In this document: in pieces, positions 1 through 64,000 of the stretch
How the letters are laid out: every line of letters begins with the position of its first letter
How positions within the stretch are numbered: position 1 is the stretch's first letter
Assembly (NCBI RefSeq): GCF_014673495.1
Contig: NZ_CP051006.1
Location: 6,448,001-6,512,000, forward strand
Direction: 5' to 3'
DNA: 64,000 bases
From: Streptomyces griseofuscus
GTDB taxonomy: Bacteria > Actinomycetota > Actinomycetes > Streptomycetales > Streptomycetaceae
Program-made: the position numbers and the translations under genes
Notes under the pieces: generated by a model
Told to the model about the DNA's origin: nothing
The model's database searches: none
What the model saw: the letters and a program-made list of their open reading frames with translations, nothing else

Positions 1-291
1 ATCGCCTCCTTCCGGACGCCGGAGGGAGCCGGCGCGGACACCGTCAAGCTGTTCCAGTTCCATGTCGACCCGGACCGCTGGCGGGGCGGTATCGGTACGG
101 CCCTGCACACGGCCTGCGTGGGGGAGTGGCGGGCGGCCGGGCGGCGCACGGCCGTGCTCGACGTCCATGTGGACAACCTGCGCGCCCAGGGCTTCTACGC
201 CCGGCAGGGCTGGGTGCCGGACCCGGAGAACCCGCCCGCGGCGGGGGACCACCATCTGTTCCTGCGGTACGCCGTGCCGCCGGGGGAATGA
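1..291 (+). CDS. GNAT family N-acetyltransferase (C-terminal part)
   Basis: Only the last 96 codons lie in the window; the frame is open from base 1 to a TGA at 289-291. The fragment carries the acetyl-CoA binding motif of GNAT enzymes (RGGIGTALH, about residues 28-36) followed by the usual VDNLRAQGFYARQGW segment that closes the fold. GNAT proteins move an acetyl group from acetyl-CoA to an amine; the substrate cannot be read from this part. About 75 bp separate it from the next gene on the same strand, so co-transcription is possible. The fold call is firm and the specific role is unknown. Confidence 0.85.
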   Translation: MASFRTPEGAGADTVKLFQFHVDPDRWRGGIGTALHTACVGEWRAAGRRTAVLDVHVDNLRAQGFYARQGWVPDPENPPAAGDHHLFLRYAVPPGE

Positions 292-366
292 CCAGGGGCA
301 CTTGAACGTTCACGTACTCGGCGGAGATCGTCCCCGCACCCGTACGACCTGGAAAGAGCCGAAGAC

Positions 367-1086
367 ATGCGCGTCGAGATCTGGAGCGACATCGCCTGCC
401 CCTGGTGCTATGTGGGCAAGGCCCGCTTCGAGAAGGCGCTCGCCGCCTTCCCGCACCGCGAGGACGTCGAGGTGGTGCACCGCTCCTTCGAGCTGGACCC
501 CGGCCGCGCCAAGGGCGATGTCGAGTCCGTGCTCACCATGCTGACCAGGAAGTACGGCATGAGCGAGGCGCAGGCCGAGGCCGGGGAGGACAACCTGGGC
601 GCCCAGGCCGCCGCCGAGGGCCTGGACTACCGCACCCGGGGCCGCGACCACGGCAACACCTTCGACATGCACCGCCTGCTGCACCTGGCCAAGGAGCGCG
701 GCCGGCAGGACGAGCTGATCCAGGCGCTGTACCGGGCCAACTTCGCCGAGGAGCGGTCCGTCTTCGCCGAGGGCGACGAGCGGCTGGTCGAGCTGGCCAC
801 CGGCGCCGGGCTCGACGCGGCCGAGGTGCGCGCGGTGCTCGCCGACCCCGAGGCGTACGCCGACGCGGTGCGCGAGGACGAGCGCGAGGCCGCCGAGCTC
901 GGTGCGAACGGCGTCCCCTTCTTCGTGCTCGACCGCAAGTACGGCGTCTCCGGCGCCCAGCCCGCCGAGGTCTTCGCCCAGGCGCTCGGCCAGGCCTGGG
1001 GCGAGCGTGCCCCGCTGAAGCCGATCGCCCAGGGCGACGCGGAGGCCTGCGGCCCGGACGGCTGCGCGGTGCCGCCGAGGGGCTGA
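367..1086 (+). CDS. DsbA/FrnE-family thiol oxidoreductase
   Basis: This 239-residue cytosolic protein has a thioredoxin-like fold with the redox motif CPWC at residues 11-14 (start MRVEIWSDIACPWCYVGK). It has no signal peptide, as is usual for the FrnE/2-hydroxychromene-2-carboxylate isomerase branch, which acts as an intracellular disulfide oxidoreductase or isomerase. The late GANGVPFFVLDRKYGVSGAQ segment holds the cis-proline loop (VPFF) typical of thioredoxin folds. The ATG at 367 follows a purine-rich GGAAAGAG stretch. The C-terminus has an extra Cys pair (ACGPDGCAV) of unknown role. The physiological substrate is not known. Confidence 0.88.
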   Translation: MRVEIWSDIACPWCYVGKARFEKALAAFPHREDVEVVHRSFELDPGRAKGDVESVLTMLTRKYGMSEAQAEAGEDNLGAQAAAEGLDYRTRGRDHGNTFDMHRLLHLAKERGRQDELIQALYRANFAEERSVFAEGDERLVELATGAGLDAAEVRAVLADPEAYADAVREDEREAAELGANGVPFFVLDRKYGVSGAQPAEVFAQALGQAWGERAPLKPIAQGDAEACGPDGCAVPPRG

Positions 1087-1195
1087 CCGCCCGGGGCGGG
1101 AACCCCAGGTCGGCGCGGTCGTATAAGAAACCCTTGGCGCGTCCCCGTGAAAACGCGCAATGGACGGGGGCCCCGCCGACCCGCACAGTGGGCTC

Positions 1196-2248
1196 ATGGA
1201 GACCTTCGAGAGCCTCGTCCGCGCCGAGTTCCGCCCGAAGAACACCTATCTGAACACCGCGAGCAGCGGCCTGCTCCCGGCCCGTACCCTCACCGCGCTC
1301 CAGGATGCGATGGCGATCCGGGCCGAGGGCCGCCCGCTGGACCCGCTGTTCGAGGACGTCGAGCGCGCCCGCGCCGCCTTCGCCCGGCTGGCCGGGGTCC
1401 CGGCGAGCCGGGTGGCGGCCGGTCCCTCGGTCGCCGCGCAGACCGGTCTGATCGCGGCCTCGCTGCCCGCGGGCGCCGAAGTCCTCACCGCCGAGGACGA
1501 CTTCACCTCCGTGGTGAACCCCTTCCATGTGCGCGGCGACCTCAAGGTGCGCGCCGTACCCCTGGAGCGGATCGCCGAGTCGGTGCGCCCCGGCACCGCG
1601 CTGGTCGCGGTCAGCGCCGCGCAGTCCGCCGACGGCCGGGTCGCCGACCTGCCCGCCCTGCGCGCGGCGGCCCGCACCCATGGCGCGCGCACCTATGTCG
1701 ACTTCTCCCAGGCCGCCGGCTGGCTGCCGATCGACGCGGACGGTTACGACTTCACCGTCGCCACCACCTTCAAGTGGCTGCTCGGCCCGCACGGCGCCGC
1801 CTTCCTCGTCGTCCCCGAGGACCTGGGCGGGCTGACCCCGCTGCTCGCGGGCTGGGTCGCGGCCGAGGACCCGTGGGACAGCTGCTACGGCCCGGTCGCC
1901 GAACTCGCCCGCTCCGCCCGCCGGTTCGACGTCAGCCCCGGCCTGTTCACCTACAGCGGGGTCCACGCCTCGCTCACCCTGCTCGAGGAGCTGGGCGTGG
2001 CCGCCGTGCACGCGCACGACCTGGCGCTCGCCGACCGCTTCACACAGGGGCTCGCCCGGCTGGGGCACGAGCCGCTGCCCGCGCCCGGCTCGGCGATCGT
2101 CTCCGTGCCCGGACTCGGCGCGAAGCAGGCCGAGTTGAGCCGCGCCGGCATCCAGGTGTCCGACCGGGCGGGCAATCTGCGCGCGTCCTTCCACCTCTAC
2201 AACACGGCGGCGGACGTGGACCGGCTGCTCGACGTGCTGGCCGGTTAG
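1196..2248 (+). CDS. class V aminotransferase-like PLP enzyme
   Basis: This is a 350-residue fold-type I PLP enzyme of the class V (cysteine desulfurase/isopenicillin epimerase-like) group. The N-terminus YLNTASSGLLP binds the cofactor phosphate region, and the likely Schiff-base lysine sits in the motif TFKWLLGPHG. The true reaction cannot be told from sequence. The ATG at 1196 was preferred to an in-frame ATG at 1160 because the added 12 residues (rich in Pro/Gly) are not expected in the family; neither start has a clear ribosome binding site. A TATAAG box near 1122 could serve as a promoter. A strong hairpin follows the stop. Confidence 0.78.
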   Translation: METFESLVRAEFRPKNTYLNTASSGLLPARTLTALQDAMAIRAEGRPLDPLFEDVERARAAFARLAGVPASRVAAGPSVAAQTGLIAASLPAGAEVLTAEDDFTSVVNPFHVRGDLKVRAVPLERIAESVRPGTALVAVSAAQSADGRVADLPALRAAARTHGARTYVDFSQAAGWLPIDADGYDFTVATTFKWLLGPHGAAFLVVPEDLGGLTPLLAGWVAAEDPWDSCYGPVAELARSARRFDVSPGLFTYSGVHASLTLLEELGVAAVHAHDLALADRFTQGLARLGHEPLPAPGSAIVSVPGLGAKQAELSRAGIQVSDRAGNLRASFHLYNTAADVDRLLDVLAG

Positions 2249-2264
2249 CCCCGTCGGGACATGA

Positions 2265-2308
2265 CCGGGCCGGGGCCTCCCGTCCCACACGTGGAGGCCC
2301 CGGCCCGG
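2265..2308. terminator. bidirectional rho-independent-like terminator
   Basis: A perfect 16-bp inverted repeat (arms 2265-2280 and 2293-2308, 12-base loop) lies between the convergent aminotransferase and ectD genes. It has no T run, as is common in Streptomyces, and probably ends transcription from both sides. Confidence 0.8.
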
Positions 2309-2321
2309 TGCTCAAAAGCGC

Positions 2322-3215
2322 CTACCTCACCGGGGTGAAGTCGCGCGCGCCGATGAACTCCGGTCGGCGCACCGGCGCGGCGAACGGCTCCACCGCCGTG
2401 TTCTCCACGCTGTTGAACACGATGAAGACGTTGCTGCGCGGGAACGGGGTGATGTTGTCCCCGGAGCCGTGCATGCAGTTGCAGTCGAACCAGGTGGCCG
2501 AGCCCGGCCTGCCGGTGAACAGCTTGATGCCGTGCTCGCCCGCCAGCTCGGTCAGCGCCGCGTCGGAGGGGGTGCCCGCGTCCTGCATCTGGAGCGACTT
2601 CTTGTAGTTGTCCTTGGGCGTCTCGCCCGCGCAGCCCAGGAACGTCCGGTGCGAGCCCGGCATGATCATCAGGCCGCCGTTGGTGTCGTGGTTCTCGGTC
2701 AGCGCGATCGAGACGGACACCGTGCGCATGTTCGGCAGACCGTCCTCGGCGTGCCAGGTCTCGAAGTCCGAGTGCCAGTAGAAGCCGCTCGCGCCGAAGC
2801 CCGGCTTGACGTTGATCCGCGACTGGTGGACGTACACGTCCGAGCCGAGGATCTGGCGGGCCCGGCCGACCACGCGCTCGTCGCGCACCAGGGCCGCGAA
2901 CACCTCGCTGATCCGGTGCACCTCGAAGACCGAGCGGATCTCCTGCGACTTCGGCTCCACGATGGAGCGCTCGTCGAAGCGGATCGCCGGGTCGGTGACC
3001 AGCCGGTCCAGCTCCTGGCGGTAGATCTCGACCTCGTCGGAGCCGATCAGCTGGTCGACGGAGAGGAAGCCGTCACGCTCGAACGCCTGGAGGTCGGCCG
3101 CCGCGATCGGTCCCGGTGTGCTGGGCGAACCCCAGACGACCGGATCCTGGCGCGGGACGGTCACCTCGGTGGCACCACGGGTCGGGTAGAGGTCCTTCAC
3201 GGTGGCGGTGGTCAT
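2322..3215 (-). CDS. ectD: ectoine hydroxylase EctD
   Basis: EctD is an Fe(II)/2-oxoglutarate dioxygenase that converts ectoine to 5-hydroxyectoine in the cytosol. The 297-residue length is standard. The iron-binding triad is visible as H-x-D in FYWHSDFETWH and a distal His in CNCMHGSGDN, and the DQLI...EIYRQELDRL N-terminus matches the family. The ATG at 3215 has a strong GAGGAGGTG ribosome binding site that overlaps the ectC stop region; only 6 bases separate the two genes, so it is the last gene of ectABCD. 5-Hydroxyectoine is the heat-protective form of this compatible solute. Confidence 0.95.
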   Translation of the reverse strand: MTTATVKDLYPTRGATEVTVPRQDPVVWGSPSTPGPIAAADLQAFERDGFLSVDQLIGSDEVEIYRQELDRLVTDPAIRFDERSIVEPKSQEIRSVFEVHRISEVFAALVRDERVVGRARQILGSDVYVHQSRINVKPGFGASGFYWHSDFETWHAEDGLPNMRTVSVSIALTENHDTNGGLMIMPGSHRTFLGCAGETPKDNYKKSLQMQDAGTPSDAALTELAGEHGIKLFTGRPGSATWFDCNCMHGSGDNITPFPRSNVFIVFNSVENTAVEPFAAPVRRPEFIGARDFTPVR

Positions 3216-3221
3216 GGTCGC

Positions 3222-3632
3222 TCACACCTCCTCGGGCTCGGGCTCCGTGAGCAGCGGGTAGACGCCGTTCTCGTCGTGGTCCTCCCGTCCGGTGACGGGC
3301 GGGTTGAACACGCAGATGCAGTGGAAGTCCTCCTTGACACGCAGCGTGTGCCGCTCGTGCCCGTTCAGGAGGTACATGGTGCCGGGCGTGATGGTGTACG
3401 TCTTCCCGGTCTCGCGGTCGGTCAGTTCGGCCTCGCCCCGGGTGCAGACGACGGCCTCGATGTGGTTGGCGTACCACATCTGGGTCTCGGTCCCCGCGTA
3501 CAGGATGGTCTCGTGCACGGAGAAGCCGACCCGCTCCTTGGCCAGGACGATGCGCTTGCTCTCCCAGGTGCCCGACTTCGACTTGATGTGCCGGTCGGTG
3601 CCTTCGATGTCCTTGAACGATCGGACGATCAC
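3222..3632 (-). CDS. ectC: L-ectoine synthase EctC
   Basis: EctC closes N-gamma-acetyl-diaminobutyrate to the cyclic compatible solute ectoine, the last step of ectoine synthesis. The 136-residue cupin protein starts [15 protein letters not shown] and contains the conserved [18 protein letters not shown] strand pair and the [18 protein letters not shown] segment typical of EctC. The GTG start at 3632 follows AGGAGGAAG. It lies between ectB (54-base gap) and ectD (6-base gap). Confidence 0.96.
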
Positions 3633-3686
3633 GGTGGTGCTTCCTCCTGGTCGGACGTTGCGGTCAGACGGTGTGCTTCAGATGGT

Positions 3687-4958
3687 TCAGACGGTTTCCC
3701 GGACGGCGCGGGCGAGGATGCTCAGCCCCTCGTCCAGCTCGTCGGGGGTGATGGTCAGGGCCGGCAGCAGCTTGACGACCTCGCTCTCCGGCCCCGAGGT
3801 CTCGATGAGCAGGCCCAGCTCGAAGGCCCGCCGCGCGATGCGCCCGGCCCGGGCCTTGTCGTGGAACTCCATGCCCCACACCAGCCCGCGCCCGCGGTAC
3901 TCCTTGACGTCGGCGAGGTTCTCCTCGGTGATGGAGATCAGTGCCTGCTCGACCTGCTCGCCGCGGGTCCGGGTCTGCTTCTCCATGGCCGAGCCGTCGG
4001 TCCAGTACGCCTCCAGGGCCGCGGCGGCGGTGACGAACGCGGGGTTGTTGCCGCGGAAGGTGCCGTTGTGCTCGCCCGGCTCCCAGACGTCCAGCTCGGG
4101 CCGGAACAGGCACAGCGACATCGGCAGGCCGTAGCCGCTGATGGACTTCGACACCGTGACGATGTCGGGGGTGATCCCGGACTCCTCGAAGGAGAAGAAG
4201 GCGCCGGTACGGCCGCAGCCCATCTGGATGTCGTCGACGATCAGCAGCATGTCCTGCCGCTCGCACAGCTCCTTGAGCGCGCGCAGCCACTCGGGCCGGG
4301 CCACATTGATGCCGCCCTCGCCCTGCACGGTCTCCACGATCACCGCGGCGGGCTTGTTCAGACCGGAGCCCTGGTCCTCCAGCAGCCGCTCGAACCACAG
4401 GAAGTCCGGGACGGTGCCCTCGAAGTAGTTGTCGAACGGCATCGGGGTGCCGTGCACCAGCGGGATGCCGGCGCCGGCCCGCTTGAAGGCGTTGCCGGTC
4501 ACCGCGAGCGAGCCGAGGGACATGCCGTGGAAGGCGTTGGTGAAGGACACGATGGCCTCGCGGCCCTTCACCTTCCGGGCCAGCTTCAGCGCCGACTCCA
4601 CGGCGTTGGTGCCGGTCGGGCCCGGGAACATGACCTTGTACGGCAGGTCGCGCGGGCGCAGCACCAGGTTCTGGAAGGTCTCCAGGAAGCGGCGCTTGGC
4701 CGTGGTCGACATGTCCAGGCCGTGGGTGACACCGTCCCGGGACAGGTAGTCGATCAGCGCCCGTTTGAGTACCGGGTTGTTGTGGCCGTAGTTGAGTGAT
4801 CCGGCCCCGGCGAAGAAGTCGAGGTAGGCATGGCCGTCCTCGTCGTACATCCGGCTGCCCTGCGCGCGGTCGAACACGGTGGGCCAGCCGCGGCAGTAGC
4901 TGCGCACCTCGGACTCGAGGGTCTCGAAGACGCTGAGGTCGGGCTGGGTGATGGTCAC
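3687..4958 (-). CDS. ectB: diaminobutyrate-2-oxoglutarate transaminase EctB
   Basis: EctB is a PLP aminotransferase that makes L-2,4-diaminobutyrate from aspartate semialdehyde and glutamate, the entry step of ectoine synthesis. The 423-residue protein shows the class III pattern: GPTGTNAVESALKLAR for phosphate binding, the IVDDIQMGCGRTG aspartate region, and the catalytic lysine in VTVSKSISGYGLPM. The GTG at 4958 lies 13 bases downstream of the ectA stop codon behind GAGGAG, so the two genes are probably translated from one mRNA. Confidence 0.96.
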   Translation of the reverse strand: MTITQPDLSVFETLESEVRSYCRGWPTVFDRAQGSRMYDEDGHAYLDFFAGAGSLNYGHNNPVLKRALIDYLSRDGVTHGLDMSTTAKRRFLETFQNLVLRPRDLPYKVMFPGPTGTNAVESALKLARKVKGREAIVSFTNAFHGMSLGSLAVTGNAFKRAGAGIPLVHGTPMPFDNYFEGTVPDFLWFERLLEDQGSGLNKPAAVIVETVQGEGGINVARPEWLRALKELCERQDMLLIVDDIQMGCGRTGAFFSFEESGITPDIVTVSKSISGYGLPMSLCLFRPELDVWEPGEHNGTFRGNNPAFVTAAAALEAYWTDGSAMEKQTRTRGEQVEQALISITEENLADVKEYRGRGLVWGMEFHDKARAGRIARRAFELGLLIETSGPESEVVKLLPALTITPDELDEGLSILARAVRETV

Positions 4959-4971
4959 GGTGATTCGCTCC

Positions 4972-5487
4972 TCAGTGGGCGTGGGAATCGGTCGGCGGGC
5001 CGATGCGGTAGAGGATTTCGGAGTCGTGCGGGCCGTCCGGGAACAGCTCGGCGGGGAACAGCACCTCGCGGGTGAGGTGCGCGCCGTGCCGCTCGGCGTA
5101 CGAGGTGAACAGCCGCTCGGAGGCGGTGTTGCCGGGCGTGATGGTGGTCTCGATCCGGGTGACGCCGGACTCGGCGAGCCGCGCGGTCAATCCGTCCAGC
5201 AGGGCGGCGGCGATGCCGTGGCCCCGGTGGGCGGAGTCCACGGCGACCTGCCAGACGAGCAGGGTGTCCGGGCGGTCGGGCCGCACGTACCCGGTGATGA
5301 ATCCGACGGGTGTGCCGTCCGCACCGCGCGCCACCGCCGAGGTGCCGGCGAAGTCCCGGCACCACAGCAGATAGCTGTAGGACGAGTTGAGATCGAGCGT
5401 TTTCGAGTCCTTGGCGAGACGCCAGAGCGCGGCGCCGTCGGCCGTTGCCGGTCGGTCTATGAGTAGGTCTGCGGGTGCGGCAGTCAT
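4972..5487 (-). CDS. ectA: L-2,4-diaminobutyrate acetyltransferase EctA
   Basis: EctA is a GNAT enzyme that acetylates the gamma-amino group of L-2,4-diaminobutyrate using acetyl-CoA. At 171 residues it is of normal length; the GNAT acetyl-CoA loop is visible as AVDSAHRGHGIAAALL and the family segment DLNSSYSYLLWCRDFAGTS lies near residue 35. It is the first gene of ectABCD. The upstream 255 bp carry two inverted repeats and a GlnR-like box, so nitrogen-linked control is likely in addition to osmotic control. Confidence 0.95.
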   Translation of the reverse strand: MTAAPADLLIDRPATADGAALWRLAKDSKTLDLNSSYSYLLWCRDFAGTSAVARGADGTPVGFITGYVRPDRPDTLLVWQVAVDSAHRGHGIAAALLDGLTARLAESGVTRIETTITPGNTASERLFTSYAERHGAHLTREVLFPAELFPDGPHDSEILYRIGPPTDSHAH

Positions 5488-5570
5488 GCGGCACGAATTT
5501 AGCGAGGCAAATTAAAAAATGCACGACCGCAGATGCGGCGCCGCTCGGAAAGCTGTGTGGAATGTCAGGA

Positions 5571-5594
5571 TTGCCCCATGGCAAAGTGGGGCAA
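5571..5594. promoter_or_regulatory. inverted repeat in the ectA upstream region
   Basis: The arms TTGCCCCA (5571-5578) and TGGGGCAA (5587-5594) form a perfect 8-bp inverted repeat with an 8-bp spacer, 84 bp upstream of ectA. It is spaced like a dimeric repressor operator; no known binding protein is assigned. Confidence 0.45.
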
Positions 5595-5609
5595 AATCCC
5601 CTCATTGTT

Positions 5610-5637
5610 GGGTGTGTCACACCCCTGAAACCGTCAG
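5610..5637. promoter_or_regulatory. GlnR-type box and overlapping palindrome upstream of ectA
   Basis: Bases 5616-5631 read GTCAC-N6-GAAAC, an exact fit to the actinobacterial GlnR half-site pattern gTnAC-n6-GaAAc, about 130 bp before ectA. GlnR, the nitrogen regulator, has been reported to repress ectABCD in S. coelicolor, which fits the position. The box overlaps a perfect 7-bp palindrome GGGTGTG-T-CACACCC at 5610-5624, which could be a separate operator. Confidence 0.6.
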
Positions 5638-5742
5638 AAATCTCCTGGAAAACTGGCCCGTTTAGCCGTGCAAAAAGCGGGCAGAAGACTATGGGAAGCT
5701 ACCGTCCGGGAAATTGACGGGAATTGTGAAACTAAATTGAAT

Positions 5743-6297
5743 TCAAGCTCCGGTGGCGCCGTCTATTCGTTCGCGGAGAATGTCCGCGTGTCCGTTGTGG
5801 CGGGCGTACTCCTCGATGAGGTGGATCAGCACCCAGCGCACGCTGACCTCCGTCCCGGCCATCGGACCGTCCGCGATCCGGCCGGTGGCCTCCAGCGGCC
5901 GCCCGGCGCACAGCTCGCGGCCGCGCGCGATCTCCCGGTGCCAGACGGTCAGCGCCTCGTCCAGCCCGCGCGCCGGATCCAGGCCGTACCCGGACTCCTC
6001 CTCGAACAGCGGCGGCAGGTCGAGGCCGCCCAGCACCCGCTGGAACCAGGTCCGCTCGACCTCCGCGAGATGCTGCACCAGGCCCAGCAGGGTCAGCTCC
6101 GACGGCTGCGCCGAGGCGGCCCTCGCCTGCCCGTCGGACAGGCCCCGGCACTTCAGCTCCAGCGTGGCCCGGTGGAAGTCCAGCCAGCTCTCCAGCATGG
6201 GGCGCTCGGGGCCGGTGGGCAGGGGGATCGGGCGGCCGTCGGGGAGGGCCGGGTGTGCGGAGGTGTGGTCCGGTCGCGGGGTGTGATCGCTCGTCAT
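5743..6297 (-). CDS. DinB/DUF664-family protein (mycothiol-transferase-like)
   Basis: The 184-residue protein belongs to the DinB/YfiT-like four-helix group annotated as DUF664. The three metal-ligand histidines of this fold appear as one in LLGLVQHLAEVERTW and two in HLIEEYARHNGHADILRER. Several actinobacterial members are mycothiol-dependent transferases or detoxifying enzymes; the substrate here is unknown. It lies alone between the ect promoter region and a convincing terminator hairpin at 6326-6353. Confidence 0.82.
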   Translation of the reverse strand: MTSDHTPRPDHTSAHPALPDGRPIPLPTGPERPMLESWLDFHRATLELKCRGLSDGQARAASAQPSELTLLGLVQHLAEVERTWFQRVLGGLDLPPLFEEESGYGLDPARGLDEALTVWHREIARGRELCAGRPLEATGRIADGPMAGTEVSVRWVLIHLIEEYARHNGHADILRERIDGATGA

Positions 6298-6325
6298 GGG
6301 CGCAGCATGGCAGCCGGGTGTGACA

Positions 6326-6353
6326 ACGGCCCGCGCCTCGGGGCGCGGGCCGT
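6326..6353. terminator. terminator hairpin
   Basis: A perfect 12-bp GC stem (arms 6326-6337 and 6342-6353) has a TCGG tetraloop and lies just past the stop of the minus-strand aminotransferase at 6379. Confidence 0.75.
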
Positions 6354-6378
6354 CGTGATGCTCACCGGTGGATGGCGG

Positions 6379-7479
6379 TTATCGCCAGGCCTGTTCCACG
6401 GCCTGCCGGGCGGCCGCCGGGTCCACCGTCGCGCCCTGAGCGGCGAGGGCCGCACCCAGGGCGGCCAGCGAGGCCTGGACGGCGGACTCGGTGGCGTCGG
6501 GGCCGTAGTGGTTGACCCGGATCATCTCCTTGGCCAGCGCGCCGCCGCCCGCGGCCAGCGGGAGGGCGGGGTCGGCGGCCAGCGCGGCGGCGACCAGGGC
6601 GGAGGCCGTGAGCGACGGCGGGACGCGCAGGGTCGTGGCGACCGGGGCGGCGTCCGCGGCGTCGTGGACGTACGGCTCCAGGCCGCCGCCGAGGGCCGAG
6701 GCGCCCGCCCGGGTCGCCGCGGCCGCGCGGCGGTGACGGGCCATCACCGTGTCCGGGCCGGCCGCCTCGATCCGCTCCAGGCAGGCATCCAGCGCCAGCA
6801 TCTCCAGCTGTGCGGGGGCGTGCGGCAGGGCCCGCCGGCCGGCGTCCAGCCAGCGCTCCTTCCAGTCCAGCAGGGAGAGGTAGGAGCGGCGCGGCGCGTT
6901 CGGGTTCGCCGCCATCCGGGCCCAGGCCCGCTCGCTCACCGAGATCGCCGAGACTCCCGCCGGTCCGCCCATCGCCTTCTGCGCGCCGATCACGCACAGG
7001 TCCACGCCCCAGGCGTCCGGCAGCACCGGCTCGGCGCCCACCGAGGCGACCGCGTCCAGATAGAACAGCGCGCCCTGCTCCCGCACCGCCGCACCGATCT
7101 CCGCGACCGGGTTGGTGTTGCCGGTCGCCGCCTCCGCGTGCACCAGCGAGACGAAGTCGATCTCCGGGTGCTCGGCGAACGCGGCACGGATCTGCTCGGC
7201 CCGCACCGCCGTGTGGAAGGGGACCGAGATGTCGTACACGGTCGCGCCGGCGTCCCGCAGCCAGTCACCGAAGGTCTGCCCGTAGGGGCCGGTGATCACG
7301 TTCAGGGCCACCGTGCCCGGACCGGCGGCGGCGCGGATCGCGCCCTCCAGCGGCAACAGCGCCTCGCCCTGGGTGATCAGGACGTCCTGCCGGGTGTCCA
7401 GCAGCCGGGCCACCCGGTCCTCGATCGCGGCGAAGCGCCGCGCGGTCAGCGGGGGCAGGTCGAGGAGGGGGTGCGTCAC
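6379..7479 (-). CDS. class V aminotransferase (alanine-glyoxylate type)
   Basis: This 366-residue PLP enzyme resembles alanine/serine-glyoxylate aminotransferases: the cofactor aspartate is in YLDAVASVGAEP and the Schiff-base lysine in LCVIGAQKAMGGPAGVS. The GTG start at 7479 was kept because it directly precedes the conserved LLDLPPLTARRF region. It is divergent from the amino-acid ABC importer that begins at 7639, with 159 bp between them, which suggests that the enzyme handles an amino acid taken up by that importer. That link is inferred from context only. Confidence 0.8.
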   Translation of the reverse strand: MTHPLLDLPPLTARRFAAIEDRVARLLDTRQDVLITQGEALLPLEGAIRAAAGPGTVALNVITGPYGQTFGDWLRDAGATVYDISVPFHTAVRAEQIRAAFAEHPEIDFVSLVHAEAATGNTNPVAEIGAAVREQGALFYLDAVASVGAEPVLPDAWGVDLCVIGAQKAMGGPAGVSAISVSERAWARMAANPNAPRRSYLSLLDWKERWLDAGRRALPHAPAQLEMLALDACLERIEAAGPDTVMARHRRAAAATRAGASALGGGLEPYVHDAADAAPVATTLRVPPSLTASALVAAALAADPALPLAAGGGALAKEMIRVNHYGPDATESAVQASLAALGAALAAQGATVDPAAARQAVEQAWR

Positions 7480-7567
7480 GGCGGTGCTCTCTCTTCGTCG
7501 GGCGGTTCGCAGGGGTCACGGCGGCCTGCTCCCCCTGATCTTAGGTCCAGGCCCCCCAAGGCCATGG

Positions 7568-7618
7568 GTTTGGTTTGAGATACCCAAACATTTCCTTATA
7601 ATCGGAACCTATCGTTCC
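7568..7618 (+). promoter_or_regulatory. near-consensus sigma-70-type promoter with operator-like repeats
   Basis: TTGAGA (7575-7580), a 16-bp spacer and a perfect TATAAT (7597-7602) form a very good housekeeping promoter for the ABC importer. An inverted repeat GTTTGG/CCAAAC (7568-7573, 7584-7589) brackets the -35 box, and a second one GGAAC-N5-GTTCC (7604-7618) lies at the expected start site. Such placement suggests a repressor. The AGGAG ribosome binding site before the ATG at 7639 is separate. Confidence 0.75.
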
Positions 7619-7638
7619 CTCCTCAGGAGACTCCCCCC

Positions 7639-8481
7639 ATGAAAACGCCCTTCGGACGCCGGACCCGCCTGCTGGCCGCCACCACCGCGACCGCGGGCCT
7701 CGTGCTCGTCGTGGCGGGCTGCTCCTCCGGCGGCTCGGGGAGCGGCCAGACCGTGGCCGGCGGTGTCCACCTCGCCAAGGCCGGGCAGCTCACCACCTGC
7801 ACCCACCTGCCCTACCCGCCGTTCCAGTCGGTGGTCGACGGCAAGGTGCAGGGTTTCGACGTCTCCCTGATCGACCTGGTCGCCAAGGACCTCGGCGTCA
7901 AGCAGCAGATCGTGGACACGCCGTTCGAGAACTTCAAGACCGGCGCCTTCCTGAACTCCGGCCAGTGCGACCTGGCCGCCGCCGGTATGACGATCACCGC
8001 TGAGCGTGCGAAGAACGTCGACTTCTCCGACCCGTACTTCGAGGCCACCCAGGCCGTGCTGGTCGCCAAGAACAGCGGGATCACCTCGCTCGACGGCGCC
8101 AAGGGCAAGAAGCTCGGCGCCCAGGCGCAGACCACCGGTGAGGACTTCGCCAAGAAGAAGGGCCTCGACCCGGTCTCCTTCGCCTCCTCCGACGCCGTGC
8201 TCAACGGTCTGCGCACGGGCCAGGTCCAGGCCGTCGTCATCGACTACCCGGTGGTCCAGGGCTGGCTGAAGGACAAGGCCAACGCGGACAAGTTCAAGGT
8301 GGTCGACAACCTGAAGACCGGCGAGCAGTACGGCTTCACGGTCAAGAAGGGCAACAAGCCCCTGCTGAAGGCCATCAACAAGGCTCTCAAGGACGCCAAG
8401 GCCGACGGCACGTACAAGAAGATCTACGAGAAGTGGATCGGCCCGTACGACTCCTCCGTCGCCTCCCCGGCCGGTTCCTGA
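7639..8481 (+). CDS. amino-acid ABC transporter substrate-binding lipoprotein
   Basis: This 280-residue extracytoplasmic binding protein belongs to the family 3 (polar amino acid) solute-binding proteins. It has a basic N-terminus, a hydrophobic segment and the lipobox VVAGC around residue 29, so it is lipid-anchored. The core shows VDGKVQGFDVSLIDLVAKDLG, AAAGMTITAERAKNVDFSDPYF and the closing YKKIYEKWIG. It is the first gene of a three-gene importer (binding protein, permease, ATPase) read from a strong promoter. The exact ligand is unknown. Confidence 0.92.
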   Translation: MKTPFGRRTRLLAATTATAGLVLVVAGCSSGGSGSGQTVAGGVHLAKAGQLTTCTHLPYPPFQSVVDGKVQGFDVSLIDLVAKDLGVKQQIVDTPFENFKTGAFLNSGQCDLAAAGMTITAERAKNVDFSDPYFEATQAVLVAKNSGITSLDGAKGKKLGAQAQTTGEDFAKKKGLDPVSFASSDAVLNGLRTGQVQAVVIDYPVVQGWLKDKANADKFKVVDNLKTGEQYGFTVKKGNKPLLKAINKALKDAKADGTYKKIYEKWIGPYDSSVASPAGS

Positions 8482-8485
8482 CCCC

Positions 8486-9319
8486 ATGGCCGACACGGAC
8501 ACCGGCATCCAGCCGAAGCGCACGGGGCTGACGCGCACGCAGAAGCGCAGGCTCTCGCGCGGCGCCCAGTACGCCGTCCTCGCCGCCGCGGTGATCGCCT
8601 TCGCGCTCACCGCGGACTGGGGGCGGCTCCAGAACCAGTTCGCGCAGCCCGGCATCGCCAAGCAGCTGTTCCCCGACCTCATCACGGTCGCCCTGAAGAA
8701 CACCGTGCTGTACACGCTGTCCGGGTTCGTCGTCGGCCTGGCCCTCGGCATGGTCATCGCCCTGATGCGGCTGTCCTCCGTGGGCCCCTACCGCTGGCTC
8801 GCCGGCATCTACATCGAGATCTTCCGCGGCCTGCCCGCGCTGCTGATCTTCATCTTCGTCGGCGTCGGGGTGCCGCTGGCCTTCCCGACCGTCCAGTACC
8901 CCGGCGGCACCTACGGCAAGGTGGCCGTCGCGCTCGGCCTGGTCTCCGCCGCCTATATGGCCGAGACCATCCGCGCCGGCATCCAGGCGGTGCCCAAGGG
9001 GCAGATGGAGGCGGCCCGTTCGCTCGGGTTCTCGCCCGCGCGGGCCATGGTCTCGATCATCCTGCCGCAGGCCTTCCGCATCATCCTGCCGCCGCTGACC
9101 AATGAACTCGTCCTGCTCTTCAAGGACTCCTCGCTGGTGCTGTTCCTCGGGGTCACCCTGGAACAGCGCGAACTGTCCAAGTTCGGCAACGACCTGGCCA
9201 GCCAGACCGCCAACTCCACGCCGATCCTGGTCGCGGGCCTGTGCTATCTGCTGATCACCATCCCGCTCAGCCTCGTCGTACGCCGTATGGAAACCAAGGC
9301 CCTCAGGGAGATCAGGTGA
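8486..9319 (+). CDS. amino-acid ABC transporter permease
   Basis: The 277-residue membrane protein follows the binding protein by 4 bases. A basic N-terminal region precedes several membrane helices (for example [15 protein letters not shown] and [21 protein letters not shown]). The EAA loop that docks to the ATPase is seen as [25 protein letters not shown]-type sequence near residue 172. Domain type is HisM/GlnP. The stop codon overlaps the GTG of the ATPase gene, which indicates translational coupling. Confidence 0.93.
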
Positions 9320-10104
9320 CCACCCCCGAGATCCGCGTCCAGGGTCTGCACAAGTCCTTCGGCGACAACCATGTCCTGCGCGGCATCGATCTGGAGATCG
9401 CCCAGGGCGAGGTCGTCTGCGTCATCGGCCCGTCCGGCTCCGGCAAGTCCACGCTGCTGCGCTGTGTGAACCTGCTGGAGGAGCCCACCGAGGGGCAGGT
9501 CTTCGTCGGCGGCACCGAGGTCACCGACCCGGACGTCGACATCGACGCCGTCCGCCGCCGGATCGGCATGGTCTTCCAGCAGTTCAACCTCTTCCCGCAC
9601 CTCAGCGTCACCGAGAACCTCACGCTGCCGCAGCGCCGGGTGCTCCGGCGGGACAAGGCGGCGGCCGAGCGCGTCGCCGCCGAGAACCTGGCCCGGGTGG
9701 GCCTCGCGGAGAAGGCCGGCGCCTACCCCTCCGCCCTCTCCGGCGGCCAGCAGCAGCGGGTGGCCATCGCCCGCGCCCTCGCCATGGGCCCCGAGGTGAT
9801 GCTCTTCGACGAGCCGACCTCGGCGCTCGACCCCGAGCTGGTCGGCGATGTCCTCGCGGTGATGCGGTCCCTCGCGCGCGAGGGCATGACGATGATGGTC
9901 GTCACCCACGAGATGAGCTTCGCGCGCGAGGTCGCCGACCGGGTCGTCTTCATGGACGGCGGGGTGATCGTGGAACAGGGCCGCCCCGAGCAGGTCATCG
10001 GCGCCCCCCGGCACGAACGCACCCGCCACTTCCTCTCCCGCATCCTCGACCCGGCGATGGCCGAGGTGGAGGAGGGGGTCGCGGACCAGGGGGGAACCGG
10101 CTGA
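9316..10104 (+). CDS. amino-acid ABC transporter ATP-binding protein
   Basis: The 262-residue ATPase drives the importer. Walker A is GPSGSGKST, the Q-loop is in [12 protein letters not shown], the signature is [15 protein letters not shown], and Walker B is [14 protein letters not shown]; the H-loop is in VVTHEMSF. The GTG at 9316 overlaps the permease stop in the pattern GTGA; an upstream in-frame GTG at 9241 would lie inside the permease and give a non-family N-terminus, so it was rejected. The last 20 residues are an acidic, weakly conserved tail. Confidence 0.94.
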
Positions 10105-10127
10105 CCCTGGCCCTCTAAGGTGCCGGT

Positions 10128-11219
10128 ATGAGCGATCAGCCGGTGCTGCATGTCAAGGGCGGGGTCCTCGTCGGACCGCGGGACGTACGCGACGAACTGT
10201 GGGTGGTCGGCGGCCGGGTGTCGTACGACCGCCCCACCGGGGCCCGGGACGTGCGGACCGTGCGGGGGTGGGCGCTGCCCGGGCTCGTCGACGCGCACTG
10301 CCACGTGGGCCTCGACGCGCACGGCCCGGTCGACGCGGAGACCGCCGAGAAGCAGGCGCTGACCGACCGGGAGGCGGGCACCCTGCTGATGCGGGACGCG
10401 GGCTCGCCCTCCGACACCCGCTGGATCGACGACCGGGCGGATCTGCCGAAGATCATCCGGGCCGGGCGGCACATCGCGCGCACTCGCCGCTACATCCGCA
10501 ACTACGCCTGGGAGATCGAGCCGGACGACCTCGTCGCCTACGTCGCCCAGGAGGCCCGGCGCGGTGACGGCTGGGTCAAGCTGGTCGGCGACTGGATCGA
10601 CCGCGAGGTCGGCGACCTCTCCCCCTGCTGGCCCCGGGAGGCGGTCGAGGCCGCGATCGCCGAGGCCCACCGGCTGGGCGCCCGGGTCACCGCGCACTGC
10701 TTCGCCGAGAACTCCCTGCGCGATCTGGTCGAGTCGGGCATCGACTGCATCGAGCACGCCACCGGCCTCACCGAGGACCTGATCCCGCTGTTCGCCGAGC
10801 GGGGCGTCGCCATCGTGCCCACCCTCGTCAACATCGCCACCTTCCCGCAGCTCGCGGCAGGCGGTGAGAGCAAGTTCCCGAACTGGTCGGCCCATATGCG
10901 GCGGCTGCACGAGCGCCGCTACGACACGGTGCGCTCCGCGTACGACGCCGGGATCCCGGTGTTCGTCGGCACCGACGCGGGCGGCTCGCTGCCGCACGGA
11001 CTGGTCGCGGCGGAGGTCGCCGAGCTGGTCACCGCGGGCATCCCGCCGATCGAGGCGCTCGCGGCGACCAGCTGGTCCGCGCGCGCGTGGCTGGGCCGGC
11101 CGGGCCTGGAGGAGGGCGCCCCGGCTGACCTCGTGGTGTACGACGAGGACCCCCGGGCCGAGGTGGGCGTGCTGGCCGCACCGCGCCGGGTGGTGCTGAA
11201 CGGGGCGGTGGTGGAGTAG
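10128..11219 (+). CDS. amidohydrolase-family metal-dependent hydrolase
   Basis: This 363-residue protein is a TIM-barrel amidohydrolase. Metal ligands are visible as DAHCHVG (H-x-H after the first strand), the lysine of GWVKLVGDWID, the histidines of VTAHCFAE and CIEHATGL, and the late aspartate in VGTDAGGSLPHG. Family members cleave imidazolone-, hydantoin- or dipeptide-type amide bonds; the substrate here is not known. It starts 23 bases after the importer ATPase on the same strand, so it may hydrolyse an imported amino-acid derivative. Confidence 0.85.
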   Translation: MSDQPVLHVKGGVLVGPRDVRDELWVVGGRVSYDRPTGARDVRTVRGWALPGLVDAHCHVGLDAHGPVDAETAEKQALTDREAGTLLMRDAGSPSDTRWIDDRADLPKIIRAGRHIARTRRYIRNYAWEIEPDDLVAYVAQEARRGDGWVKLVGDWIDREVGDLSPCWPREAVEAAIAEAHRLGARVTAHCFAENSLRDLVESGIDCIEHATGLTEDLIPLFAERGVAIVPTLVNIATFPQLAAGGESKFPNWSAHMRRLHERRYDTVRSAYDAGIPVFVGTDAGGSLPHGLVAAEVAELVTAGIPPIEALAATSWSARAWLGRPGLEEGAPADLVVYDEDPRAEVGVLAAPRRVVLNGAVVE

Positions 11220-11379
11220 TGCCGATGGGCAGGCGAGGGAACGCGTGTGCACGGTGATTCGAAGAGGCGTACGGAATTTCCACGTTTGAGTGAAGTGACC
11301 GAAGTTTGCTGACCGTTCACCCACACTGACGACAAGGTTGACGGGTCCCAAGCAGTTTCAAGTGGGGGGTCCCACCGCC

Positions 11380-12342
11380 TTGAACAGCACCAACTTCCGT
11401 ATGCCCGTGCGTCGTCTGGCCGCCGCGGCGACCGTCACCGCACTGGCCACCGCGCCCGCCGTCCTCGGCGCGGGCACGGCGCACGCGACCGGGAATCCCG
11501 GCCGCGCCACCGCCGTCGTCCTGCACACCGGGCTCGATGTGTCCCTGCTCGACAAGTCCGTCGACGTTCCGCTCGCCGTCTCCCTCAACGAGGTCACGGC
11601 ACCGCGGAGCGCCGACCGAACCGCCCTGTCCGCCCGCCTCGACGGGGTGTCCGGCGGCAGTCCGTTCACCGTCCTCAGCGCGGACGTGGCCCAGTCCCGG
11701 GCCACCGTCACCGACCGGCGCGCCGCGGGCTCCGTCCGCCTGGTGCACGCCAAGCTGCACGTTCCCGGCCTGCCCCTGCTGTCCCTGATCGAGGTGGACA
11801 CCGTCACCGCGCAGGCCACCTGTGAGGTGGGCCGGGCCCCGGTCGCCGACTCGAAGATCGTCGGCACCGTCACCGTCCTCGGCCGCAAGGTCTCGGTCAC
11901 CGCCGGGGGGCCGGTCGAGGTCAAGGTGCCCGGCGTCGGCGAGGTCCGCCTCGACCTCGCCCAGCGCAGCACCACCTCCCGTACGGCGGCCGCGACCGCG
12001 CTCCGACTCAAGGTCTCCGTCAATCCGTTGAAGCTGAACGTGGCGGATGTCGAGGGCACGGTCACGCTGGCCAAGGCGACCTGCGAGTCCCCGATGGCGC
12101 CGCCCTCGAAGCCCCCGACGCAGAGCCACGACCCGGGCTCCGGCACCAAGCCGGGCTCGGCCTCCGGCACCAAGTCCGACGCCGCCCCGGTCTCCGATGT
12201 GAAGCCCCAGGGCGGTGCCTCGGACGCGGACCTCGCGGAGACGGGGGGCGACCCGGCGACGCCGTACATCGCGGGCGGCGCGGTGGCGCTGCTGGCGGCG
12301 GGCGGCGGCGCGGTGCTGATGGCCCGCCGCCGCAGGAGCTGA
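11380..12342 (+). CDS. LAETG-anchored secreted surface protein of unknown function
   Basis: The product has a signal peptide (MPVRRLAAAATVTALATAPAV, cleavage near AHA), a body of about 220 residues with repeated beta-strand-like stretches and two Cys (ATCEVGR and KATCESP), a Pro/Ser/Lys-rich wall-spanning stretch, and a C-terminal sorting signal: LAETG at residues 284-288, a hydrophobic helix and RRRRS. LAxTG is recognised by class E sortases, so the protein should be linked to peptidoglycan. The TTG at 11380 follows a G-rich ribosome binding site; an ATG at 11401 is a fair alternative. Function is unknown. Confidence 0.8.
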   Translation: MNSTNFRMPVRRLAAAATVTALATAPAVLGAGTAHATGNPGRATAVVLHTGLDVSLLDKSVDVPLAVSLNEVTAPRSADRTALSARLDGVSGGSPFTVLSADVAQSRATVTDRRAAGSVRLVHAKLHVPGLPLLSLIEVDTVTAQATCEVGRAPVADSKIVGTVTVLGRKVSVTAGGPVEVKVPGVGEVRLDLAQRSTTSRTAAATALRLKVSVNPLKLNVADVEGTVTLAKATCESPMAPPSKPPTQSHDPGSGTKPGSASGTKSDAAPVSDVKPQGGASDADLAETGGDPATPYIAGGAVALLAAGGGAVLMARRRRS

Positions 12343-12359
12343 CGGCAGGCGGGGGAACG

Positions 12360-12402
12360 GGGCGGGACCGGTGAGGCCGGGGGAGCCTCGCCGGTCCCGC
12401 CC
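12360..12402. terminator. bidirectional terminator hairpin
   Basis: An 18-bp stem with one G-T pair (arms 12360-12377 and 12385-12402, 7-base loop) lies between the surface-protein gene and the convergent end of the cob cluster. Confidence 0.8.
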
Positions 12403-12428
12403 TGTGCGGACAGAGCGGGGGGTATCCG

Positions 12429-13487
12429 TCAGTCCAGGGCGGTCGCGAGCGCGGCCAGGAAGGCGTTTGTCGTGGGCCGGTCGCGGACGGCGAGGCGTAT
12501 CCAGTCGGTGCCGAGTCCGGGGAACGTGTCCCCGCGGCGCACGGCATAGCCGAGGGCGCGCAGCCGCTGCCGTACGGCGGCCGCCTCCGGGACGGCGACC
12601 AGGACGAAAGAGCCTTCGGCCGGTCCCGCGACCCGCACCCCGCGGGGGGCCAGCGCGGACAGGCCCGCGACCAGGTGCGCCCGGTCACCGGCGATGCGGT
12701 GCGCCGCGTGGCCCGCCTCCGCCATGGCGCGGGGCGACACACACGCCTCGGCGGCGGCCAGCGCCGGTGTGGACACCGGCCACAGCGGCTGGGCCCGCTC
12801 CAGCTCGGCGATGATCTCCGGCTCGGCCAGCGCATAGCCGATGCGCAGACCCGCGAGGCCCCAGGTCTTGGTGAGGCTGCGCAGCACCACGAGGCCGGGC
12901 ACGTCCGTCCGCCCGGCCAGCGCCTCCCGCTCGCCCGGCACCGCGTCCATGAACGCCTCGTCGATCACCAGCACCCGCCCGGGCCGGGCGAGTGCGGCGA
13001 GCACCGAGGCCGGGTGCAGGACCGACGTCGGGTTCGTCGGATTGCCGATCACCACCAGATCGGCTCGCTCCGGCACCAGCGCGGCATCCAGCCGGAAGCC
13101 CTCCTCGGGCCGCAGCAGCACCCGCTCCACCGTGTGCCCGGCGTCCCGCAGCGCCGCCTCGGGCTCGGTGAACTGCGGGTGCACCACGACCGGTTGGCGG
13201 ACCTTGAGGGCGCGGGCGAGCAGCACGAACGCCTCCGCCGCGCCTGCCGTCAGCAGCACCCGCTCCACCGGCAGCCCGTGCCGCGCCGCCACCGCCGCCC
13301 GCGCGGCCCGCCCGTCCGGGTAGGCCGCGAGGGAGGTCAGGGAGGCGGCGATCCGCTCGCGCAGCCAGGGCGGGGGCGTGTCCGCCCGTACGTTGACGGC
13401 GAGGTCGACCAGCGCCGCGCCGTCGTCCCGTACCTCGGCGTCCCCGTGATGGCGCAGATCGGGACCGGGGGAGTCCTCAGTGGGCAT
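12429..13487 (-). CDS. cobC: CobC-type PLP protein (threonine-phosphate decarboxylase-like)
   Basis: The 352-residue class I/II aminotransferase-fold protein resembles the actinobacterial CobC group (Rv2231c type). Family members supply the aminopropanol moiety of cobalamin by decarboxylating threonine phosphate, though histidinol-phosphate aminotransferases are close relatives. The PLP lysine is in VLRSLTKTWGLAGLRIGY and the cofactor Asn/Asp region in VIGNPTNPTSVL. The ATG at 13487 overlaps the cbiX end by 11 bases and was preferred over an ATG at 13532 that would lie further inside cbiX. It is the last gene of the distal cob block. Confidence 0.82.
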   Translation of the reverse strand: MPTEDSPGPDLRHHGDAEVRDDGAALVDLAVNVRADTPPPWLRERIAASLTSLAAYPDGRAARAAVAARHGLPVERVLLTAGAAEAFVLLARALKVRQPVVVHPQFTEPEAALRDAGHTVERVLLRPEEGFRLDAALVPERADLVVIGNPTNPTSVLHPASVLAALARPGRVLVIDEAFMDAVPGEREALAGRTDVPGLVVLRSLTKTWGLAGLRIGYALAEPEIIAELERAQPLWPVSTPALAAAEACVSPRAMAEAGHAAHRIAGDRAHLVAGLSALAPRGVRVAGPAEGSFVLVAVPEAAAVRQRLRALGYAVRRGDTFPGLGTDWIRLAVRDRPTTNAFLAALATALD

Positions 13488-14391
13488 GGCTGTGCGTGTG
13501 CCCGCCGTGGTGGTGTCCGTGCCCGTGGTCATGGCCGTCGTCGTCCGGGTGGAAGTGCGGCTGCTGCGGCAGTCCCACCTTGTCCTCGAAGCCGGGCAGC
13601 GCGATCCGGTACACGCAGGAGTCGCAGTTCATGCGCAGATCGCCCTTGACGGCCTCCTCGTACCGTTCGAGCACCAGGTCGAGCAACTCCGGCTCGGGAC
13701 CGATGACATCGGCCGAGGTCACCGGGGTCTCCGGGTGCGCGGCCGCCCACTCCTCGGTCTGCCGCCGCACCCGGTCCGGCAGGATCCCGGTGAACAGGAA
13801 GTAGGGGAGCACGACGATCTTCCGCGCCCCCAGCGCCACACAGCGGTCCAGACCGCTCGGCACGTCCGGCGCCGCGAGCGACACGAACGCCGTCTCCACA
13901 CCGGCGTACCCCCGGCCCTCCCACAGCAGCCGGGCCGCCTTGAACACCTCCGCGTTGGCGTCCGGGTCGGTCGAGCCGCGGCCGACCAGGAGTACGGTCA
14001 CCTCCGCGCGGTCCTGGTCGCCGATCGCGTCGTCCAGGCGCCGCTCCAGCACGTTCAGCAGCGCGGGGTGCGGACCCAGCGGGCGGCCGTAGGTGTACGA
14101 GATGCCCGGGTGCCGCTCCTTCTCACGGGCCAGCGCGGCCGGGATGTCGCCCTTGGCGTGTCCGGCGGACACCAGCATCAGCGGCACGGCCGCGAACCGG
14201 CGTACGCCCCGCTCAACCAGCTCGGCCACCGCGTCGCCGAGCGGCGGCGGGGACAGCTCGATGAAGCCGCCCGCGACGGGCAGGTCGGGACGGCGCAGCC
14301 CCAGCTCCCGCACGAAGGCACGGAACGCCTCGGCTCCGGCGTCGTCACGGGTGCCATGGCCGGCGATCAGCAGGGCGGGCGGGGTGGTCAC
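13477..14391 (-). CDS. cbiX: sirohydrochlorin cobaltochelatase CbiX-like, His-rich tail
   Basis: CbiX inserts Co2+ into sirohydrochlorin in the early-cobalt route to B12. The 304-residue protein has two CbiX-type halves, starting LLIAGHGTRD and VTVLLVGRGSTDPDAN, with the metal-binding histidine in the first. Near residue 255 it carries MNCDSCVYR, the Cys motif of long CbiX forms that can bind an Fe-S cluster. The last about 25 residues are His/Asp/Gly repeats (for example DHGHGHHHGGH), a likely Co2+ or Ni2+ store. The GTG at 14391 overlaps the cobH stop as GTGA. Confidence 0.88.
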   Translation of the reverse strand: MTTPPALLIAGHGTRDDAGAEAFRAFVRELGLRRPDLPVAGGFIELSPPPLGDAVAELVERGVRRFAAVPLMLVSAGHAKGDIPAALAREKERHPGISYTYGRPLGPHPALLNVLERRLDDAIGDQDRAEVTVLLVGRGSTDPDANAEVFKAARLLWEGRGYAGVETAFVSLAAPDVPSGLDRCVALGARKIVVLPYFLFTGILPDRVRRQTEEWAAAHPETPVTSADVIGPEPELLDLVLERYEEAVKGDLRMNCDSCVYRIALPGFEDKVGLPQQPHFHPDDDGHDHGHGHHHGGHTHSHAH

Positions 14392-14975
14392 AGGGTCTCC
14401 TCGGGTGAGATCGGTTGGTACAGCAGGGCGTTGAGGGCGGCGGCCGCGACCGCCGAGCCGCCCTTCTCGGACACGTTGCTCACGGCGGGCAGCCCGCTCT
14501 CGCGCAGCGCGGCCTTGGACTCGGCCGCGCCGACGAAGCCGACGGGCAGACCGATGACGAGCGCCGGGTCGGCGTCCAGGGTCAGCAGCTCCTCCAGGGC
14601 GGTCGGCGCACAGCCGATCACCCACAGGGCGCCGGGCCCGACCTCCTCGTGGGCGAGCCGGATCGCATGCGCCGAGCGGGTCAGCCCGGGACCGGACCTG
14701 GCGTCCTTGAGGCGGCACACGGTCTCGCGCCGGGTGATCCCGGCCGCGACCATCTCCACGTCCACGACGACCGGCGCCCCGGCGTGCAGCGCGGCATGCG
14801 CCTTTGCCAGGTCCGCCTCGGCCAGGACGAGGTCGTTCGCGTACTCCAGGTCGGCGGCGGAGTGGATGACCCGCTCCACCACCGCCCGGGTCAGCGGCGG
14901 GAGGTGCGAGGTGTCCAGGCGGGCACGCAGCCGCCGGAAGGACTCCTGCTCGATGGGGTGCACGATCCTGTTCAC
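14388..14975 (-). CDS. cobH: precorrin-8X methylmutase CobH/CbiC
   Basis: CobH moves a methyl group from C11 to C12 of precorrin-8X, giving hydrogenobyrinate (or the cobalt form for CbiC). The 195-residue protein begins VNRIVHPIEQESFRRLRA and shows the family's RVIHSAADLEYANDL segment, with the catalytic His in VIHSAAD, and VIGLPVGFVGAAESK near the end. The GTG at 14975 overlaps the stop of the upstream cbiG-cobJ gene; the frame is open further upstream but only inside that gene. Confidence 0.94.
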   Translation of the reverse strand: MNRIVHPIEQESFRRLRARLDTSHLPPLTRAVVERVIHSAADLEYANDLVLAEADLAKAHAALHAGAPVVVDVEMVAAGITRRETVCRLKDARSGPGLTRSAHAIRLAHEEVGPGALWVIGCAPTALEELLTLDADPALVIGLPVGFVGAAESKAALRESGLPAVSNVSEKGGSAVAAAALNALLYQPISPEETL

Positions 14976-16675
14976 CGGGTCGCCTCCGGCTGCTCGCTCC
15001 GGCCGTTCTGCCAGCGGTAGCCGCGCGGGGTCACCATGCGCCCGGCGACGGTACGGGTCGCGGTGTTGCCCACGGTGACGACCGTCATCATGTCGACGCT
15101 CGCCGGATCGAGCCCGGCCAGCGTGCTGACCCGGCTCGATCCGTCCGGCCGCGAGGCGTTGCGTACGACACCCACGGGCGTCGTCGGCGCGCGGTGCTCG
15201 GCGAGGATGCCGAGCGCTTTGGGCAGCTGCCAGTCGCGGCCCCGGGAGCGGGGGTTGTAGAAGGTGACCACGAGGTCCGCCTCGGCCGCCGCCCGCACCC
15301 GCCGCTCGATGACCTCCCACGGCGTGTGCAGATCGGAGAGGCTGATGGAGACATGGTCGTGGCCCAGCGGCGCGCCGAGGATCGCGGCGGCGGCCAGCGC
15401 GGCCGTCACCCCGGGCACCCCGATCACCTCGATGTCGTCGGACGCCTCGGCGAGCGCGGGCGAGGCCATGGCGTACACGCCCGCGTCCCCGCTGCCGATC
15501 AGCGCCACCGCGTGCCCGAGCCGGGCCTGTTCGACCGCGGTGCGGGCCCGCTCCTCCTCGGCGCCGAGCCCGGACTCCAGTACCCGGGTGCCGGGCCGCA
15601 GCAGATCGCGGATCTGGTCCACGTACTGGTCGAGACCGACCAGCACCGAGGCCCGGCGCAGCTCGGCCGTCGCGCGCGGGGTGAGCAGATCACGGGCGCC
15701 GGGTCCGAGCCCCACCACCGCGAGCCGCCCGCGCCCGGGCCTGCGCACCACGGCGCAGGTCGCCATCGCCGGGGAGGCGTCCGACTTCCGCTTGGGGACG
15801 AGGAGTTCACCGCCGCCGAGCAGCGCGGCCGCCTCGGCGACCGACGGGGTGCCGACGGCCGCGAGCGGCGCGGCGGAGGGGTTGGGCACCTCGACCGCGG
15901 CCAGCTCCTCGGCGGAGTACGTCACCACGGGCACACCCAGCCGCTCGGCGGCGGCCAGGATGCCCGGCTCCTCCGACTTGGCGTCCACGGTGGCGAGTTC
16001 GGCGACGGACCGCGGGGACAGCCCCGCCTCCCGCAGCGTCTCCTGGATCAGCCCGAGCACCTCGTCCACCGGGGCGCCCCTGGACGCGCCGACCCCGACG
16101 ACGAGGGACGGCGGCCGCAACAGCACTTCCCGCGGGCCGGGTTCGACGTCCTTGTCGGTGAGCCGGATCGTGTACGACCCCTGCGGCGACACCGGCAGCG
16201 GTGGCAGCGGCCACGCCAACTCGGCATCGAGCGCTACCGGTTCGCCGTCCAGCAGGGCCCGGGACACGGCGGCGACCGCGCCCTCGCAGGGCAGCCCGAG
16301 CGTGTCGAGACCGGCCAGTCCCACGGCGTCCGTGGCGGTGGTCACCACCGGCTCGGCGCCGAGCAACTCACCGACTTCCCGGGCGAGTCCGTTGGCGCCG
16401 CCGCCGTGTCCGCCGACCAGCGACACCGCGAACCGGCCGCCCTCGTCCACGCAGACCACACCGGGGTCGGCCGCCTTGCCGGCGAGCAGCGGCGCGAGCA
16501 GTCGTACCGTCGCGCCCGTCGCCAGGAAGCACACCAGCTGCTCGCACTCGGAAAACGCGGACCGCACCGCCTCCCCGACCGGGCCCTCGTACACCCGGGT
16601 GCGGTCCGGCCAGGCCGCGGCCAGCCGGTCCCGTGCCGCCGCCCCCGCCGCGGTGGCGGAAATCAGGCCGATCAC
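14972..16675 (-). CDS. cobJ: CbiG-CobJ fusion: ring-contraction hydrolase and C17-methyltransferase
   Basis: This 567-residue protein joins two B12 ring-contraction activities. Residues about 30-310 are CbiG-like: the N-terminal part has CFLATGATVRLLAPLL and SLVGGHGGGANGLAREV, and the C-terminal CbiG domain has VVGVGASRGAPVDEV and TVDAKSEEPGI. Residues about 325-560 are CobJ/CbiH, the precorrin-3B C17-methyltransferase: VGLGPGARDLLTPRA, the SAM loop LIGSGDAGVYAMAS and VTFYNPRSRGRDWQL. CbiG opens the delta-lactone in the cobalt-early route, so its presence matters for the chemistry used. ATGA overlaps link it to its neighbours. Confidence 0.93.
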   Translation of the reverse strand: MIGLISATAAGAAARDRLAAAWPDRTRVYEGPVGEAVRSAFSECEQLVCFLATGATVRLLAPLLAGKAADPGVVCVDEGGRFAVSLVGGHGGGANGLAREVGELLGAEPVVTTATDAVGLAGLDTLGLPCEGAVAAVSRALLDGEPVALDAELAWPLPPLPVSPQGSYTIRLTDKDVEPGPREVLLRPPSLVVGVGASRGAPVDEVLGLIQETLREAGLSPRSVAELATVDAKSEEPGILAAAERLGVPVVTYSAEELAAVEVPNPSAAPLAAVGTPSVAEAAALLGGGELLVPKRKSDASPAMATCAVVRRPGRGRLAVVGLGPGARDLLTPRATAELRRASVLVGLDQYVDQIRDLLRPGTRVLESGLGAEEERARTAVEQARLGHAVALIGSGDAGVYAMASPALAEASDDIEVIGVPGVTAALAAAAILGAPLGHDHVSISLSDLHTPWEVIERRVRAAAEADLVVTFYNPRSRGRDWQLPKALGILAEHRAPTTPVGVVRNASRPDGSSRVSTLAGLDPASVDMMTVVTVGNTATRTVAGRMVTPRGYRWQNGRSEQPEATR

Positions 16676-17910
16676 TGGTCAACTCCTTCGATGGGAACGG
16701 GGGTTCTGACGCCCCAGAGCAGAAACACCGGGTTGGTGGCCGCGAGCCGGGTCACCTCTCCCGGCAGCGGGGCGAGCCGCGAGGACTGGAGCAGCACGCC
16801 CTCACAGCCGAACCCGGCGTCGGTCAGCGCCGCGCGGGCCGCGGGCACCCGGTCCAGGGCGGCCATGGCCACCACCACGGACCGGCGCGCCCGCAGTGCG
16901 CACGCCCGGATCACGGCGGGCAGCTCGCGCCCCCCGCCGCCGATGAACACGGCGTCCGGATCGTCGGCCAGCGCGGCCAGCGCGTCGGGCGCGGTGCCGT
17001 GCACGACATCCACCTCGACGCCATGGGCGCGGGCGTTCTCCCGGATCCGGTCCACCCCGTCCGCGGCCTTCTCGACCGCGACGACGGCCGCGCCGAGCCG
17101 CGCGCACTCCACCGCGACCGACCCGGACCCGGCGCCGACGTCCCACACCAGATCCCCGAGCCGCGGCCCGAGCCGGGCCAGCGCCAGCGCGCGCACCTCG
17201 AACTTGGTGATCATCGAGTCGCGGTGGGCGAACTCGGCCTCCGCCAGGGCCCAGCGGGCCGGACCTGCGGGCACCCCGGCGACGGTGCGCAGGGGGCCCG
17301 GCGCCGAGGGCTCGGCCAGGCACAGCACCACACTGACCGCCGTACCCCAGTCCCGTGCCGCCGCCCGCGCGGGCGTCACCCGCTCCACCCGCTCCCGCTC
17401 CGGGTCGCCCAGCGCGGTGGCCACCACGAGGGTCCGGTCGCGGCCGGCGAGCGCGGCGCCCAGTTCGGCGGGGCCCGCGCCCGGTCCGGTGAGGACGGCG
17501 ACCTTCGGATGCGCGCGGCAGACGTTCGCGGCGGTGCGCAGGTCCCTGCCGTGCGCGCTGACCACGAGCGCGTCGTCCCAGGGCAGCCCGAGCCGGGCGA
17601 ACGCGGTGGCCACCGAGGAGACCCCGGGCCGTACCGCGAGCCGCTCGGGGCCGAAGCGCTCGGCGAGCGCCCGGACGATCCCGAAGAAACCGGGGTCCCC
17701 GGAGGCCAGCACGAGGACCGGCAGCTCCTTGTCGACGTACCCGGCGATGGCGTCCAGGGCGGGCGCCAGCGGGCCGAGCACGATCCGCCCGGCCCCGGCG
17801 GGCAGCCGTACCGCGTCCAGATGCCGCCGCCCGCCGACGACGAGCGCGGCGCCCGCCGCGACGTCCTCGGGAAGCGGTGCCCCCGTCCCGGTACCGACGA
17901 CCGTGATCAA
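16672..17910 (-). CDS. cobL: precorrin-6Y C5,15-methyltransferase CobL (CbiE-CbiT)
   Basis: CobL methylates precorrin-6Y at C5 and C15 and decarboxylates the C12 side chain. The 412-residue protein has an N-terminal CbiE tetrapyrrole methylase (VVGTGTGAPLPED and LVLASGDPGFFGIV) and a C-terminal CbiT Rossmann methyltransferase (GDLVWDVGAGSGSVAVECA, SAM site). The TTG at 17910 overlaps the cobM stop as TTGA and gives the correct family N-terminus; the frame upstream of it runs inside cobM and was not used. Confidence 0.94.
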   Translation of the reverse strand: MITVVGTGTGAPLPEDVAAGAALVVGGRRHLDAVRLPAGAGRIVLGPLAPALDAIAGYVDKELPVLVLASGDPGFFGIVRALAERFGPERLAVRPGVSSVATAFARLGLPWDDALVVSAHGRDLRTAANVCRAHPKVAVLTGPGAGPAELGAALAGRDRTLVVATALGDPERERVERVTPARAAARDWGTAVSVVLCLAEPSAPGPLRTVAGVPAGPARWALAEAEFAHRDSMITKFEVRALALARLGPRLGDLVWDVGAGSGSVAVECARLGAAVVAVEKAADGVDRIRENARAHGVEVDVVHGTAPDALAALADDPDAVFIGGGGRELPAVIRACALRARRSVVVAMAALDRVPAARAALTDAGFGCEGVLLQSSRLAPLPGEVTRLAATNPVFLLWGVRTPVPIEGVDQ

Positions 17911-18797
17911 CTGCCCGCCCCCCGCTCGCGCAGCGCCCGCCGGGCCCCCGGGTCGGCCTTGCGGAAGCCGTGGAAGTGCCCGGGGTGGTAGAGGTGCGAG
18001 CGGGTGCCCTGCGCCGCCAGGGCGGGGCCGACCAGGAACAGCGTGTGCTTCCACAGCTTGTGCTCCTTGACCGTCTCCTCCAGGGTGCCGATCGTGCACC
18101 GCACGATCAGCTCCTCCGGCCAGGTCGCCTGGTAGGCGACGATCACCGGCGTGGACGTCGGGTAACCGCCCTCCAGCAGCTCCCGCACCAGCTGACCGCT
18201 GCGCGCCGCCGACAGGAAGAGCGCCATCGTGGTGCCGTGCCGGGCGAACTCGCGCACCTCCTCGCCGGGCGGCATCGGCGTCTTGCCGCCGCCGAGCCGG
18301 GTGAGGACGACGGACTGCGCCACCTCGGGGATCGTCAGCTCGCGCCGGGCGAGGGCGGCCACCGCGGAGAACGACGACACCCCGGGCACCACCTCGGTGT
18401 CGATGCCCAGCTCCGCGCACCGGTCCAGCTGCTCCTGGGTGCCGCCCCACAGCGCCGGATCGCCGGAGTGGATCCGCGCGACCTTCAGGCCCTCGGCGCG
18501 CGCCCGCGCGTAGACCGCGACGACCTGCTCCAGGGACATGGCCGCCGAGTCCAGCACCTCCGCGTCCGCGCGCGCGTGCTCCAGCACCTCCGCCTGCACC
18601 AGGCTCGCCGCCCAGATCACCACGTCCGCCTCGGCGATCGCCCGCGCGGCCCGGAAGGTCAGCAGATCGGCGGCGCCGGGGCCCGCTCCGACGAAGGTCA
18701 CTTTTCCGCCACCGTCACCCAGGGGGGTGGCGGCGACGGTCTCGGCGGCGGTTTCGGCGGTGGCGCCGGCAGCGGCGTCCGGGACGGCGTCGGCCAT
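17907..18797 (-). CDS. cobM: precorrin-4 C11-methyltransferase CobM/CbiF
   Basis: CobM adds a methyl group at C11 of precorrin-4 from S-adenosylmethionine. The 296-residue protein has a 30-residue Ala/Glu-rich extension before the core FVGAGPGAADLLTFRAA; further motifs are RIHSGDPALWGGTQEQ and VVPGVSSFSAVAALAR. The ATG at 18797 has an AGAGGACT ribosome binding site; an ATG 30 bases upstream lacks one. It is the first gene of the distal cob block (cobM-cobL-cobJ-cobH-cbiX-cobC), which has no visible B12 riboswitch in front of it. Confidence 0.94.
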   Translation of the reverse strand: MADAVPDAAAGATAETAAETVAATPLGDGGGKVTFVGAGPGAADLLTFRAARAIAEADVVIWAASLVQAEVLEHARADAEVLDSAAMSLEQVVAVYARARAEGLKVARIHSGDPALWGGTQEQLDRCAELGIDTEVVPGVSSFSAVAALARRELTIPEVAQSVVLTRLGGGKTPMPPGEEVREFARHGTTMALFLSAARSGQLVRELLEGGYPTSTPVIVAYQATWPEELIVRCTIGTLEETVKEHKLWKHTLFLVGPALAAQGTRSHLYHPGHFHGFRKADPGARRALRERGAGS

Positions 18798-18886
18798 CGG
18801 AAAAGTCCTCTCGTACGGAAAGCACACGGCAGTAGCGGGGTGAAATGTCAGGATGCGAGGCGATATGTAAGGCGCTCGATGTGCGC

Positions 18887-18898
18887 GAAGGCGCCTTC
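18887..18898. promoter_or_regulatory. 12-bp palindrome in the divergent cobM/ZIP intergenic region
   Basis: GAAGGCGCCTTC is a perfect palindrome 18 bp before the ZIP transporter ATG, in the 119-bp gap shared with cobM. It could be an operator; no regulator is assigned, and a chance GC palindrome cannot be excluded. Confidence 0.3.
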
Positions 18899-18916
18899 AT
18901 CGGATAGCAAGTGCCT

Positions 18917-19648
18917 ATGGCGGTCTTCGTCGCGCTCGGCGCGTTCCTGATGACGCTGGCCGGCGGCTGGACGGCTCAGCGAGTGACCGACCGTCGGCAT
19001 CTCGTCCTGGGACTCGCCGGCGGTCTGATGTTGGGCGTGGTCGGCCTCGACCTGCTGCCGGAGGCGCTGCGCGCCGCCGACCGCGAGATCTTCGGCGTCC
19101 CCGCGGCCCTGCTGCTGTTCGTGGCCGGATTTCTGCTGGCCCATCTCGTGGAACGCACCCTCGCCGCGCGCCAGGCCGCCCACGGCGGGGACGAGCACGA
19201 CCACCACCGGGCGCCCGAGGTGGGTCTCACCGCGGCCGGCGCCATGGTGGGCCACAGCGCCATGGACGGCGTCGCCATCGGCGCCGCCTTCCAGGTCGGC
19301 AGCGGCATGGGCACGGCCGTCGCGCTCGCCGTGATCGCCCATGACTTCGCCGACGGCTTCAACACCTTCACCATCACCAGCCTGTACGGCAACGCCCGCC
19401 GCCGCGCCATCGGAATGCTGGTCGCGGACGCCTGCGCACCCCTGCTGGGCGCGCTGTCGACCGTCTTCTTCCACATCCCCGAACCGGTGCTCGGCGGCTA
19501 TCTCGGCCTCTTCGGCGGCGTCCTGCTCTACCTCGCCGCCGCGGAGATCCTGCCCGAAGCCCACCATGAGCACCCCGCCCGCTCCACCCTGCTGTGCACG
19601 GTGGCCGGGGCCGCGTTCATCTGGCTGGTGGTCGGCATCTCCGGCTGA
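18917..19648 (+). CDS. ZIP-family divalent metal transporter
   Basis: The 243-residue membrane protein has about eight hydrophobic segments and the ZIP metal-site helices: HSAMDGVAIGAAF (helix 4) and HDFADGFNTFT (helix 5). A His/Asp-rich loop GGDEHDHHRAPE lies between helices 3 and 4, as in other ZIPs. ZIP proteins import Zn2+, Fe2+ or sometimes Co2+. It is the only plus-strand gene inside the cob region and is divergent from cobM, so cobalt uptake is an appealing but unproven role. A GTG at 18911 is an alternative start. Confidence 0.86.
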   Translation: MAVFVALGAFLMTLAGGWTAQRVTDRRHLVLGLAGGLMLGVVGLDLLPEALRAADREIFGVPAALLLFVAGFLLAHLVERTLAARQAAHGGDEHDHHRAPEVGLTAAGAMVGHSAMDGVAIGAAFQVGSGMGTAVALAVIAHDFADGFNTFTITSLYGNARRRAIGMLVADACAPLLGALSTVFFHIPEPVLGGYLGLFGGVLLYLAAAEILPEAHHEHPARSTLLCTVAGAAFIWLVVGISG

Positions 19649-19671
19649 CCGCGCGGGGCGCCGGGCAACGC

Positions 19672-20403
19672 TCACAGCTTCCCGCCCCGCCCGCCGTCCC
19701 GCCGCGGCGGCGCGATCAGCGTCGACAGATACGGCAGCGGGGAGCCGTTCAGCTCCGCCGCGGGCCGCACCGACTCCTCCGGCAGCCCCAGCGCCGAGCC
19801 CCACACCGCGTCCTCCAGCCGCCCGGCCCGCGCCAGCGCCCCGGCGACCTCGGCGGCCTGCCGCCCGAACTTGTACGCCACGACCGTCCCCGGACCGGCC
19901 AGCGCCTCCTCCAGCACCGCCGCGCCCGCCGTCACCGGCACCAGCGTCAGCGGCTCGGTGCCCTCGGTCAGCACGGCACCCGAGCGCGCCGCGAGATCCT
20001 GCATCGCGGTGATCCCCGGCACGGTCTCCACGACCACCCCGGGCACCAGCTCGGCGATGGTCTGCGCGAGGTAGGTGAACGTCGAGTACACGTTCGGGTC
20101 ACCGATGGTGGCGAACGCGACCGAGCCGTGCCGCCCCAGCAGCTCCGCGACCCGCGCGCCCGCCGCGTCCCAGGCGGCCTCCCGGCGCACCCGGTCGGAC
20201 CGCTCGTTCAGCGCGAACACCACGCGGACGATCTTCTCCGCGGACACATAGTGCGCCACGGTCGCCTCGGCCCGCCCGCGCTCACCGCTGTCCATCACGG
20301 GTACGACGACCACGTCGGCCGCCCGCAGCGCGTTGACCCCCTTCACGGTCACCAGCTCCGGGTCCCCGGGGCCGACCCCGACACCGATCAGCCTGCTGCT
20401 CAT
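19672..20403 (-). CDS. cobI: precorrin-2 C20-methyltransferase CobI
   Basis: CobI methylates precorrin-2 at C20, the first dedicated corrin methylation after the siroheme branch. The 243-residue protein starts MSSRLIGVGVGPGDPELVTVKG and has the SAM loop FATIGDPNVYSTFTYL and VPGITAMQDLAARSG. The ATG at 20403 overlaps the cobB stop (ATGA); the frame remains open upstream but only across cobB. It ends the proximal cob block, convergent with the ZIP gene. Confidence 0.95.
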   Translation of the reverse strand: MSSRLIGVGVGPGDPELVTVKGVNALRAADVVVVPVMDSGERGRAEATVAHYVSAEKIVRVVFALNERSDRVRREAAWDAAGARVAELLGRHGSVAFATIGDPNVYSTFTYLAQTIAELVPGVVVETVPGITAMQDLAARSGAVLTEGTEPLTLVPVTAGAAVLEEALAGPGTVVAYKFGRQAAEVAGALARAGRLEDAVWGSALGLPEESVRPAAELNGSPLPYLSTLIAPPRRDGGRGGKL

Positions 20404-21782
20404 GACGTCCGGCACCTCTCCACGAACCGACGGGCCACACCGGGCTCGGACGCCCAGTGCGTGTGCAGATAGCTCGCGTGCACGCCCCGCTGTACAAAAC
20501 CCTCGACCCGCCGCTCCCGGCCCCGGATGCCCCAGGCGGGCGCGGCACCGGCCCCCGGCTCGACCACGGTGCGATGGAACTCGTGCCCCCGCATCCGCGT
20601 CCCGGCGGCGGCCAGCACACTGTCCCCGACGGCCACGGCGTCCCGGTACCCGAGCGTGAGCCGCTCCGCCATCCGCGCGGTGGCGTCCAGCACGCCGCAC
20701 ATGGGACTGCCGTCCAACTCGCGGCACAGGTACAGCAGTCCGGCGCACTCCGCGGCCACCGGCGCCCCGGACCGGGCCAGTTCGGCCACGGCCTTGCGCA
20801 GCGGCCCGTTCGCGGACAGCTCGGCCGCGTACACCTCGGGGAAACCGCCACCGATCACCAACCCGGCGGTGCCCTCGGGCAGTTCCTCGTCATGCAGCGG
20901 ATCGAAGGTGACGACCTCGGCTCCGGCGGCGGTGAGGAGTTCGGTGTGCTCGGCGTAGGAGAAGGTGAAGGCGGGGCCGCCGGCGACGGCGACACGGGGC
21001 TTCGGCCCTTCGGCGGACGGCGACGGGCCGTCGTGGGTGGGCGAGAGGCCGGGGGCCCAGGGGGCGGGGTCTCCCGGGACGGTGCCCGCGGAACGCGCCA
21101 GCCGCTCCAGCGCGGGCAGGTCGCACCCGCGAGACACCAGCTCCGCCATCTCCGAGACGGCGGACACCGCGAGCGCCCGCCGCTCCGCCACCGGCACCAA
21201 CCCCAGATGCCGGGACGGCGTCTCCACCGGCCGGGCCCGCCGCAGCGCGCCCAGCACCGGCACCCCCACGGAGTCCAGCGCCTCCCGCAACAGCTCCTCG
21301 TGCCGCGCGGACCCCACCTTGTTCAGGATCACGCCCCCGACCCGCACCTGCGGATCCCATGACACGAATCCGTGCACCAGCGCCGCCACCGACCGCGACT
21401 GCGCGGACGCGTCCACCACCAGCACCACCGGCGCCCCCAGCAGCTTCGCCACCTGCGCGGTGGACGCCAGCTCACCCTCCCCGGCCGCCCCGTCGTACAG
21501 CCCCATCACACCCTCGACCACGGCGATGTCACACCCCCGCGCCCCGTGCAGGAACAGCGGAGCGACCAGCTCCGGCCCGCACAGATACGCGTCCAGGTTC
21601 CGCCCCGTCCGCCCGGTCGCGAGCGCGTGGTACCCGGGGTCGATGTAGTCGGGCCCGACCTTGTGCGGGGACACGGCGAGCCCCCGCGCGGCGAACGCGG
21701 CCATCAGCCCCGTGGCCACGGTGGTCTTGCCGCTGCCCGAGGAGGGCGCGGCCACGACCAGCCGAGGCGTCGACGGTGTCAC
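20400..21782 (-). CDS. cobB: cobyrinate a,c-diamide synthase CobB
   Basis: CobB amidates the a and c carboxylates of hydrogenobyrinate (or cobyrinate) using glutamine and ATP. The 460-residue protein has an N-terminal dethiobiotin-synthase-like P-loop (VAAPSSGSGKTTVATGL), DYIDPGYHALATGR, and a C-terminal class I glutaminase with the nucleophile Cys in AAECAGLLYLCREL. A Pro/Ser-rich insert (about residues 245-275) separates the domains. The GTG at 21782 overlaps the cobO stop as GTGA. Confidence 0.95.
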   Translation of the reverse strand: MTPSTPRLVVAAPSSGSGKTTVATGLMAAFAARGLAVSPHKVGPDYIDPGYHALATGRTGRNLDAYLCGPELVAPLFLHGARGCDIAVVEGVMGLYDGAAGEGELASTAQVAKLLGAPVVLVVDASAQSRSVAALVHGFVSWDPQVRVGGVILNKVGSARHEELLREALDSVGVPVLGALRRARPVETPSRHLGLVPVAERRALAVSAVSEMAELVSRGCDLPALERLARSAGTVPGDPAPWAPGLSPTHDGPSPSAEGPKPRVAVAGGPAFTFSYAEHTELLTAAGAEVVTFDPLHDEELPEGTAGLVIGGGFPEVYAAELSANGPLRKAVAELARSGAPVAAECAGLLYLCRELDGSPMCGVLDATARMAERLTLGYRDAVAVGDSVLAAAGTRMRGHEFHRTVVEPGAGAAPAWGIRGRERRVEGFVQRGVHASYLHTHWASEPGVARRFVERCRTS

Positions 21783-22378
21783 CACTCGATCCCCTTCTGG
21801 CCCTTCTGCCCCACGTCCATGGGGTGCTTGACCTTGGACATGTCGGTCACCAGATCCGCGAAGTCCACCAGCGCGGCCGGCGCGTTCCGCCCGGTGATCA
21901 CCACATGCTGGGTACCGGGACGGCCCCGCAGCACCTCCACCACCTCGTCGGTGTCCACCCACCCCCAGTGCATCGGGTACGCGAACTCGTCGAGGACGTA
22001 GAACCGGTACGTCTCGGCCGCCAGATCCCGCTTGACCTGCTCCCAGCCCTCCCGCGCCTTCTCCTCGTTGTCCATCTGCGCGTCCCGCTGCACCCAGGAC
22101 CAGCCCTCGCCCATCTTGTGCCAGTCCACCCGCCCGCCCTCGCCGGAGGCGCCGAGCACGCGCAGCGCGTTCTCCTCGCCGACCTTCCACTTCGCGGACT
22201 TGACGAACTGGAACACCCCGATGGGCCACCCCTGGTTCCAGGCCCGCAGCGCCAGCCCGAACGCGGCGGTCGACTTCCCCTTGCCGACGCCCGTGTGCAC
22301 CACGACCAGCGGCCGGTTGCGCCGCTGACGGGTCGTCAGTCCGTCGTCCGGTACGACACTCGGCTGTCCCTGCGGCAT
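21779..22378 (-). CDS. cobO: corrinoid adenosyltransferase CobO
   Basis: CobO transfers the 5'-deoxyadenosyl group of ATP to the cobalt of a Co(I) corrinoid. The 199-residue CobA/CobO/BtuR-type protein has the P-loop VHTGVGKGKSTAAFGLALRA-like stretch near residue 28, the FVLDEFAYPMHWGW-type segment near residue 130, and VVITGRNAPAALVDFADLVTDM near the end. It is coupled by overlapping start and stop codons to the chelatase gene upstream and to cobB downstream. Confidence 0.95.
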   Translation of the reverse strand: MPQGQPSVVPDDGLTTRQRRNRPLVVVHTGVGKGKSTAAFGLALRAWNQGWPIGVFQFVKSAKWKVGEENALRVLGASGEGGRVDWHKMGEGWSWVQRDAQMDNEEKAREGWEQVKRDLAAETYRFYVLDEFAYPMHWGWVDTDEVVEVLRGRPGTQHVVITGRNAPAALVDFADLVTDMSKVKHPMDVGQKGQKGIEW

Positions 22379-24378
22379 TACGCGGCCCTCCTCGACGTCC
22401 CCTGCACATCCCGCACAAGCCCGGCGATGGAGTCCGCCCGCAGCTCGTCCAACGTGACGGCCGTACCCGCGAGTTCACCCGCGAGCCGCCCGGCGAGCCC
22501 GAGCCGCACCGGCCCCGACTCGCAGTCCACCACCACCGAGGCGACCTGCTCGGCCGCGAACAGCCGCGCCGCCCGCCCCGCGAGCGCCACCGGCTCAGGA
22601 CCGCCCGTCGCCCGGCCGTCGGTCACGACGACCAGCAGCGCCCGCCGCGCCGGATCCCGCAGCCGCTCCACCCGCAGCACCTCGTGCGCCTTGAGCAGCC
22701 CGGCCGCGAGCGGGGTACGGCCACCCGTCGGCAGCGACTCCAGCCGTACGGCCGCCGCGTCCACCGAGGACGTCGGCGGCAGCGCCACATCCGCGCCCGA
22801 GCCCCGGAAGGTCACCAGACCCACCTTGTCCCGCCGCTGATAGGCGTCCAGCAGCAGCGACAGCACGGCGCCCTTCACCGCGCCCATCCGCTGCCGGGCC
22901 GCCATCGACCCCGAGGCGTCCACGACGAACAGCACGAGATTGCCCTCGCGGCCCTCCCGGCTCGCCTGCCGCAGATCGTCCCGGCGGATCACCAGACCGG
23001 GCCCGGACCGGCCGCGCGCCCGCTGATACGGCGCCGCCGCCTGCACGGTCGCCGCCAGGTGCAGCTTGGTCAGGGCACCCTGCGGCCGGCGCGCCCCCGT
23101 GGTCCGCCCGTGCTCGGTCCGCGCCCGCGAACGCCGCCCGGCGGCGCCCTCCCCGATCCCGGGCACGCTGAGCACCTTCGTCCGGAACGGTTCGGCCGCC
23201 CGCACCGGGGCCTGCTCGCCCGCACCGGCACCGGCGGGCCGCGGCTCCCCGCCCTCACCGGCCTCCGGGCGCGCGGCGGTGTCCCCGCCGCCCTCGGGGC
23301 CGGACTCGGGCGCCGGCTGCCCGCCGCCACCGGGACCGTCGGGATCGTCGTCGCCGTCCCCGTCCTGACCGGCGGACTGCTCCAGCGTCTCGTCCAGCTT
23401 GTCCTCGTCCAGGCCCGGCGCGTCGAAGGGGTTGCGGCGCCTGCGGTGCGGCAGCGCGAGCAGCGCCGCCTGCCGTACGTCCTCGGCGAGTACGTCCGTC
23501 CGCCCGGCCCACGCGGCCAGCGCGGTCGCCGTGCGCGCCATCACGATGTCGGCGCGCATGCCGTCCACCTCGAAGGCCGCGCAGGTCGCCGCGATCTGCC
23601 GCAGTGCCGCGTCACCCAGGCGCACCTGGGGCAGCAACGCCCGTGCCGCGACGATCCGTTGCCGTACGGCGGCCTCCTCGCCTGCCCAGCGCGCGGCGAA
23701 GGCGGCGGGGTCGTCGTCGTACGCGAGACGCCGTCGTACGACCTCCACCCGCTGGTCCGGCTCCCGCGAGGCGGCGACCTCCACGGTCAGCCCGAACCGG
23801 TCGAGCAGCTGCGGCCGCAGCTCGCCCTCCTCCGGGTTCATGGTCCCGACGAGCAGGAACTTCGAGGCGTGCCGCACGGAGACGCCCTCGCGCTCCACGT
23901 ACGAGGCGCCCATCGCCGCCGCGTCCAGCAGCAGGTCGACCAGATGGTCGTGGAGCAGATTGACCTCGTCCACGTACAGGATCCCGCGATGTGCGTCGGC
24001 CAGCAGGCCCGGCTCGAACGCCTTCACGCCCTCGGCGAGCGCCCGCTCGATGTCCAGCGCGCCGACCAGCCGGTCCTCCGAGGCCCCGACGGGCAACTCG
24101 ACCATCCGCGCGGCCCGTTCACCGCCCGGGCCCGCCTCGTGCGGCCCGTCCGGGCACCCCGGGTCCGGCGCCCCCGGATCACAGGAGAACCGGCACCCGG
24201 GCACCACGGCCACCGCGGGCAGCAGCGCCGACAGGGCCCGCACGGCGGTGCTCTTCGCGGTGCCCTTCTCGCCGCGCACCAGCACACCGCCGACCGCCGG
24301 GGACACGGCGTTCAGCAGCAGCGCGAGCCGCAGATCGTCCTGGCCGACAACGGCCGTGAAAGGAAAGGGGGTGGTCAC
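22378..24378 (-). CDS. fused ChlI/ChlD-type chelatase AAA-VWA subunit
   Basis: This 666-residue protein is a magnesium-chelatase-like motor in one chain. The N-terminal AAA+ half (about 1-330) has Walker A GEKGTAKSTAVRA and Walker B GILYVDEVNLLHDHL. A Pro/Asp/Gly linker follows. The C-terminal von Willebrand A domain (from about residue 480) has the MIDAS motif DASGSM. In Streptomyces it sits beside CobN and probably takes the part of CobS and CobT in driving cobalt insertion. ATG 24378 overlaps the cobN stop. Confidence 0.9.
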   Translation of the reverse strand: MTTPFPFTAVVGQDDLRLALLLNAVSPAVGGVLVRGEKGTAKSTAVRALSALLPAVAVVPGCRFSCDPGAPDPGCPDGPHEAGPGGERAARMVELPVGASEDRLVGALDIERALAEGVKAFEPGLLADAHRGILYVDEVNLLHDHLVDLLLDAAAMGASYVEREGVSVRHASKFLLVGTMNPEEGELRPQLLDRFGLTVEVAASREPDQRVEVVRRRLAYDDDPAAFAARWAGEEAAVRQRIVAARALLPQVRLGDAALRQIAATCAAFEVDGMRADIVMARTATALAAWAGRTDVLAEDVRQAALLALPHRRRRNPFDAPGLDEDKLDETLEQSAGQDGDGDDDPDGPGGGGQPAPESGPEGGGDTAARPEAGEGGEPRPAGAGAGEQAPVRAAEPFRTKVLSVPGIGEGAAGRRSRARTEHGRTTGARRPQGALTKLHLAATVQAAAPYQRARGRSGPGLVIRRDDLRQASREGREGNLVLFVVDASGSMAARQRMGAVKGAVLSLLLDAYQRRDKVGLVTFRGSGADVALPPTSSVDAAAVRLESLPTGGRTPLAAGLLKAHEVLRVERLRDPARRALLVVVTDGRATGGPEPVALAGRAARLFAAEQVASVVVDCESGPVRLGLAGRLAGELAGTAVTLDELRADSIAGLVRDVQGTSRRAA

Positions 24379-27300
24379 TGGTCGTCGCCCTCCAGGTCGC
24401 CCTCAAGCTCCAGATAGGTGGCGCGCAGCCGCTCCAGCGTCTCCGCGTCCGGCTCCGCCCACAGGCCCCGGTCCGCCGCCTCCAGCAGCCGCTCCGTGAC
24501 GCCGCGCAGCGCCCACGGGTTGGACTTCTTCATGAAGTCCCGGTTCTCCGGGTCGAAGACGTACTCGGCCGACAGCTTCTCGTACATCCAGTCGTCGACC
24601 ACGCCCGCCGTGGCGTCGTACCCGAACAGGTAGTCCACGGTCGCCGCCATCTCGAAGGCGCCCTTGTACCCGTGCCGGCGCATCGCCGCCATCCAGCGCG
24701 GGTTGACCACCCGCGCCCGGAAGACCCGGTGCGTCTCCTCGCCCAGCGTGCGCGTCCTCACCTGGTCCGGCACGGCCGAATCGCCCACGTACGCCTCGGG
24801 GTTGGCCCCCGTCAGGTGCCGCACCATGGCGACCATGCCGCCGTGGTACTGGAAGTAGTCGTCGGCGTCGACGAGGTCGTGCTCGCGGGTGTCGACGTTC
24901 TTCGCCGCCACCGCGATCCGCTTGAACGCCGTCTCCATGTCCCCGCGCGCCGCCCGCCCGTCCAGGCCCCGGCCGTACGCGTAACCGCCCCACACCGCGT
25001 ACACCTCGGCGAGGTCCGCGTCGGAGCGCCAGTTGCGCGCGTCGATCAACGGCAGCAGCCCCGCGCCGTACGCGCCCGGCTTGGAGCCGAAGATGCGGGC
25101 GGTGGCCCGGCGCCGGTCGCCGTGCTCGGCGGCGTCCTCCTCCACATGCGCCCGCACATAGTTGGACTCGGCAGGCTCCGCCAGCGCGGCCACCGCGCGC
25201 ACCGCGTCGTCGATCAGCCCGACCACATGCGGGAACGCGTCCCGGAAGAACCCGGAGATGCGGACCGTGACATCGATGCGCGGGCGCCCCAGCTCGGCCG
25301 GCGGGATCACCTCGAAGCCGGTCACCCGGCGCGAGGCGTCGTCCCAGACCGGGCGGCAGCCCAGCAGCGCCAGGATCTCGGCGATGTCGTCGCCCTGGGT
25401 GCGCATCGCGGACGTGCCCCAGACCGTCAGGCCGACGGACTTCGGGTACGCGCCGGTGTCGGCCAGATACCGCTGCACCAGGGAGTCCGCGAGCGACTGT
25501 CCGACCTCCCAACTCAGCCGGGACGGAATGGCCTTGGGGTCGACGGAGTAGAAGTTCCGGCCGGTCGGCAGGACGTTCACCAGTCCGCGGGTCGGCGAGC
25601 CGGAGGGCCCCGCCGGGACGTAACCGCCGTCCAGCGCCCGCAGGATGTGCCCGATCTCGTCCGTGGTGCGCGCGAGCCGCGGTACGACCTCGTCGCAGGC
25701 GAACTCCGACACCGCGATGGCGTCGGGGAGTTCGACGCCCCCGAGCGCCTCCCGCACGACCTCCCGTACGGCCTCGCGCGCCCAGTCCCGGGCCTCCATG
25801 CCCTCCGCGATCCGCCGGCACAGCTGCTCCAGCAGGTCGATCGTGTCGGCGGCCGTCCGCGCCGGTCCCGCGACCAGGTCCGTCAGCTCCACGGGCACCT
25901 TCACCGGCGCGCCCGGCTCGGCCAGCAACTCCTTCTCCACCAGCCCGAAATGCTCGGCCAGGGCGGCCCGCAGACCCGGCAGCGCGTTCGCCTGCCCGCC
26001 CCACACCTGGGAGGCGCGCAGCACGGCGAGGACGAGGTTGACGCGGGGCTCGCCGACCGGTCCGCCGCCCAGGATGTGCAGGCCGTCGCGGATCTGCACG
26101 TCCTTGATCTCGCACAGATAGCCGTCGATGTGCATCACGAACTCGTCGAACGCGGCGTCGTCCGGCTGCTCGTCCACATGCAGGTCGTGGTGCAGCTCGG
26201 CGGCCTTGACCAGGGTCCAGATCTGGGCGCGGACGGCCGGCGCCTTCGTCGGGTCGAGGTCGGAGACGAGCGCGTACTCGTCCAGCAGCTGTTCCAGCTT
26301 GGCGAGGTCGCCATAGGTGTCGGCGCGGGCCATCGGCGGCACCAGGTGGTCCACGACCGTGGCGTGCCCGCGCCGCTTGGCCTGGGTACCCTCGCCGGGG
26401 TCGTTGACGATGAACGGGTAGATCAGAGGGAGTTCGCCGAGCACCGCGTCCGGCGCGCAGCCGCCGGACAGGCCGAGGCCCTTGCCCGGCAGCCACTCCA
26501 TCGTGCCGTGCTTGCCCATGTGCACCACGGCGTCCGCGCCGAAGCTGTGGTCCAGCCAGCGGTAGGCCGCCATGTAGTGGTGGGAGGGCGGCATGTCGGG
26601 GTCGTGGTAGATCGCGATCGGGTTCTCGCCGAAGCCGCGCGGCGGCTGGATCATCACCACGACGTTGCCGAACCGGAGGGAGGCGAGCACGATGTCGTCG
26701 CCGTCCACGTAGAGGTTGCCCGGCGGCTCGCCCCACGCCTCGGTCATGGCCTCGCGCAGCGCGGGGTCCAGCTTCTCGAACCACGCCCGGTAGTCGGCCA
26801 GCGGCACCCGCGCGGGCGCGGCGGCCAGCTGCTCCTCGGTCAGCCACTCCACGTCGTGGCCGCCGGCCTCGATCAGCCGGTGGATCAACTCGTCGCCCTC
26901 GGAGGGGTGTTCGCCGATGGAGTACCCGGCGTCCCGCAGCGCGTCCAGCACCCGGACCGCGGAGGCGGGCGTGTCCAGGCCGACCGCGTTGCCGACCCGG
27001 GAGTGCTTGGTCGGGTAGGCGGTGAAGACCAGCGCGACGCGTTTCTCGGCGTTCGGCTTGTACCCGAGCCGGGCGTGCCGCACCGCGATCCCGGCCACCC
27101 GGGCGGCCCGCTCGGGGTCGGCGACGTACACCGGGACCTCGTCGGGGCCCTGCTCCTTGAAGGAGAACGGCACGGTGATCAGCCGCCCGTCGAACTCCGG
27201 GATGGCGACCTGCATCGCCGCGTCCATGGGGGAGAGCGCGGCGTCCGACTCGTCCCAGGCGGTGTGCGAGGAGGTGAGGCAAAGACCTTGCAGCACGGGA

Positions 27301-28031
27301 ATGTTGAGGTCGGCCAGCGCGCCGATGTCCCAGGCCTCCTCGTCGCCGCCCGCCGACGCCTCCGAGGCATGGGTGCCGCCGGCCGCGAGCACGGTCGCCA
27401 CCAGCGCGTCGGCCCGGCCCAGCAGCTCGTACAGCCCGGCGTCCGCGCCGCGCAGCGAACCGCAGTACACCGGGAGGGCGTTGGCGCCCTGTGCCTCGAT
27501 CGCCGTGCACAGGGTGTCCACGAAGGCGGTGTTGCCGCTGAGTTCATGGGCCCGGTAGAAGAGCACGCCCACGGTCGGGCGGCCGTCCCGCACCTCGTAC
27601 CCGCCGTGCAGCCCGAACTCCGGCATCCGGCGCGGTTCCTCGAAGCCCTCACCGGTCAGCAGCACGGTGTCGGACAGGAACCGGGACAGCTCGCGCAGAT
27701 TGTCCGGGCCGCCCTCGACCAGATAGCGCAGCGCCTCGGCCACCACTCCGGCGGGCACGGTCGAGTCGGCCATCAGCTCCGCGTCCGGCACCGCCTCACC
27801 GCCCAGCAGCACCGCGGGCACCCCGGACGCCTTCAGCGCGGCCAGCCCGTCCTCCCAGGCGCGCTTGCCGCCGAGCAGCCGTACGACCGCGAGGTCAGCG
27901 CCCGCCAGCAGCCGCGGCAGTTCCTCGGCGACGTCGACCCGGGTGGGGTTGCCGATCAGATAGCCGGCGCCACAGGCCCGTGCCGCCAGCAGATCGGTGT
28001 CGGCGGTGGACAACAACAACACTGTGCTCAT
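24375..28031 (-). CDS. cobN: cobaltochelatase large subunit CobN
   Basis: CobN is the tetrapyrrole-binding subunit of the ATP-dependent cobaltochelatase that loads Co2+ into hydrogenobyrinate a,c-diamide in the late-cobalt route. The 1218-residue protein matches BchH/CobN-type length; recognisable stretches are [40 protein letters not shown] and [19 protein letters not shown] near the end. The ATG at 28031 overlaps the cobQ stop; the frame stays open upstream for over 500 codons, but that part lies on cobQ and was rejected. Confidence 0.96.
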
Positions 28032-29536
28032 GCGGGCGCTCCCGGTGGGATGAAGGGCAGTCCTTGCGGCGCGCCGGACTCGATGAGCCGCCACAGCGCG
28101 TCCGTGTCCGCGTGCTGTTCGATCAGATCGCCGAGCCGGTCGAGCTGCTCCTCGCGCAGCGCGGCGAAGGAGGTGTCCGGCGCGGGCACGAAGCGGCGGC
28201 CCGCGGCGGCGGCCACCTCGCGCAGAAAGGCCCGCCGGAAGCCGTCCGACTCCAGTGAGCCGTGCCAGTGGGTGCCCCAGGTCTGGCCGACCCGGCAGCC
28301 GTCGAGGAAGGGTTCGCCGCCGGTGACTTCGGCGACGCCGTGGTGGATCTCGTACCCCTCGACCGGCTCGCCGAGGGCCCGGCCGGTGGGGCGGGTGAGG
28401 GTCTTCTCGCGGGCGAACCGCACCCGCACGGGCAGCAGTCCGAGGCCGGGCACATCGCCCGCCCGCGACTCCACGTCGTCCTCGATGTGCTCGCCGAGGA
28501 TCTGGAAGCCGCCGCAGACGCCGAGCACCGGCCGGTGTTCGGCGGTCCGTCGGGCGAGCGCGTCGGCGAGGCCGCGCTCGCGCAGCCACCTCAGCGCCCG
28601 GACGGTGCCCCGGGTGCCGGGGACGACGACCAGGTCGGCGTCGGCCAGCTCCTCGGGGCGGTCCACGAACCGCACCACGACGCCGGGTTCGGCGGCGAGC
28701 GCGTCCACATCGGTGAAGTTGGACATCAGCGGGATCGCGCACACGGCCACGCGCAGCACGTCCGCGCCGAGCGGGGGAGCGACGGCCGACTCCCGCACCG
28801 CGCCCCGCAGGGAGACACGCAGGCCGTCCTCCTCGTCGATCCCGAGCCCGTGCCAGAACGGCAGCACGCCGTACGCCGGCCGCCCGGTGAGCCCCTTGAG
28901 CATGTCCAACCCCGGTTCCAGCAGCGAGACATCGCCGCGGAACTTGTTCACCAGGAATCCGGCGACCAGCTCCTGGTCCTCGGGCGAGAGCAGGGCGAGG
29001 GTGCCGAAGAAGGAGGCGAAGACGCCGCCGCGGTCGATGTCGCCGACGACGAGCACGGGCAGCCGGGCGCCGCGCGCGATCCCCATGTTGACGATGTCGG
29101 TGCGGCGCAGATTGATCTCGGCCGGGCTGCCCGCGCCCTCGCAGATCACCGCGTCGTACTGGCCGCGCAGCTCGGCCAGGCAGTCCAGGACCGTGCCGAG
29201 CAGCCGCTGCTGGCGCCCGCCGTGATAGCCGCGCGCGCTCATCTCGCCCACCGGCTTGCCCAGCAGCACCACCTGGCTGCTCTGCTCGCCGCCCGGCTTG
29301 AGCAGCACGGGGTTCATCAGCGCGGTCGGCTCGATCCGGCACGCCTGGGCCTGCATGGCCTGGGCCCGCCCGATCTCGGCACCCTCCCGGGTGACGAAGG
29401 AGTTGAGGGACATGTTCTGCGCCTTGAACGGCGCGACCTTCACACCCTGGCGCACCAGCCACCGGCAGATCCCGGCCGTCACGACGCTCTTGCCGGCATC
29501 GGAGGTGGTGCCGGCGACGAGGAGACCACCGTTCAT
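28028..29536 (-). CDS. cobQ: cobyric acid synthase CobQ
   Basis: CobQ adds four amide groups (b, d, e, g) to adenosylcobyrinate a,c-diamide. The 502-residue protein starts [20 protein letters not shown] (P-loop-like), contains [14 protein letters not shown] and [14 protein letters not shown], and ends with a class I glutaminase whose Cys is in [15 protein letters not shown] and catalytic His in [10 protein letters not shown]. The ATG at 29536 overlaps the stop of cobD by the ATGA pattern. Confidence 0.96.
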
Positions 29537-30486
29537 TTCCCGCGTCCCTTCGGTCCGTTGACGAGGAGGCGCGCGGCGACCGTGGTGCCGAGCGCGAGCA
29601 GGCCGACACGCCGGGAGAGCCGTACGGCCCGCCCGATGTCGGGGACCTGTACGGCCCGTCCGGTGGCGCCGTTCAGCACGGGACGGTGCTCGACGCGGCC
29701 GCCGTAGGAGAGGGTGCCGCCCAGGCGCACGCCGAGGGCACCCGCGAAGGAGGCCTCCACGGGACCGGCGTTGGGGCTCGGATGGCGGCGGGCGTCGGCG
29801 CGCCACGCCCGTACGGCGCCGCGCGGATCGGGTCCGGCCGCGGCGGCGAGGACGGCGGTCAGCCGGGCCCCCGGCCAGCCGGCCACGTCGTCCAGGCGCG
29901 CGGACGCCCAGCCGAAGCGGCGGTGCCTGGGGGACTTGTGACCCACCATGGCGTCCAGGGTGTTGACGGCCCGGAAGCCCAGCAGTCCCGGCACCCCGGC
30001 GACCGCGCCCCACACCAGGGCGCCCACGACCGCGTCGGAGGTGTTCTCGGCGACCGACTCGACCACGGCCCGCGCGATCCCGTCGGCGTCCAGGGCCTGC
30101 GGGTCCCGGCCGCACAGATGCGGCAGCCGGGCGCGGGCCGCCTCGATGTCCCCGGCCGTCAGGGCGGCCCCGACGGCCTGCGCCTCGCGGGCGAGGGAGG
30201 TGCCGCCGACGACGGCCCAGGCGGCCGCGGCGGTCAGGGCGACGGAGGCGGCGGGGGAGGGGCGTACGACACGGGCGGCCAGTGCGCCGAGCGCGACGGC
30301 GCCACCGGCGCACACGGTGGTGTGCAGAGCGCCCCAGCCGCGGTGGTCGTGCCACAACGCGCCCTCAACAGCGGCGGCCGCGCGCCCGAACGCGGCGACC
30401 GGATGCCCGCGGCGGGGATCGCCGAGGAGGAGGTCGCCGAGAAGTCCGGCGGCGGCGCCGTACGCGTACCTGCGATCGGCGGCCAT
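29533..30486 (-). CDS. cobD: adenosylcobinamide-phosphate synthase CobD/CbiB
   Basis: CobD (CbiB) joins the aminopropanol arm to adenosylcobyric acid at the membrane. The 317-residue protein begins with the conserved [21 protein letters not shown] segment, carries several hydrophobic helices, and has the motif [18 protein letters not shown] around residue 143 and [26 protein letters not shown]. It is the first gene of the proximal cob block and follows a cobalamin riboswitch, so the seven genes cobD-cobQ-cobN-chlI/D-cobO-cobB-cobI are expected to be shut off by B12. Confidence 0.95.
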
Positions 30487-30599
30487 CGGCTCAGTCGGCC
30501 GTGGTCACCGCGACAGTGGTCCTGGTACTGGTCCTTCGGCAGCCGAGCATGGCGATGTGTCCTCACTCAGGGTGTCCGCGCCCTGGTTCGACGTGATCC

Positions 30600-30750
30600 G
30601 GCAGCGAGAGTTCCTGGCTACCCGGGGGTTCTTCCCCGGTGACAGTGGCGGGACCGCGCCGGATTCGCACCGGCTTCCTCTTCTGCTGCCGTAAATGGCG
30701 TGGGCAGTCCACCACGCCCCTGGAACGGCCGTCAACTTGCCGTTGACCTG
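30600..30750 (-). promoter_or_regulatory. cobalamin riboswitch
   Basis: On the minus strand the leader of cobD contains the B12 box GCCACTG (30643-30649) preceded by the conserved hairpin AAGCCGGTGCGAATCCGGC (30658-30676), the hallmarks of adenosylcobalamin riboswitches. A GC hairpin (CCGGGG/CCCCGG at 30622-30639) follows the box before cobD. The 5' boundary is approximate. Binding of adenosylcobalamin should lower expression of the downstream cob block. Open frames drawn across this leader are not genes. Confidence 0.93.
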
Positions 30751-30800
30751 CGGGAGTGTGCAGATTCCCACACCACGAGGGGTGGCCGGGCACACGAGAG

Positions 30801-30860
30801 GCTCCCCTGCCGCGGGTGGCGCAGGGGAGCATTCGGGAACCGCCGGGGCCTTGGCCCCGG
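30801..30860. terminator. two terminator hairpins after the phosphate-transport operon
   Basis: Two perfect stems lie just past the minus-strand 75-residue gene: CCGGGGCC-TT-GGCCCCGG (30843-30860) and a 10-bp stem with arms 30801-30810 and 30821-30830. They end the pit operon and insulate the riboswitch leader of cobD. Confidence 0.75.
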
Positions 30861-30862
30861 GC

Positions 30863-31090
30863 TCAGGACTTGGAGACGATCAGGAGGATGCCGTACGCCA
30901 CCGCCGCCGCGCAGGCCGCGAAGCAGACGTAGGCGCCGGTGACGGCGAGCGTGGCGGTGCCGCCCTCGGCCGCGGCCTTCTCGCGCCGGGCAAGGCCGTT
31001 GATGCCGAGGGTGAACAGGACCACCAGGCCCACGGTGAACGCGAGGCTGACGCCGAAGACGGAGCCGATGGACGCCCAGTCGATCTTCAT
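30863..31090 (-). CDS. small two-helix membrane protein next to Pit
   Basis: The 75-residue product has two hydrophobic helices (about residues 8-30 and 46-72) joined by a short charged loop, NGLARREKAAAEGG. It lies 31 bases after the Pit phosphate transporter gene on the same strand and is followed at once by a terminator, so the two form one operon. Small proteins of this type are regularly found beside Pit genes in Streptomyces. Function is not known; an accessory role in phosphate transport is inferred from context. Confidence 0.8.
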   Translation of the reverse strand: MKIDWASIGSVFGVSLAFTVGLVVLFTLGINGLARREKAAAEGGTATLAVTGAYVCFAACAAAVAYGILLIVSKS

Positions 31091-31121
31091 GGGGATGCTT
31101 CCTTGGTGAACGGGCTCGGGG

Positions 31122-32390
31122 TCAGACGGTGGCGGCCGGCGGGGCCGTGGTGGCGGGGGCCGGCGTCTCGGCGGCCGGAACCTGCGCGGGGGCCGGGATG
31201 GTGGCCGTCAGGTCCTCGGTGATCGCGCCCGCGGGCGGGGGGCTCACCGCGGCGATGGCGGTGGTCACCACGCCGGAGGGCTCCGCGGCCGGGTCGGCGA
31301 CCACATTGGTGTGGTCGATGACCTCGCGCCGGGACAGCTTGTAGATCCAGGCGCTCGCGGCGATCAGGAAGACGGCGACCGCGGCGGTGCCCCAGTCACC
31401 GAGTTCGGTGACGGCCTCGGCGCCCGCGCCGACCAGCGCGGCGGCCGGCAGGGTGAGCACCCAGGCGACGGTCATCCGGGTCGCGGTGGACCACCGGACC
31501 ACACCGCCCTTGCGGCCGAGGCCCGAACCCATCACCGCGCCGGAGACGACATGCGTGGTGGAGAGGGAGAAGCCGAGGTGGGAGGAGGCCAGGATGGCGG
31601 TCGCGGCGCTGGTCTGCGCGGCGAAGCCCTGACGGGGCTCCAGATCGGTCAGGCCCGTGCCCATGGTGCGGATGATGCGCCAGCCGCCGATGTAGGTGCC
31701 GAGCGCGATGGCCAGGCCGGCGGAGAGGATCACCCAGGTGGGAGGGTTGGAGCCGGGGGCGATGGCGCCGCCCGCGATCAGCGCGAGGGTGATGACGCCC
31801 ATCGTCTTCTGCGCGTCGTTGGTGCCGTGCGCGAGGGAGACCAGCGCGGCGGAGGCGACCTGGCCGACGCGGAAGCCCTTGCGGGTGGCCTCGCCCTCGG
31901 TCCTGGTGCCAGCCTGGTAGGAGAGCCGGGTGGCCACCAGGGCGGCGACACCCGCCACGACCGGCGCGGCGACCGCGGGCAGCAGCACCTTGGTGACCAG
32001 GACGCCGCCGTGCACGGCGCCGAATCCGGCGGAGGCGACGGCGGCGCCGATCAGACCGCCCATCAGGGCGTGCGAGGAACTGGAGGGCAGGCCCACCAGC
32101 CAGGTCAGCAGGTTCCAGAGGATCGCGCCGACCAGGGCGGCGAAGATGACCTCGGGGCGGATGCCGCTCTCGTCGACGAGTCCCTTGGAGATCGTGTTGG
32201 CGACCTCCACGGAGAGGAAGGCGCCCACCAGGTTGAGGGTGGCGGACATGGCTACCGCGAGCTTCGGCTTCATCGCGCCGGTGGAGATGGTGGTGGCCAT
32301 CGCGTTCGCGGTGTCGTGGAAACCGTTCGTGAAATCAAACGCGAGTGCGGTAACCACCACAATCGCGAGGATCAGCGAGAAGCTTTCCAT
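31122..32390 (-). CDS. pit: low-affinity inorganic phosphate transporter, Pit family
   Basis: The 422-residue membrane protein is a Pit-type proton- or metal-phosphate symporter. Both family repeats are visible: FTNGFHDTANAMATTISTGAMKP-like sequence at about residues 21-43 and SLAHGTNDAQKTMGVITLAL near residue 186. About ten helices are evident, and the last 60 residues form a Pro/Ala/Thr-rich tail. The promoter region carries PHO-box-like repeats, so PhoP control is expected. A homologue (pitH2) occupies the same position near the cob cluster in S. coelicolor. Confidence 0.93.
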   Translation of the reverse strand: MESFSLILAIVVVTALAFDFTNGFHDTANAMATTISTGAMKPKLAVAMSATLNLVGAFLSVEVANTISKGLVDESGIRPEVIFAALVGAILWNLLTWLVGLPSSSSHALMGGLIGAAVASAGFGAVHGGVLVTKVLLPAVAAPVVAGVAALVATRLSYQAGTRTEGEATRKGFRVGQVASAALVSLAHGTNDAQKTMGVITLALIAGGAIAPGSNPPTWVILSAGLAIALGTYIGGWRIIRTMGTGLTDLEPRQGFAAQTSAATAILASSHLGFSLSTTHVVSGAVMGSGLGRKGGVVRWSTATRMTVAWVLTLPAAALVGAGAEAVTELGDWGTAAVAVFLIAASAWIYKLSRREVIDHTNVVADPAAEPSGVVTTAIAAVSPPPAGAITEDLTATIPAPAQVPAAETPAPATTAPPAATV

Positions 32391-32422
32391 TTACCCAGAC
32401 AATCATTCGAGGTCGTTGTCCG

Positions 32423-32459
32423 GATGAACGTAGGCAACCTGGGTGAACGGAAGATGAAC
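32423..32459 (-). promoter_or_regulatory. PHO-box-like direct repeats upstream of pit
   Basis: Reading the minus strand toward pit, GTTCATC (32459-32453) and GTTCACC (32448-32442) are spaced exactly 11 bases apart, as in Streptomyces PhoP operators built from 11-bp GTTCACC units. A third GTTCATC lies at 32429-32423. The site ends 33 bp before the pit ATG. Confidence 0.7.
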
Positions 32460-32544
32460 TGGGGCGGGCACGGGGGTGTCCGCATCGGGGGTGTGAGCCT
32501 CCGCTTCCGCTTCCCGAACCGGACGCGCCCGTGCGCCCCTTGGG

Positions 32545-33300
32545 CTACCAGCCCGCGGCGAAGGTCCGCAGCCCGCTGGAGCTGCCGTTGAAGAGATTCT
32601 GGTCACCCGGCAGCCGGCCCGCGGTGGCGTACTGCCAGAAGGTCCAGTACTGCCAGCCGCCGGGCAGCCTGCCCGGATCCGAGGTGCCGTGGCGGGCGAC
32701 CCACAGGGGATGGCGGGAGGCGAAGGCGTGGCTGTCGCCGGTGCACTGCTTCCACCACTGGGCCGTGGTGTAGATCACGGGACGGCGGCCGGTCTCGCGG
32801 GCCATCTCGTCGCTGAACGACCAGATCCACGACTTCATGCGCTTCCAGCCCAGCCGGTAGCAGGGGTGCTTCGCGCTGTACGGGTTGTACTCGATGTCCA
32901 GCGCGGGCGGCAGCGTCCAGCCGTCGGCCCGCCAGTCCCCGCCGTGCGCCACGAAGAAGCGGGCCTGCGCGGCGCCCGAGGACTCGTCCGGCAGCGCGAA
33001 GTGGTAGGCGCCGCGGATCAGCCCCGCGTCGCGGGCGCCGTCGTACTGCTGGCGGAAATAGGGGTTGCGGTAGCTCGTGGACTCGGTCGCCTTGACATAG
33101 GTGAAGCGCGCCCCGCGGGCCTGCGCGGCCGGCCAGTCCACCTCCTTCTGGTGGGACGACACATCGTGCCCCTTGGGGCGGCTCGCGATCCGGTCCGGGG
33201 GGTCGGCCGCGGCGGTGGCGGCGCAGGTGAGGGCGAGGGCCGCGGTGGTCGCCGCGAGGGCACCGGCGCGGCGGCGGAGGTGGGTGCGGTCACGGGCCAT
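32545..33300 (-). CDS. secreted GH25 lysozyme (muramidase)
   Basis: The 251-residue protein has a signal peptide (RRRAGALAATTAALALTCAATAAA, cleavage near ADPP) followed by a glycoside hydrolase family 25 domain. The catalytic region is visible as GHDVSSHQKEVDW, TYVKATESTSYRNPYF, AYHFALP and PALDIEYNP, with the acidic pair expected in the last motif. GH25 enzymes cut the N-acetylmuramyl backbone of peptidoglycan. The ATG at 33300 gives a proper signal peptide; the frame is open further upstream without family similarity. Confidence 0.9.
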   Translation of the reverse strand: MARDRTHLRRRAGALAATTAALALTCAATAAADPPDRIASRPKGHDVSSHQKEVDWPAAQARGARFTYVKATESTSYRNPYFRQQYDGARDAGLIRGAYHFALPDESSGAAQARFFVAHGGDWRADGWTLPPALDIEYNPYSAKHPCYRLGWKRMKSWIWSFSDEMARETGRRPVIYTTAQWWKQCTGDSHAFASRHPLWVARHGTSDPGRLPGGWQYWTFWQYATAGRLPGDQNLFNGSSSGLRTFAAGW

Positions 33301-33496
33301 GGGCCGGCTCCCCGGGGGTGACGGACGACCAGGTCGCCCGGAGGGCAAGGAGGGCTCATTCAAGGGCCGGTGATCATCGAAGCGGTGGAGATTTTTAGCG
33401 TTTGGCCCGATATACACCCTTTTGGTGGTGCGAGAGTTCGGACGGAGGTGCGGCGACCGGCTGCCGGGTGTACAAGCGGCTGGCAGGATCGCGGGC

Positions 33497-34177
33497 ATGA
33501 CCTCCAAGCTGCGGGAGACGGGCGGAGAAGTGCGCGAGGAAGTGGCCCGGTCCTGGGCGGCGGTGGTGGCGACGGCGCGGCGGAGCGTCGCCGACGGACT
33601 GGTCGTCGGCACCTCCGGCAATGTCTCCGCGCGCCTCGGGGACCTGGTGCTGGTCACCCCGTCGGGTGTGCCCTACGACCGGCTCACCCCGGACGACGTC
33701 ACCGGCGTGGACCTCACCGGGCGTCAGGTGCTCGGGACGCTGGTGCCGACCAGTGAGCTGCCCATGCATCTCGCCGTCTACCGCACCACCGACGCCCGCG
33801 CGATCGTCCACACCCACGCCGTGCACGCCACCGCGGTCTCCATGCTGGTGCCCGAGCTGCCGCTGGTCCACTACATGGCCGCCGCCCTCGGCGGACCGGT
33901 GCGCGTCGCGCCGTACGCCGCCTACGGCACCGACGAGCTGGCCGAGCACATGCTCCGGGCCCTCGCCGACCGCTCCGGCTGCCTGCTGCAGAACCACGGC
34001 ACCCTCACGTACGGCGCCACCCTCGACCAGGCGTACGACCGCACCGCCCAGCTGGAGTGGATGTGCCGCCTCTGGCTGACCGCATCCTCGGTCCCGGGTC
34101 TGACCCCCTCTTTGCTGACGGAGGCACAACTCGCCGAAGTCGGGGAACGCCTGAAGGGATACGGCCAACGGAGGTGA
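33497..34177 (+). CDS. class II aldolase/adducin-family protein
   Basis: This 226-residue protein resembles L-fuculose/L-ribulose phosphate aldolases and epimerases. The phosphate-binding stretch is GLVVGTSGNVSARLGD and the zinc site is seen in VHTHAVHATAVSM and LQNHGTLTYGA (His ligands), with the catalytic acid probably in PTSELPMHLAVYR. Such enzymes cleave a sugar phosphate to a ketone and an aldehyde. The ATG at 33497 follows an AGGA motif; the frame extends 75 bases upstream without a ribosome binding site. Confidence 0.88.
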   Translation: MTSKLRETGGEVREEVARSWAAVVATARRSVADGLVVGTSGNVSARLGDLVLVTPSGVPYDRLTPDDVTGVDLTGRQVLGTLVPTSELPMHLAVYRTTDARAIVHTHAVHATAVSMLVPELPLVHYMAAALGGPVRVAPYAAYGTDELAEHMLRALADRSGCLLQNHGTLTYGATLDQAYDRTAQLEWMCRLWLTASSVPGLTPSLLTEAQLAEVGERLKGYGQRR

Positions 34178-34330
34178 CCCGTGTCCCGCAGCTTCCCGAT
34201 CGACTCCTCGATCAGCTCCTCGATCCATGACCTGACGTCGACTCTGCACCTTTCGTCCCGATATCTCCCTCCTTCACTCCGCCCCGCCTCTCCGCTGGCC
34301 GGGCGCCGCGCCCCCCATGACACTGGTGCC

Positions 34331-35458
34331 GTGCGCCCCCTCAAAGCGACCGCCGCCGCGGTCACCGCCGTCGTGGCCGCCGGTCTGGCCTCCGTGGCCG
34401 CCGGGCGGTTCGCCAGTGATGTCGCGCTGAAGGCGACCGGCGGCCGGCCGCTGCCCACCGAGCCCCGGCTCACCGTGCACGGCACCGCGGCCGGCCAGAT
34501 CACGCTCACCCGGGACCTGGCCTCCCTGCGCCCCGGCACCTACGGCCTCGCGGGCGACGGCTCGCACGCGGTCGTGGGGCCCGTCCTGGAGACCGCGCCG
34601 CACACCGCCGACACCGTCGTACGCCGCCTGGACGGCGTGACGCACGGCACCCTCGCGCCCGGCGACTCCGTCTGGCTCACCCCCAATGTGCACGTCGGCA
34701 ACCCGCGCACCGCGCTCGGCCTCGACCACGCCGACGTGGACGTTCCCGGCGAACTCGGCGCGCTGCCCGCCTGGTTCCTGCCCGGCGACCGGGACACCTG
34801 GGTGATCGCCGTGCACGGCCTGGGCACCACCCGCGAGCACGCCATGAACGTGATGGACTTCCTGCGCGCCCGCAGACTTCCGGTTCTGGCCCTCGCCTAC
34901 CGCGGCGACCTCGGCGCGCCCCGCCCGGCGGACGGCCTGAACCACCTCGGCGAGACCGAGTGGCGGGACGTGGACGCGGCGATCCGCTACGCCGTGCGCT
35001 ACGGCGCCCGCCGCGTCGTCCTGCTCGGCTGGTCCACCGGCGCCACCATGGCGCTGCGCGCCGCCGAGCACTCCGCCGTGCGCGAGCACATCGCCGGGTT
35101 GATCCTCGACTCGCCGGTGCTCAGCTGGGAGGCCACGTTGCGTGCCCTCGCCCGCGCCCGGCACACCCCCGCCCCGCTGCTGCCGCTCGCGGTTCGCGCC
35201 GCCCAGGGCCGCGCCGGGCTGCATGCCGACCGGGTCGCGGAGATCACCGACCCCGAGCGGCTCGCCGTCCCCACCCTGATCATCCACGGCCCCGGCGACC
35301 GGGTCGCCCCCTGGGAGTTCTCCCGGCTGCTCGCCGCCCGCCGCCCCGACCGCGTCGCCCTGCACACCGTGCCGAACGCCCCGCACGCGGCGATGTGGAA
35401 CCCGGACCCACCGGCGTACGAGGAACGGCTACGGCGCTTCCTGACCCCGCTGATGTGA
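34331..35458 (+). CDS. membrane-anchored or secreted alpha/beta hydrolase
   Basis: The protein has an N-terminal hydrophobic segment (about residues 8-22, a signal peptide or anchor) and an alpha/beta hydrolase domain. The nucleophile elbow is GWSTGATMALR, the oxyanion strand is VIAVHGLGTTREH, and the late Asp and His are in IHGPGDRVAP and NAPHAAMW. The substrate is unknown. The GTG at 34331 was chosen because it gives a short basic start before the hydrophobic segment; a start at 34181 would add 50 unsupported residues. Confidence 0.82.
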   Translation: MRPLKATAAAVTAVVAAGLASVAAGRFASDVALKATGGRPLPTEPRLTVHGTAAGQITLTRDLASLRPGTYGLAGDGSHAVVGPVLETAPHTADTVVRRLDGVTHGTLAPGDSVWLTPNVHVGNPRTALGLDHADVDVPGELGALPAWFLPGDRDTWVIAVHGLGTTREHAMNVMDFLRARRLPVLALAYRGDLGAPRPADGLNHLGETEWRDVDAAIRYAVRYGARRVVLLGWSTGATMALRAAEHSAVREHIAGLILDSPVLSWEATLRALARARHTPAPLLPLAVRAAQGRAGLHADRVAEITDPERLAVPTLIIHGPGDRVAPWEFSRLLAARRPDRVALHTVPNAPHAAMWNPDPPAYEERLRRFLTPLM

Positions 35459-35638
35459 CGGCGTACGCCGGGGCGCACAGGGTGCACCGGGAACGGCCGG
35501 GCCCGTTCCGGTTGTGACCGTGCGATTGGCCGAAACACGCCTGCCGACCCCCTGGGGGACCCGGTGCGTTGGCCAGCCCTGTCGCCCGCCGTGACATTCC
35601 GTTTGGGTTTTCGGACCGTCAACCGGAAGACTGCTCCT

Positions 35639-37057
35639 GTGACGTCCCGTATCCCGCGCGACTCCAGGCTCCGACTCGTCCGACCTCGACCCCTGGCCGC
35701 CGCCCCCGCAGCTGTGAACCAGCGGCGCCCGCGCCGCCCCGCACCCCGGCCGCCGGAGGGCACACCCGCGCCCGCCGAGCTGGCCAAAATGGCCCGCACC
35801 GGGCTGGCCGGCGCGGTCCGCGTCGCCCGCTGGGCGGACAACGCCCTGGGCCCCGGCCGTGACGCCGCCACCGCCGACGGCAAGGCCACCCTCTCCGCCG
35901 CCACCGCCGACCGTGCGGCCGCCGACCTCGGGCTCACCCCCGAGCAGATCCGCGCCGACTGGGACACCGCACGCCTGGCCGGACTGGTCGAGGTGCACGG
36001 CGACAGCGCGCGCCCCGGCTGGCGGCTGCGCGCCTGGGACCGGGACGACAGCGCCGTGCTGCGCGGCTGGGTCGCCCTCTTCGACGCCTGGTCGCTCGCG
36101 CTGCCCGAACCCGAGGCACATGAGCCGGCCGCCGTCGCGGAGGCCGTCTCCGCCATGCCGCAGGTGCTCTCCTTCCTCCAGCTGTCCGCCGGGCCCGTCC
36201 CGGTCGAACAGCTGCTCGACCTGCTCCAGCAGCGGGTCATCGAGCTGCGCACCGAACGCTGCGAGGTCTCCTACGAGCCCGGCGCCGAGCCCCCCGTCGA
36301 GGCCGCCGAGCCCACCGGGACCCCGGACGCCCCGCCCGCCTCCCTCGCGCCGCTCCTCGACTGGGCGCTGGAGGCCCTCGCCTCCGTCGGCGCCCTCACC
36401 TGCGGCGCCGGCCAGGCCACCCTCACCCCGCTGGGCAGCTGGGCGGTGTGGGTCAAGCTGGAGCAGATCTGCGTGGCCGCGCAGAGCCCCGCCGGCAACA
36501 TCGAGCAGTCCGCCGAGGACATGCTGCGCGGCTGCGCCCAGCTGCGCCCCAACGCGGCCCGCGCCGAGTACCGTGCCTGGCTCGCCGCCCGCACCGTCGG
36601 CAGCGCCGTCAGCGAGCTGATCGACGCGGCCCGCGGCGAGGACGCCCTGCTGCGCGGGCTGGCCTTCGAGGCGCTGCGCGTGGTCGGCGCCCCCGCCGAG
36701 CCCGACGTACGCGCGGTGGTGGACGAGCCGACACTGCGGCCGTACGCCCTGCTGTGGCTCGCCGAGCACGACGGTCTCGACCCGGAGGACGCCCACGAGG
36801 TGCTCACCCGCGAGGAGGCCACCTGGCTCTGGGTGGACACCGCCGCGGCCGTCGCCGACCACGGCGAGGCACCGATGCTGGTACGGCACCTGGAGTCCGC
36901 CGTGCAGCCCACCGTGCCCCGGCTGCTCGACGAGGTCCGCGCCGTCGGCCACCCGCGCACCGTGCAGGTCCTGGTCGCCCTCGCCGCCGCCCACCCCGAC
37001 CCGGCCCTCGCCAAGGCCGTGCGCCGGGCCGCGTTCCAGGTGCACACCGGCGGCTGA
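35639..37057 (+). CDS. large helical protein of unknown function
   Basis: No known domain is recognised. The product (472 residues from the GTG at 35639) has a basic, Pro/Arg-rich start, then long Ala/Leu/Glu-rich helices. One segment (about residues 75-130) has a winged-helix-like layout (AAADLGLTPEQIRADWDTARLAGLVEV, followed by a short strand), which hints at DNA or RNA binding. The last third has repeated helical pairs such as VRAVVDEPTLRPYALLWLAEHDG and RHLESAVQPTVPRLLDEVRAVG that suggest a HEAT-like solenoid. A GTG at 35564 is an alternative start. It stands alone and ends at a good hairpin. Confidence 0.7.
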   Translation: MTSRIPRDSRLRLVRPRPLAAAPAAVNQRRPRRPAPRPPEGTPAPAELAKMARTGLAGAVRVARWADNALGPGRDAATADGKATLSAATADRAAADLGLTPEQIRADWDTARLAGLVEVHGDSARPGWRLRAWDRDDSAVLRGWVALFDAWSLALPEPEAHEPAAVAEAVSAMPQVLSFLQLSAGPVPVEQLLDLLQQRVIELRTERCEVSYEPGAEPPVEAAEPTGTPDAPPASLAPLLDWALEALASVGALTCGAGQATLTPLGSWAVWVKLEQICVAAQSPAGNIEQSAEDMLRGCAQLRPNAARAEYRAWLAARTVGSAVSELIDAARGEDALLRGLAFEALRVVGAPAEPDVRAVVDEPTLRPYALLWLAEHDGLDPEDAHEVLTREEATWLWVDTAAAVADHGEAPMLVRHLESAVQPTVPRLLDEVRAVGHPRTVQVLVALAAAHPDPALAKAVRRAAFQVHTGG

Positions 37058-37067
37058 GGCCGTACGT

Positions 37068-37094
37068 CGGCGGGTGACGGTGACGCACCCGCCG
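37068..37094. terminator. terminator hairpin between convergent genes
   Basis: A perfect 9-bp stem (CGGCGGGTG at 37068-37076, CACCCGCCG at 37086-37094) lies just after the unknown helical protein and before the convergent VOC gene. Confidence 0.65.
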
Positions 37095-37102
37095 GGGACG
37101 GC

Positions 37103-37516
37103 TCAGACGCCGATCTCCGGCGCGTACGTCCCGAAGCTCCAGACGTTGCCCTCGACGTCCCGGGCCAGATAGTCCCGCGAGCCGTAGTCCTGGTCCGTCG
37201 GGGGCATGAGGATCTCCACGCCGTACGCCGCGGCCCGCCGGTGGTGGACGTCCACGTCGTCCACCACGACATAGACCCCGGCGGGCCCCGCCTGCCGCAT
37301 CGCCGCCTCGAAGGGCCCGCCGCGGCCCTTGGAGGCGATCATCACCGCGCCGTTGCCCTGGACCAGCTCGGCGTGCAGCACCTTCCCGTCGGCCGCCTCG
37401 TACACGGTCAGCTCGGTGAAGCCGAGGCCCTGTGTGAGCTGCCGGATCGCCGCCTTCGCGTCCGTGTACAGCAGCGTCGGACAGATGCCCGGCCGCCCTC
37501 CACCCATCGATGCCAT
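37103..37516 (-). CDS. VOC (glyoxalase/bleomycin-resistance fold) family protein
   Basis: The 137-residue product is a single vicinal-oxygen-chelate domain with two beta-alpha-beta-beta-beta units: CPTLLYTDAKAAIRQLTQGLGF opens the first, and GVYVVVDDVDVHHRRAAAYG the second, ending YLARDVEGNVWSFGTYAP. Metal-ligand positions cannot be fixed, and catalytic, sequestering and resistance proteins share the fold, so no substrate is given. The ATG at 37516 has a strong GGAGGAG ribosome binding site 8 bases upstream. Confidence 0.85.
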   Translation of the reverse strand: MASMGGGRPGICPTLLYTDAKAAIRQLTQGLGFTELTVYEAADGKVLHAELVQGNGAVMIASKGRGGPFEAAMRQAGPAGVYVVVDDVDVHHRRAAAYGVEILMPPTDQDYGSRDYLARDVEGNVWSFGTYAPEIGV

Positions 37517-37620
37517 GCGGATCGCTCCTCCCGTGGCTCCCGGGAATTCCTCCCCGGTCCGCCGCCCGGGGATGCGGGTGCGGAGGCGCGGACGCGGGAA
37601 AACGGCTTGCACGGCCCCGT

Positions 37621-37626
37621 TAGACT
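37621..37626 (+). promoter_or_regulatory. -10 element placing the start site at a leader ORF
   Basis: TAGACT is a good -10 box whose expected start point, about 7-8 bases downstream, falls on the A of the ATG at 37634. The -35 region is weak. This would give a leaderless mRNA for the short ORF before the ABC-F gene. Confidence 0.5.
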
Positions 37627-37633
37627 TGTTCCC

Positions 37634-37657
37634 ATGGCCATTCTCCTCGCGCATTAG
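37634..37657 (+). CDS. putative 7-residue leader peptide MAILLAH
   Basis: ATG GCC ATT CTC CTC GCG CAT TAG encodes MAILLAH and ends 59 bases before the ABC-F start. No ribosome binding site precedes it, and the -10 box fits a transcript starting at the ATG, so leaderless translation is likely. Downstream, GGCGGG (37660-37665) can pair with either CCGCC (37677-37681) or CCCGCC (37684-37689), which would allow switching between two hairpins. Short leader peptides with ribosome-stalling control are known before several ABC-F resistance genes. Its function here is inferred, not shown. Confidence 0.5.
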   Translation: MAILLAH

Positions 37658-37716
37658 ACGGCGGGAACGTCCTCAGCCGCCCACCCGCCAACCTCTGTAC
37701 GCCCAGGAGTCTGTCC

Positions 37717-39315
37717 GTGATCTCCGCCACCGGAATCGAGCTGCGCGCCGGCGCCCGCATCCTCATCGAGAACGCCACCTTCCGGGTGGCCAAGGGTGAC
37801 CGCATCGGCCTCGTCGGCCGCAATGGCGCAGGCAAGACCACCCTCACCAAGTGCCTGGCCGGCGAGGGCATCCCCGCGGCCGGCACCATCACCCGCTCCG
37901 GCGAGGTCGGCTACCTCCCGCAGGACCCCCGCACCGGCGACCTGGACGTCCTCGCCCGCGACCGCATCCTGTCCGCGCGCGGCCTGGACGTGCTGCTGCG
38001 CAAGATGCGGGAGAACGAGGAGCGGATCGCCAACGGCAAGGGCTCCACCCGCGACAAGGCGATGAAGCAGTACGAGCGCCAGGAGACCGAGTTCCTCACC
38101 AAGGGCGGGTACGCCGCCGAGGCCGAGGCCGCCACCATCGCCGCCGCGCTGAATCTGCCCGACCGGGTGCTCGGCCAGCCGCTGCACACCCTCTCCGGTG
38201 GTCAGCGCCGCCGAATCGAGCTGGCCCGGATCCTGTTCTCGGACGCGGACACCCTGCTCCTGGACGAGCCGACCAACCACCTCGACGCCGACTCGATCAT
38301 CTGGCTGCGGGACTACCTGAAGACCTACCGCGGCGGCTTCATCGTGATCTCCCACGACGTCGACCTGGTCGAGACGGTCGTCAACAAGGTGTTCTACCTG
38401 GACGCCAACCGCTCGAACATCGACGTCTACAACATGGGCTGGAAGCTCTACCAGCAGCAGCGCGAGGCCGACGAGAAGCGCCGCAAGCGCGAGCGGGCCA
38501 ACGCCGAGAAGAAGGCCGCCGCCCTGAACGCGCAGGCCGACAAGATGCGCGCCAAGGCCACCAAGACGGTCGCCGCGCAGAACATGGCCCGCCGCGCCGA
38601 CAAGCTGCTCTCCGGCCTGGAGGCGGTCCGCCAGTCCGACAAGGTCGCCAAGCTGCGCTTCCCCGAGCCCGCGCCCTGCGGCCGCACCCCGCTGATGGCC
38701 GAGGGCCTGTCGAAGTCGTACGGCTCGCTGGAGATCTTCACCGACGTCGACCTCGCGATCGACAAGGGCTCCCGGGTCGTCATCCTCGGCCTCAACGGCG
38801 CTGGCAAGACGACCCTGCTGCGGCTGCTCGGAGGTGTCGAGACGCCCGACACCGGCGCGGTCGTCCCCGGTCACGGCCTCAAGCTCGGCTACTACGCGCA
38901 GGAGCACGAGACCCTCGACCCCGGGCGCACCGTCCTGGAGAACATGCGCTCGGCCGCCCCGGACATGGATCTGGTCGAGGTCCGCAAGGTGCTCGGCTCG
39001 TTCCTGTTCTCCGGCGACGACGTGGACAAGCCCGCGGGCGTCCTGTCCGGCGGCGAGAAGACCCGGCTCGCGCTCGCGACCCTGGTGGTCTCCTCCGCCA
39101 ATGTGCTGCTGCTGGACGAGCCGACCAACAACCTCGACCCGGCCAGCCGCGAGGAGATCCTCGGCGCGCTGCGCACCTACAAGGGCGCCGTCGTCCTCGT
39201 CACCCACGACGAGGGTGCCGTGGAGGCGCTCCAGCCCGAGCGGATCATCCTGCTGCCCGACGGCGTCGAGGACCTGTGGGGCTCCGACTACGCGGACCTC
39301 GTCGCCCTGGCGTGA
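37717..39315 (+). CDS. ABC-F family ATPase
   Basis: This 532-residue protein has two ABC ATPase domains in one chain and no membrane segments, the mark of ABC-F ribosome-acting factors. Walker A sites are GRNGAGKTTLTK and GLNGAGKTTLLRLL; signatures are LSGGQRRRIELARIL and LSGGEKTRLALATL; each Walker B is LLLDEPTNHLD or LLLDEPTNNLD. A charged coiled linker (about residues 235-310, Lys/Arg/Glu/Ala-rich) lies between them and would reach into the ribosome exit or tRNA site. The GTG at 37717 follows CAGGAG. The group includes both housekeeping and antibiotic-protection members. Confidence 0.93.
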   Translation: MISATGIELRAGARILIENATFRVAKGDRIGLVGRNGAGKTTLTKCLAGEGIPAAGTITRSGEVGYLPQDPRTGDLDVLARDRILSARGLDVLLRKMRENEERIANGKGSTRDKAMKQYERQETEFLTKGGYAAEAEAATIAAALNLPDRVLGQPLHTLSGGQRRRIELARILFSDADTLLLDEPTNHLDADSIIWLRDYLKTYRGGFIVISHDVDLVETVVNKVFYLDANRSNIDVYNMGWKLYQQQREADEKRRKRERANAEKKAAALNAQADKMRAKATKTVAAQNMARRADKLLSGLEAVRQSDKVAKLRFPEPAPCGRTPLMAEGLSKSYGSLEIFTDVDLAIDKGSRVVILGLNGAGKTTLLRLLGGVETPDTGAVVPGHGLKLGYYAQEHETLDPGRTVLENMRSAAPDMDLVEVRKVLGSFLFSGDDVDKPAGVLSGGEKTRLALATLVVSSANVLLLDEPTNNLDPASREEILGALRTYKGAVVLVTHDEGAVEALQPERIILLPDGVEDLWGSDYADLVALA

Positions 39316-39416
39316 TCGAAAGTCTGATCCACTGAGTATGGATCATTCGGCCGAGCCGTGATCCACCATCTGTGTGAGATCTCCTCATACCAGGGTGTGT
39401 CGTACACCGATTTCCC

Positions 39417-39447
39417 GGCCGATCCCTTGTCCAGCAAGGGGTCGGCC
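39417..39447. terminator. terminator hairpin after the ABC-F gene
   Basis: Two 13-base arms (39417-39429 and 39435-39447) pair with one G-T mismatch around a 5-base loop. The rest of the 335-bp gap 39316-39650 shows no gene I can support; its end holds the promoter region of the HTH gene. Confidence 0.75.
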
Positions 39448-39650
39448 GTGGCGCGTCTCTGACCTGGTACTTCGTGAGCCCACCCGTTCGGCCCTGTCGA
39501 CGGCGACGGCTGGAATTGGGCATTCCGCTTGTGGGGATCCGCTCCTGTCGTCACAACGATGTCTCACCGACCTTGCCGAATGGGTGGCCATCACGCCCCG
39601 GAGGGGTGATCATGAGGAGACCAGAGCGCACTTCCCATGAGGAGGCACGG

Positions 39651-39872
39651 GTGGCCGAGACTCTGAAGAAGGGCAGCCGGGTGACCGGCGCCGCGCGCGA
39701 CAAGCTCGCGGCAGACCTGAAGAAAAAGTACGACTCCGGTGCGAGCATCCGGGCACTGGCCGAAGAGACCGGCCGCTCGTATGGCTTCGTGCACCGGATG
39801 CTCAGCGAGTCGGGCGTCACGCTGCGAGGGCGTGGCGGAGCGACCCGGGGCAAGAAGGCCGCATCGTCCTGA
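39651..39872 (+). CDS. small helix-turn-helix protein
   Basis: The 73-residue product is basic and consists mostly of one helix-turn-helix: KLAADLKKKYDSGASIRALAEE followed by GRSYGFVHRMLSESGVTL, which reads like the recognition helix of resolvase- or transposase-type HTH domains. It ends in a Gly/Arg/Lys tail (RGRGGATRGKKAASS). Near-identical small HTH proteins are widespread in Streptomyces, so it is probably a core regulator or nucleoid-type DNA binder. The GTG at 39651 follows GAGGAGG; an ATG at 39612 would add 13 residues. Confidence 0.82.
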   Translation: MAETLKKGSRVTGAARDKLAADLKKKYDSGASIRALAEETGRSYGFVHRMLSESGVTLRGRGGATRGKKAASS

Positions 39873-39989
39873 CTCCGGGCGGCCCATCGGCTTCGATGGT
39901 GGCCACCCGGTCGGCGATCCGACCGGCCGGGTGGTTACTGTGCAGTCACTTAGCTCTGCTTCGCTGACCGCACCCATCGGAGGCGCCCC

Positions 39990-40793
39990 ATGGCCACGCC
40001 CGACCAGGACCTCGCTCCTGTACTCGACAAGGACGGCGTACGGCTCACCGTCGACGACGCGATCGCCACGGTGACGCTGACGAATCCGGCCAAGCGCAAC
40101 GCACAGAGCCCCGCCCTGTGGCGGGCGCTCGCCGAGGCCGGCCGGCTGCTGCCGGGCTCCGTCCGTGTCGTGGTGCTGCGCGGCGAGGGCAAGTCCTTCT
40201 CCGCAGGGCTGGACCGACAGATGTTCACCCCTGAGGGGATCCCGGGCGAGCCGACCTTCACCGATATCGCGCGTCGTGACGACGCCGGGCTCGACGCGAC
40301 CATCGCCGAATTCCAGGAGGCGTTCACCTGGTGGCGACGCAATGACATCGTGTCCGTCGCCGCCGTACAAGGACATGCCATCGGTGCCGGATTCCAGCTG
40401 GCGCTCGCCTGCGATCTGCGGATCGTCGCCGACGATGTGCAGTTCGCCATGCGCGAGACCAGCCTCGGCATCGTTCCCGACCTGGCCGGCACGCATCCGC
40501 TGGTCGGCCTGGTCGGGTATGCCCGTGCGCTGGAGATCTGCGTGACCGGGCGGTTCGTCGGCGCGCAGGAGTCGGTGGCCTCGGGCCTGGCCAACCTGGC
40601 CGTCGCCGGGGACGAACTCGACGGCGCCGTACGCGATCTGACCGCCGCGCTGGTGGCCGCCCCGCGGGACGCCGTGGTCGAGACCAAGGCACTGCTCAGT
40701 GGTGCGGCCGGCCGTTCGTACGACGAACAGCGCTCCGCCGAGCGCGCCGCCCAGGCACGCCGGCTGCGCGACCTGGCCGGCATCGGCGAATAG
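39990..40793 (+). CDS. enoyl-CoA hydratase/isomerase family protein
   Basis: This 267-residue crotonase-fold protein has the oxyanion-hole stretches LRGEGKSFSAGLDRQMF and AVQGHAIGAGFQLALACDLRIVADDVQF. Family members hydrate or isomerise acyl-CoA substrates. The glutamate pair of true hydratases is only partly kept (ETSLGIVPDLAGTHPL), so isomerase or hydrolase activity is as likely. It ends 3 bases from the convergent P10-like gene. Confidence 0.88.
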   Translation: MATPDQDLAPVLDKDGVRLTVDDAIATVTLTNPAKRNAQSPALWRALAEAGRLLPGSVRVVVLRGEGKSFSAGLDRQMFTPEGIPGEPTFTDIARRDDAGLDATIAEFQEAFTWWRRNDIVSVAAVQGHAIGAGFQLALACDLRIVADDVQFAMRETSLGIVPDLAGTHPLVGLVGYARALEICVTGRFVGAQESVASGLANLAVAGDELDGAVRDLTAALVAAPRDAVVETKALLSGAAGRSYDEQRSAERAAQARRLRDLAGIGE

Positions 40794-40796
40794 GGC

Positions 40797-41507
40797 TCAG
40801 CCCACCGAAGTGACCAGGACGGCCACCGTCGGCCTGTCCTCCAGCGCGTCCCGTACGACCGCGCGCACCCGCCGGGCCACCTCCACGGTCCGGTGGGTCG
40901 CGTCGGCCGCCAGGTCCACCCGCACATGGCGGTGCGCCAGCGCGGCCGTGCCGTCCGTCCGCTCCTCGATCCGGACCGCCCGCCCCGGGCCGGTCAGCCG
41001 GACGACCCCCGGCACCGCGAGCGCCGCCTCGGCCGCGCGCAGCTCGGACAGGTCCGTCGGCTCCCGGGCCGCCGGCGGTCGCGGCGGCCGTACCTCCACG
41101 AGCCGCCCGTCCGGCTCCAGCAGCTCCGTGATCCGCAGATCCACCTCCGTCACCACCAGGCCGAGGCGCTCGGCCGCCGCAGTCGCGAGCAGCTCCCGCA
41201 GCCGCTCCGCGGTGGCCGGCAGCGGCTCGACGGCGGTCGCCGCGAAGTCCGCCGTCACCCGCAGGGCGCCCGGCGGCAGCGCGCTCGGCGGGGCCGGTAC
41301 GACCGGCTCGGCCACCCGCTGCGGGTCGGCGAGCCCGATCCGCAGTGCGCCCAGCCGCACCCCGGGCAGACCGTCCGCCGCCGCGCCGCGCAGGACCGCG
41401 CCCGCCGCGTCCTCCGCGATCCACGCGCCGTCCTCCGGCCCGCCCAACGGCAGCATCCTGCCGAGCCCGACGTGATGCCTTACGACCTGGGTCCACGCGT
41501 CCGTCAT
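40797..41507 (-). CDS. conserved protein of the Asp23 locus (P10-family annotation)
   Basis: The 236-residue protein starts MTDAWTQVVRHHVGLGRMLPLG. Two similar modules are visible: an N-terminal part (AWIAEDAAGAVLRGAAADGLPGVRLGALRI) and a C-terminal part (HRHVRVDLAADATHRTVEVARRVRAVVRDAL) that looks like the beta-alpha pattern of Asp23 domains. Streptomyces relatives are often labelled nucleopolyhedrovirus P10 family, a name without functional meaning. It is divergent from the asp23 operon with about 87 bp between them, so joint control is likely. The ATG at 41507 was chosen over 41546. Confidence 0.72.
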   Translation of the reverse strand: MTDAWTQVVRHHVGLGRMLPLGGPEDGAWIAEDAAGAVLRGAAADGLPGVRLGALRIGLADPQRVAEPVVPAPPSALPPGALRVTADFAATAVEPLPATAERLRELLATAAAERLGLVVTEVDLRITELLEPDGRLVEVRPPRPPAAREPTDLSELRAAEAALAVPGVVRLTGPGRAVRIEERTDGTAALAHRHVRVDLAADATHRTVEVARRVRAVVRDALEDRPTVAVLVTSVG

Positions 41508-41594
41508 TCCTCCAGCCTGCCGCATCCCCGGCGCGCGGTCGCGCAACCTTGCTTACGGTGGTTCAAGGAGGACGACCGAAAGGGACGTACGGCG

Positions 41595-42065
41595 ATGACC
41601 GACATGACGACGACCCCCGAAGGCGGCGGCGAGCCGCACACGTCGACCCGGAAGGCCGTCCGGCGCGGTGGCGGGGATCCGTCCACCCGGGGGCGGACCA
41701 CCATCGCCGACGGCGTGGTGGAGAAGATCGCCGGGCTGGCCGCCCGGGACGTGATCGGTGTGCACGCGATGGGCGGCGGCTTCGCCCGCACCCTCGGCGC
41801 CGTGCGCGACCGGGTGCCCGGCGGCTCCAAGTCGGTGACCCGCGGAGTGAAGGCCGAGGTCGGGGAGGTGCAGACCGCCCTCGACCTGGAGATCGTGGTG
41901 GACTACGGCGTCTCCATCGGCGATGTCGCCGGGGCCGTGCGCGAGAACGTGGTCGCCGCGGTGGAGCGGATGACCGGCCTGGAGGTCGTCGAGGTCAACA
42001 TCGCGGTCAGCGACGTCAAGCTGCCCGACGAGGAGGAGGACGAGCCGGAGCCCCGGATCCAGTGA
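41595..42065 (+). CDS. Asp23/Gls24 family envelope stress protein
   Basis: The 156-residue protein has an N-terminal low-complexity part and one Asp23 domain: GRTTIADGVVEKIAGLAARDVIGVHAMG, then DLEIVVDYGVSIGDVAGAVRENVVAAVERMTGLEVVEVNIAVSDV. Asp23 proteins coat the inner face of the membrane and help against alkaline and cell-envelope stress; in Staphylococcus they are held by the membrane anchor AmaP. The acidic tail DEEEDEPEP is typical. It opens a five-gene plus-strand operon. ATG 41595 follows AAGGGACG. Confidence 0.9.
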   Translation: MTDMTTTPEGGGEPHTSTRKAVRRGGGDPSTRGRTTIADGVVEKIAGLAARDVIGVHAMGGGFARTLGAVRDRVPGGSKSVTRGVKAEVGEVQTALDLEIVVDYGVSIGDVAGAVRENVVAAVERMTGLEVVEVNIAVSDVKLPDEEEDEPEPRIQ

Positions 42066-42113
42066 CCGGGCCCGCGCCGGACCCCGTACACCCGACGAGC
42101 TGAGGAGCGCTGC

Positions 42114-42296
42114 ATGAGCACGGCCATGATCGGCATGATCGCCGGAATGGCGCTGGGGTTCGCCGGGTATTTCGGCGGGTTCGGCGCGTTTTTGCTGGTG
42201 GCGGCGCTGGGCGCCGTCGGGTTCGTGGTCGGCCGGTTCGCGGAGGGCGACCTGGACCTCGGTGACTTCTTCCGCAGCCGCGACCGGCGGCGGTGA
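42114..42296 (+). CDS. small membrane protein of the Asp23 operon
   Basis: The 60-residue protein has two short hydrophobic helices (about residues 4-20 and 24-42) and a basic tail DLGDFFRSRDRRR. It resembles DUF2273-type small proteins that accompany Asp23 genes and are thought to sit in the membrane next to AmaP. Its stop overlaps the GTG of the next gene (GTGA). Confidence 0.8.
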   Translation: MSTAMIGMIAGMALGFAGYFGGFGAFLLVAALGAVGFVVGRFAEGDLDLGDFFRSRDRRR

Positions 42297-42667
42297 CCGC
42301 CGTGACCACCGGGACCGGGGCGGTACGACACCCGCCGCCCCGGGTGCCGCCCGGGGAACGGGGCGCCACCCGGATCGCCGACCGCGTCGTGGCGAAGGTC
42401 GCCGCACAGGCCGCCCGCGAGGCCCTGGGCCCGCCGCCCGCCGACGCCGAGGCGCCGCACGCCACGGTGGTCGTCCACCGTGACACCGCCCGGATCCGGG
42501 TCCATCTCGAACTGGGCTACCCCTGCGACATCGGCGCCCGCTGCGCCGCCGTGCGCCGTAAGGTCACCGAGCGGGTGGGCGCGCTGGTGAACATGACGGT
42601 CTCCGAGGTCGCCGTCCGCGTCGAACGGCTGCACCCGCCGACGGCCGGGGGCGGGAGGACCCGATGA
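42293..42667 (+). CDS. second, shorter Asp23-like protein
   Basis: The 124-residue protein lacks membrane helices and shows an Asp23-type core: GATRIADRVVAKVAAQAAREALG, then HATVVVHRDTARIRVHLELGYPCDIGARCAAVRRKVTERVGALVNMTVSEVAVRVERL. It differs from its neighbour at 41595 by two cysteines in the core and the lack of the acidic tail, so it may make a mixed assembly with it. It overlaps both neighbours by GTGA and ATGA. Confidence 0.8.
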   Translation: MTAVTTGTGAVRHPPPRVPPGERGATRIADRVVAKVAAQAAREALGPPPADAEAPHATVVVHRDTARIRVHLELGYPCDIGARCAAVRRKVTERVGALVNMTVSEVAVRVERLHPPTAGGGRTR

Positions 42668-43257
42668 GCCAGGTCACCCTCGACAAGAGCACCGACGCCC
42701 CCGCGGACGCGGGCGGCAGCGGCCGCTTCTGGGCGCCGCGCCGCGTCCCCGCGGGCATCGTCGCCGTCCTGGTGCTGGCCGGCGCGGGCCTGCTGCTCTA
42801 CGACATCGTCGCGGTCCGCGCCCACCGGCCCGCGATGCGCTGGCGCCGCGCGCTGGCCCGCCAACTGGCCGAACGGCCCCTGGACAACACCTGGGTGCTG
42901 GCCGGCGCGGCCCTCGCGGTGGCCCTCGGCCTGTGGCTGCTCGCCCTCGCGCTCACCCCGGGACACCGCTCCCTGCTGCCGATGCGCCGCCCGCACCCGG
43001 ACGTCCGCGCGGGGCTCAAGCGGGACGCGGCGGCCCAGGTGCTGCGCGACCGCGCCATGGAACTGTCCGGCGTACGGTCCGTACGGGTACGGATGCGCCG
43101 CCGCAAGGCCGCCGTCCACGCCGTCTCGCACTTCCGCGAACTGGACGACGTACGCGCCGACCTGGACACCACCCTCACCGAGGCGATCCACGGCCTCGGC
43201 CTGACCCATGCGCCCCGGCTCGCCCTGCGGGTGACCCGGGCCGCGCGAAAGGGGTGA
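42664..43257 (+). CDS. two-helix membrane protein, AmaP-like (DUF6286 type)
   Basis: The 197-residue protein has helices at about residues 31-50 and 76-98, separated by a basic loop, and a cytosolic C-terminal domain with RDAAAQVLRDRAMELSGVRSVRVRMRRRKAAVHA. This pattern, hairpin membrane anchor plus an Asp23-like domain, is that of AmaP anchors. It overlaps the previous gene by ATGA. A structural role in fixing Asp23 to the membrane is inferred. Confidence 0.78.
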   Translation: MSQVTLDKSTDAPADAGGSGRFWAPRRVPAGIVAVLVLAGAGLLLYDIVAVRAHRPAMRWRRALARQLAERPLDNTWVLAGAALAVALGLWLLALALTPGHRSLLPMRRPHPDVRAGLKRDAAAQVLRDRAMELSGVRSVRVRMRRRKAAVHAVSHFRELDDVRADLDTTLTEAIHGLGLTHAPRLALRVTRAARKG

Positions 43258-43262
43258 CGGCG

Positions 43263-43844
43263 ATGCGCTCCGGGCGGCTCAACCGCGTCCTGCTCGCCCT
43301 GGCCGGACTGATCCTGCTGGCCCTCGGCGGCTCGGTGCTCGCCGTCGGCCTCGGCGTCCGGCCGCCCACCTGGTGGATCCACGGCGGCCCGCACGACGTG
43401 CTGCTCAGCCATGCCGAGCGCACCCACTACCGGGCCGCCGACTGGTGGTGGCCCGCGCTCATCGCCGCCCTGGCCCTCCTTGTGCTGGGGGCCCTGTGGT
43501 GGCTGACCGCGATCCTGCGCCGGCACCGCCTCGCCGAGATCCGGGTGGACACCGGCGACGGCGCCGCCGCCGTCCTGCGGGCCAGGGCACTGGAGAGCGC
43601 CCTGGCCGAGGAGGCCGCCACGGGATCCGGAGTGGCCCATGCCCAGGTGCGGTTGCGGGGCCGGCGCAAGAAGCCCAGGGCGCGGGCCCTGCTGCGGCTG
43701 GCCCCCGAGGTGGACCCGTCGACCGCGCTGGCCGACTTCACCACCGGGCCCTTGGCCCACGCCCGCGAGTCGGCGGGCCTGGCCGCCCTCCCGGCGGAGG
43801 TCCGCCTCGGCGCGGTCAAGCACCGGGCGGAGCGCGTCACCTGA
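43263..43844 (+). CDS. alkaline shock membrane anchor AmaP-like
   Basis: The 193-residue protein has two membrane helices (about 10-30 and 62-84) with an extracytoplasmic loop between them, then a domain with DTGDGAAAVLRARALESALAEEAATGSGVAHAQVRLRGRR. In Staphylococcus AmaP recruits Asp23 to the membrane. Here it ends the operon and pairs with the AmaP-like gene before it. The ATG at 43263 has AAAGGGG 9 bases upstream; a GTG at 43254 overlapping the previous stop is an alternative. Confidence 0.8.
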   Translation: MRSGRLNRVLLALAGLILLALGGSVLAVGLGVRPPTWWIHGGPHDVLLSHAERTHYRAADWWWPALIAALALLVLGALWWLTAILRRHRLAEIRVDTGDGAAAVLRARALESALAEEAATGSGVAHAQVRLRGRRKKPRARALLRLAPEVDPSTALADFTTGPLAHARESAGLAALPAEVRLGAVKHRAERVT

Positions 43845-43878
43845 CGGGGCGATCGGCGAGGGCCGCGCTGATCGCGGC

Positions 43879-44634
43879 TCAGAACCCGTGCCGCATCCCG
43901 CCGTCCACCGGCACCATGATCCCCGTCAGATAGGACGCCGCCGGGGACAGCAGGAAGGCCGCGACCCTGCCGAACTCCTCCGGGGCGCCGTAGCGGCGCA
44001 GCGGGATGCGGGACTCGTTGGCGGCGCGGGTGGCCTCGGGGTCGGCGGACAGGGCGTCCAGCTCACGCACCCGGTCCGTGTCGATACGGGCCGGGAGCAG
44101 GCCCAGCACCCGGATGCCGCGCGGACCCAGCTCGTCCGCGAGGGACTTGGCGAAACCGGCGAGCCCGGGGCGCAGCCCGTTGGAGATCGTCAGCGCCGGG
44201 ATCGGCTCGTGCACCGAACCGGACAGCACGAAGCCGATGACACCGCCCTCGTCCAGCTCGGCCGCCGCCGCACGGGCGAGCCGCACCGCGCCGAGGAAGA
44301 CGGACTCGAACGCGGCCCGCCACTGTTCGTCGGTGTTGTCGGCGACGAAACCGGGCGGCGGCCCGCCCACGCTCACCAGCACCCCGTGGAAGCCGCCGAA
44401 GCGCTCACGGGCGGTCTCGATCAGCCGCTCGGGCGCCTGCTCGTCGGCGTTGTCCATGGCCACGCCCACCGCGTTCGGGCCCAGTTCGGCGGCGGCCGCC
44501 GCCGCCCGCTGCTCGTCCCGGCCGGTGATCACCACCTTCGCGCCGTCCGCGACGAGCTGCCGCGCGGCCGCGTTGCCCAGGCCGCGGGTGGCCCCGGTGA
44601 CGATGTACACCCGGTCCTTCAGTCCAAGATCCAT
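43879..44634 (-). CDS. SDR-family oxidoreductase
   Basis: The 251-residue protein is a classical short-chain dehydrogenase/reductase. The N-terminal cofactor motif reads TGATRGLGNAAARQL, and the VKVVITGRDE stretch suggests NADP preference. The usual catalytic Tyr-x-x-x-Lys is replaced: after the serine region (VLSGSVHEP) the sequence is ALTISNGLRPGLAGFAKSLADEL, which lacks the Tyr. It may therefore be an enoyl reductase-like or divergent SDR. It lies 5 bases after the GH15 gene on the same strand. Confidence 0.84.
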   Translation of the reverse strand: MDLGLKDRVYIVTGATRGLGNAAARQLVADGAKVVITGRDEQRAAAAAAELGPNAVGVAMDNADEQAPERLIETARERFGGFHGVLVSVGGPPPGFVADNTDEQWRAAFESVFLGAVRLARAAAAELDEGGVIGFVLSGSVHEPIPALTISNGLRPGLAGFAKSLADELGPRGIRVLGLLPARIDTDRVRELDALSADPEATRAANESRIPLRRYGAPEEFGRVAAFLLSPAASYLTGIMVPVDGGMRHGF

Positions 44635-44639
44635 GGCCC

Positions 44640-46460
44640 CTATCCTGCCTCCTCGCTCCCGAACAGTGCGAGGGCGGAGTTCACCAGGCCGAGATGGCTG
44701 AACGCCTGCGGGAAGTTGCCCAGCTGGCGGTCCGCGCCGGGGTCGTACTCCTCGGCCAGCAGCCCCACGTCGTTGGCCACCCGCACCAGCCGTTCGAACA
44801 GCTCCCGGGCCTCCTTCGGGCGGCCGGTCAGATGCAGCGCGTCCACCAGCCAGAACGAGCAGGCGAGGAACGCGCCCTCGCCGCCCGGCAGCCCGTCGAC
44901 CACCGAGTCGTCGTCCTCCTCGGAGACGTAGCGGCGCAGAAAGCCGTCGTGGCCGAGGTCGGCGCGGATGGCGTCGACGGTGCCGATCACCCGGGGATCA
45001 TCCGGCGGCAGGAAGCCGACGCGCGGGATGAGCAGCAGGGCGGCGTCCAGTTCGCGGGAGCCGTAGGACTGGGTGAAGGTGTTGCGCTCCGGGTCGTAGC
45101 CCTTCTCGCAGACCTCCCGGTGGACCTCCTCCCGCAGCCGCCGCCAGCCGGCCAGGTCGCCGCTGCTCTCCTGGTGCTGTTCGAGGGTCCGCACCGCCCG
45201 GTCGGCGGCCACCCACACCATCACCTTGGAGTGCACGAAGTGGCGCCGCCCGCCGCGCACCTCCCACAGCCCCTGGTCCGGCTGCCGCCACGCCGACGCC
45301 AGGAAGTCCATCAGCGCCCGCTGGATGGACCACATGTGCGGCCGGGTGGGCAGGCCCGCGCTCCGGGCCAGCGACAGCGAGTCCATCACCTCGCCGTACA
45401 CATCGAGCTGGAGCTGCTCCACGGCGCCGTTGCCGGTGCGCACCGGGGAGGAGCCGGCGAAGCCGGGCAGCCAGGGCAGCTCGGCCTCCGGCAGGCGCCG
45501 CTCGCCCGCGACGCCGTACATGATCTGGAGGGCGGCGGGGTTCCCGGCGACCGCGCGCAGCAGCCAGTTGCGCCAGGCCTCGGCCTCCTCCTGGTAGCCC
45601 GCGGTGAGCAGCGCGCCGAGGGCGAGGGTGGAGTCGCGCAGCCAGCAGTACCGGTAGTCCCAGTTGCGCACCCCGCCCAGCCGCTCGGGCAGCGAGGTGG
45701 TGGGCGCGGCGACGATCCCGCCGGTCGGGGCGTAGGTGAGCGCCTTGAGGGTGATCAGGGAGCGGACGACCGCGTCCCGGTGCGGCCCGTCGTAACGGCA
45801 GTGCCGGGCCCAGCGCCGCCAGTCGGCGACGCTGCTCTCCAGGGCCTCGTAGGGGTCGACGAGCCGGGGGCGCCGCTCATGGGAGGGGTGCCAGGTGAGC
45901 ACGAACGCGACCCGTTCGCCCTCGTCGAGGGTGAACTCGGAGTGGGTGCCGTAGTCCTCGCCCCAGGTGCGCACCGGCGGCTCCGAGCGCAGCCACACCG
46001 AGTCGGGGCCCGCGACCGCCACCCGGTGGTCGTCGGAGCGGCGCATCCACGGCATGATCGAGCCGTAGTCGAAGCGCAGTCGCAGGGTGCTGCGGACGGT
46101 GACCCGGCCGCTGACGCCCTCCACGATGCGGACGACATCGGGGGCGCGCTCGCGCTGCGGCATCAGATCGGTGACGCGGACCGTGCCGTCGGGGGTGTTC
46201 CACTCGGTGTCCAGGACGAGGGTGTCGGGGCGGTAGGCGCGGCGGGTGCAGACGCCCGCGTCGCCCGCGGTCTCGGGGGCGATCCGCCAGTGGCCGTGGT
46301 CCGCGTCGCCCAGCAGCCGGGCGAAGCAGGCGCCGGAGTCGAAGCGGGGCAGGCACAGCCAGTCGATCGAGCCGTCCCTGCCGACCAGCGCCGCGGTCTG
46401 CTCGTCGCCGATGAGGGCGTAGTCCTCGATCCGGGCACAGTCCCTGCTACGGGCGTTCAC
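44640..46460 (-). CDS. glycoside hydrolase family 15 protein (glucoamylase/trehalase type)
   Basis: The 606-residue protein has the (alpha/alpha)6 GH15 catalytic domain after a beta-rich N-terminal part. Motifs are RIEDYALIGDEQTAALVGRDG, NWDYRYCWLRDSTLALGAL, GLWEVRGGRRHFVHSKVMVW (first catalytic Glu region) and LLAEEYDPGADRQLGNFPQAFSHLG (second Glu region). Actinobacterial enzymes of this branch hydrolyse trehalose or starch oligomers. The GTG at 46460 gives the family start VNARSRDCARIEDY; an in-frame ATG at 46493 adds 11 residues. Confidence 0.9.
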   Translation of the reverse strand: MNARSRDCARIEDYALIGDEQTAALVGRDGSIDWLCLPRFDSGACFARLLGDADHGHWRIAPETAGDAGVCTRRAYRPDTLVLDTEWNTPDGTVRVTDLMPQRERAPDVVRIVEGVSGRVTVRSTLRLRFDYGSIMPWMRRSDDHRVAVAGPDSVWLRSEPPVRTWGEDYGTHSEFTLDEGERVAFVLTWHPSHERRPRLVDPYEALESSVADWRRWARHCRYDGPHRDAVVRSLITLKALTYAPTGGIVAAPTTSLPERLGGVRNWDYRYCWLRDSTLALGALLTAGYQEEAEAWRNWLLRAVAGNPAALQIMYGVAGERRLPEAELPWLPGFAGSSPVRTGNGAVEQLQLDVYGEVMDSLSLARSAGLPTRPHMWSIQRALMDFLASAWRQPDQGLWEVRGGRRHFVHSKVMVWVAADRAVRTLEQHQESSGDLAGWRRLREEVHREVCEKGYDPERNTFTQSYGSRELDAALLLIPRVGFLPPDDPRVIGTVDAIRADLGHDGFLRRYVSEEDDDSVVDGLPGGEGAFLACSFWLVDALHLTGRPKEARELFERLVRVANDVGLLAEEYDPGADRQLGNFPQAFSHLGLVNSALALFGSEEAG

Positions 46461-46535
46461 GGGATGCGGTTTCCCGGTGGGCCCGGGGGCCAATCAGGTG
46501 GTGCGCCGGGGGAGTGACCTGACGTCCCCGCGGTT

Positions 46536-47348
46536 TCAGACCGCGGCCGGTTCGCTCTCCTGGGGCTGCGGCGCCGCCGCGGCCTCCTCCTGGTCCCGGA
46601 TCTCCCGGCGGAGCAGGAACCACCAGCCGACCGGGACGGCCGCCGCGAACAGCCACCACTGGATCATGTAGGCGTAGTTCAGCGGGGCGTCCTCGGTGCC
46701 GGGGTCGGAGATCTGCTCCGGGGAGCCGCCCTTGGGCGTCGGCGCGGTCTGCTCCATGTAGCCGCCGAGCACCGACGCGCCGAGCCGGTGCGCCTCCTCG
46801 GTGCTGTTGATCAGCATGATCTGCCGGTCGGGCAGGCCCTTGAGGTTCTTGATGCCGCTGGCCGCGGTGGTCTCGTCGGCCATCAGGCGTCCGCTGATGG
46901 TGGTCCGGCCCGCGGGCGGGGCGGGAATCTTCGGGAAGGTGGTCTGGGACGCGTCCGCGGCGATCCAGCCGCGGTTGACCATCAGCACCTTGCCGTCGGC
47001 GAGGTCGAAGGGGGTCAGGACGTGGTAGCCGACATCGCCGTTCTCGTTGGTCCGGCGCCGGACCACTTCCGTCTTCGCGGTGTCGAAGGTGCCGGTCGCG
47101 GTGACGGTGCGGTACCTCTCGGTCCGGGTCACGGCGTGTCCGGGGGAGGACAGCCGCTCCACGGGGACCGGCTCGGCGTGCAGCGCGGTGGCGACGAGGT
47201 CGTTGCGCGCGGTGCGCTCCTCGTAGCGATGCTTCTGCCAGAAACCCAGCTTGATCATCGTCGGGATCAACGCGATCGCGACGATGGTGAGGATGACCCA
47301 CTGGAGGGACAACAGGAAGCGGTAGCGATGCACCCCACGACGGTACAT
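46536..47348 (-). CDS. SURF1 family protein (cytochrome oxidase assembly)
   Basis: SURF1 proteins help to insert heme a into cytochrome c oxidase. The 270-residue product has the usual layout: an N-terminal helix (RYRFLLSLQWVILTIVAIALIPTMIKLGFWQ, with the family GFWQ/H motif), an extracytoplasmic domain with VMVNRGWIAAD-like sequence, and a C-terminal helix (WWLFAAAVPVGWWFLL). The exact start is uncertain: ATG 47348 was chosen, with GTG 47333 also possible. Confidence 0.88.
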   Translation of the reverse strand: MYRRGVHRYRFLLSLQWVILTIVAIALIPTMIKLGFWQKHRYEERTARNDLVATALHAEPVPVERLSSPGHAVTRTERYRTVTATGTFDTAKTEVVRRRTNENGDVGYHVLTPFDLADGKVLMVNRGWIAADASQTTFPKIPAPPAGRTTISGRLMADETTAASGIKNLKGLPDRQIMLINSTEEAHRLGASVLGGYMEQTAPTPKGGSPEQISDPGTEDAPLNYAYMIQWWLFAAAVPVGWWFLLRREIRDQEEAAAAPQPQESEPAAV

Positions 47349-47410
47349 CCGGGCCGCGGGGTGCATTCAGGCGGGTACCGGGTCACTCCCGGTGGCGCCG
47401 GGCCGGCCGG

Positions 47411-47644
47411 TCACACCCGGTCGACGACCCCCGTACGGCCCTCCGCGCGGGCGCAGTGCGCGCCGCAGTACCAGTGGCCGTCCACCTCCACGCCCTGCCC
47501 GATGACCTGCACCCGGCAGTGCTCGCAGATCGGGGCCATGCGATGGATCGCGCAGGAGAAGCAGTCGAAGACATGGACCGCGCCCTGGGCGTGGACCTCG
47601 AAGGTCATTCCGTAGTCATTGCCGCACACTTCGCATCTCGCCAT
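47411..47644 (-). CDS. small Cys/His-rich zinc-ribbon-like protein
   Basis: The 77-residue product begins MARCEVCGNDYGMTFEVHAQ and has four Cys pairs or near-pairs: CEVC, CFSC, CEHC and CGAHC, plus several His. This fits two treble-clef or ribbon zinc sites (LIM-like). There is no signal peptide, so it is cytosolic. The function is unknown. Bases 47725-47793, 80-150 bp upstream of its start, hold three 23-bp tandem repeats. An ATG at 47707 would add 21 residues with no similarity to the zinc core. Confidence 0.78.
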   Translation of the reverse strand: MARCEVCGNDYGMTFEVHAQGAVHVFDCFSCAIHRMAPICEHCRVQVIGQGVEVDGHWYCGAHCARAEGRTGVVDRV

Positions 47645-47724
47645 GTGCCACAGGGTGATCCGTCGCACGGGTCGGGGCGAGAGGACGCCGGGTGAGTCGT
47701 GCGTCAATCACTCTTTCGTACGAT

Positions 47725-47793
47725 CACCCGTCCGTGAGGTTCGCGTCCACCCGTCCGTGAAGTCCGCGTCCACCCGTTCGTGCGGTCCGCGTC
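47725..47793. repeat. three 23-bp tandem repeats
   Basis: Three consecutive 23-bp units (47725-47747, 47748-47770, 47771-47793) each begin CACCCGT and end CGCGTC; they differ at only a few positions. They lie in the 169-bp gap between the exonuclease 3' end and the Cys-rich mini-protein start. Iterated binding sites or a minisatellite are both possible. Confidence 0.85.
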
Positions 47794-47813
47794 CCGCTTC
47801 GACGGCGCCGGAC

Positions 47814-48803
47814 TCATTCGTCCGCGGGCTCGACATCCCGCAGCAGCTGTCCGAACGCGGCCTCGTCCACGACCGGCGTGCCGAACTGCCGGGCCTTGAC
47901 CACCTTGGAGGTGCCCGAGTCGGGGTCGTTGGTCACCAGCAGGCTGGTCAGCCGGGAGATGCTGGACGCCACATGCAGCCCGCACTCGGTCGCCCGGTCC
48001 TCCAGCAGCTCCCGCTCGGTGGAGGTGTCACCGGAGAACGCCACCCGCATGCCCTGTTTGAGAGGTTTGCCGTCTTCATAGCGGCCCGGGTTGGGATAGG
48101 GGCATGCGGGCCTTTTGCGCGAGGGGCGCCAACTGCCCGCGCGGTAGCCGCCGTAGCCGGGGGAGGACTGCCGGGGCACCGGCGCGTCCGACCACTCCGT
48201 CAGCGAGCGGCACTCCAGCAGCGGCAGCCGTACGCCGCCCGCCGCCGCGGCCCGCAGACTGGGCCGGAACGCCTCCGCGAGCACCCGCGCGTCGTCCAGC
48301 GCGTGGTGCGCCCGCTGCTGCACCACGCCGAAGTGCGCGGCGAGCGACTCCAGCTTGTGGTTGGGCAGCGGCAGCCCCAGCTCCTTCGACAGCGCGATGG
48401 TGCACAGCCGCTGGCGCACCGGCGCCTGGCGCTCGGCGCGCGCGTACTCCCGTGCGATCATCTGCCAGTCGAAGACCGCGTTGTGCGCGACCAGCACCCG
48501 GCCGTCCAGGCGGGCCGCGAACTCCTCGGCGATGTCCGCGAACAGCGGCGCGCCCTCCAGCACCTCGCTCGTCAGACCGTGTATCCACACGGGTCCCGGA
48601 TCGCGCTCCGGGTTGACGAGGGTGTACCAGTGGTCCTCGACCTCACCGCGCGCGTCCAGCCGGTAGACGGCGGCGGAGATGATCCGGTCGTGCCGGGCCA
48701 GGCCGGTGGTCTCCACGTCAACGACCGCGTATCCCTGGGGATACGCGGTCGGCCACTGGGTGGCGGAGGACACTGCGGTCGCACGGTCTTCGAGCATGGT
48801 CAT
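47814..48803 (-). CDS. DEDDh exonuclease with C-terminal BRCT domain
   Basis: The 329-residue protein has an epsilon-type 3'-5' exonuclease domain: VVDVETTGLARHD (first acidic pair), LVAHNAVFDWQMIAREY (Asp) and HHALDDARVLAEAF (His and Asp), the DEDDh set. The last about 85 residues are a BRCT domain (QGMRVAFSGDTSTERELLEDRATECG...SLLVTNDPDSGTSK), which binds DNA ends or phosphoproteins. This join of proofreading-type exonuclease and BRCT is known in actinobacteria and suggests a DNA repair role. The ATG at 48803 was chosen; ATG 48797 is close. Confidence 0.9.
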   Translation of the reverse strand: MTMLEDRATAVSSATQWPTAYPQGYAVVDVETTGLARHDRIISAAVYRLDARGEVEDHWYTLVNPERDPGPVWIHGLTSEVLEGAPLFADIAEEFAARLDGRVLVAHNAVFDWQMIAREYARAERQAPVRQRLCTIALSKELGLPLPNHKLESLAAHFGVVQQRAHHALDDARVLAEAFRPSLRAAAAGGVRLPLLECRSLTEWSDAPVPRQSSPGYGGYRAGSWRPSRKRPACPYPNPGRYEDGKPLKQGMRVAFSGDTSTERELLEDRATECGLHVASSISRLTSLLVTNDPDSGTSKVVKARQFGTPVVDEAAFGQLLRDVEPADE

Positions 48804-48976
48804 TGAGGATACGGGCCGCGACCGACATCGCCGCCCCACAGGTCCCCCCGGGCCGGTCCGCACGGGTACCGGCGGCGGCCCCCGTCCGCGCCGAACGGCC
48901 CTTTTCCCCGGGCCTGTTGTCGCTCCGTGGAGCGTCGGAGCGGCACGGGCCCGCCCGGAGTGCGATCCTCGCTGCT

Positions 48977-49687
48977 GTGACGGAACCCAAGCACGAGGAG
49001 AACCACGGCGGCGCGCTCGGCTCGCGGCTGAACTGGCTGCGCGCCGCCGTGCTGGGCGCGAACGACGGCATCGTCTCCACCGCGGGCCTCGTCGTCGGCG
49101 TGGCCGGGGCGACCGGGAGCCGCGCCGCGCTGCTCACCGCGGGCCTCGCCGGGCTGCTCGCCGGATCGATGTCCATGGCGGCGGGCGAGTACGTCTCCGT
49201 CTCCACCCAGCGCGACTCCGAGCTGGCCGCGCTGGCCGTGGAGAAGCGGGAACTGCGCGAGCAGCCCGAGGCCGAACTGCGTGAGCTGACCGAGATGCTC
49301 CAGGCGCGCGGGCTGTCCGAGGAGGTGGCCAGGGAGGCCGCCGAGCAACTCACCGAGCGGGACGCGCTGCGCGCCCACGCCAGTGTGGAGCTGGGCATCG
49401 ACCCCGACGAGCTGACCAATCCGTGGCACGCGGCCTGGGCGAGTTTCCTGGCCTTCACCGTGGGCGCGCTGCTGCCGCTGCTGGCCATCGTGCTGCCCCC
49501 GGCCGGCTGGCGGCTGCCGGTCACCGTGCTCTGCGTGCTCGCCGCGCTCGTCCTCACCGGCTGGACCAGCGCCCGCCTCGGCGCCGCCGCCCCCCGGCGC
49601 GCGGTGCTGCGCAATGTGGGTGGCGGGGCGCTGGCGATGGCGGTCACGTACGCGGCGGGCAGCCTGCTGGGGGCGGTCGGCGTGTGA
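48977..49687 (+). CDS. VIT1/CCC1 family transporter
   Basis: The 236-residue membrane protein starts cytosolic (TEPKHEENHGGALGSRLNWLRAAV) and has the VIT1 motif GANDGIVSTAGLVVGVAGATG, then MSMAAGEYVSVSTQRDSE, a charged cytosolic stretch of about 75 residues, and three C-terminal helices. VIT1/CCC1 proteins export Fe2+ or Mn2+ from the cytosol. The GTG at 48977 gives the usual start; the open frame further upstream runs into the exonuclease promoter region. Confidence 0.88.
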   Translation: MTEPKHEENHGGALGSRLNWLRAAVLGANDGIVSTAGLVVGVAGATGSRAALLTAGLAGLLAGSMSMAAGEYVSVSTQRDSELAALAVEKRELREQPEAELRELTEMLQARGLSEEVAREAAEQLTERDALRAHASVELGIDPDELTNPWHAAWASFLAFTVGALLPLLAIVLPPAGWRLPVTVLCVLAALVLTGWTSARLGAAAPRRAVLRNVGGGALAMAVTYAAGSLLGAVGV

Positions 49688-49717
49688 TCCGGGGCGCTCG
49701 TCCCCAGGTGACCGGGC

Positions 49718-51121
49718 TCATGCCCAGGCGGCCCGGTCCGAACCCCATGGCGTCGGCGGGTGGGCCCAATCCGCGGGCCCGTCCGCGAAGTTCACCGGGG
49801 ACAGGGCGTACCGCAGCCGGCCGAGGGGACCGTCGGCCTCGGTGAGCCAGGCGCTCTGGGGGACATGAGCGTCCTCGTCCGCCCGCGGGGTCCCGGCCGC
49901 CTCCGGGCCGTCGTCGTACGGCATCCCGTCCGTCAGCCAGTGCGCCGTGCGGGCCAGTGCCAGCCGGACCGAACGGCCCGCGCCGTCCCGCGACCGCTCG
50001 GTCAGCGCCCGCAGGACGGCCGCCGCCAGCAGATAGCCGGTGCCGTGGTCCAGGGCCTGCGCGGGCAGCGCGCCGGGTTCCCGCGCCGAACCCTCGGTCA
50101 CCGCGATACCGGTGGCGGCCTGCACCAGGCTGTCGAAGCCGCGCCGCCCGCCCCAGGGCCCGTACGCGCCCCACGCCGACACCTGCGCCACCACCAGCGC
50201 GGGGTGCCGCTCCGCGAGCGCCTCGGGAGAGAGGCCGAAGCGGTCCAGCGCGCCCGGCCGGTAGCCGGTGACCACGACGTCCGCTCCGGCCAGCAGCTCC
50301 TCGAAGGTGTCCCGGCGCACGGCGAGGTCCAGGATCGCGGAGCGCTTGCCGAGGCCCGTGTCGGCGTGCTGGTCTGGGAGTTCGGGCAGCCAGGGTGCGT
50401 CCAGGCGCAGCACGTCCGCGCCCAGCAGGGCGAGGGTGCGGGTGGCGACCGGACCCGCCAGGACCCGGGTCAGGTCCAGGACGCGCACCCCGGCGGCGGG
50501 CAGCAGCGGGGCGGCGGCCGCGTCGAGCGGCGGCAGCGCGCGCACGGGGGCCGTACCGAGCGTCGCGCGTTCGACCAGGGGGCGGGCGGCCACCAGGGCG
50601 GCCTGTTCGCTCGCCCGCCACTCGTGCGGGGTGCGCAGGGCCACCGCGAGGCCGCCGGCGGCGTGCACCGTCTCCTCGGTCCCGAGGGCGGTGCGCCCGG
50701 CGAGCAGGGCGGCCACGGTCGCGGGCGCGGCGTCCGCGGGCAGGCCCAGCGCGTCGAGCAACCGGGCCCGGTGGTGCGGGTAGTTGGCGTGTGTGCGCAC
50801 CCAGCCGTCGGCCGTGCGCCAGAACCGCGACAGGGGCGCGAAGGAGAGCGGCGCCCGCCCGTCCACCCGCAGCAGCCGCTCGCTGTGGAACGCCGCCGCC
50901 ACGGCACCGTCGTCGACCCGGACCCCGGGCACCTCGGCGCGCCCGGTCCGGCGCGCCCCGAGTTCGGCGGCGGCCAGGGTGCACGCGCCGACACAGGCAC
51001 GCGCGAGCCGTCGTACGGGAAGGCGGGCCGCGAGGGTGCCGGGCCGCTCGGCCGTCGTCACCCGGGAGAGCAGGGCGGGGTCGCCGCCCAGCGCAGTCCA
51101 TGCGAACGCGATATCCGTCAT
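49718..51121 (-). CDS. CaiB/BaiF family III CoA-transferase
   Basis: The 467-residue protein has the two-part CaiB/BaiF architecture: RVLDLTRVLAGPVATRTLALLGADVLRLD and LDLAVRRDTFEELLAGADVVVTGYRPGALDRFGL in the core, and VSAWGAYGPWGGRRGFDSLVQAATG. A divergent first half of about 190 residues looks like a second, weaker family III unit. Such enzymes move CoA between carboxylic acids; substrates are unknown. The usual catalytic Asp region lies in GKRSAILDLAVRR. ATG 51121 is used rather than 51151. Confidence 0.84.
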   Translation of the reverse strand: MTDIAFAWTALGGDPALLSRVTTAERPGTLAARLPVRRLARACVGACTLAAAELGARRTGRAEVPGVRVDDGAVAAAFHSERLLRVDGRAPLSFAPLSRFWRTADGWVRTHANYPHHRARLLDALGLPADAAPATVAALLAGRTALGTEETVHAAGGLAVALRTPHEWRASEQAALVAARPLVERATLGTAPVRALPPLDAAAAPLLPAAGVRVLDLTRVLAGPVATRTLALLGADVLRLDAPWLPELPDQHADTGLGKRSAILDLAVRRDTFEELLAGADVVVTGYRPGALDRFGLSPEALAERHPALVVAQVSAWGAYGPWGGRRGFDSLVQAATGIAVTEGSAREPGALPAQALDHGTGYLLAAAVLRALTERSRDGAGRSVRLALARTAHWLTDGMPYDDGPEAAGTPRADEDAHVPQSAWLTEADGPLGRLRYALSPVNFADGPADWAHPPTPWGSDRAAWA

Positions 51122-51177
51122 GACTGCACTATGCATTATTGATTCGATCAACTCATGTATGGACTCGCTGTCGACCG

Positions 51178-51197
51178 GTAAAGGTGCACCTCTTTAC
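51178..51197. promoter_or_regulatory. quasi-palindrome upstream of the CoA-transferase
   Basis: GTAAA and TTTAC flank a perfect GGTGCACC core with a 2-base insertion on one side. It sits 57 bp before the CoA-transferase start in a 335-bp gap (51122-51456) that otherwise shows only the terminator of the protease gene. It may be an operator. Confidence 0.35.
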
Positions 51198-51404
51198 GGA
51201 CATCGGAGGGCCGCAGCCGCCGGCCCTGGGCGAGCGCACGCTCCGCGACGTACCGGGTGCCCGCGCCCCGGTGGTCGCGCAGCGGTATCCGCCAGTTGGG
51301 CGGCACTGTCGGCCGGGGCCGGGAGACCTGCGCGGTGCGGCGGGCGATCGCCCTGTCGACGCGTGGGCCGACGGATCCTCGGAGGGGTGCATGGCTGGAT
51401 CAAG

Positions 51405-51451
51405 CCGTACGGGCGGGTGGCCGGATCTCCCCGTGTCACCCGCCCGTACGG
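51405..51451. terminator. terminator hairpin of the subtilase gene
   Basis: Perfect 15-bp arms (51405-51419 and 51437-51451) around a 17-base loop lie just past the minus-strand protease stop at 51457. Confidence 0.8.
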
Positions 51452-51456
51452 GGGCG

Positions 51457-53016
51457 CTAATAGGTCACTGCGGCGAGGGCGTCCGCCATACCCCGGCCGT
51501 AGAAACCGTTGCGGTTCGCCGGACCCTGGCACACGGCGTCGATCTTGCCGTCGCCGTTGATGTCGTACGGGTCCGTGCACGGCGTGGCGTCGGCCTCCGC
51601 GTACAGGAGCGCCTTGACCAGCGCGGCGGACGCATGCGGATGGGTTGACTTGATCAATGCCGCAACCCCGGCCACATGCGGGGTCGCCATGGACGTCCCC
51701 GCCATGTAGCCCCACTTGCCGCCCGGCAGCGTGCCCAGGATGAGGCCGCTGGTCGCCGGGGGCGCCGGCGTCTGGTAGACCGTCGAGTCACCGCCGGGCG
51801 CCGCGATGTCGATGACGCCCCGGCCGTAGTTGGAGTACGACGACTTGAGCCCCTTGGCGCCGGTCGCGGAGACCGTGACGACGCCGGGCAGCTGGGTCGG
51901 GATGTCGAAGCACCGGCGCGGATCGATCACCCGGTCCGAGGCGGTGCCGTCGTTGGGCGACTTCGGGTCGGTGATCGAGTCGGCGGCCAGGTCGTAGCTC
52001 TCGTTGCCCGCCGCCGCGATGTTGACCGTGCCCCGCCTCTCCGCGTACCGCGAGGCCCGGTCGACGGCGTCCACCAGCGCCCTCTGGTCCGGGTCGGTGG
52101 TGCAGTTGAAGTACCAGGGGTCGGTGAAATAGCTGTTGTTGGTCACGTCCACGTGGTGCTCGGCCGCCCAGACGAAGCCGCAGACCACGGACTCGGCGTA
52201 GAAGTACCCGTCCGGGTTTGCCACCTTGATGCCGGCCACCTTCACACCCGGCGCCACCCCCGTCATGCCGACGCCGTTCCTCGCGGCCGCGATCTCGCCC
52301 GCCACATGGGTGCCGTGCGGGCTCTCCGAGGCGCTGGGCCGCCAGGCGCCGTCGGCCGTGTCCGGCCTGCCCGACACACAGTTGACGGAGGCCGTGCGGT
52401 CGAAGTTGGGCGCGATGTCCGGGTGGGTGTCGTCCACGCCGGTGTCGATGACCCCGACCGTGACGTCCCGGCTGCCCAGCGTCTTCGCGTGCGCCTTGTC
52501 CGCCTTGATGGCGGGCAGGTCCCACTGCAAGGGCTCCAGCGGGTCCTGGTCCCCGGTCGCCGCCGCCCGGGCCGCGGCCGCCTGCGCGCCGCCCAGCACC
52601 TGCGGGGTGCCCATGTCCGCGGTGGACGCGGCGGCCAGCGGGGTGTGCCGGGTGACACCGGCCGAGGCCACCCCGGGCACCGCGCGCATCAGCCGGGCGA
52701 AGTCCGGGTTCGCGGAGTGCGCGACGAGAACGCCGATCCGGTCGTAACCCACCACCAGGGTGCCGCCGTTGCGCCCGATCTCCCGGCGCACCGAGGCGAG
52801 CGTCCGGTGGTCCGTGCGGGTGTTGACCAGGTACGACAGCTCAGGTCCTGTCCCCGTCGAGGTCGCCCCGGCCGAGGCTCCCGCCGCGGCCGTCGCAGCG
52901 GTGGCCGGGCCAGGCGCCGCGGCGGCAGCCCCGGGCAGGAAGCCGAGCGAGGCGGTCAGCGAGAGCACGGCCGGCACGGCGAGCGACGTCCGGCGTCCGG
53001 TGCGCAGATGAGCCAT
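51457..53016 (-). CDS. secreted S8 (subtilisin-like) serine peptidase
   Basis: The 519-residue protein has a signal peptide (about residues 1-34), an inhibitor-like propeptide ([24 protein letters not shown] to about residue 130) and a peptidase domain with the catalytic triad Asp191 ([12 protein letters not shown]), His234 (HGTHVAGE) and Ser442 ([11 protein letters not shown]); the oxyanion Asn is in AAAGNES. It ends with [15 protein letters not shown], an EF-hand-like calcium loop. It should be exported and self-activated. ATG 53016 is followed directly by a normal signal sequence. Confidence 0.93.
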
Positions 53017-53277
53017 GGGTTCTCCACTTCATCCCGATACGAAGCCTGCCCGAGACACGGATCGGTGCTCGGGCAGGTGCATGGCGAGTGGTGCAGGCGG
53101 AACGTATCCCGTCATCTCTGTGACCGGCAATGACATGGCAATGACTCAATCAGATCGCTTGCGAAAGAACTCATAGGACTTGAATCGGTCTTCGCGTGGC
53201 GCCGTGGACCTGGGCGGGGAGCGCTAGCACCATCGAGCCCCGGCCGCCCTGCCCGACCGCACCCGCGAGGAGAACCC

Positions 53278-53634
53278 GTGGCCACCGAGACACCGCCCCC
53301 TGTCACACCGGGGACCACCCTTCCCACCGCCGAGGAGTTCACACAGGTGCAGCAAAGCGCGGACTTCGCCGAACTGCGCCGCGCCCACCGCTCGTTCGCC
53401 TTCCCGCTGACCATCGCCTTCATCGCCTGGTACCTGCTGTACGTGCTGCTCTCCAGCTACGCCGACGGGTTCATGGGCACCAGGGTCGTGGGCAACCTCA
53501 ATGTCGCCCTGGTCCTCGGACTCGCCCAGTTCCTCACCACCTTCCTGATCGCCTGGTGGTACGCCCGGCACGCCGCGGCCGAGCTCGACCCGAAGGCAGC
53601 GGCCATCAAGTCCCGTATGGAGAGCGCCGAATGA
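53278..53634 (+). CDS. DUF485 membrane protein partnered with a symporter
   Basis: The 118-residue product has two hydrophobic helices (AFPLTIAFIAWYLLYVLLSSYADGF and NVALVLGLAQFLTTFLIAWWYA) and the DUF485 signature around them. DUF485 genes almost always precede acetate/solute:cation symporter genes, as here, where the ATG of the symporter overlaps this stop. It probably helps assembly or control of the transporter. The GTG at 53278 follows GAGGAGA. Confidence 0.9.
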   Translation: MATETPPPVTPGTTLPTAEEFTQVQQSADFAELRRAHRSFAFPLTIAFIAWYLLYVLLSSYADGFMGTRVVGNLNVALVLGLAQFLTTFLIAWWYARHAAAELDPKAAAIKSRMESAE

Positions 53635-55259
53635 GCCCCGCGACCCACCCCGCCCTGCTGGCCGCCGGCGAGGCGAGCGAGCACCGGACGCTGATCGTCA
53701 CCCTGTTCGCCGTCTTCGTCGCCGCCACCCTCGTGATCACCGTATGGGCCGGCCGGCAGACCAAGGACGCCGCCGACTTCTACGCGGGCGGACGGCAGTT
53801 CACCGGCTTCCAGAACGGCCTCGCCGTCTCAGGCGACTACATGTCCGCCGCGTCCTTCCTCGGCATCGCCGGCGCCATCGCCCTCTTCGGCTACGACGGC
53901 TTCCTCTACTCCATCGGCTTCCTGGTCGCCTGGCTCGTCGCGCTGCTCCTGGTCGCCGAGCCGCTGCGCAACTCCGGCCGTTACACGATGGGCGACGTAC
54001 TCGCCTACCGGATGCGCCAGCGCCCCGTGCGCACGGCCGCCGGGGCCTCCACCATCGTGGTGTCGATCTTCTATCTGCTCGCCCAGATGGCCGGCGCCGG
54101 CGTCCTGGTCTCCCTGCTGCTCGGCATCACCAGCGACCTGGGCAAGATCGGCATCGTCGCCCTGGTCGGCGTCCTGATGATCGTCTACGTGACCATCGGC
54201 GGCATGAAGGGCACCACCTGGGTCCAGATGGTCAAGGCGGTGCTGCTCATGGCCGGCGCCGTCCTGCTGACCTGCCTGGTCCTCATGAAGTTCCACTTCG
54301 ACGTCTCGGACCTGCTCGGCCGGGCCGCCGAGAACAGCGGCAAGGGCGCGTCGTTCCTCCAGCCCGGCCTGAAGTACGGCGCCACCGGCACCACCAAGCT
54401 GGACTTCCTCTCCCTCGGCCTCGCCCTGGTCCTCGGCACCGCGGGCCTGCCGCACATCCTGATCCGCTTCTACACGGTGCCCACCGCGAAGGCCGCCCGT
54501 AAGTCGGTGCTCTGGGCGATCGGCCTGATCGGCGTCTTCTACCTGATGACCCTCGCCCTCGGCTTCGGCGCCGCCGCGCTGATCGAACCGGCCGAGATCA
54601 TCGCCTCCAACAAGGCGGGCAACACCGCGGCCCCGCTCCTCGCCCTGCACCTCGGCGGGACCGGCTCCACCTGGGGCGCCGTCCTGCTCGCCACCATCTC
54701 CGCCGTCGCCTTCGCCACCATCCTCGCCGTCGTCGCCGGCCTCACCCTCGCCTCGTCCTCCTCCTTCGCGCACGACATCTACGCGAACGTCATCAGGAGG
54801 GGGCGGGCCACCGAGAAGCAGGAACTGGGCGCGGCCCGCTGGGCGACCGTCGGCATCGGCGCGGTCTCCATCGTCCTCGGCGCCCTGGCCCGCGACCTCA
54901 ATGTGGCGGGCCTGGTGGCGCTCGCCTTCGCCGTCGCCGCCTCCGCGAACCTGCCGACGATCCTCTACAGCCTCTTCTGGAAGCGCTTCACCACCGCCGG
55001 CGCCCTGTGGTCGATCTACGGCGGCCTGGTCACCGCGGTCGGCCTCGTGCTGTTCTCCCCGGTGGTCTCCGGCGGCCCGGCCTCGATGTTCCCCGGCGTC
55101 GACTTCCACTGGTTCCCGCTGGAGAACCCCGGGATCGTCTCCATCCCCGTGGGATTCCTGCTCGGCGCCGTGGGCACTCTGCTGTCCAAGGAGGCGCCGG
55201 ACGCCGACAAGTACGCGGAACTGGAGGTGCGCTCCCTGACCGGGACGGGCGCGCACTGA
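53631..55259 (+). CDS. solute:sodium symporter family, acetate permease ActP-like
   Basis: The 542-residue protein has about 13 helices and the SSS-family pattern: FYAGGRQFTGFQNGLAVSGDYMSAASFLGIAGAI in the first part, SDLGKIGIVALVGVLMIVYVTIGGMKGTTWVQM in the middle, and GTAGLPHILIRFYTVPTAKAARKS later. Together with DUF485 this resembles cation/acetate (ActP) or monocarboxylate (MctC) uptake systems. The solute is not certain. The ATG overlaps the previous stop, and a 182-bp gap follows. Confidence 0.92.
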   Translation: MSPATHPALLAAGEASEHRTLIVTLFAVFVAATLVITVWAGRQTKDAADFYAGGRQFTGFQNGLAVSGDYMSAASFLGIAGAIALFGYDGFLYSIGFLVAWLVALLLVAEPLRNSGRYTMGDVLAYRMRQRPVRTAAGASTIVVSIFYLLAQMAGAGVLVSLLLGITSDLGKIGIVALVGVLMIVYVTIGGMKGTTWVQMVKAVLLMAGAVLLTCLVLMKFHFDVSDLLGRAAENSGKGASFLQPGLKYGATGTTKLDFLSLGLALVLGTAGLPHILIRFYTVPTAKAARKSVLWAIGLIGVFYLMTLALGFGAAALIEPAEIIASNKAGNTAAPLLALHLGGTGSTWGAVLLATISAVAFATILAVVAGLTLASSSSFAHDIYANVIRRGRATEKQELGAARWATVGIGAVSIVLGALARDLNVAGLVALAFAVAASANLPTILYSLFWKRFTTAGALWSIYGGLVTAVGLVLFSPVVSGGPASMFPGVDFHWFPLENPGIVSIPVGFLLGAVGTLLSKEAPDADKYAELEVRSLTGTGAH

Positions 55260-55441
55260 CGCTCGTACGACCGTCGTACCGCGGACCGCGTCGCCGGGGC
55301 CGGGCGCCCCTCAGGGCTGTACGGTCCTACGACGCGGCCGCCGGAGACCTCGTTCGATCGGGCCGGTGCTCCTGTCAGCGGTGTCACGTAGGCTCGCAGG
55401 TGACACGGAGAAAACACCGATGATCGAGGGAGGGGGCCCAC

Positions 55442-56431
55442 GTGCTCATCGACACGTACGGCCGCGTGGCCACCGACCTGAGGGTCTCGCTGACCGACCG
55501 GTGCAATCTGCGCTGCACGTACTGCATGCCCGAGGAGGGCTTGCAGTGGCTGGCGAAGCCCGAACTGCTCACGGACGACGAGATCGTCCGCCTCATCGAC
55601 ATCGCGGTGCGCCTGCTCGGCGTCGAGGAGGTCCGCTTCACGGGCGGCGAGCCGCTGCTGCGCCCCGGCCTGGTCGGCATCGTCGAGCGCGTCGCCGCCC
55701 TCGGCCCGCGCCCGCGGATGTCCCTCACCACCAACGGCATCGGCCTCGGCCGCACCGCCGCCGCCCTGAAGGCGGCGGGCCTGGACCGGGTCAATGTCTC
55801 CCTGGACACCCTGCGCCCCGATGTCTTCAAGACCCTCACCCGCCGCGACCGCCACAAGGACGTCCTCGAAGGACTCCTCGCCGCCCGCGCGGCCGGTCTC
55901 ACCCCCGTCAAGGTCAACAGCGTGCTGATGCCGGGGCTCAATGAGGACGAGGCTCCCGACCTGCTGGCCTGGGCCGTCGAACACGACTATGAGCTGCGGT
56001 TCATCGAGCAGATGCCGCTGGACCCGCAGCACGGCTGGAAGCGCGAGGGCATGGTCACCGCCGGTGACATCCTGGCCTCCCTGCGCACCCGCTTCGACCT
56101 CACCCCCGAGGACGCGGGCGAGCGCGGCTCGGCACCGGCGGAGCGCTGGCTGGTGGACGGCGGCCCGTACCGGGTCGGGGTGATCGCCTCGGTCACCCGC
56201 CCGTTCTGCGCGGCCTGCGACCGCACCCGGCTGACCGCCGACGGCCAGATACGCACCTGTCTGTTCGCCACCGAGGAGACCGACCTGCGCGGCGCCCTGC
56301 GCTCGGGCGCGCCCGACGAGGAGATCGCCCGGCTGTGGCGGGTGGCGATGTGGGGCAAGAAGGCGGGCGCGGGCCTGGACGACCCGTCCTTCGTCCAGCC
56401 GGACCGCCCGATGTCGGCGATCGGCGGCTGA
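55442..56431 (+). CDS. moaA: GTP 3',8-cyclase MoaA
   Basis: MoaA is the radical SAM enzyme that starts molybdenum cofactor synthesis by rearranging GTP. The 329-residue protein has the N-terminal cluster motif CNLRCTYCMPEEG (Cys-x3-Cys-x2-Cys) and the C-terminal cluster CAACDRTRLTADGQIRTCLF, which binds GTP. The C-terminus is MSAIGG, close to the GG end required in the family. The GTG at 55442 follows GAGGGAGGGGG. No other moa gene is near in the window. Confidence 0.95.
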   Translation: MLIDTYGRVATDLRVSLTDRCNLRCTYCMPEEGLQWLAKPELLTDDEIVRLIDIAVRLLGVEEVRFTGGEPLLRPGLVGIVERVAALGPRPRMSLTTNGIGLGRTAAALKAAGLDRVNVSLDTLRPDVFKTLTRRDRHKDVLEGLLAARAAGLTPVKVNSVLMPGLNEDEAPDLLAWAVEHDYELRFIEQMPLDPQHGWKREGMVTAGDILASLRTRFDLTPEDAGERGSAPAERWLVDGGPYRVGVIASVTRPFCAACDRTRLTADGQIRTCLFATEETDLRGALRSGAPDEEIARLWRVAMWGKKAGAGLDDPSFVQPDRPMSAIGG

Positions 56432-56440
56432 GCGGGGGCC

Positions 56441-56656
56441 TCAACTCCCGTTCTGCTCCCACTCGTCGAACCGGACGACGTCCTTCAGGAACCCCCGCGC
56501 GCCCAGGAACTTCGACAGATGCTCGCGGTGCTCCTCGCAGGCGAGCCAGGTCTTGCGCCGCTCCGGTGTGTGGATCTTCGGGTTGTTCCAGGCCAGCACC
56601 CACACGGCGGCGGTGCGGCAGCCCTTGGCGGAGCAGATGGGGGTCTCGTCACTCAC
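56441..56656 (-). CDS. small Cys/His protein of unknown function
   Basis: The 71-residue product MSDETPICSAKGCRTAAVWVLAWNN has Cys at 8 and 13 and a later CEEHREHLSKFLGARGF segment with Cys and two His, which together could form one zinc site. It is common in Streptomyces beside moaA, where it is found without assigned function. It lies 9 bases from the moaA stop on the opposite strand. Confidence 0.72.
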   Translation of the reverse strand: MSDETPICSAKGCRTAAVWVLAWNNPKIHTPERRKTWLACEEHREHLSKFLGARGFLKDVVRFDEWEQNGS

Positions 56657-56864
56657 AGATTCGTCTCACCAGATCGGGTGCAGAACGAGGCGACGCCGAG
56701 CAGCCACGGGGGGAGCTGCCCGGCGTCGGTCCGTCGCTCCGACGGGGGATGCGGAGCGCTTACGCAGTATGTCACGGCCGACCCGTCGCCCGGCACCGGA
56801 ACTGCGTGATTGATTCTGAGCTTTTCTTGAGCATGGAATGCGACCGGCGTCCGCTTTCTTCGCG

Positions 56865-57215
56865 TCAGCCCTGATCACGCGGGGGCTGCTCGTCCTCGCC
56901 GCGCGGCGCCCCGATCACCGGGCGCATCGGCGCGGTGACGAACGTCGAGGGCAGCGAGGGCGGCCGCTCACGGCCCGCGTTCGCGATCACCACGGCGACA
57001 TAGGGCAGGATCGCGCCTGCCACCAACGCCACGACGGCGAAGGGCCGTTCGACATTCCACAGCGTGGCCGCGAGGATCACCGCCACCGTGCGGATCACCA
57101 TCGAGATGACGTACCGCCGCTGCCGTCCGCGCACGTCCTCGGCGAGACCGGTACGGGCGCCGGTGATCCGGAACACCTGGCCGCCGTCGCCGTGCTGTTT
57201 CCGTGTCGCCTTCAC
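56865..57215 (-). CDS. DUF3099 membrane protein
   Basis: The 116-residue protein has a basic N-terminus (KATRKQHGDGGQVFRITGARTGLAEDVRGRQRRYVISM) and two helices (about residues 36-54 and 60-80), the arrangement of DUF3099 proteins of actinobacteria. Function is unknown. The GTG at 57215 gives the family start. It is divergent from the YeaQ-like gene. Confidence 0.8.
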   Translation of the reverse strand: MKATRKQHGDGGQVFRITGARTGLAEDVRGRQRRYVISMVIRTVAVILAATLWNVERPFAVVALVAGAILPYVAVVIANAGRERPPSLPSTFVTAPMRPVIGAPRGEDEQPPRDQG

Positions 57216-57373
57216 GCGTCTTACGGTACGCCGCGCCCGCCCCGCCGACGAGACCGGGTCGCCCGCTGCCTGCGGCAACGCCTCGGCCGTACGGCCGAAC
57301 CGGACATGCGCCCCAGGGTGTCCCGGCCGACACTGACCGTAAAGCTCACGTCGACCCGGACGAGGAGGCAGCC

Positions 57374-57658
57374 ATGGGCTGGTTGTGGGCGATCATCGTG
57401 GGATTCGTACTGGGTGTGATCGCCAAGGCGGTCATCCCCGGCAAGCAGCACAGCCCCCTCTGGCTGACCACCCTCTGCGGCATCCTGGGCGCCATCGCGG
57501 GCAACGCGATCGCCGCCGCGCTGAACGTCCGCGAGACCCGGGGCATCGACTGGAGCCGCCATATCTTCCAGCTGGTGGCCGCGATCATCATCGTGGCCGT
57601 AGTCGACTCGCTCTACATGGCGACGCTGGGCAAGAGGAAGCAACGTCAGAGGATCTGA
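57374..57658 (+). CDS. GlsB/YeaQ/YmgE family stress membrane protein
   Basis: The 94-residue protein has three hydrophobic segments: MGWLWAIIVGFVLGVIAKAV, WLTTLCGILGAIAGNAIAAAL and FQLVAAIIIVAVVDSLYMA, as in transglycosylase-associated or GlsB-type proteins linked to stress responses. The ATG at 57374 has GAGGAGG 8 bases upstream. It reads alone, and its exact role is unknown. Confidence 0.85.
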   Translation: MGWLWAIIVGFVLGVIAKAVIPGKQHSPLWLTTLCGILGAIAGNAIAAALNVRETRGIDWSRHIFQLVAAIIIVAVVDSLYMATLGKRKQRQRI

Positions 57659-57760
57659 CAATCCGGACGCGCCGAGCGGGGACGCGCCAAAAAGGGGGCG
57701 CGGGGGACCGCGCGAGCCGAAACGCGACCCGCACACCGCGGTCCACCGCGCCCCTCGGCA

Positions 57761-59029
57761 CTACCCGGCGACAACCTCCACCGCCGCCAGATTCCGCTTG
57801 CCGCGCCGCAGCACCAGCCACCGCCCGTCCAGCAGCTCCTCCGGCGAGGCCACCGCGTCCTCGGCGGTCACCTTGACGTTGTTCACGTAGGCGCCGCCCT
57901 CCTTCACGGTCCTGCGCGCCGCGGACTTGCTCGCGACCAGGCCCACCTCGGCGAACAGATCCACCACGGACCCCAGCTCGGTGACCTGGATGTGCGGCAC
58001 CTCGGACAGCGCGGACGCCAGCGTCCTGCCGTCCAGCTCCGCCAGCTCGCCCTGCCCGAACAGCGCCTTCGACGCGGCGATCACCGCGGCCGTCTGCTCC
58101 GCCCCGTGCACCAGCGTGGTCAGCTCCTCGGCCAGCGCCCGCTGCGCCGCCCGCGCCTGCGGCCGCTCCTCGGTCAGCCGCTCCAGCTCCTCGATCTCCT
58201 CATGGGACCTGAAGCTGAAGATGCGCAGGAACTTGGCGACATCACGGTCGTCCGCGTTGATCCAGAACTGGTAGAACGCGTACGGCGTGGTCATCTCGGG
58301 GTCGAGCCAGACCGTGCCGGACTCGGTCTTGCCGAACTTCGTGCCGTCCGCCTTGGTGATCAGCGGCGTGCCCAGCGCGTGCACCACGGCGTCCGGCTCG
58401 ACCCGGTGGATCAGGTCGGTGCCGGAGGTGAGGTTGCCCCACTGGTCGCTGCCGCCGGTCTGGAGCGTGCAGCCGTACCGCCGGTACAGCTCCAGGAAGT
58501 CCATGCCCTGGAGGATCTGGTAGCTGAACTCGGTGTAGCTGATGCCCGCGTCGGAGTTCAGCCGCCGGGAGACGGCCTCCTTGGCGATCATCTTGTTGAC
58601 CCGGAAGTGCTTGCCGATGTCGCGCAGGAACTCGATGGCCGACAGGCCCTGGGTCCAGTCCAGGTTGTTGACCATCACCGCGGCGTTCGGACCGTCGAAG
58701 TCCAGCAGCGGCGCGATCTGGCCGCGCAGCCGCTCCACCCACTCGGCGACGATCTCCGGCGCGTTCAGCGTGCGCTCGGCGGTCGGCTTCGGGTCGCCGA
58801 TCAGACCGGTCGCGCCCCCGACCAGGCCCAGCGGGCGGTGGCCCGCCTGCTGGATGCGGCGCATCGTCAGGATCTGCACGAGATTGCCGAGGTGCAGACT
58901 GGGCGCGGTCGGGTCGAAGCCGCAATAGAACGTGACGGGACCGTCCGCGAACGCCTTGCGCAATGCGTCCTCGTCCGTGGAGAGGGCGATGAGCCCGCGC
59001 CACTTCAGTTCGTCGACGATGTCCGTCAC
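57761..59029 (-). CDS. tyrS: tyrosyl-tRNA synthetase
   Basis: TyrRS charges tRNA-Tyr and is essential. The 422-residue class I synthetase has the HIGH-like motif in [11 protein letters not shown], the tyrosine-pocket segment [30 protein letters not shown], and the KMSKS-like motif KFGKTESG. The C-terminus is an S4 RNA-binding domain ([22 protein letters not shown]). ATG 59029 follows AGGAGACAC. No T-box leader is evident in the 55 bp to tldE. Confidence 0.97.
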
Positions 59030-59084
59030 GGTTCTCGTGTCTCCTCGATGATCCTCGGCGGTCGGGTGACAGCCGACTACGAGG

Positions 59085-60476
59085 TTATACGCCCTGGCTG
59101 ACAGAACTCATGTTGAAATCGGGGACCCGCAGCGGCGGCATCGCGGCCCTGGTGAACCAGTCGCCCCATTCGCGCGGCAGCGTCTTCTCCGTGCGGCCCG
59201 CCTCGGTCGTCCGCCGCAGCAGGTCCACCGGCGACTCGTTGAACCGGAAGTTGTTCACCTGCCCGGTCACCTCGCCGCCCTCCACCAGATAGACGCCGTC
59301 CCGGGTCAGGCCGGTGAGCAGCAGCGTCGCCGGGTCGACCTCGCGGATGTACCACAGGCAGGTCAGCAGCAGCCCGTGCTCGGTGTCCGCGACCATCTGG
59401 TCCAGGGAACGGTCGCCGCCGTCCAGGATCAGATTGTCCGCGGCCGGGGTGACCGGCAGCCCGGTCAGGGCGGCGCTGTGCCGGGTCGTCGTCAGGTTCC
59501 GCAGGGTGCCCCGCTCGATCCAGTCGGTGGCCGGCGCCGCGAGACCGTTGTCGAACACCGACCGGTCGCCGTTCGAGGAGTGGGCGATCACGAAGGGCGC
59601 GCACTCCAGGCCGGGCTCGTCCGGGTCGCTGCGCAGGGTCAGCGGCAGCTCGGAGAGCCGCTCACCGATCCGGGTGCCGCCGCCCGGCCTGGAGAAGACC
59701 GTGCGGCCCTCCGCCGCGTCCCGGCCCGAGGCCGACCACAGCTGGTAGATGAGCAGGTCCGCCACCGCGGTCGGCGGCAGCAGCGTCTCGTAGCGGCCCG
59801 CGTGCAGCTCCACGCGCCGCTTCGCCCAGCCCAGGCGCACGGCCAGCTCGGCGTCCAGGGCGGCCGGGTCGACGTCCTTGAAGTCCCGGGTGGAGCGCCC
59901 GGCCCACGCGGAGCGGGTGCGGTCCGGCGACTTGGCGTTCAGTTCCAGCGTGCCGGTCGGCTGGTCGTGCCGCAGCCGCAGCCCGGTGGAGGTGCCCAGG
60001 TAGGTCGAGACCATCTCGTGGTTGGCGAAGCCGTACAGCTCCCGGCCGCCGGCCCGGGCGCGGGCGAAGGCGTCGCCGAGCGCCGGGGCGAAGTCGGCGA
60101 AGACCGCGGAGGAGGTCTCGGCGGGCGCGTCCGTGAAGCCGGGGTCCGCGGCCACGCCCGTGACCAGCGGCCGCGCGTCCTCGGCGGGACCCGCCCCGCG
60201 CGCGGCGTCCTCGGCGGCCCGCACCAGCGGCTCCAGCTCGTCGGCCGTCACCGCCGACCGGGAGACGACACCGCAGGCGGTGCCCTGCTGCCCGTCCACG
60301 GTCGCGATCACCGTGAGACTACGGCCCCGGGTCACCCCGTTCGTGGTGAGGGCGTTGCCCGCCCAGCGCAGATTGGCGGTGGACGTCTCGTCGGCGATGA
60401 CGAGGCACCCGTCCGCCCGGGACAGCGCGAGGGCCCGTTCGACGATCTCGTGCGGCTTGTTGCTGCGGGCGCTCAT
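59085..60476 (-). CDS. tldE: TldE/PmbA-like metallopeptidase subunit
   Basis: The 463-residue protein starts [23 protein letters not shown] and has the TldD/PmbA fold ([46 protein letters not shown]). No HExxxH zinc motif is seen, so it is the TldE partner; in bacteria TldD and TldE form a protease that degrades unfolded or modified peptides. Its ATG at 60476 overlaps the last codon and stop of a 33-bp tldD remnant, so tldD and tldE were once directly coupled. The integrative element now separates them by 3 kb. Confidence 0.93.
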
Positions 60477-60505
60477 CGACCGGCCTCCTGCGTGGTGTTC
60501 AAGAC
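60473..60505 (-). pseudogene. displaced 3' tail of native tldD
   Basis: In the minus-strand sense this stretch reads [10 protein letters not shown] then TGA, and that stop overlaps the ATG of tldE (ATGA). It is homologous to the end of tldD at 63487 (NILNTANESGRA). Bases before 60505 lose all TldD similarity, so only the last ten codons of the native copy remain at this end of the element. Confidence 0.8.
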
Positions 60506-60592
60506 GGGGCGCCCCGGCACAGGGCAAAGGGCAACCGTGGGGCGGTGGATCCGTGCAGAGAGTACCCACCGACCGCGGGGACGAGGGCCGTT

Positions 60593-61949
60593 ATGCGCGC
60601 CGAGCCGCTCTATCCGCGCTGGCGGGAGCAGATCAAAGCCATCAGTGGCTGTGCTCATCCGATTTACCTGTCCGGCTCCACCCTCACCCGTGATGCGGTT
60701 ACGGGTGAGGTGACCTCGTCTTACTCGACCGCCGGGGAGCCTGGTGAGCGGCTGGCCGTGCGCTGCCGTAACAGGCGCGCCTCGGTGTGTGAGCCCTGCT
60801 CGCGCCTGCATGCGGGGGATACCTTCCAGCTCGTTCGTGCTGGAAGGTATCCCCCGCGGCAAGGGCGTGCCCGATGCGGTGAAGGATCGCCCTCGGCTGT
60901 TCGTCACGCTCACGGCCCCCTCGTTCGGGCCGGTGCACCGCGTCTTGGGCGGGGAACGCTGCCGTCCTCGCCGTGTTTGATCCGCGCTGTGAGCATGGGC
61001 GGCGGCTCGGCTGCGGCTTGGTGCACGCCGAGGATGACCCGCTGGTGGGTCTGCCGCTGTGCCCAGACTGCTACGACTACGTGGGCCATGTGCTGTGGCA
61101 CGCGCACGCCGGGCGTCTGTGGGACCGGTTCACCACCGCCGCGCGGCGCTATCTGGCCTCGGCTGGTGGCATACCCCGCTCCAAGCTCGGTGAGCACCTG
61201 GTGGTGTCCTTCGCCAAGGTCGCCGAGTTCCAGCGGCGCGCGGCCGTCCACTTCCATGCCGTTGTGCGACTGGACGGCCCGGACGGTCCCGGCTCGTCGG
61301 CTCCGGCCTGGGCGGCAGAGGACGTGCTCTTGGATGCGGTCGAGCATGCCGCAGCGTTGACCTTCGTCACGGTGCCGGACTCCGACGCATACGGCGCCGA
61401 ACGGGTCAGCTGGGGCGGGCAGTTCGATGCTCATCCGATCCGGCCGTTCCCCGATGGCGACGTGCCGTCGGATGCGGCTGTCGCCGGGTACGTGGCGAAG
61501 TACGTGACGAAGGGTGCGGCCGACACGGCCGGCGGGCTGGACTACCAGGTCACCAGCCTGGAGAACATCCGCGCGGCGGTCGTCAACCGCCATGTGCGGG
61601 CCCTGATGGGCACCTGCTGGCGCCTGGGCGGCCTCGTGGAACTGGAACACCTCCGACTGCGCCCCTGGGCTCACAGTCTCGGCTACCGGGGCCACATCCT
61701 CACCAAGTCCCGCCGCTACTCCACCACGTACGGCGCACTGCGCGAGGAACGGGCCGATCACCGCAGGGGCGGGCCAAGCCCATGGACGGCCTGGACACGG
61801 TCACGGAATCGGCCTGGCGCTACGTCGGCTCCGGCTACACCCCCGGTGAGGCTGGCGTTGCCCTCGGGATCGCTGAAGATCACGCGCAGAGTATCCAACT
61901 GGGCAGGGAGGCACGGGAGGACGCGCAGAAGCGGGGTGAGCGGTGGTGA
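60593..61949 (+). pseudogene. repSA: repSA replication initiator, frameshifted
   Basis: RepSA starts rolling-circle replication of excised integrative elements. The reading frame is broken three times. Frame 1 has SGCAHPIYLSGSTLTRDAV and CRNRRASVCEPCSRLHAGDTFQ; the second part has RPRLFVTLTAPSFGPVHR; the third has LCPDCYDYVGHVLWHAHAG, VHFHAVVRLDG and GYVAKYVTKG; and the end RYVGSGYTPGEAGVALGIAED is in a further frame. Shifts lie near 60840, 60970 and 61771 (a single C lost). The N-terminus also looks short for the family. It is expected to be non-functional. Confidence 0.88.
60812..60857. repeat. perfect 19-bp inverted repeat inside repSA
   Basis: Arms at 60812-60830 and 60839-60857 are exact reverse complements with an 8-base loop. 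The first frameshift of repSA falls inside the right arm, so the repeat may mark the mutation event rather than a regulatory site. Confidence 0.9.
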
Positions 61950-62131
61950 GGGGTGGAAGCAACCTGCTCATGACGCCGGATGAGGCAGCCTCGGAACTTG
62001 GCGTGACGAAGCGGGTCCTCATGGACTCGTACCGGCGCTGGGGCATCCCGTTCCTCAAGGTCGGCAAGCATATCCGGTTCCGAACTCGCGATCTACGCAA
62101 CTGGGTTGAGGGGCGCATGCAGCGAGGTTAG
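61946..62131 (+). CDS. xis: excisionase / MerR-like HTH (Xis)
   Basis: The 61-residue protein is a winged-HTH excisionase of the element: MTPDEAASELGVTKRVLMDSYRRWGIPFLKVGKHIRFRTRDLRNWVE. Xis helps the integrase excise the element and bends DNA at the attachment site. The GTG at 61946 overlaps the repSA stop (GTGA), and an ATG at 61970 is an alternative. The frame is intact, so it could still work. Confidence 0.87.
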   Translation: MRGGSNLLMTPDEAASELGVTKRVLMDSYRRWGIPFLKVGKHIRFRTRDLRNWVEGRMQRG

Positions 62132-62178
62132 GCTGACGATCAGTCACTAACCAATCAACATGTGAGGGGTTAACAAGC

Positions 62179-63426
62179 GTGGCGACCATCAAGAAGGAAG
62201 ACTGCACCTGCCCCCGGCGCAAGAAGCCCACGTGCTCTCACAAGCCGTACCGGGTGACGTACCGGGAGCCCGGGGGCAGGGCAGGCAAGCCGCGACAAGT
62301 GTCCTTCAAGAAGCTCGAAGACGCGGAAGCGTTCGCGGTCAAGGTCGAGCGGGACAAGGACTTGGGGACCTACATCAACCCCAAGGCGGGACAGCGGACG
62401 TTCGAGCAGGTGTGGCACGAGTGGGTTGACGCGGGAACTCTGGAAGAGTCATCGAAAAGGAATTACCAGAGTGTCTACGACAACCACTACGGGTCCTTCT
62501 TCGGAAACAAGCCCATCGGCAGTATCTCGCCAACAATCATCCTGGACTGGGAGGCAGACCAGAAGGAACGCGGCTACAAGGAAACCGGAATCAATGGACG
62601 TAAGAACGTCCTCTCATCCGTCTTCAACTATGCGGTAGCGGCCGAGATCATCGGCCGCAATCCGTGCAAGAAAGCGAACCCCCGTAGGCGCTCGGGTCAG
62701 CAAGTAACCCCGGTCACCGACGAAGACATCCCGACCATGGAAGAGGTGCTGGGGATCATCGCGGAGGCTCCGAAGCTGATCCGCGCTGGCTTCTGGGCCA
62801 TGGCGGGCTGCGGGACGCATCCGGGAGAGTCCCTGGCACTGTCCGATGAGTCCATGGAATGGGAGCGCAGCATCCTCGTCGTGGATCACCAGGTCTCGGC
62901 CTACGGCTGCCAGGAAATCTCTGGATACCGGCGCGGCGTGAAGCGGGGCACGAAGCATCGCGCCTTCGAACAGGCGCGGAAGACTCCGGTTCCCGAGTCA
63001 ATCAAGGAGATCTTCAACGATCACATCGACGCCTTCGGGATGTGGGGAGATCGGGGCTGGTTCTTCGAGTCTCCTCGGCTGAATGATCGCCACCCGTCGT
63101 ATGACTGGTTCCTGGACCAGTTCAAGGCGGCGGCCAAGCTGGCCGGGACTCCGCAGTACACCCCGAAGAGCTTCCGGCACTTCTTCGTCTCCGAGGCCAT
63201 CCACGCTCAGATCCCGCTGTTCGAGGTGGCGGCATGGGTCGGGCACCGAACCACCAGGACGACGGAACTGGTCTACGGCCACCTCGTCCGCCGGGCCATG
63301 GACCGTGGCGCCCGCACGATGCACAACCGCCTGGGGCTGAAGCTGGAGCCCTTCAAGGGCCTCATCGTCCCGCCCTCGCTGACGCCCTCTGAGGACGACA
63401 TTGAGGACTGGGACGACGTGGCGTAG
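62179..63426 (+). CDS. int: tyrosine site-specific integrase of the element
   Basis: The 415-residue tyrosine recombinase has an SAM-like N-terminal core-binding domain (TFEQVWHEWVDAGTLEESSKRNYQSVYD) and a catalytic domain with Arg333 (PKSFRHFF), His356 (WVGHRTT) and the nucleophile Tyr366 (VYGHL). The first catalytic Arg expected in the GxRxGE motif is His214 (CGTHPGES). Four Cys/His near residues 9-21 may bind zinc. The GTG at 62179 follows GAGGGG. The frame is complete, and it ends 60 bp from the tldD stop, as usual for int next to attP. Confidence 0.9.
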   Translation: MATIKKEDCTCPRRKKPTCSHKPYRVTYREPGGRAGKPRQVSFKKLEDAEAFAVKVERDKDLGTYINPKAGQRTFEQVWHEWVDAGTLEESSKRNYQSVYDNHYGSFFGNKPIGSISPTIILDWEADQKERGYKETGINGRKNVLSSVFNYAVAAEIIGRNPCKKANPRRRSGQQVTPVTDEDIPTMEEVLGIIAEAPKLIRAGFWAMAGCGTHPGESLALSDESMEWERSILVVDHQVSAYGCQEISGYRRGVKRGTKHRAFEQARKTPVPESIKEIFNDHIDAFGMWGDRGWFFESPRLNDRHPSYDWFLDQFKAAAKLAGTPQYTPKSFRHFFVSEAIHAQIPLFEVAAWVGHRTTRTTELVYGHLVRRAMDRGARTMHNRLGLKLEPFKGLIVPPSLTPSEDDIEDWDDVA

Positions 63427-63486
63427 ATGGTTCGCTGTGATTGCGTGTCGACCAGGTGCAGACTTCGGGCCGGATCGGTCGCCCTC

Positions 63487-64000
63487 TTAGGCGCGGCCGG
63501 ACTCGTTCGCAGTGTTCAGGATGTTCACACTCCGAAACATTGCGGACGGGCACCCGTGAGACACGGAAGCGACCTGCCCCGGCTGGGCCTTTCCACAGTT
63601 GAAAGCCCCTCCTAGTACATAGGTCCGGGGGCCACCGACGGCTTCCATAGAGCCCCAGAACTCGGGAGTGATCCCCTGATATGCAAAGTCCTTGACTTGT
63701 CCCTCAAGGCGACCGTTCCGGATCATGTATGCCCTCTGACCCGTAAACTGGAAGTTGTAGCGCTGCATGTCGATCGACCACGAGCGGTCCCCGACCACGT
63801 AGATGCCCCGCTCCACGCCCCCGATCAGATCCTCGGTGGACAGCCCCGCGGGGTCCGGGCGCAGCGACACGTTGGCCATGCGCTGCACCGGCACATGGGC
63901 GGGGGAGTCGGCGTACGCGCACCCGTTGGACCGCTCGAAGCCGGTCAGCCGGGCGATCCTGCGGTCCAGCTGGTAGCCGACCAGCGTGCCGTCCTTCACC
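63487..64000 (-). CDS. tldD: TldD-like metallopeptidase subunit, C-terminal part
   Basis: The frame runs off the window end. The visible 171 residues include QRMANVSLRPDPAGLSTEDLIGGVERGIYVVGDRSWSIDMQRYNFQFTG-like sequence and end VSHGCPSAMFRSVNILNTANESGRA, the conserved TldD C-terminus. The upstream HExxxH motif lies outside. From about 63747 down to the stop the codons become AT-rich (TTT, GTA, CTA, AGG), unlike the rest. The tail therefore appears to come from the integrated element, and it keeps the protein full-length. Confidence 0.9.
   Translation of the reverse strand, partial: VKDGTLVGYQLDRRIARLTGFERSNGCAYADSPAHVPVQRMANVSLRPDPAGLSTEDLIGGVERGIYVVGDRSWSIDMQRYNFQFTGQRAYMIRNGRLEGQVKDFAYQGITPEFWGSMEAVGGPRTYVLGGAFNCGKAQPGQVASVSHGCPSAMFRSVNILNTANESGRA

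Follow-up and report, generated by a model that had tools for sequence, protein, structure and literature searches.

The tldE gene, which encodes a PmbA/TldD family protein (PF19289 and PF19290), occupies positions 59085–60476 on the reverse strand of the 64,000-nucleotide stretch of Streptomyces griseofuscus DNA that we analyzed (contig NZ_CP051006.1; hereafter the window). In element-free relatives it adjoins tldD; here its ATG is overlapped by a 33-bp TldD-like tail (60473–60505, reverse strand), the last remainder of an 88-codon native tldD tail. Next to it lies a likely P-arm remnant of an element end (60538–60570, reverse strand, beginning GGTGGGTACTCTCTGCACGGATCCACC), which was recognized in local alignments with relatives. 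On the forward strand follow a repSA pseudogene for a pSAM2-type replication initiator (60599–61950; PF20199), an xis-like HTH gene of the excisionase family (61943–62131; PF12728 and TIGR01764) and a gene for a tyrosine integrase of 415 aa (62179–63426; PF14659, PF22022 and PF00589). A second tldD frame, on the reverse strand, ends at 63487 and starts beyond the window, being open over 520 codons in the genome. It consists of a host-encoded part (63757–64000, continuing past the window edge; PF19289 and NF008006, TldD) and an element-supplied 3' end of 89 codons plus stop (63487–63756, reverse strand), which finishes in NTANESGRA and contains the attL core (63736–63756, reverse strand). The original prediction had described the short tail overlapping tldE, the order repSA, xis and int between two TldD ends, and the second tldD frame beyond the element, and all of these were found as claimed.

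The same prediction expected tldD and tldE to be contiguous and overlapping where the element is absent. This is the case in 25 of the 25 element-free loci read, in which the tldD stop overlaps the ATG and TldD ends in NTTQEAGR; the tldE match begins at this ATG in 20 of them. These loci are the element-free ones among the 30 best matches, not a random draw. Judged by coordinates, the tldD and tldE matches lie no more than 300 bp apart in 130 of the 141 genomes that have the two genes on a single contig and strand (142 genomes carried both, with one pair on different contigs). A single interrupted genome, G037, has no account under the element explanation.

Close relatives of the integrase were present at 15 further loci, and in 16 of 16, the window counted, the integrase gene adjoins tldD (window, L001–L006, L082–L084, L086, L087 and L089–L092). 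The far end carries tldE in 15 of the 16, L004 ending at a contig edge, and a displaced native tldD tail lies next to tldE in 12, reduced in the window to just 33 bp. For these counts, loci on the same contig were merged (L014 and L081 with L001, L018 and L085 with L006, L088 with L004), as were the short search loci L007, L015–L017, L021, L043–L046, L072 and L074–L079 with longer versions or with the window. L093–L095, with integrases of 34–40% identity, served as outgroup; L096–L099 were taken as element-derived, yet show no match to the window integrase. ARAGORN found no tRNA in the window, in 35 related loci or in 11 larger stretches, and attachment at a tRNA was rejected. At E ≤ 1e-58, a threshold that would miss short remnants, a class-wide draw gave matches in 2 of 345 genomes (the window's own and one congener) and an order-wide draw in 8 of 293, including one from a different genus within the family. 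In the genomes sampled, these elements appear confined to Streptomyces and its near relatives. A plasmid search matched 11 records, every one below 60% identity.

Comparison of the two ends across these loci locates the crossover. The att core is about 11 bp long (AACTTCCAGTT, the minimal shared core, 63746–63756 in the window) and lies some 230 bp deeper in tldD than the TGAACAC motif, about 270 bp ahead of the element-side tldD stop. Among 14 loci with both ends, attL and attR are identical over the 11 bp in nine and differ at 1–3 of the 11 bases in five, and the sequences diverge on either side of the core. L002 (S. phaeofaciens JCM 4125) and L003 (Streptomyces sp. MMG1121) are examples that combine both cores with an intact integrase. 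The extended core occurs once in the window (63736–63756; none in 100 shuffles), and no partner for it was found within the window. Taken as a whole, these comparisons are best explained by an attB that, with high probability, lies within the final quarter of tldD, both in Streptomyces and in a related genus.

Element-side tldD tails are 89 codons long, open in 21 of 21 cases (mean pN/pS 0.20), and include a Cys that aligns with Cys454, a zinc ligand in the E. coli protein. In a tail tree, 18 of the 21 form one clade, together with the window and a phage described below (support 100/99), and 13 of 13 native remnants group with the element-free genomes, of which 22 of 25 were used (in the three omitted, the core fell outside the search pattern). 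Replacement and displaced native tails coexist in relatives, on opposite sides of the tree, in agreement with the original prediction; three element-side tails (L090, L098 and L099) are host-like.

These data bear on where, and whether, site-specific integration took place. The original prediction rightly named tldD as the target but implied a crossover at TGAACAC, near the stop codon, since both window tails share this motif. The 19 of 25 matching bases reported for the two tails are 18 of 25 in the TTGAACAC register, and this match is homology between two TldD C-termini, not an att core. Against a crossover at TGAACAC, in 11 of 13 relatives with both ends, the element tail and its own native remnant differ at 22–31% of 264 sites (L090 and L099 differ by 8% and 0.4%), and both sides diverge again solely past the AACTTCCAGTT core. 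TGAACAC was accordingly rejected as the att core, and a crossover there has next to no probability. Alternatively, the locus could be an old tldD duplication or rearrangement with unrelated RepSA and integrase debris in between and no site-specific integration. The window taken alone, with one att core and a 33-bp remnant, would fit such a history, but the same integrase adjoins tldD in 15 other loci, attL/attR pairs exist, the element tails form a clade apart from host tails and a phage carries attP; we consider this explanation very improbable. Instead, the window very probably holds a decayed member of a family of tyrosine-integrase elements that integrate in tldD. The integrase would recombine the core in tldD with the same core in attP, which would comprise a tldD 3' fragment of 89 codons; before this fragment lie a non-coding block that is conserved and a leader of 21 codons with its own start. 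After integration, the upstream tldD would be completed by the element tail, as is seen in the sequence, where host tldD is restored in frame by an element-borne 3' end. The displaced native tail would become part of a 109-codon cistron starting inside the element and still overlapping tldE, and tldE should therefore stay translated.

This module is shared by pSAM2-like AICEs, by RepSA elements of smaller size that yielded no Tra gene, and by a tailed phage. AICEs of the pSAM2 type encode RepSA, Tra, a GntR regulator, Int and Xis. Two copies, L090 and L092, match this gene set, with RepSA, an FtsK/SpoIIIE Tra protein, a GntR regulator, Xis and the tyrosine integrase together. With the L092 Tra as query (tblastn, E ≤ 1e-5), no Tra was detected in the window or in tldD loci other than these two. 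L003 and L082 each have an intact RepSA of 497 aa, and L087, L090 and L092 gave a RepSA match in one piece. Streptomyces phage Success (NC_073472.1), a 57-kb tailed phage, has the same xis-int-tail cassette as the window element: gp12, gp11 and gp10 are an xis-like HTH protein, an integrase with 87% identity and a TldD tail of 110 aa. Its attP is uninserted, with a core (AACTTCCAATT) and a leader that both match. In a search of 50,697 phage records, a close match to the tail came from phage Success alone (two records), two others reaching 26–33%; in IMG/VR, a search with the single integrase protein returned no further phages and one with alignment A1 only two 23% matches, which were set aside.

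Tyrosine-integrase AICEs use tRNA 3' ends in the vast majority of cases, the pSLS subfamily excepted, according to an AICE survey (PMC3218068), and the word tldD is absent from the main text of that survey. A close parallel is e14 of Escherichia coli, which, according to PMC6379469, sits inside the protein gene icd, brings the replaced 3' codons and leaves a 163-bp native fragment at the far end. The tldD element likewise supplies a gene end and leaves a displaced native fragment; unlike e14, its end is 89 codons long with an expected metal-ligand Cys, its target is an overlapping gene pair, its leader apparently keeps the downstream gene translated, and host, gene and element class are all different. 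Sister integrases in G220 and G333 (39–40% identical) also belong to elements with RepSA, Xis, Int and Tra that interrupt a protein gene, in this case one for a phosphoribosyltransferase (PF00156), near codon 60–66. In contrast to the tldD elements, the missing part is not replaced there, and the N-terminal half terminates no more than a few codons from the junction.

The window copy of the element is decayed and not a working one. At 91% identity to the intact 497-aa repSA of L003, the window repSA is truncated by about 49 N-terminal codons and frameshifted by indels of +4, +1 and −1; in the alignment to L003, a 22-nt inverted repeat (60812–60857) lies at one of the indels. An intact replication initiator is thus absent, while a tyrosine integrase and an excisionase of the AICE (pSAM2/RepSA) type are present. 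The integrase reaches the Pfam cut-offs for PF14659 and PF22022 and falls short of that for PF00589 (23.1 versus 27.1 bits). The catalytic set of tyrosine recombinases comprises Arg, His/Lys-x-x-Arg, His/Trp and Tyr. The relatives conserve R, FRH, GH and Y; in the window, the first Arg is replaced by His214 (codon 62818–62820), a position that holds Arg in 15 of 15 other aligned integrases, and this change is probably disabling. The second att core is also missing, and the 33-bp tail is the leftover of a later deletion; the decayed loci L097 and L098 retain similarly short native stretches. Deletions in the window account for the loss of one att core, of most of the native tail and of the left element end. 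The surviving 33 bp contain AGGAGG (60484–60489), the likely Shine–Dalgarno sequence of tldE. The P-arm remnant matches a stretch 175–185 bp from the core in L082, L087, L090 and L002 (above all 200 shuffles); the alignment did not exceed shuffles in 8 of 12 relatives, L001 tying the shuffle maximum. Judged from sequence, then, the window element is an AICE-derived relic, not an AICE, and is locked in place: with RepSA broken, the integrase probably disabled and the deletions, it should be fixed, and tldD dependent on a foreign tail.

In 14 of 14 copies, which are related rather than independent, the 21-codon leader at the tldE end has a start codon and is open in frame with the native tail; the other two frames are open in 2 and 0 of 14. 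GAGGG precedes the start in 13 of the 14 (counted by eye). Two tandem L084 copies, left out of these counts, also have a GTG start. This pattern suggests that translation into tldE, too, is rebuilt by the element. Leader differences by codon position (561/348/457 over all pairs) lack the surplus at third positions that a conserved protein should show, so that protein-level selection on the leader is unsupported, and its conservation could instead reflect integrase-binding DNA.

We therefore weighed a possible, if somewhat doubtful, reading in which only tldD is repaired, the leader and block being Int- and Xis-binding DNA and tldE being expressed from chance promoters. Conservation is higher in the non-coding block directly before the leader than in the leader (708 versus 1366 pairwise differences over 63 nt), and the leader substitutions point the same way. 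In three decayed loci that keep tldE (the window, L083 and L091), the block had no match upstream of tldE at E ≤ 1, and a consensus scan of 60400–60800 in the window found no sigma-70 promoter upstream of tldE. Against it stand the leader start and frame in register with the native tail, the GAGGG ahead of the start, and, in the decayed L097 and L098, weak matches to part of the block immediately ahead of tldE (12.7 bits, E 0.001). Evenly balanced in our estimate is the proposal that the attachment site serves as a repair cassette for two genes and that decay spares the tldE-feeding pieces and the foreign tail. At one end, TldD would be completed with a zinc-ligand-bearing tail; at the other, the element would provide regulatory DNA, a Shine–Dalgarno sequence and a start codon whose frame continues into the displaced native tail, and ribosomes would still run into the overlapping tldE. 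In decayed copies, selection would keep the Shine–Dalgarno sequence and P-arm remnant that feed tldE, together with the foreign tail. With both gene ends rebuilt in this way, the integrase could split a translationally coupled operon with neither protein lost.

No report of tldD as an integrase attachment site, or of phage Success, was found in the open-access literature searched. We conclude that a known kind of element has a new attachment gene in tldD, the putative two-gene repair being the unusual part. A class of elements associated mostly with tRNA genes gains an attachment site in a protein gene, and one integration cassette is seen to be common to conjugative-type elements and a phage. 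The integrase with its core could become a new site-specific integration system for Streptomyces. If the two-gene reading is true, this would be a natural case of a mobile element that may repair two overlapping genes at once. The finding also raises the testable question of how often housekeeping proteins have a C-terminus derived from a mobile element.

Frame reading in the window places tldE on the minus strand at 59085-60476 and the host tldD on the same strand, entering at the right window edge with its frame stop at 63487. As the original prediction had claimed, a 33-bp stretch resembling the TldD C-terminus (60473-60505, minus strand) overlaps the ATG of tldE. All three genes proposed to lie between the two tldD ends were likewise recovered by gene and domain searches, on the plus strand: repSA as a RepSA-like gene, xis as a gene for an excisionase-like HTH and int as a gene for a tyrosine integrase. 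In the window's own genome (G000; the window is C1:6448001-6512000), the second-best match to this integrase reaches only 29% identity.

Close relatives of the integrase were found at 16 loci, including the window, and show 68-97% identity to the window integrase where complete; those of loci L006, L084, L086 and L089 are fragments. The integrase adjoins tldD in all 16 loci, with tldE at the opposite end in 15 (L004 ends at a contig edge). A genus draw contained the close integrase in 10 of 392 genomes, two further matches at the same threshold being outgroup integrases (34-39% identity); in a class-wide draw it occurred in 2 of 345 genomes, the window's own and one other of its genus. One copy, L090 (G570), comes from another genus of the same family. 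At loci with both ends, the left flank of the attachment core is host tldD at the tldD end (attL) and an element-derived leader at the tldE end (attR); the right flank is the element tail at attL and the native tail at attR. In 9 of 14 loci the two ends share an identical 11-bp core (AACTTCCAGTT; AACTTCCAATT in L006 and L087), and the core pairs of L001, L005, L084, L089 and L096 differ by 1-3 mismatches. In L083 (G053) and L091 (G477), whose flanks can be aligned between the two genomes, all that is left is the tail and an open integrase of the 70% type, ~300 bp from tldE, perhaps an old, vertically retained integrase.

Among the 30 best matches to the tldD C-terminus in 150 genus genomes, five loci bear the integrase and the remaining 25 are element-free. 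In all 25, TldD ends in NTTQEAGR and its TGA overlaps an ATG, in agreement with the prediction that tldD and tldE are contiguous and overlapping in relatives lacking the element; the tldE match starts at this ATG in 20 loci and ~80-170 bp further on in five. A coordinate comparison covered 141 genomes in which tldD and tldE share a contig and strand: the gap does not exceed 60 bp in 105 of them, measures 61-300 bp in 25 and is wider than 300 bp in 11. The 61-300 bp gaps mostly measure 103-142 bp between the two matches, and the stop/ATG overlap is retained in those that were read; such gaps possibly represent longer TldE N-termini or old scars. Six of the 11 widest gaps contain this integrase (G000, G036, G053, G080, G104 and G146). 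G048 and G137 have the element's conserved end block and both tails, and no match to this integrase; their ~6-kb inserts (L096 and L099), with the block on the attR side, are possibly non-autonomous elements. In G018 and G064 the sole trace is a weak match to this block, directly upstream of tldE, and the eleventh wide gap, in G037, fits none of these groups. At the G064 locus (L098), ORFs with Pfam LMWPc, SBF and ArsR-type HTH domains lie between tldD and tldE (1954-3996) and together look like a putative arsenic-resistance cluster.

From core to stop, tldD on the element side has 89 codons in all 21 loci, including a phage copy; the tails of element-free loci have 88 (22 compared). In a tree of 56 tails, 18 of the 21 element tails, those of the window and the phage among them, form one clade (ultrafast bootstrap 100, SH-aLRT 99), and all 13 native remnants, the displaced host tails beside tldE, fall on the element-free side of the tree. 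The exceptions are the host-like element-side tails of L090, L098 and L099; since the two tail copies of L099 differ at only 0.4%, gene conversion is suggested there. All 13 remnants are open frames, and their mean pN/pS of 0.17 compares with 0.20 among element tails and 0.08 among element-free tails. The element tail includes a Cys aligned with the conserved C-terminal Cys of E. coli TldD structures, which by our own count would be Cys454, described as the third metal ligand alongside His262 and His267 (PMC5810440).

At attR, the core is preceded by the 21-codon leader. All 14 copies, 13 from chromosomal loci and one from the phage, have a GTG, TTG or ATG start codon precisely 63 nt ahead of the core, in a frame that stays open into the tail; being related to one another, they are not independent counts. 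The 13 chromosomal frames end at the stop that overlaps an ATG. The two alternative frames are open in 2 and 0 of the 14 copies and have no start codon at that position. Counted by eye, GAGGG lies directly 5' of the leader start in 13 of 14 copies. From this arrangement we infer that the element sustains tldE translation, and perhaps transcription too: it would keep ribosomes moving into tldE, which might also be transcribed from the element. A consensus scan found no sigma-70 consensus promoter upstream of tldE in the window (60400-60800). The 63 nt upstream of the leader are more conserved than the leader itself, codon-position counts did not show protein selection on the leader, and integrase-binding sites could account for part of the conservation on this side. 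At L084 (G080), two copies of the leader and P arm (the element end on the tldE side) and several tldD tail fragments stand in a row beside tldE, as if tandem insertions had subsequently decayed.

In Streptomyces phage Success, gp11 is an integrase with 87% identity, gp12 a xis-like HTH and gp10 a "metalloprotease" of 110 aa. Because gp10 consists of the 21-codon leader, in the same place, followed by an 89-codon TldD tail, the phage displays the uninserted attP. The same cassette is common to this tailed phage, RepSA elements and the tldD loci L090 and L092. With the L092 Tra protein as tblastn query, Tra was detected only in L090 and L092 among tldD loci, and in none of the other RepSA elements at tldD. 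Both loci also carry a GntR regulator, a set resembling pSAM2-type actinomycete integrative and conjugative elements (AICEs), which include Tra and a GntR regulator.

The window copy has a single extended core, so its second att site has been lost; also gone are most of the native tail and the left end of the element. The 33 nt at 60538-60570 resemble a fragment of the P arm; of 12 comparisons, 4 gave a match better than every shuffle. The repSA remnant is frameshifted, partly at a small inverted repeat (60812-60857; 22 nt, 95% complementary); this repeat falls where the remnant carries 4 extra nucleotides compared with L003, and looks like a template-switch mutation. The integrase has His214, whereas all 15 aligned relatives have Arg, which we take to be the catalytic Arg of the family. 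The 33-bp native tail includes AGGAGG ahead of the tldE ATG, and L097 and L098 retain a similar short stretch; to judge from the sequence, what is left in the window looks like the minimum required for tldE translation.

The e14 element in icd is a known case of an insertion that replaces the 3' end of its target gene (PMC6379469). A survey of AICEs gives tRNA 3' ends as the usual targets of tyrosine integrases, the pSLS subfamily excepted, and the word tldD is absent from its main text (PMC3218068); the pSLS-type elements that it covers may nonetheless include one at tldD. The two nearest outgroup integrases (L093, G220:C17, and L094, G333:C17; 39-40% related) belong to RepSA elements with a Tra gene; each interrupts a gene for a phosphoribosyltransferase (PF00156) near codon 60-66, with the halves now ~15 kb apart. 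Neither element restores the gene, and for this reason protein-gene integration may be older than repair.
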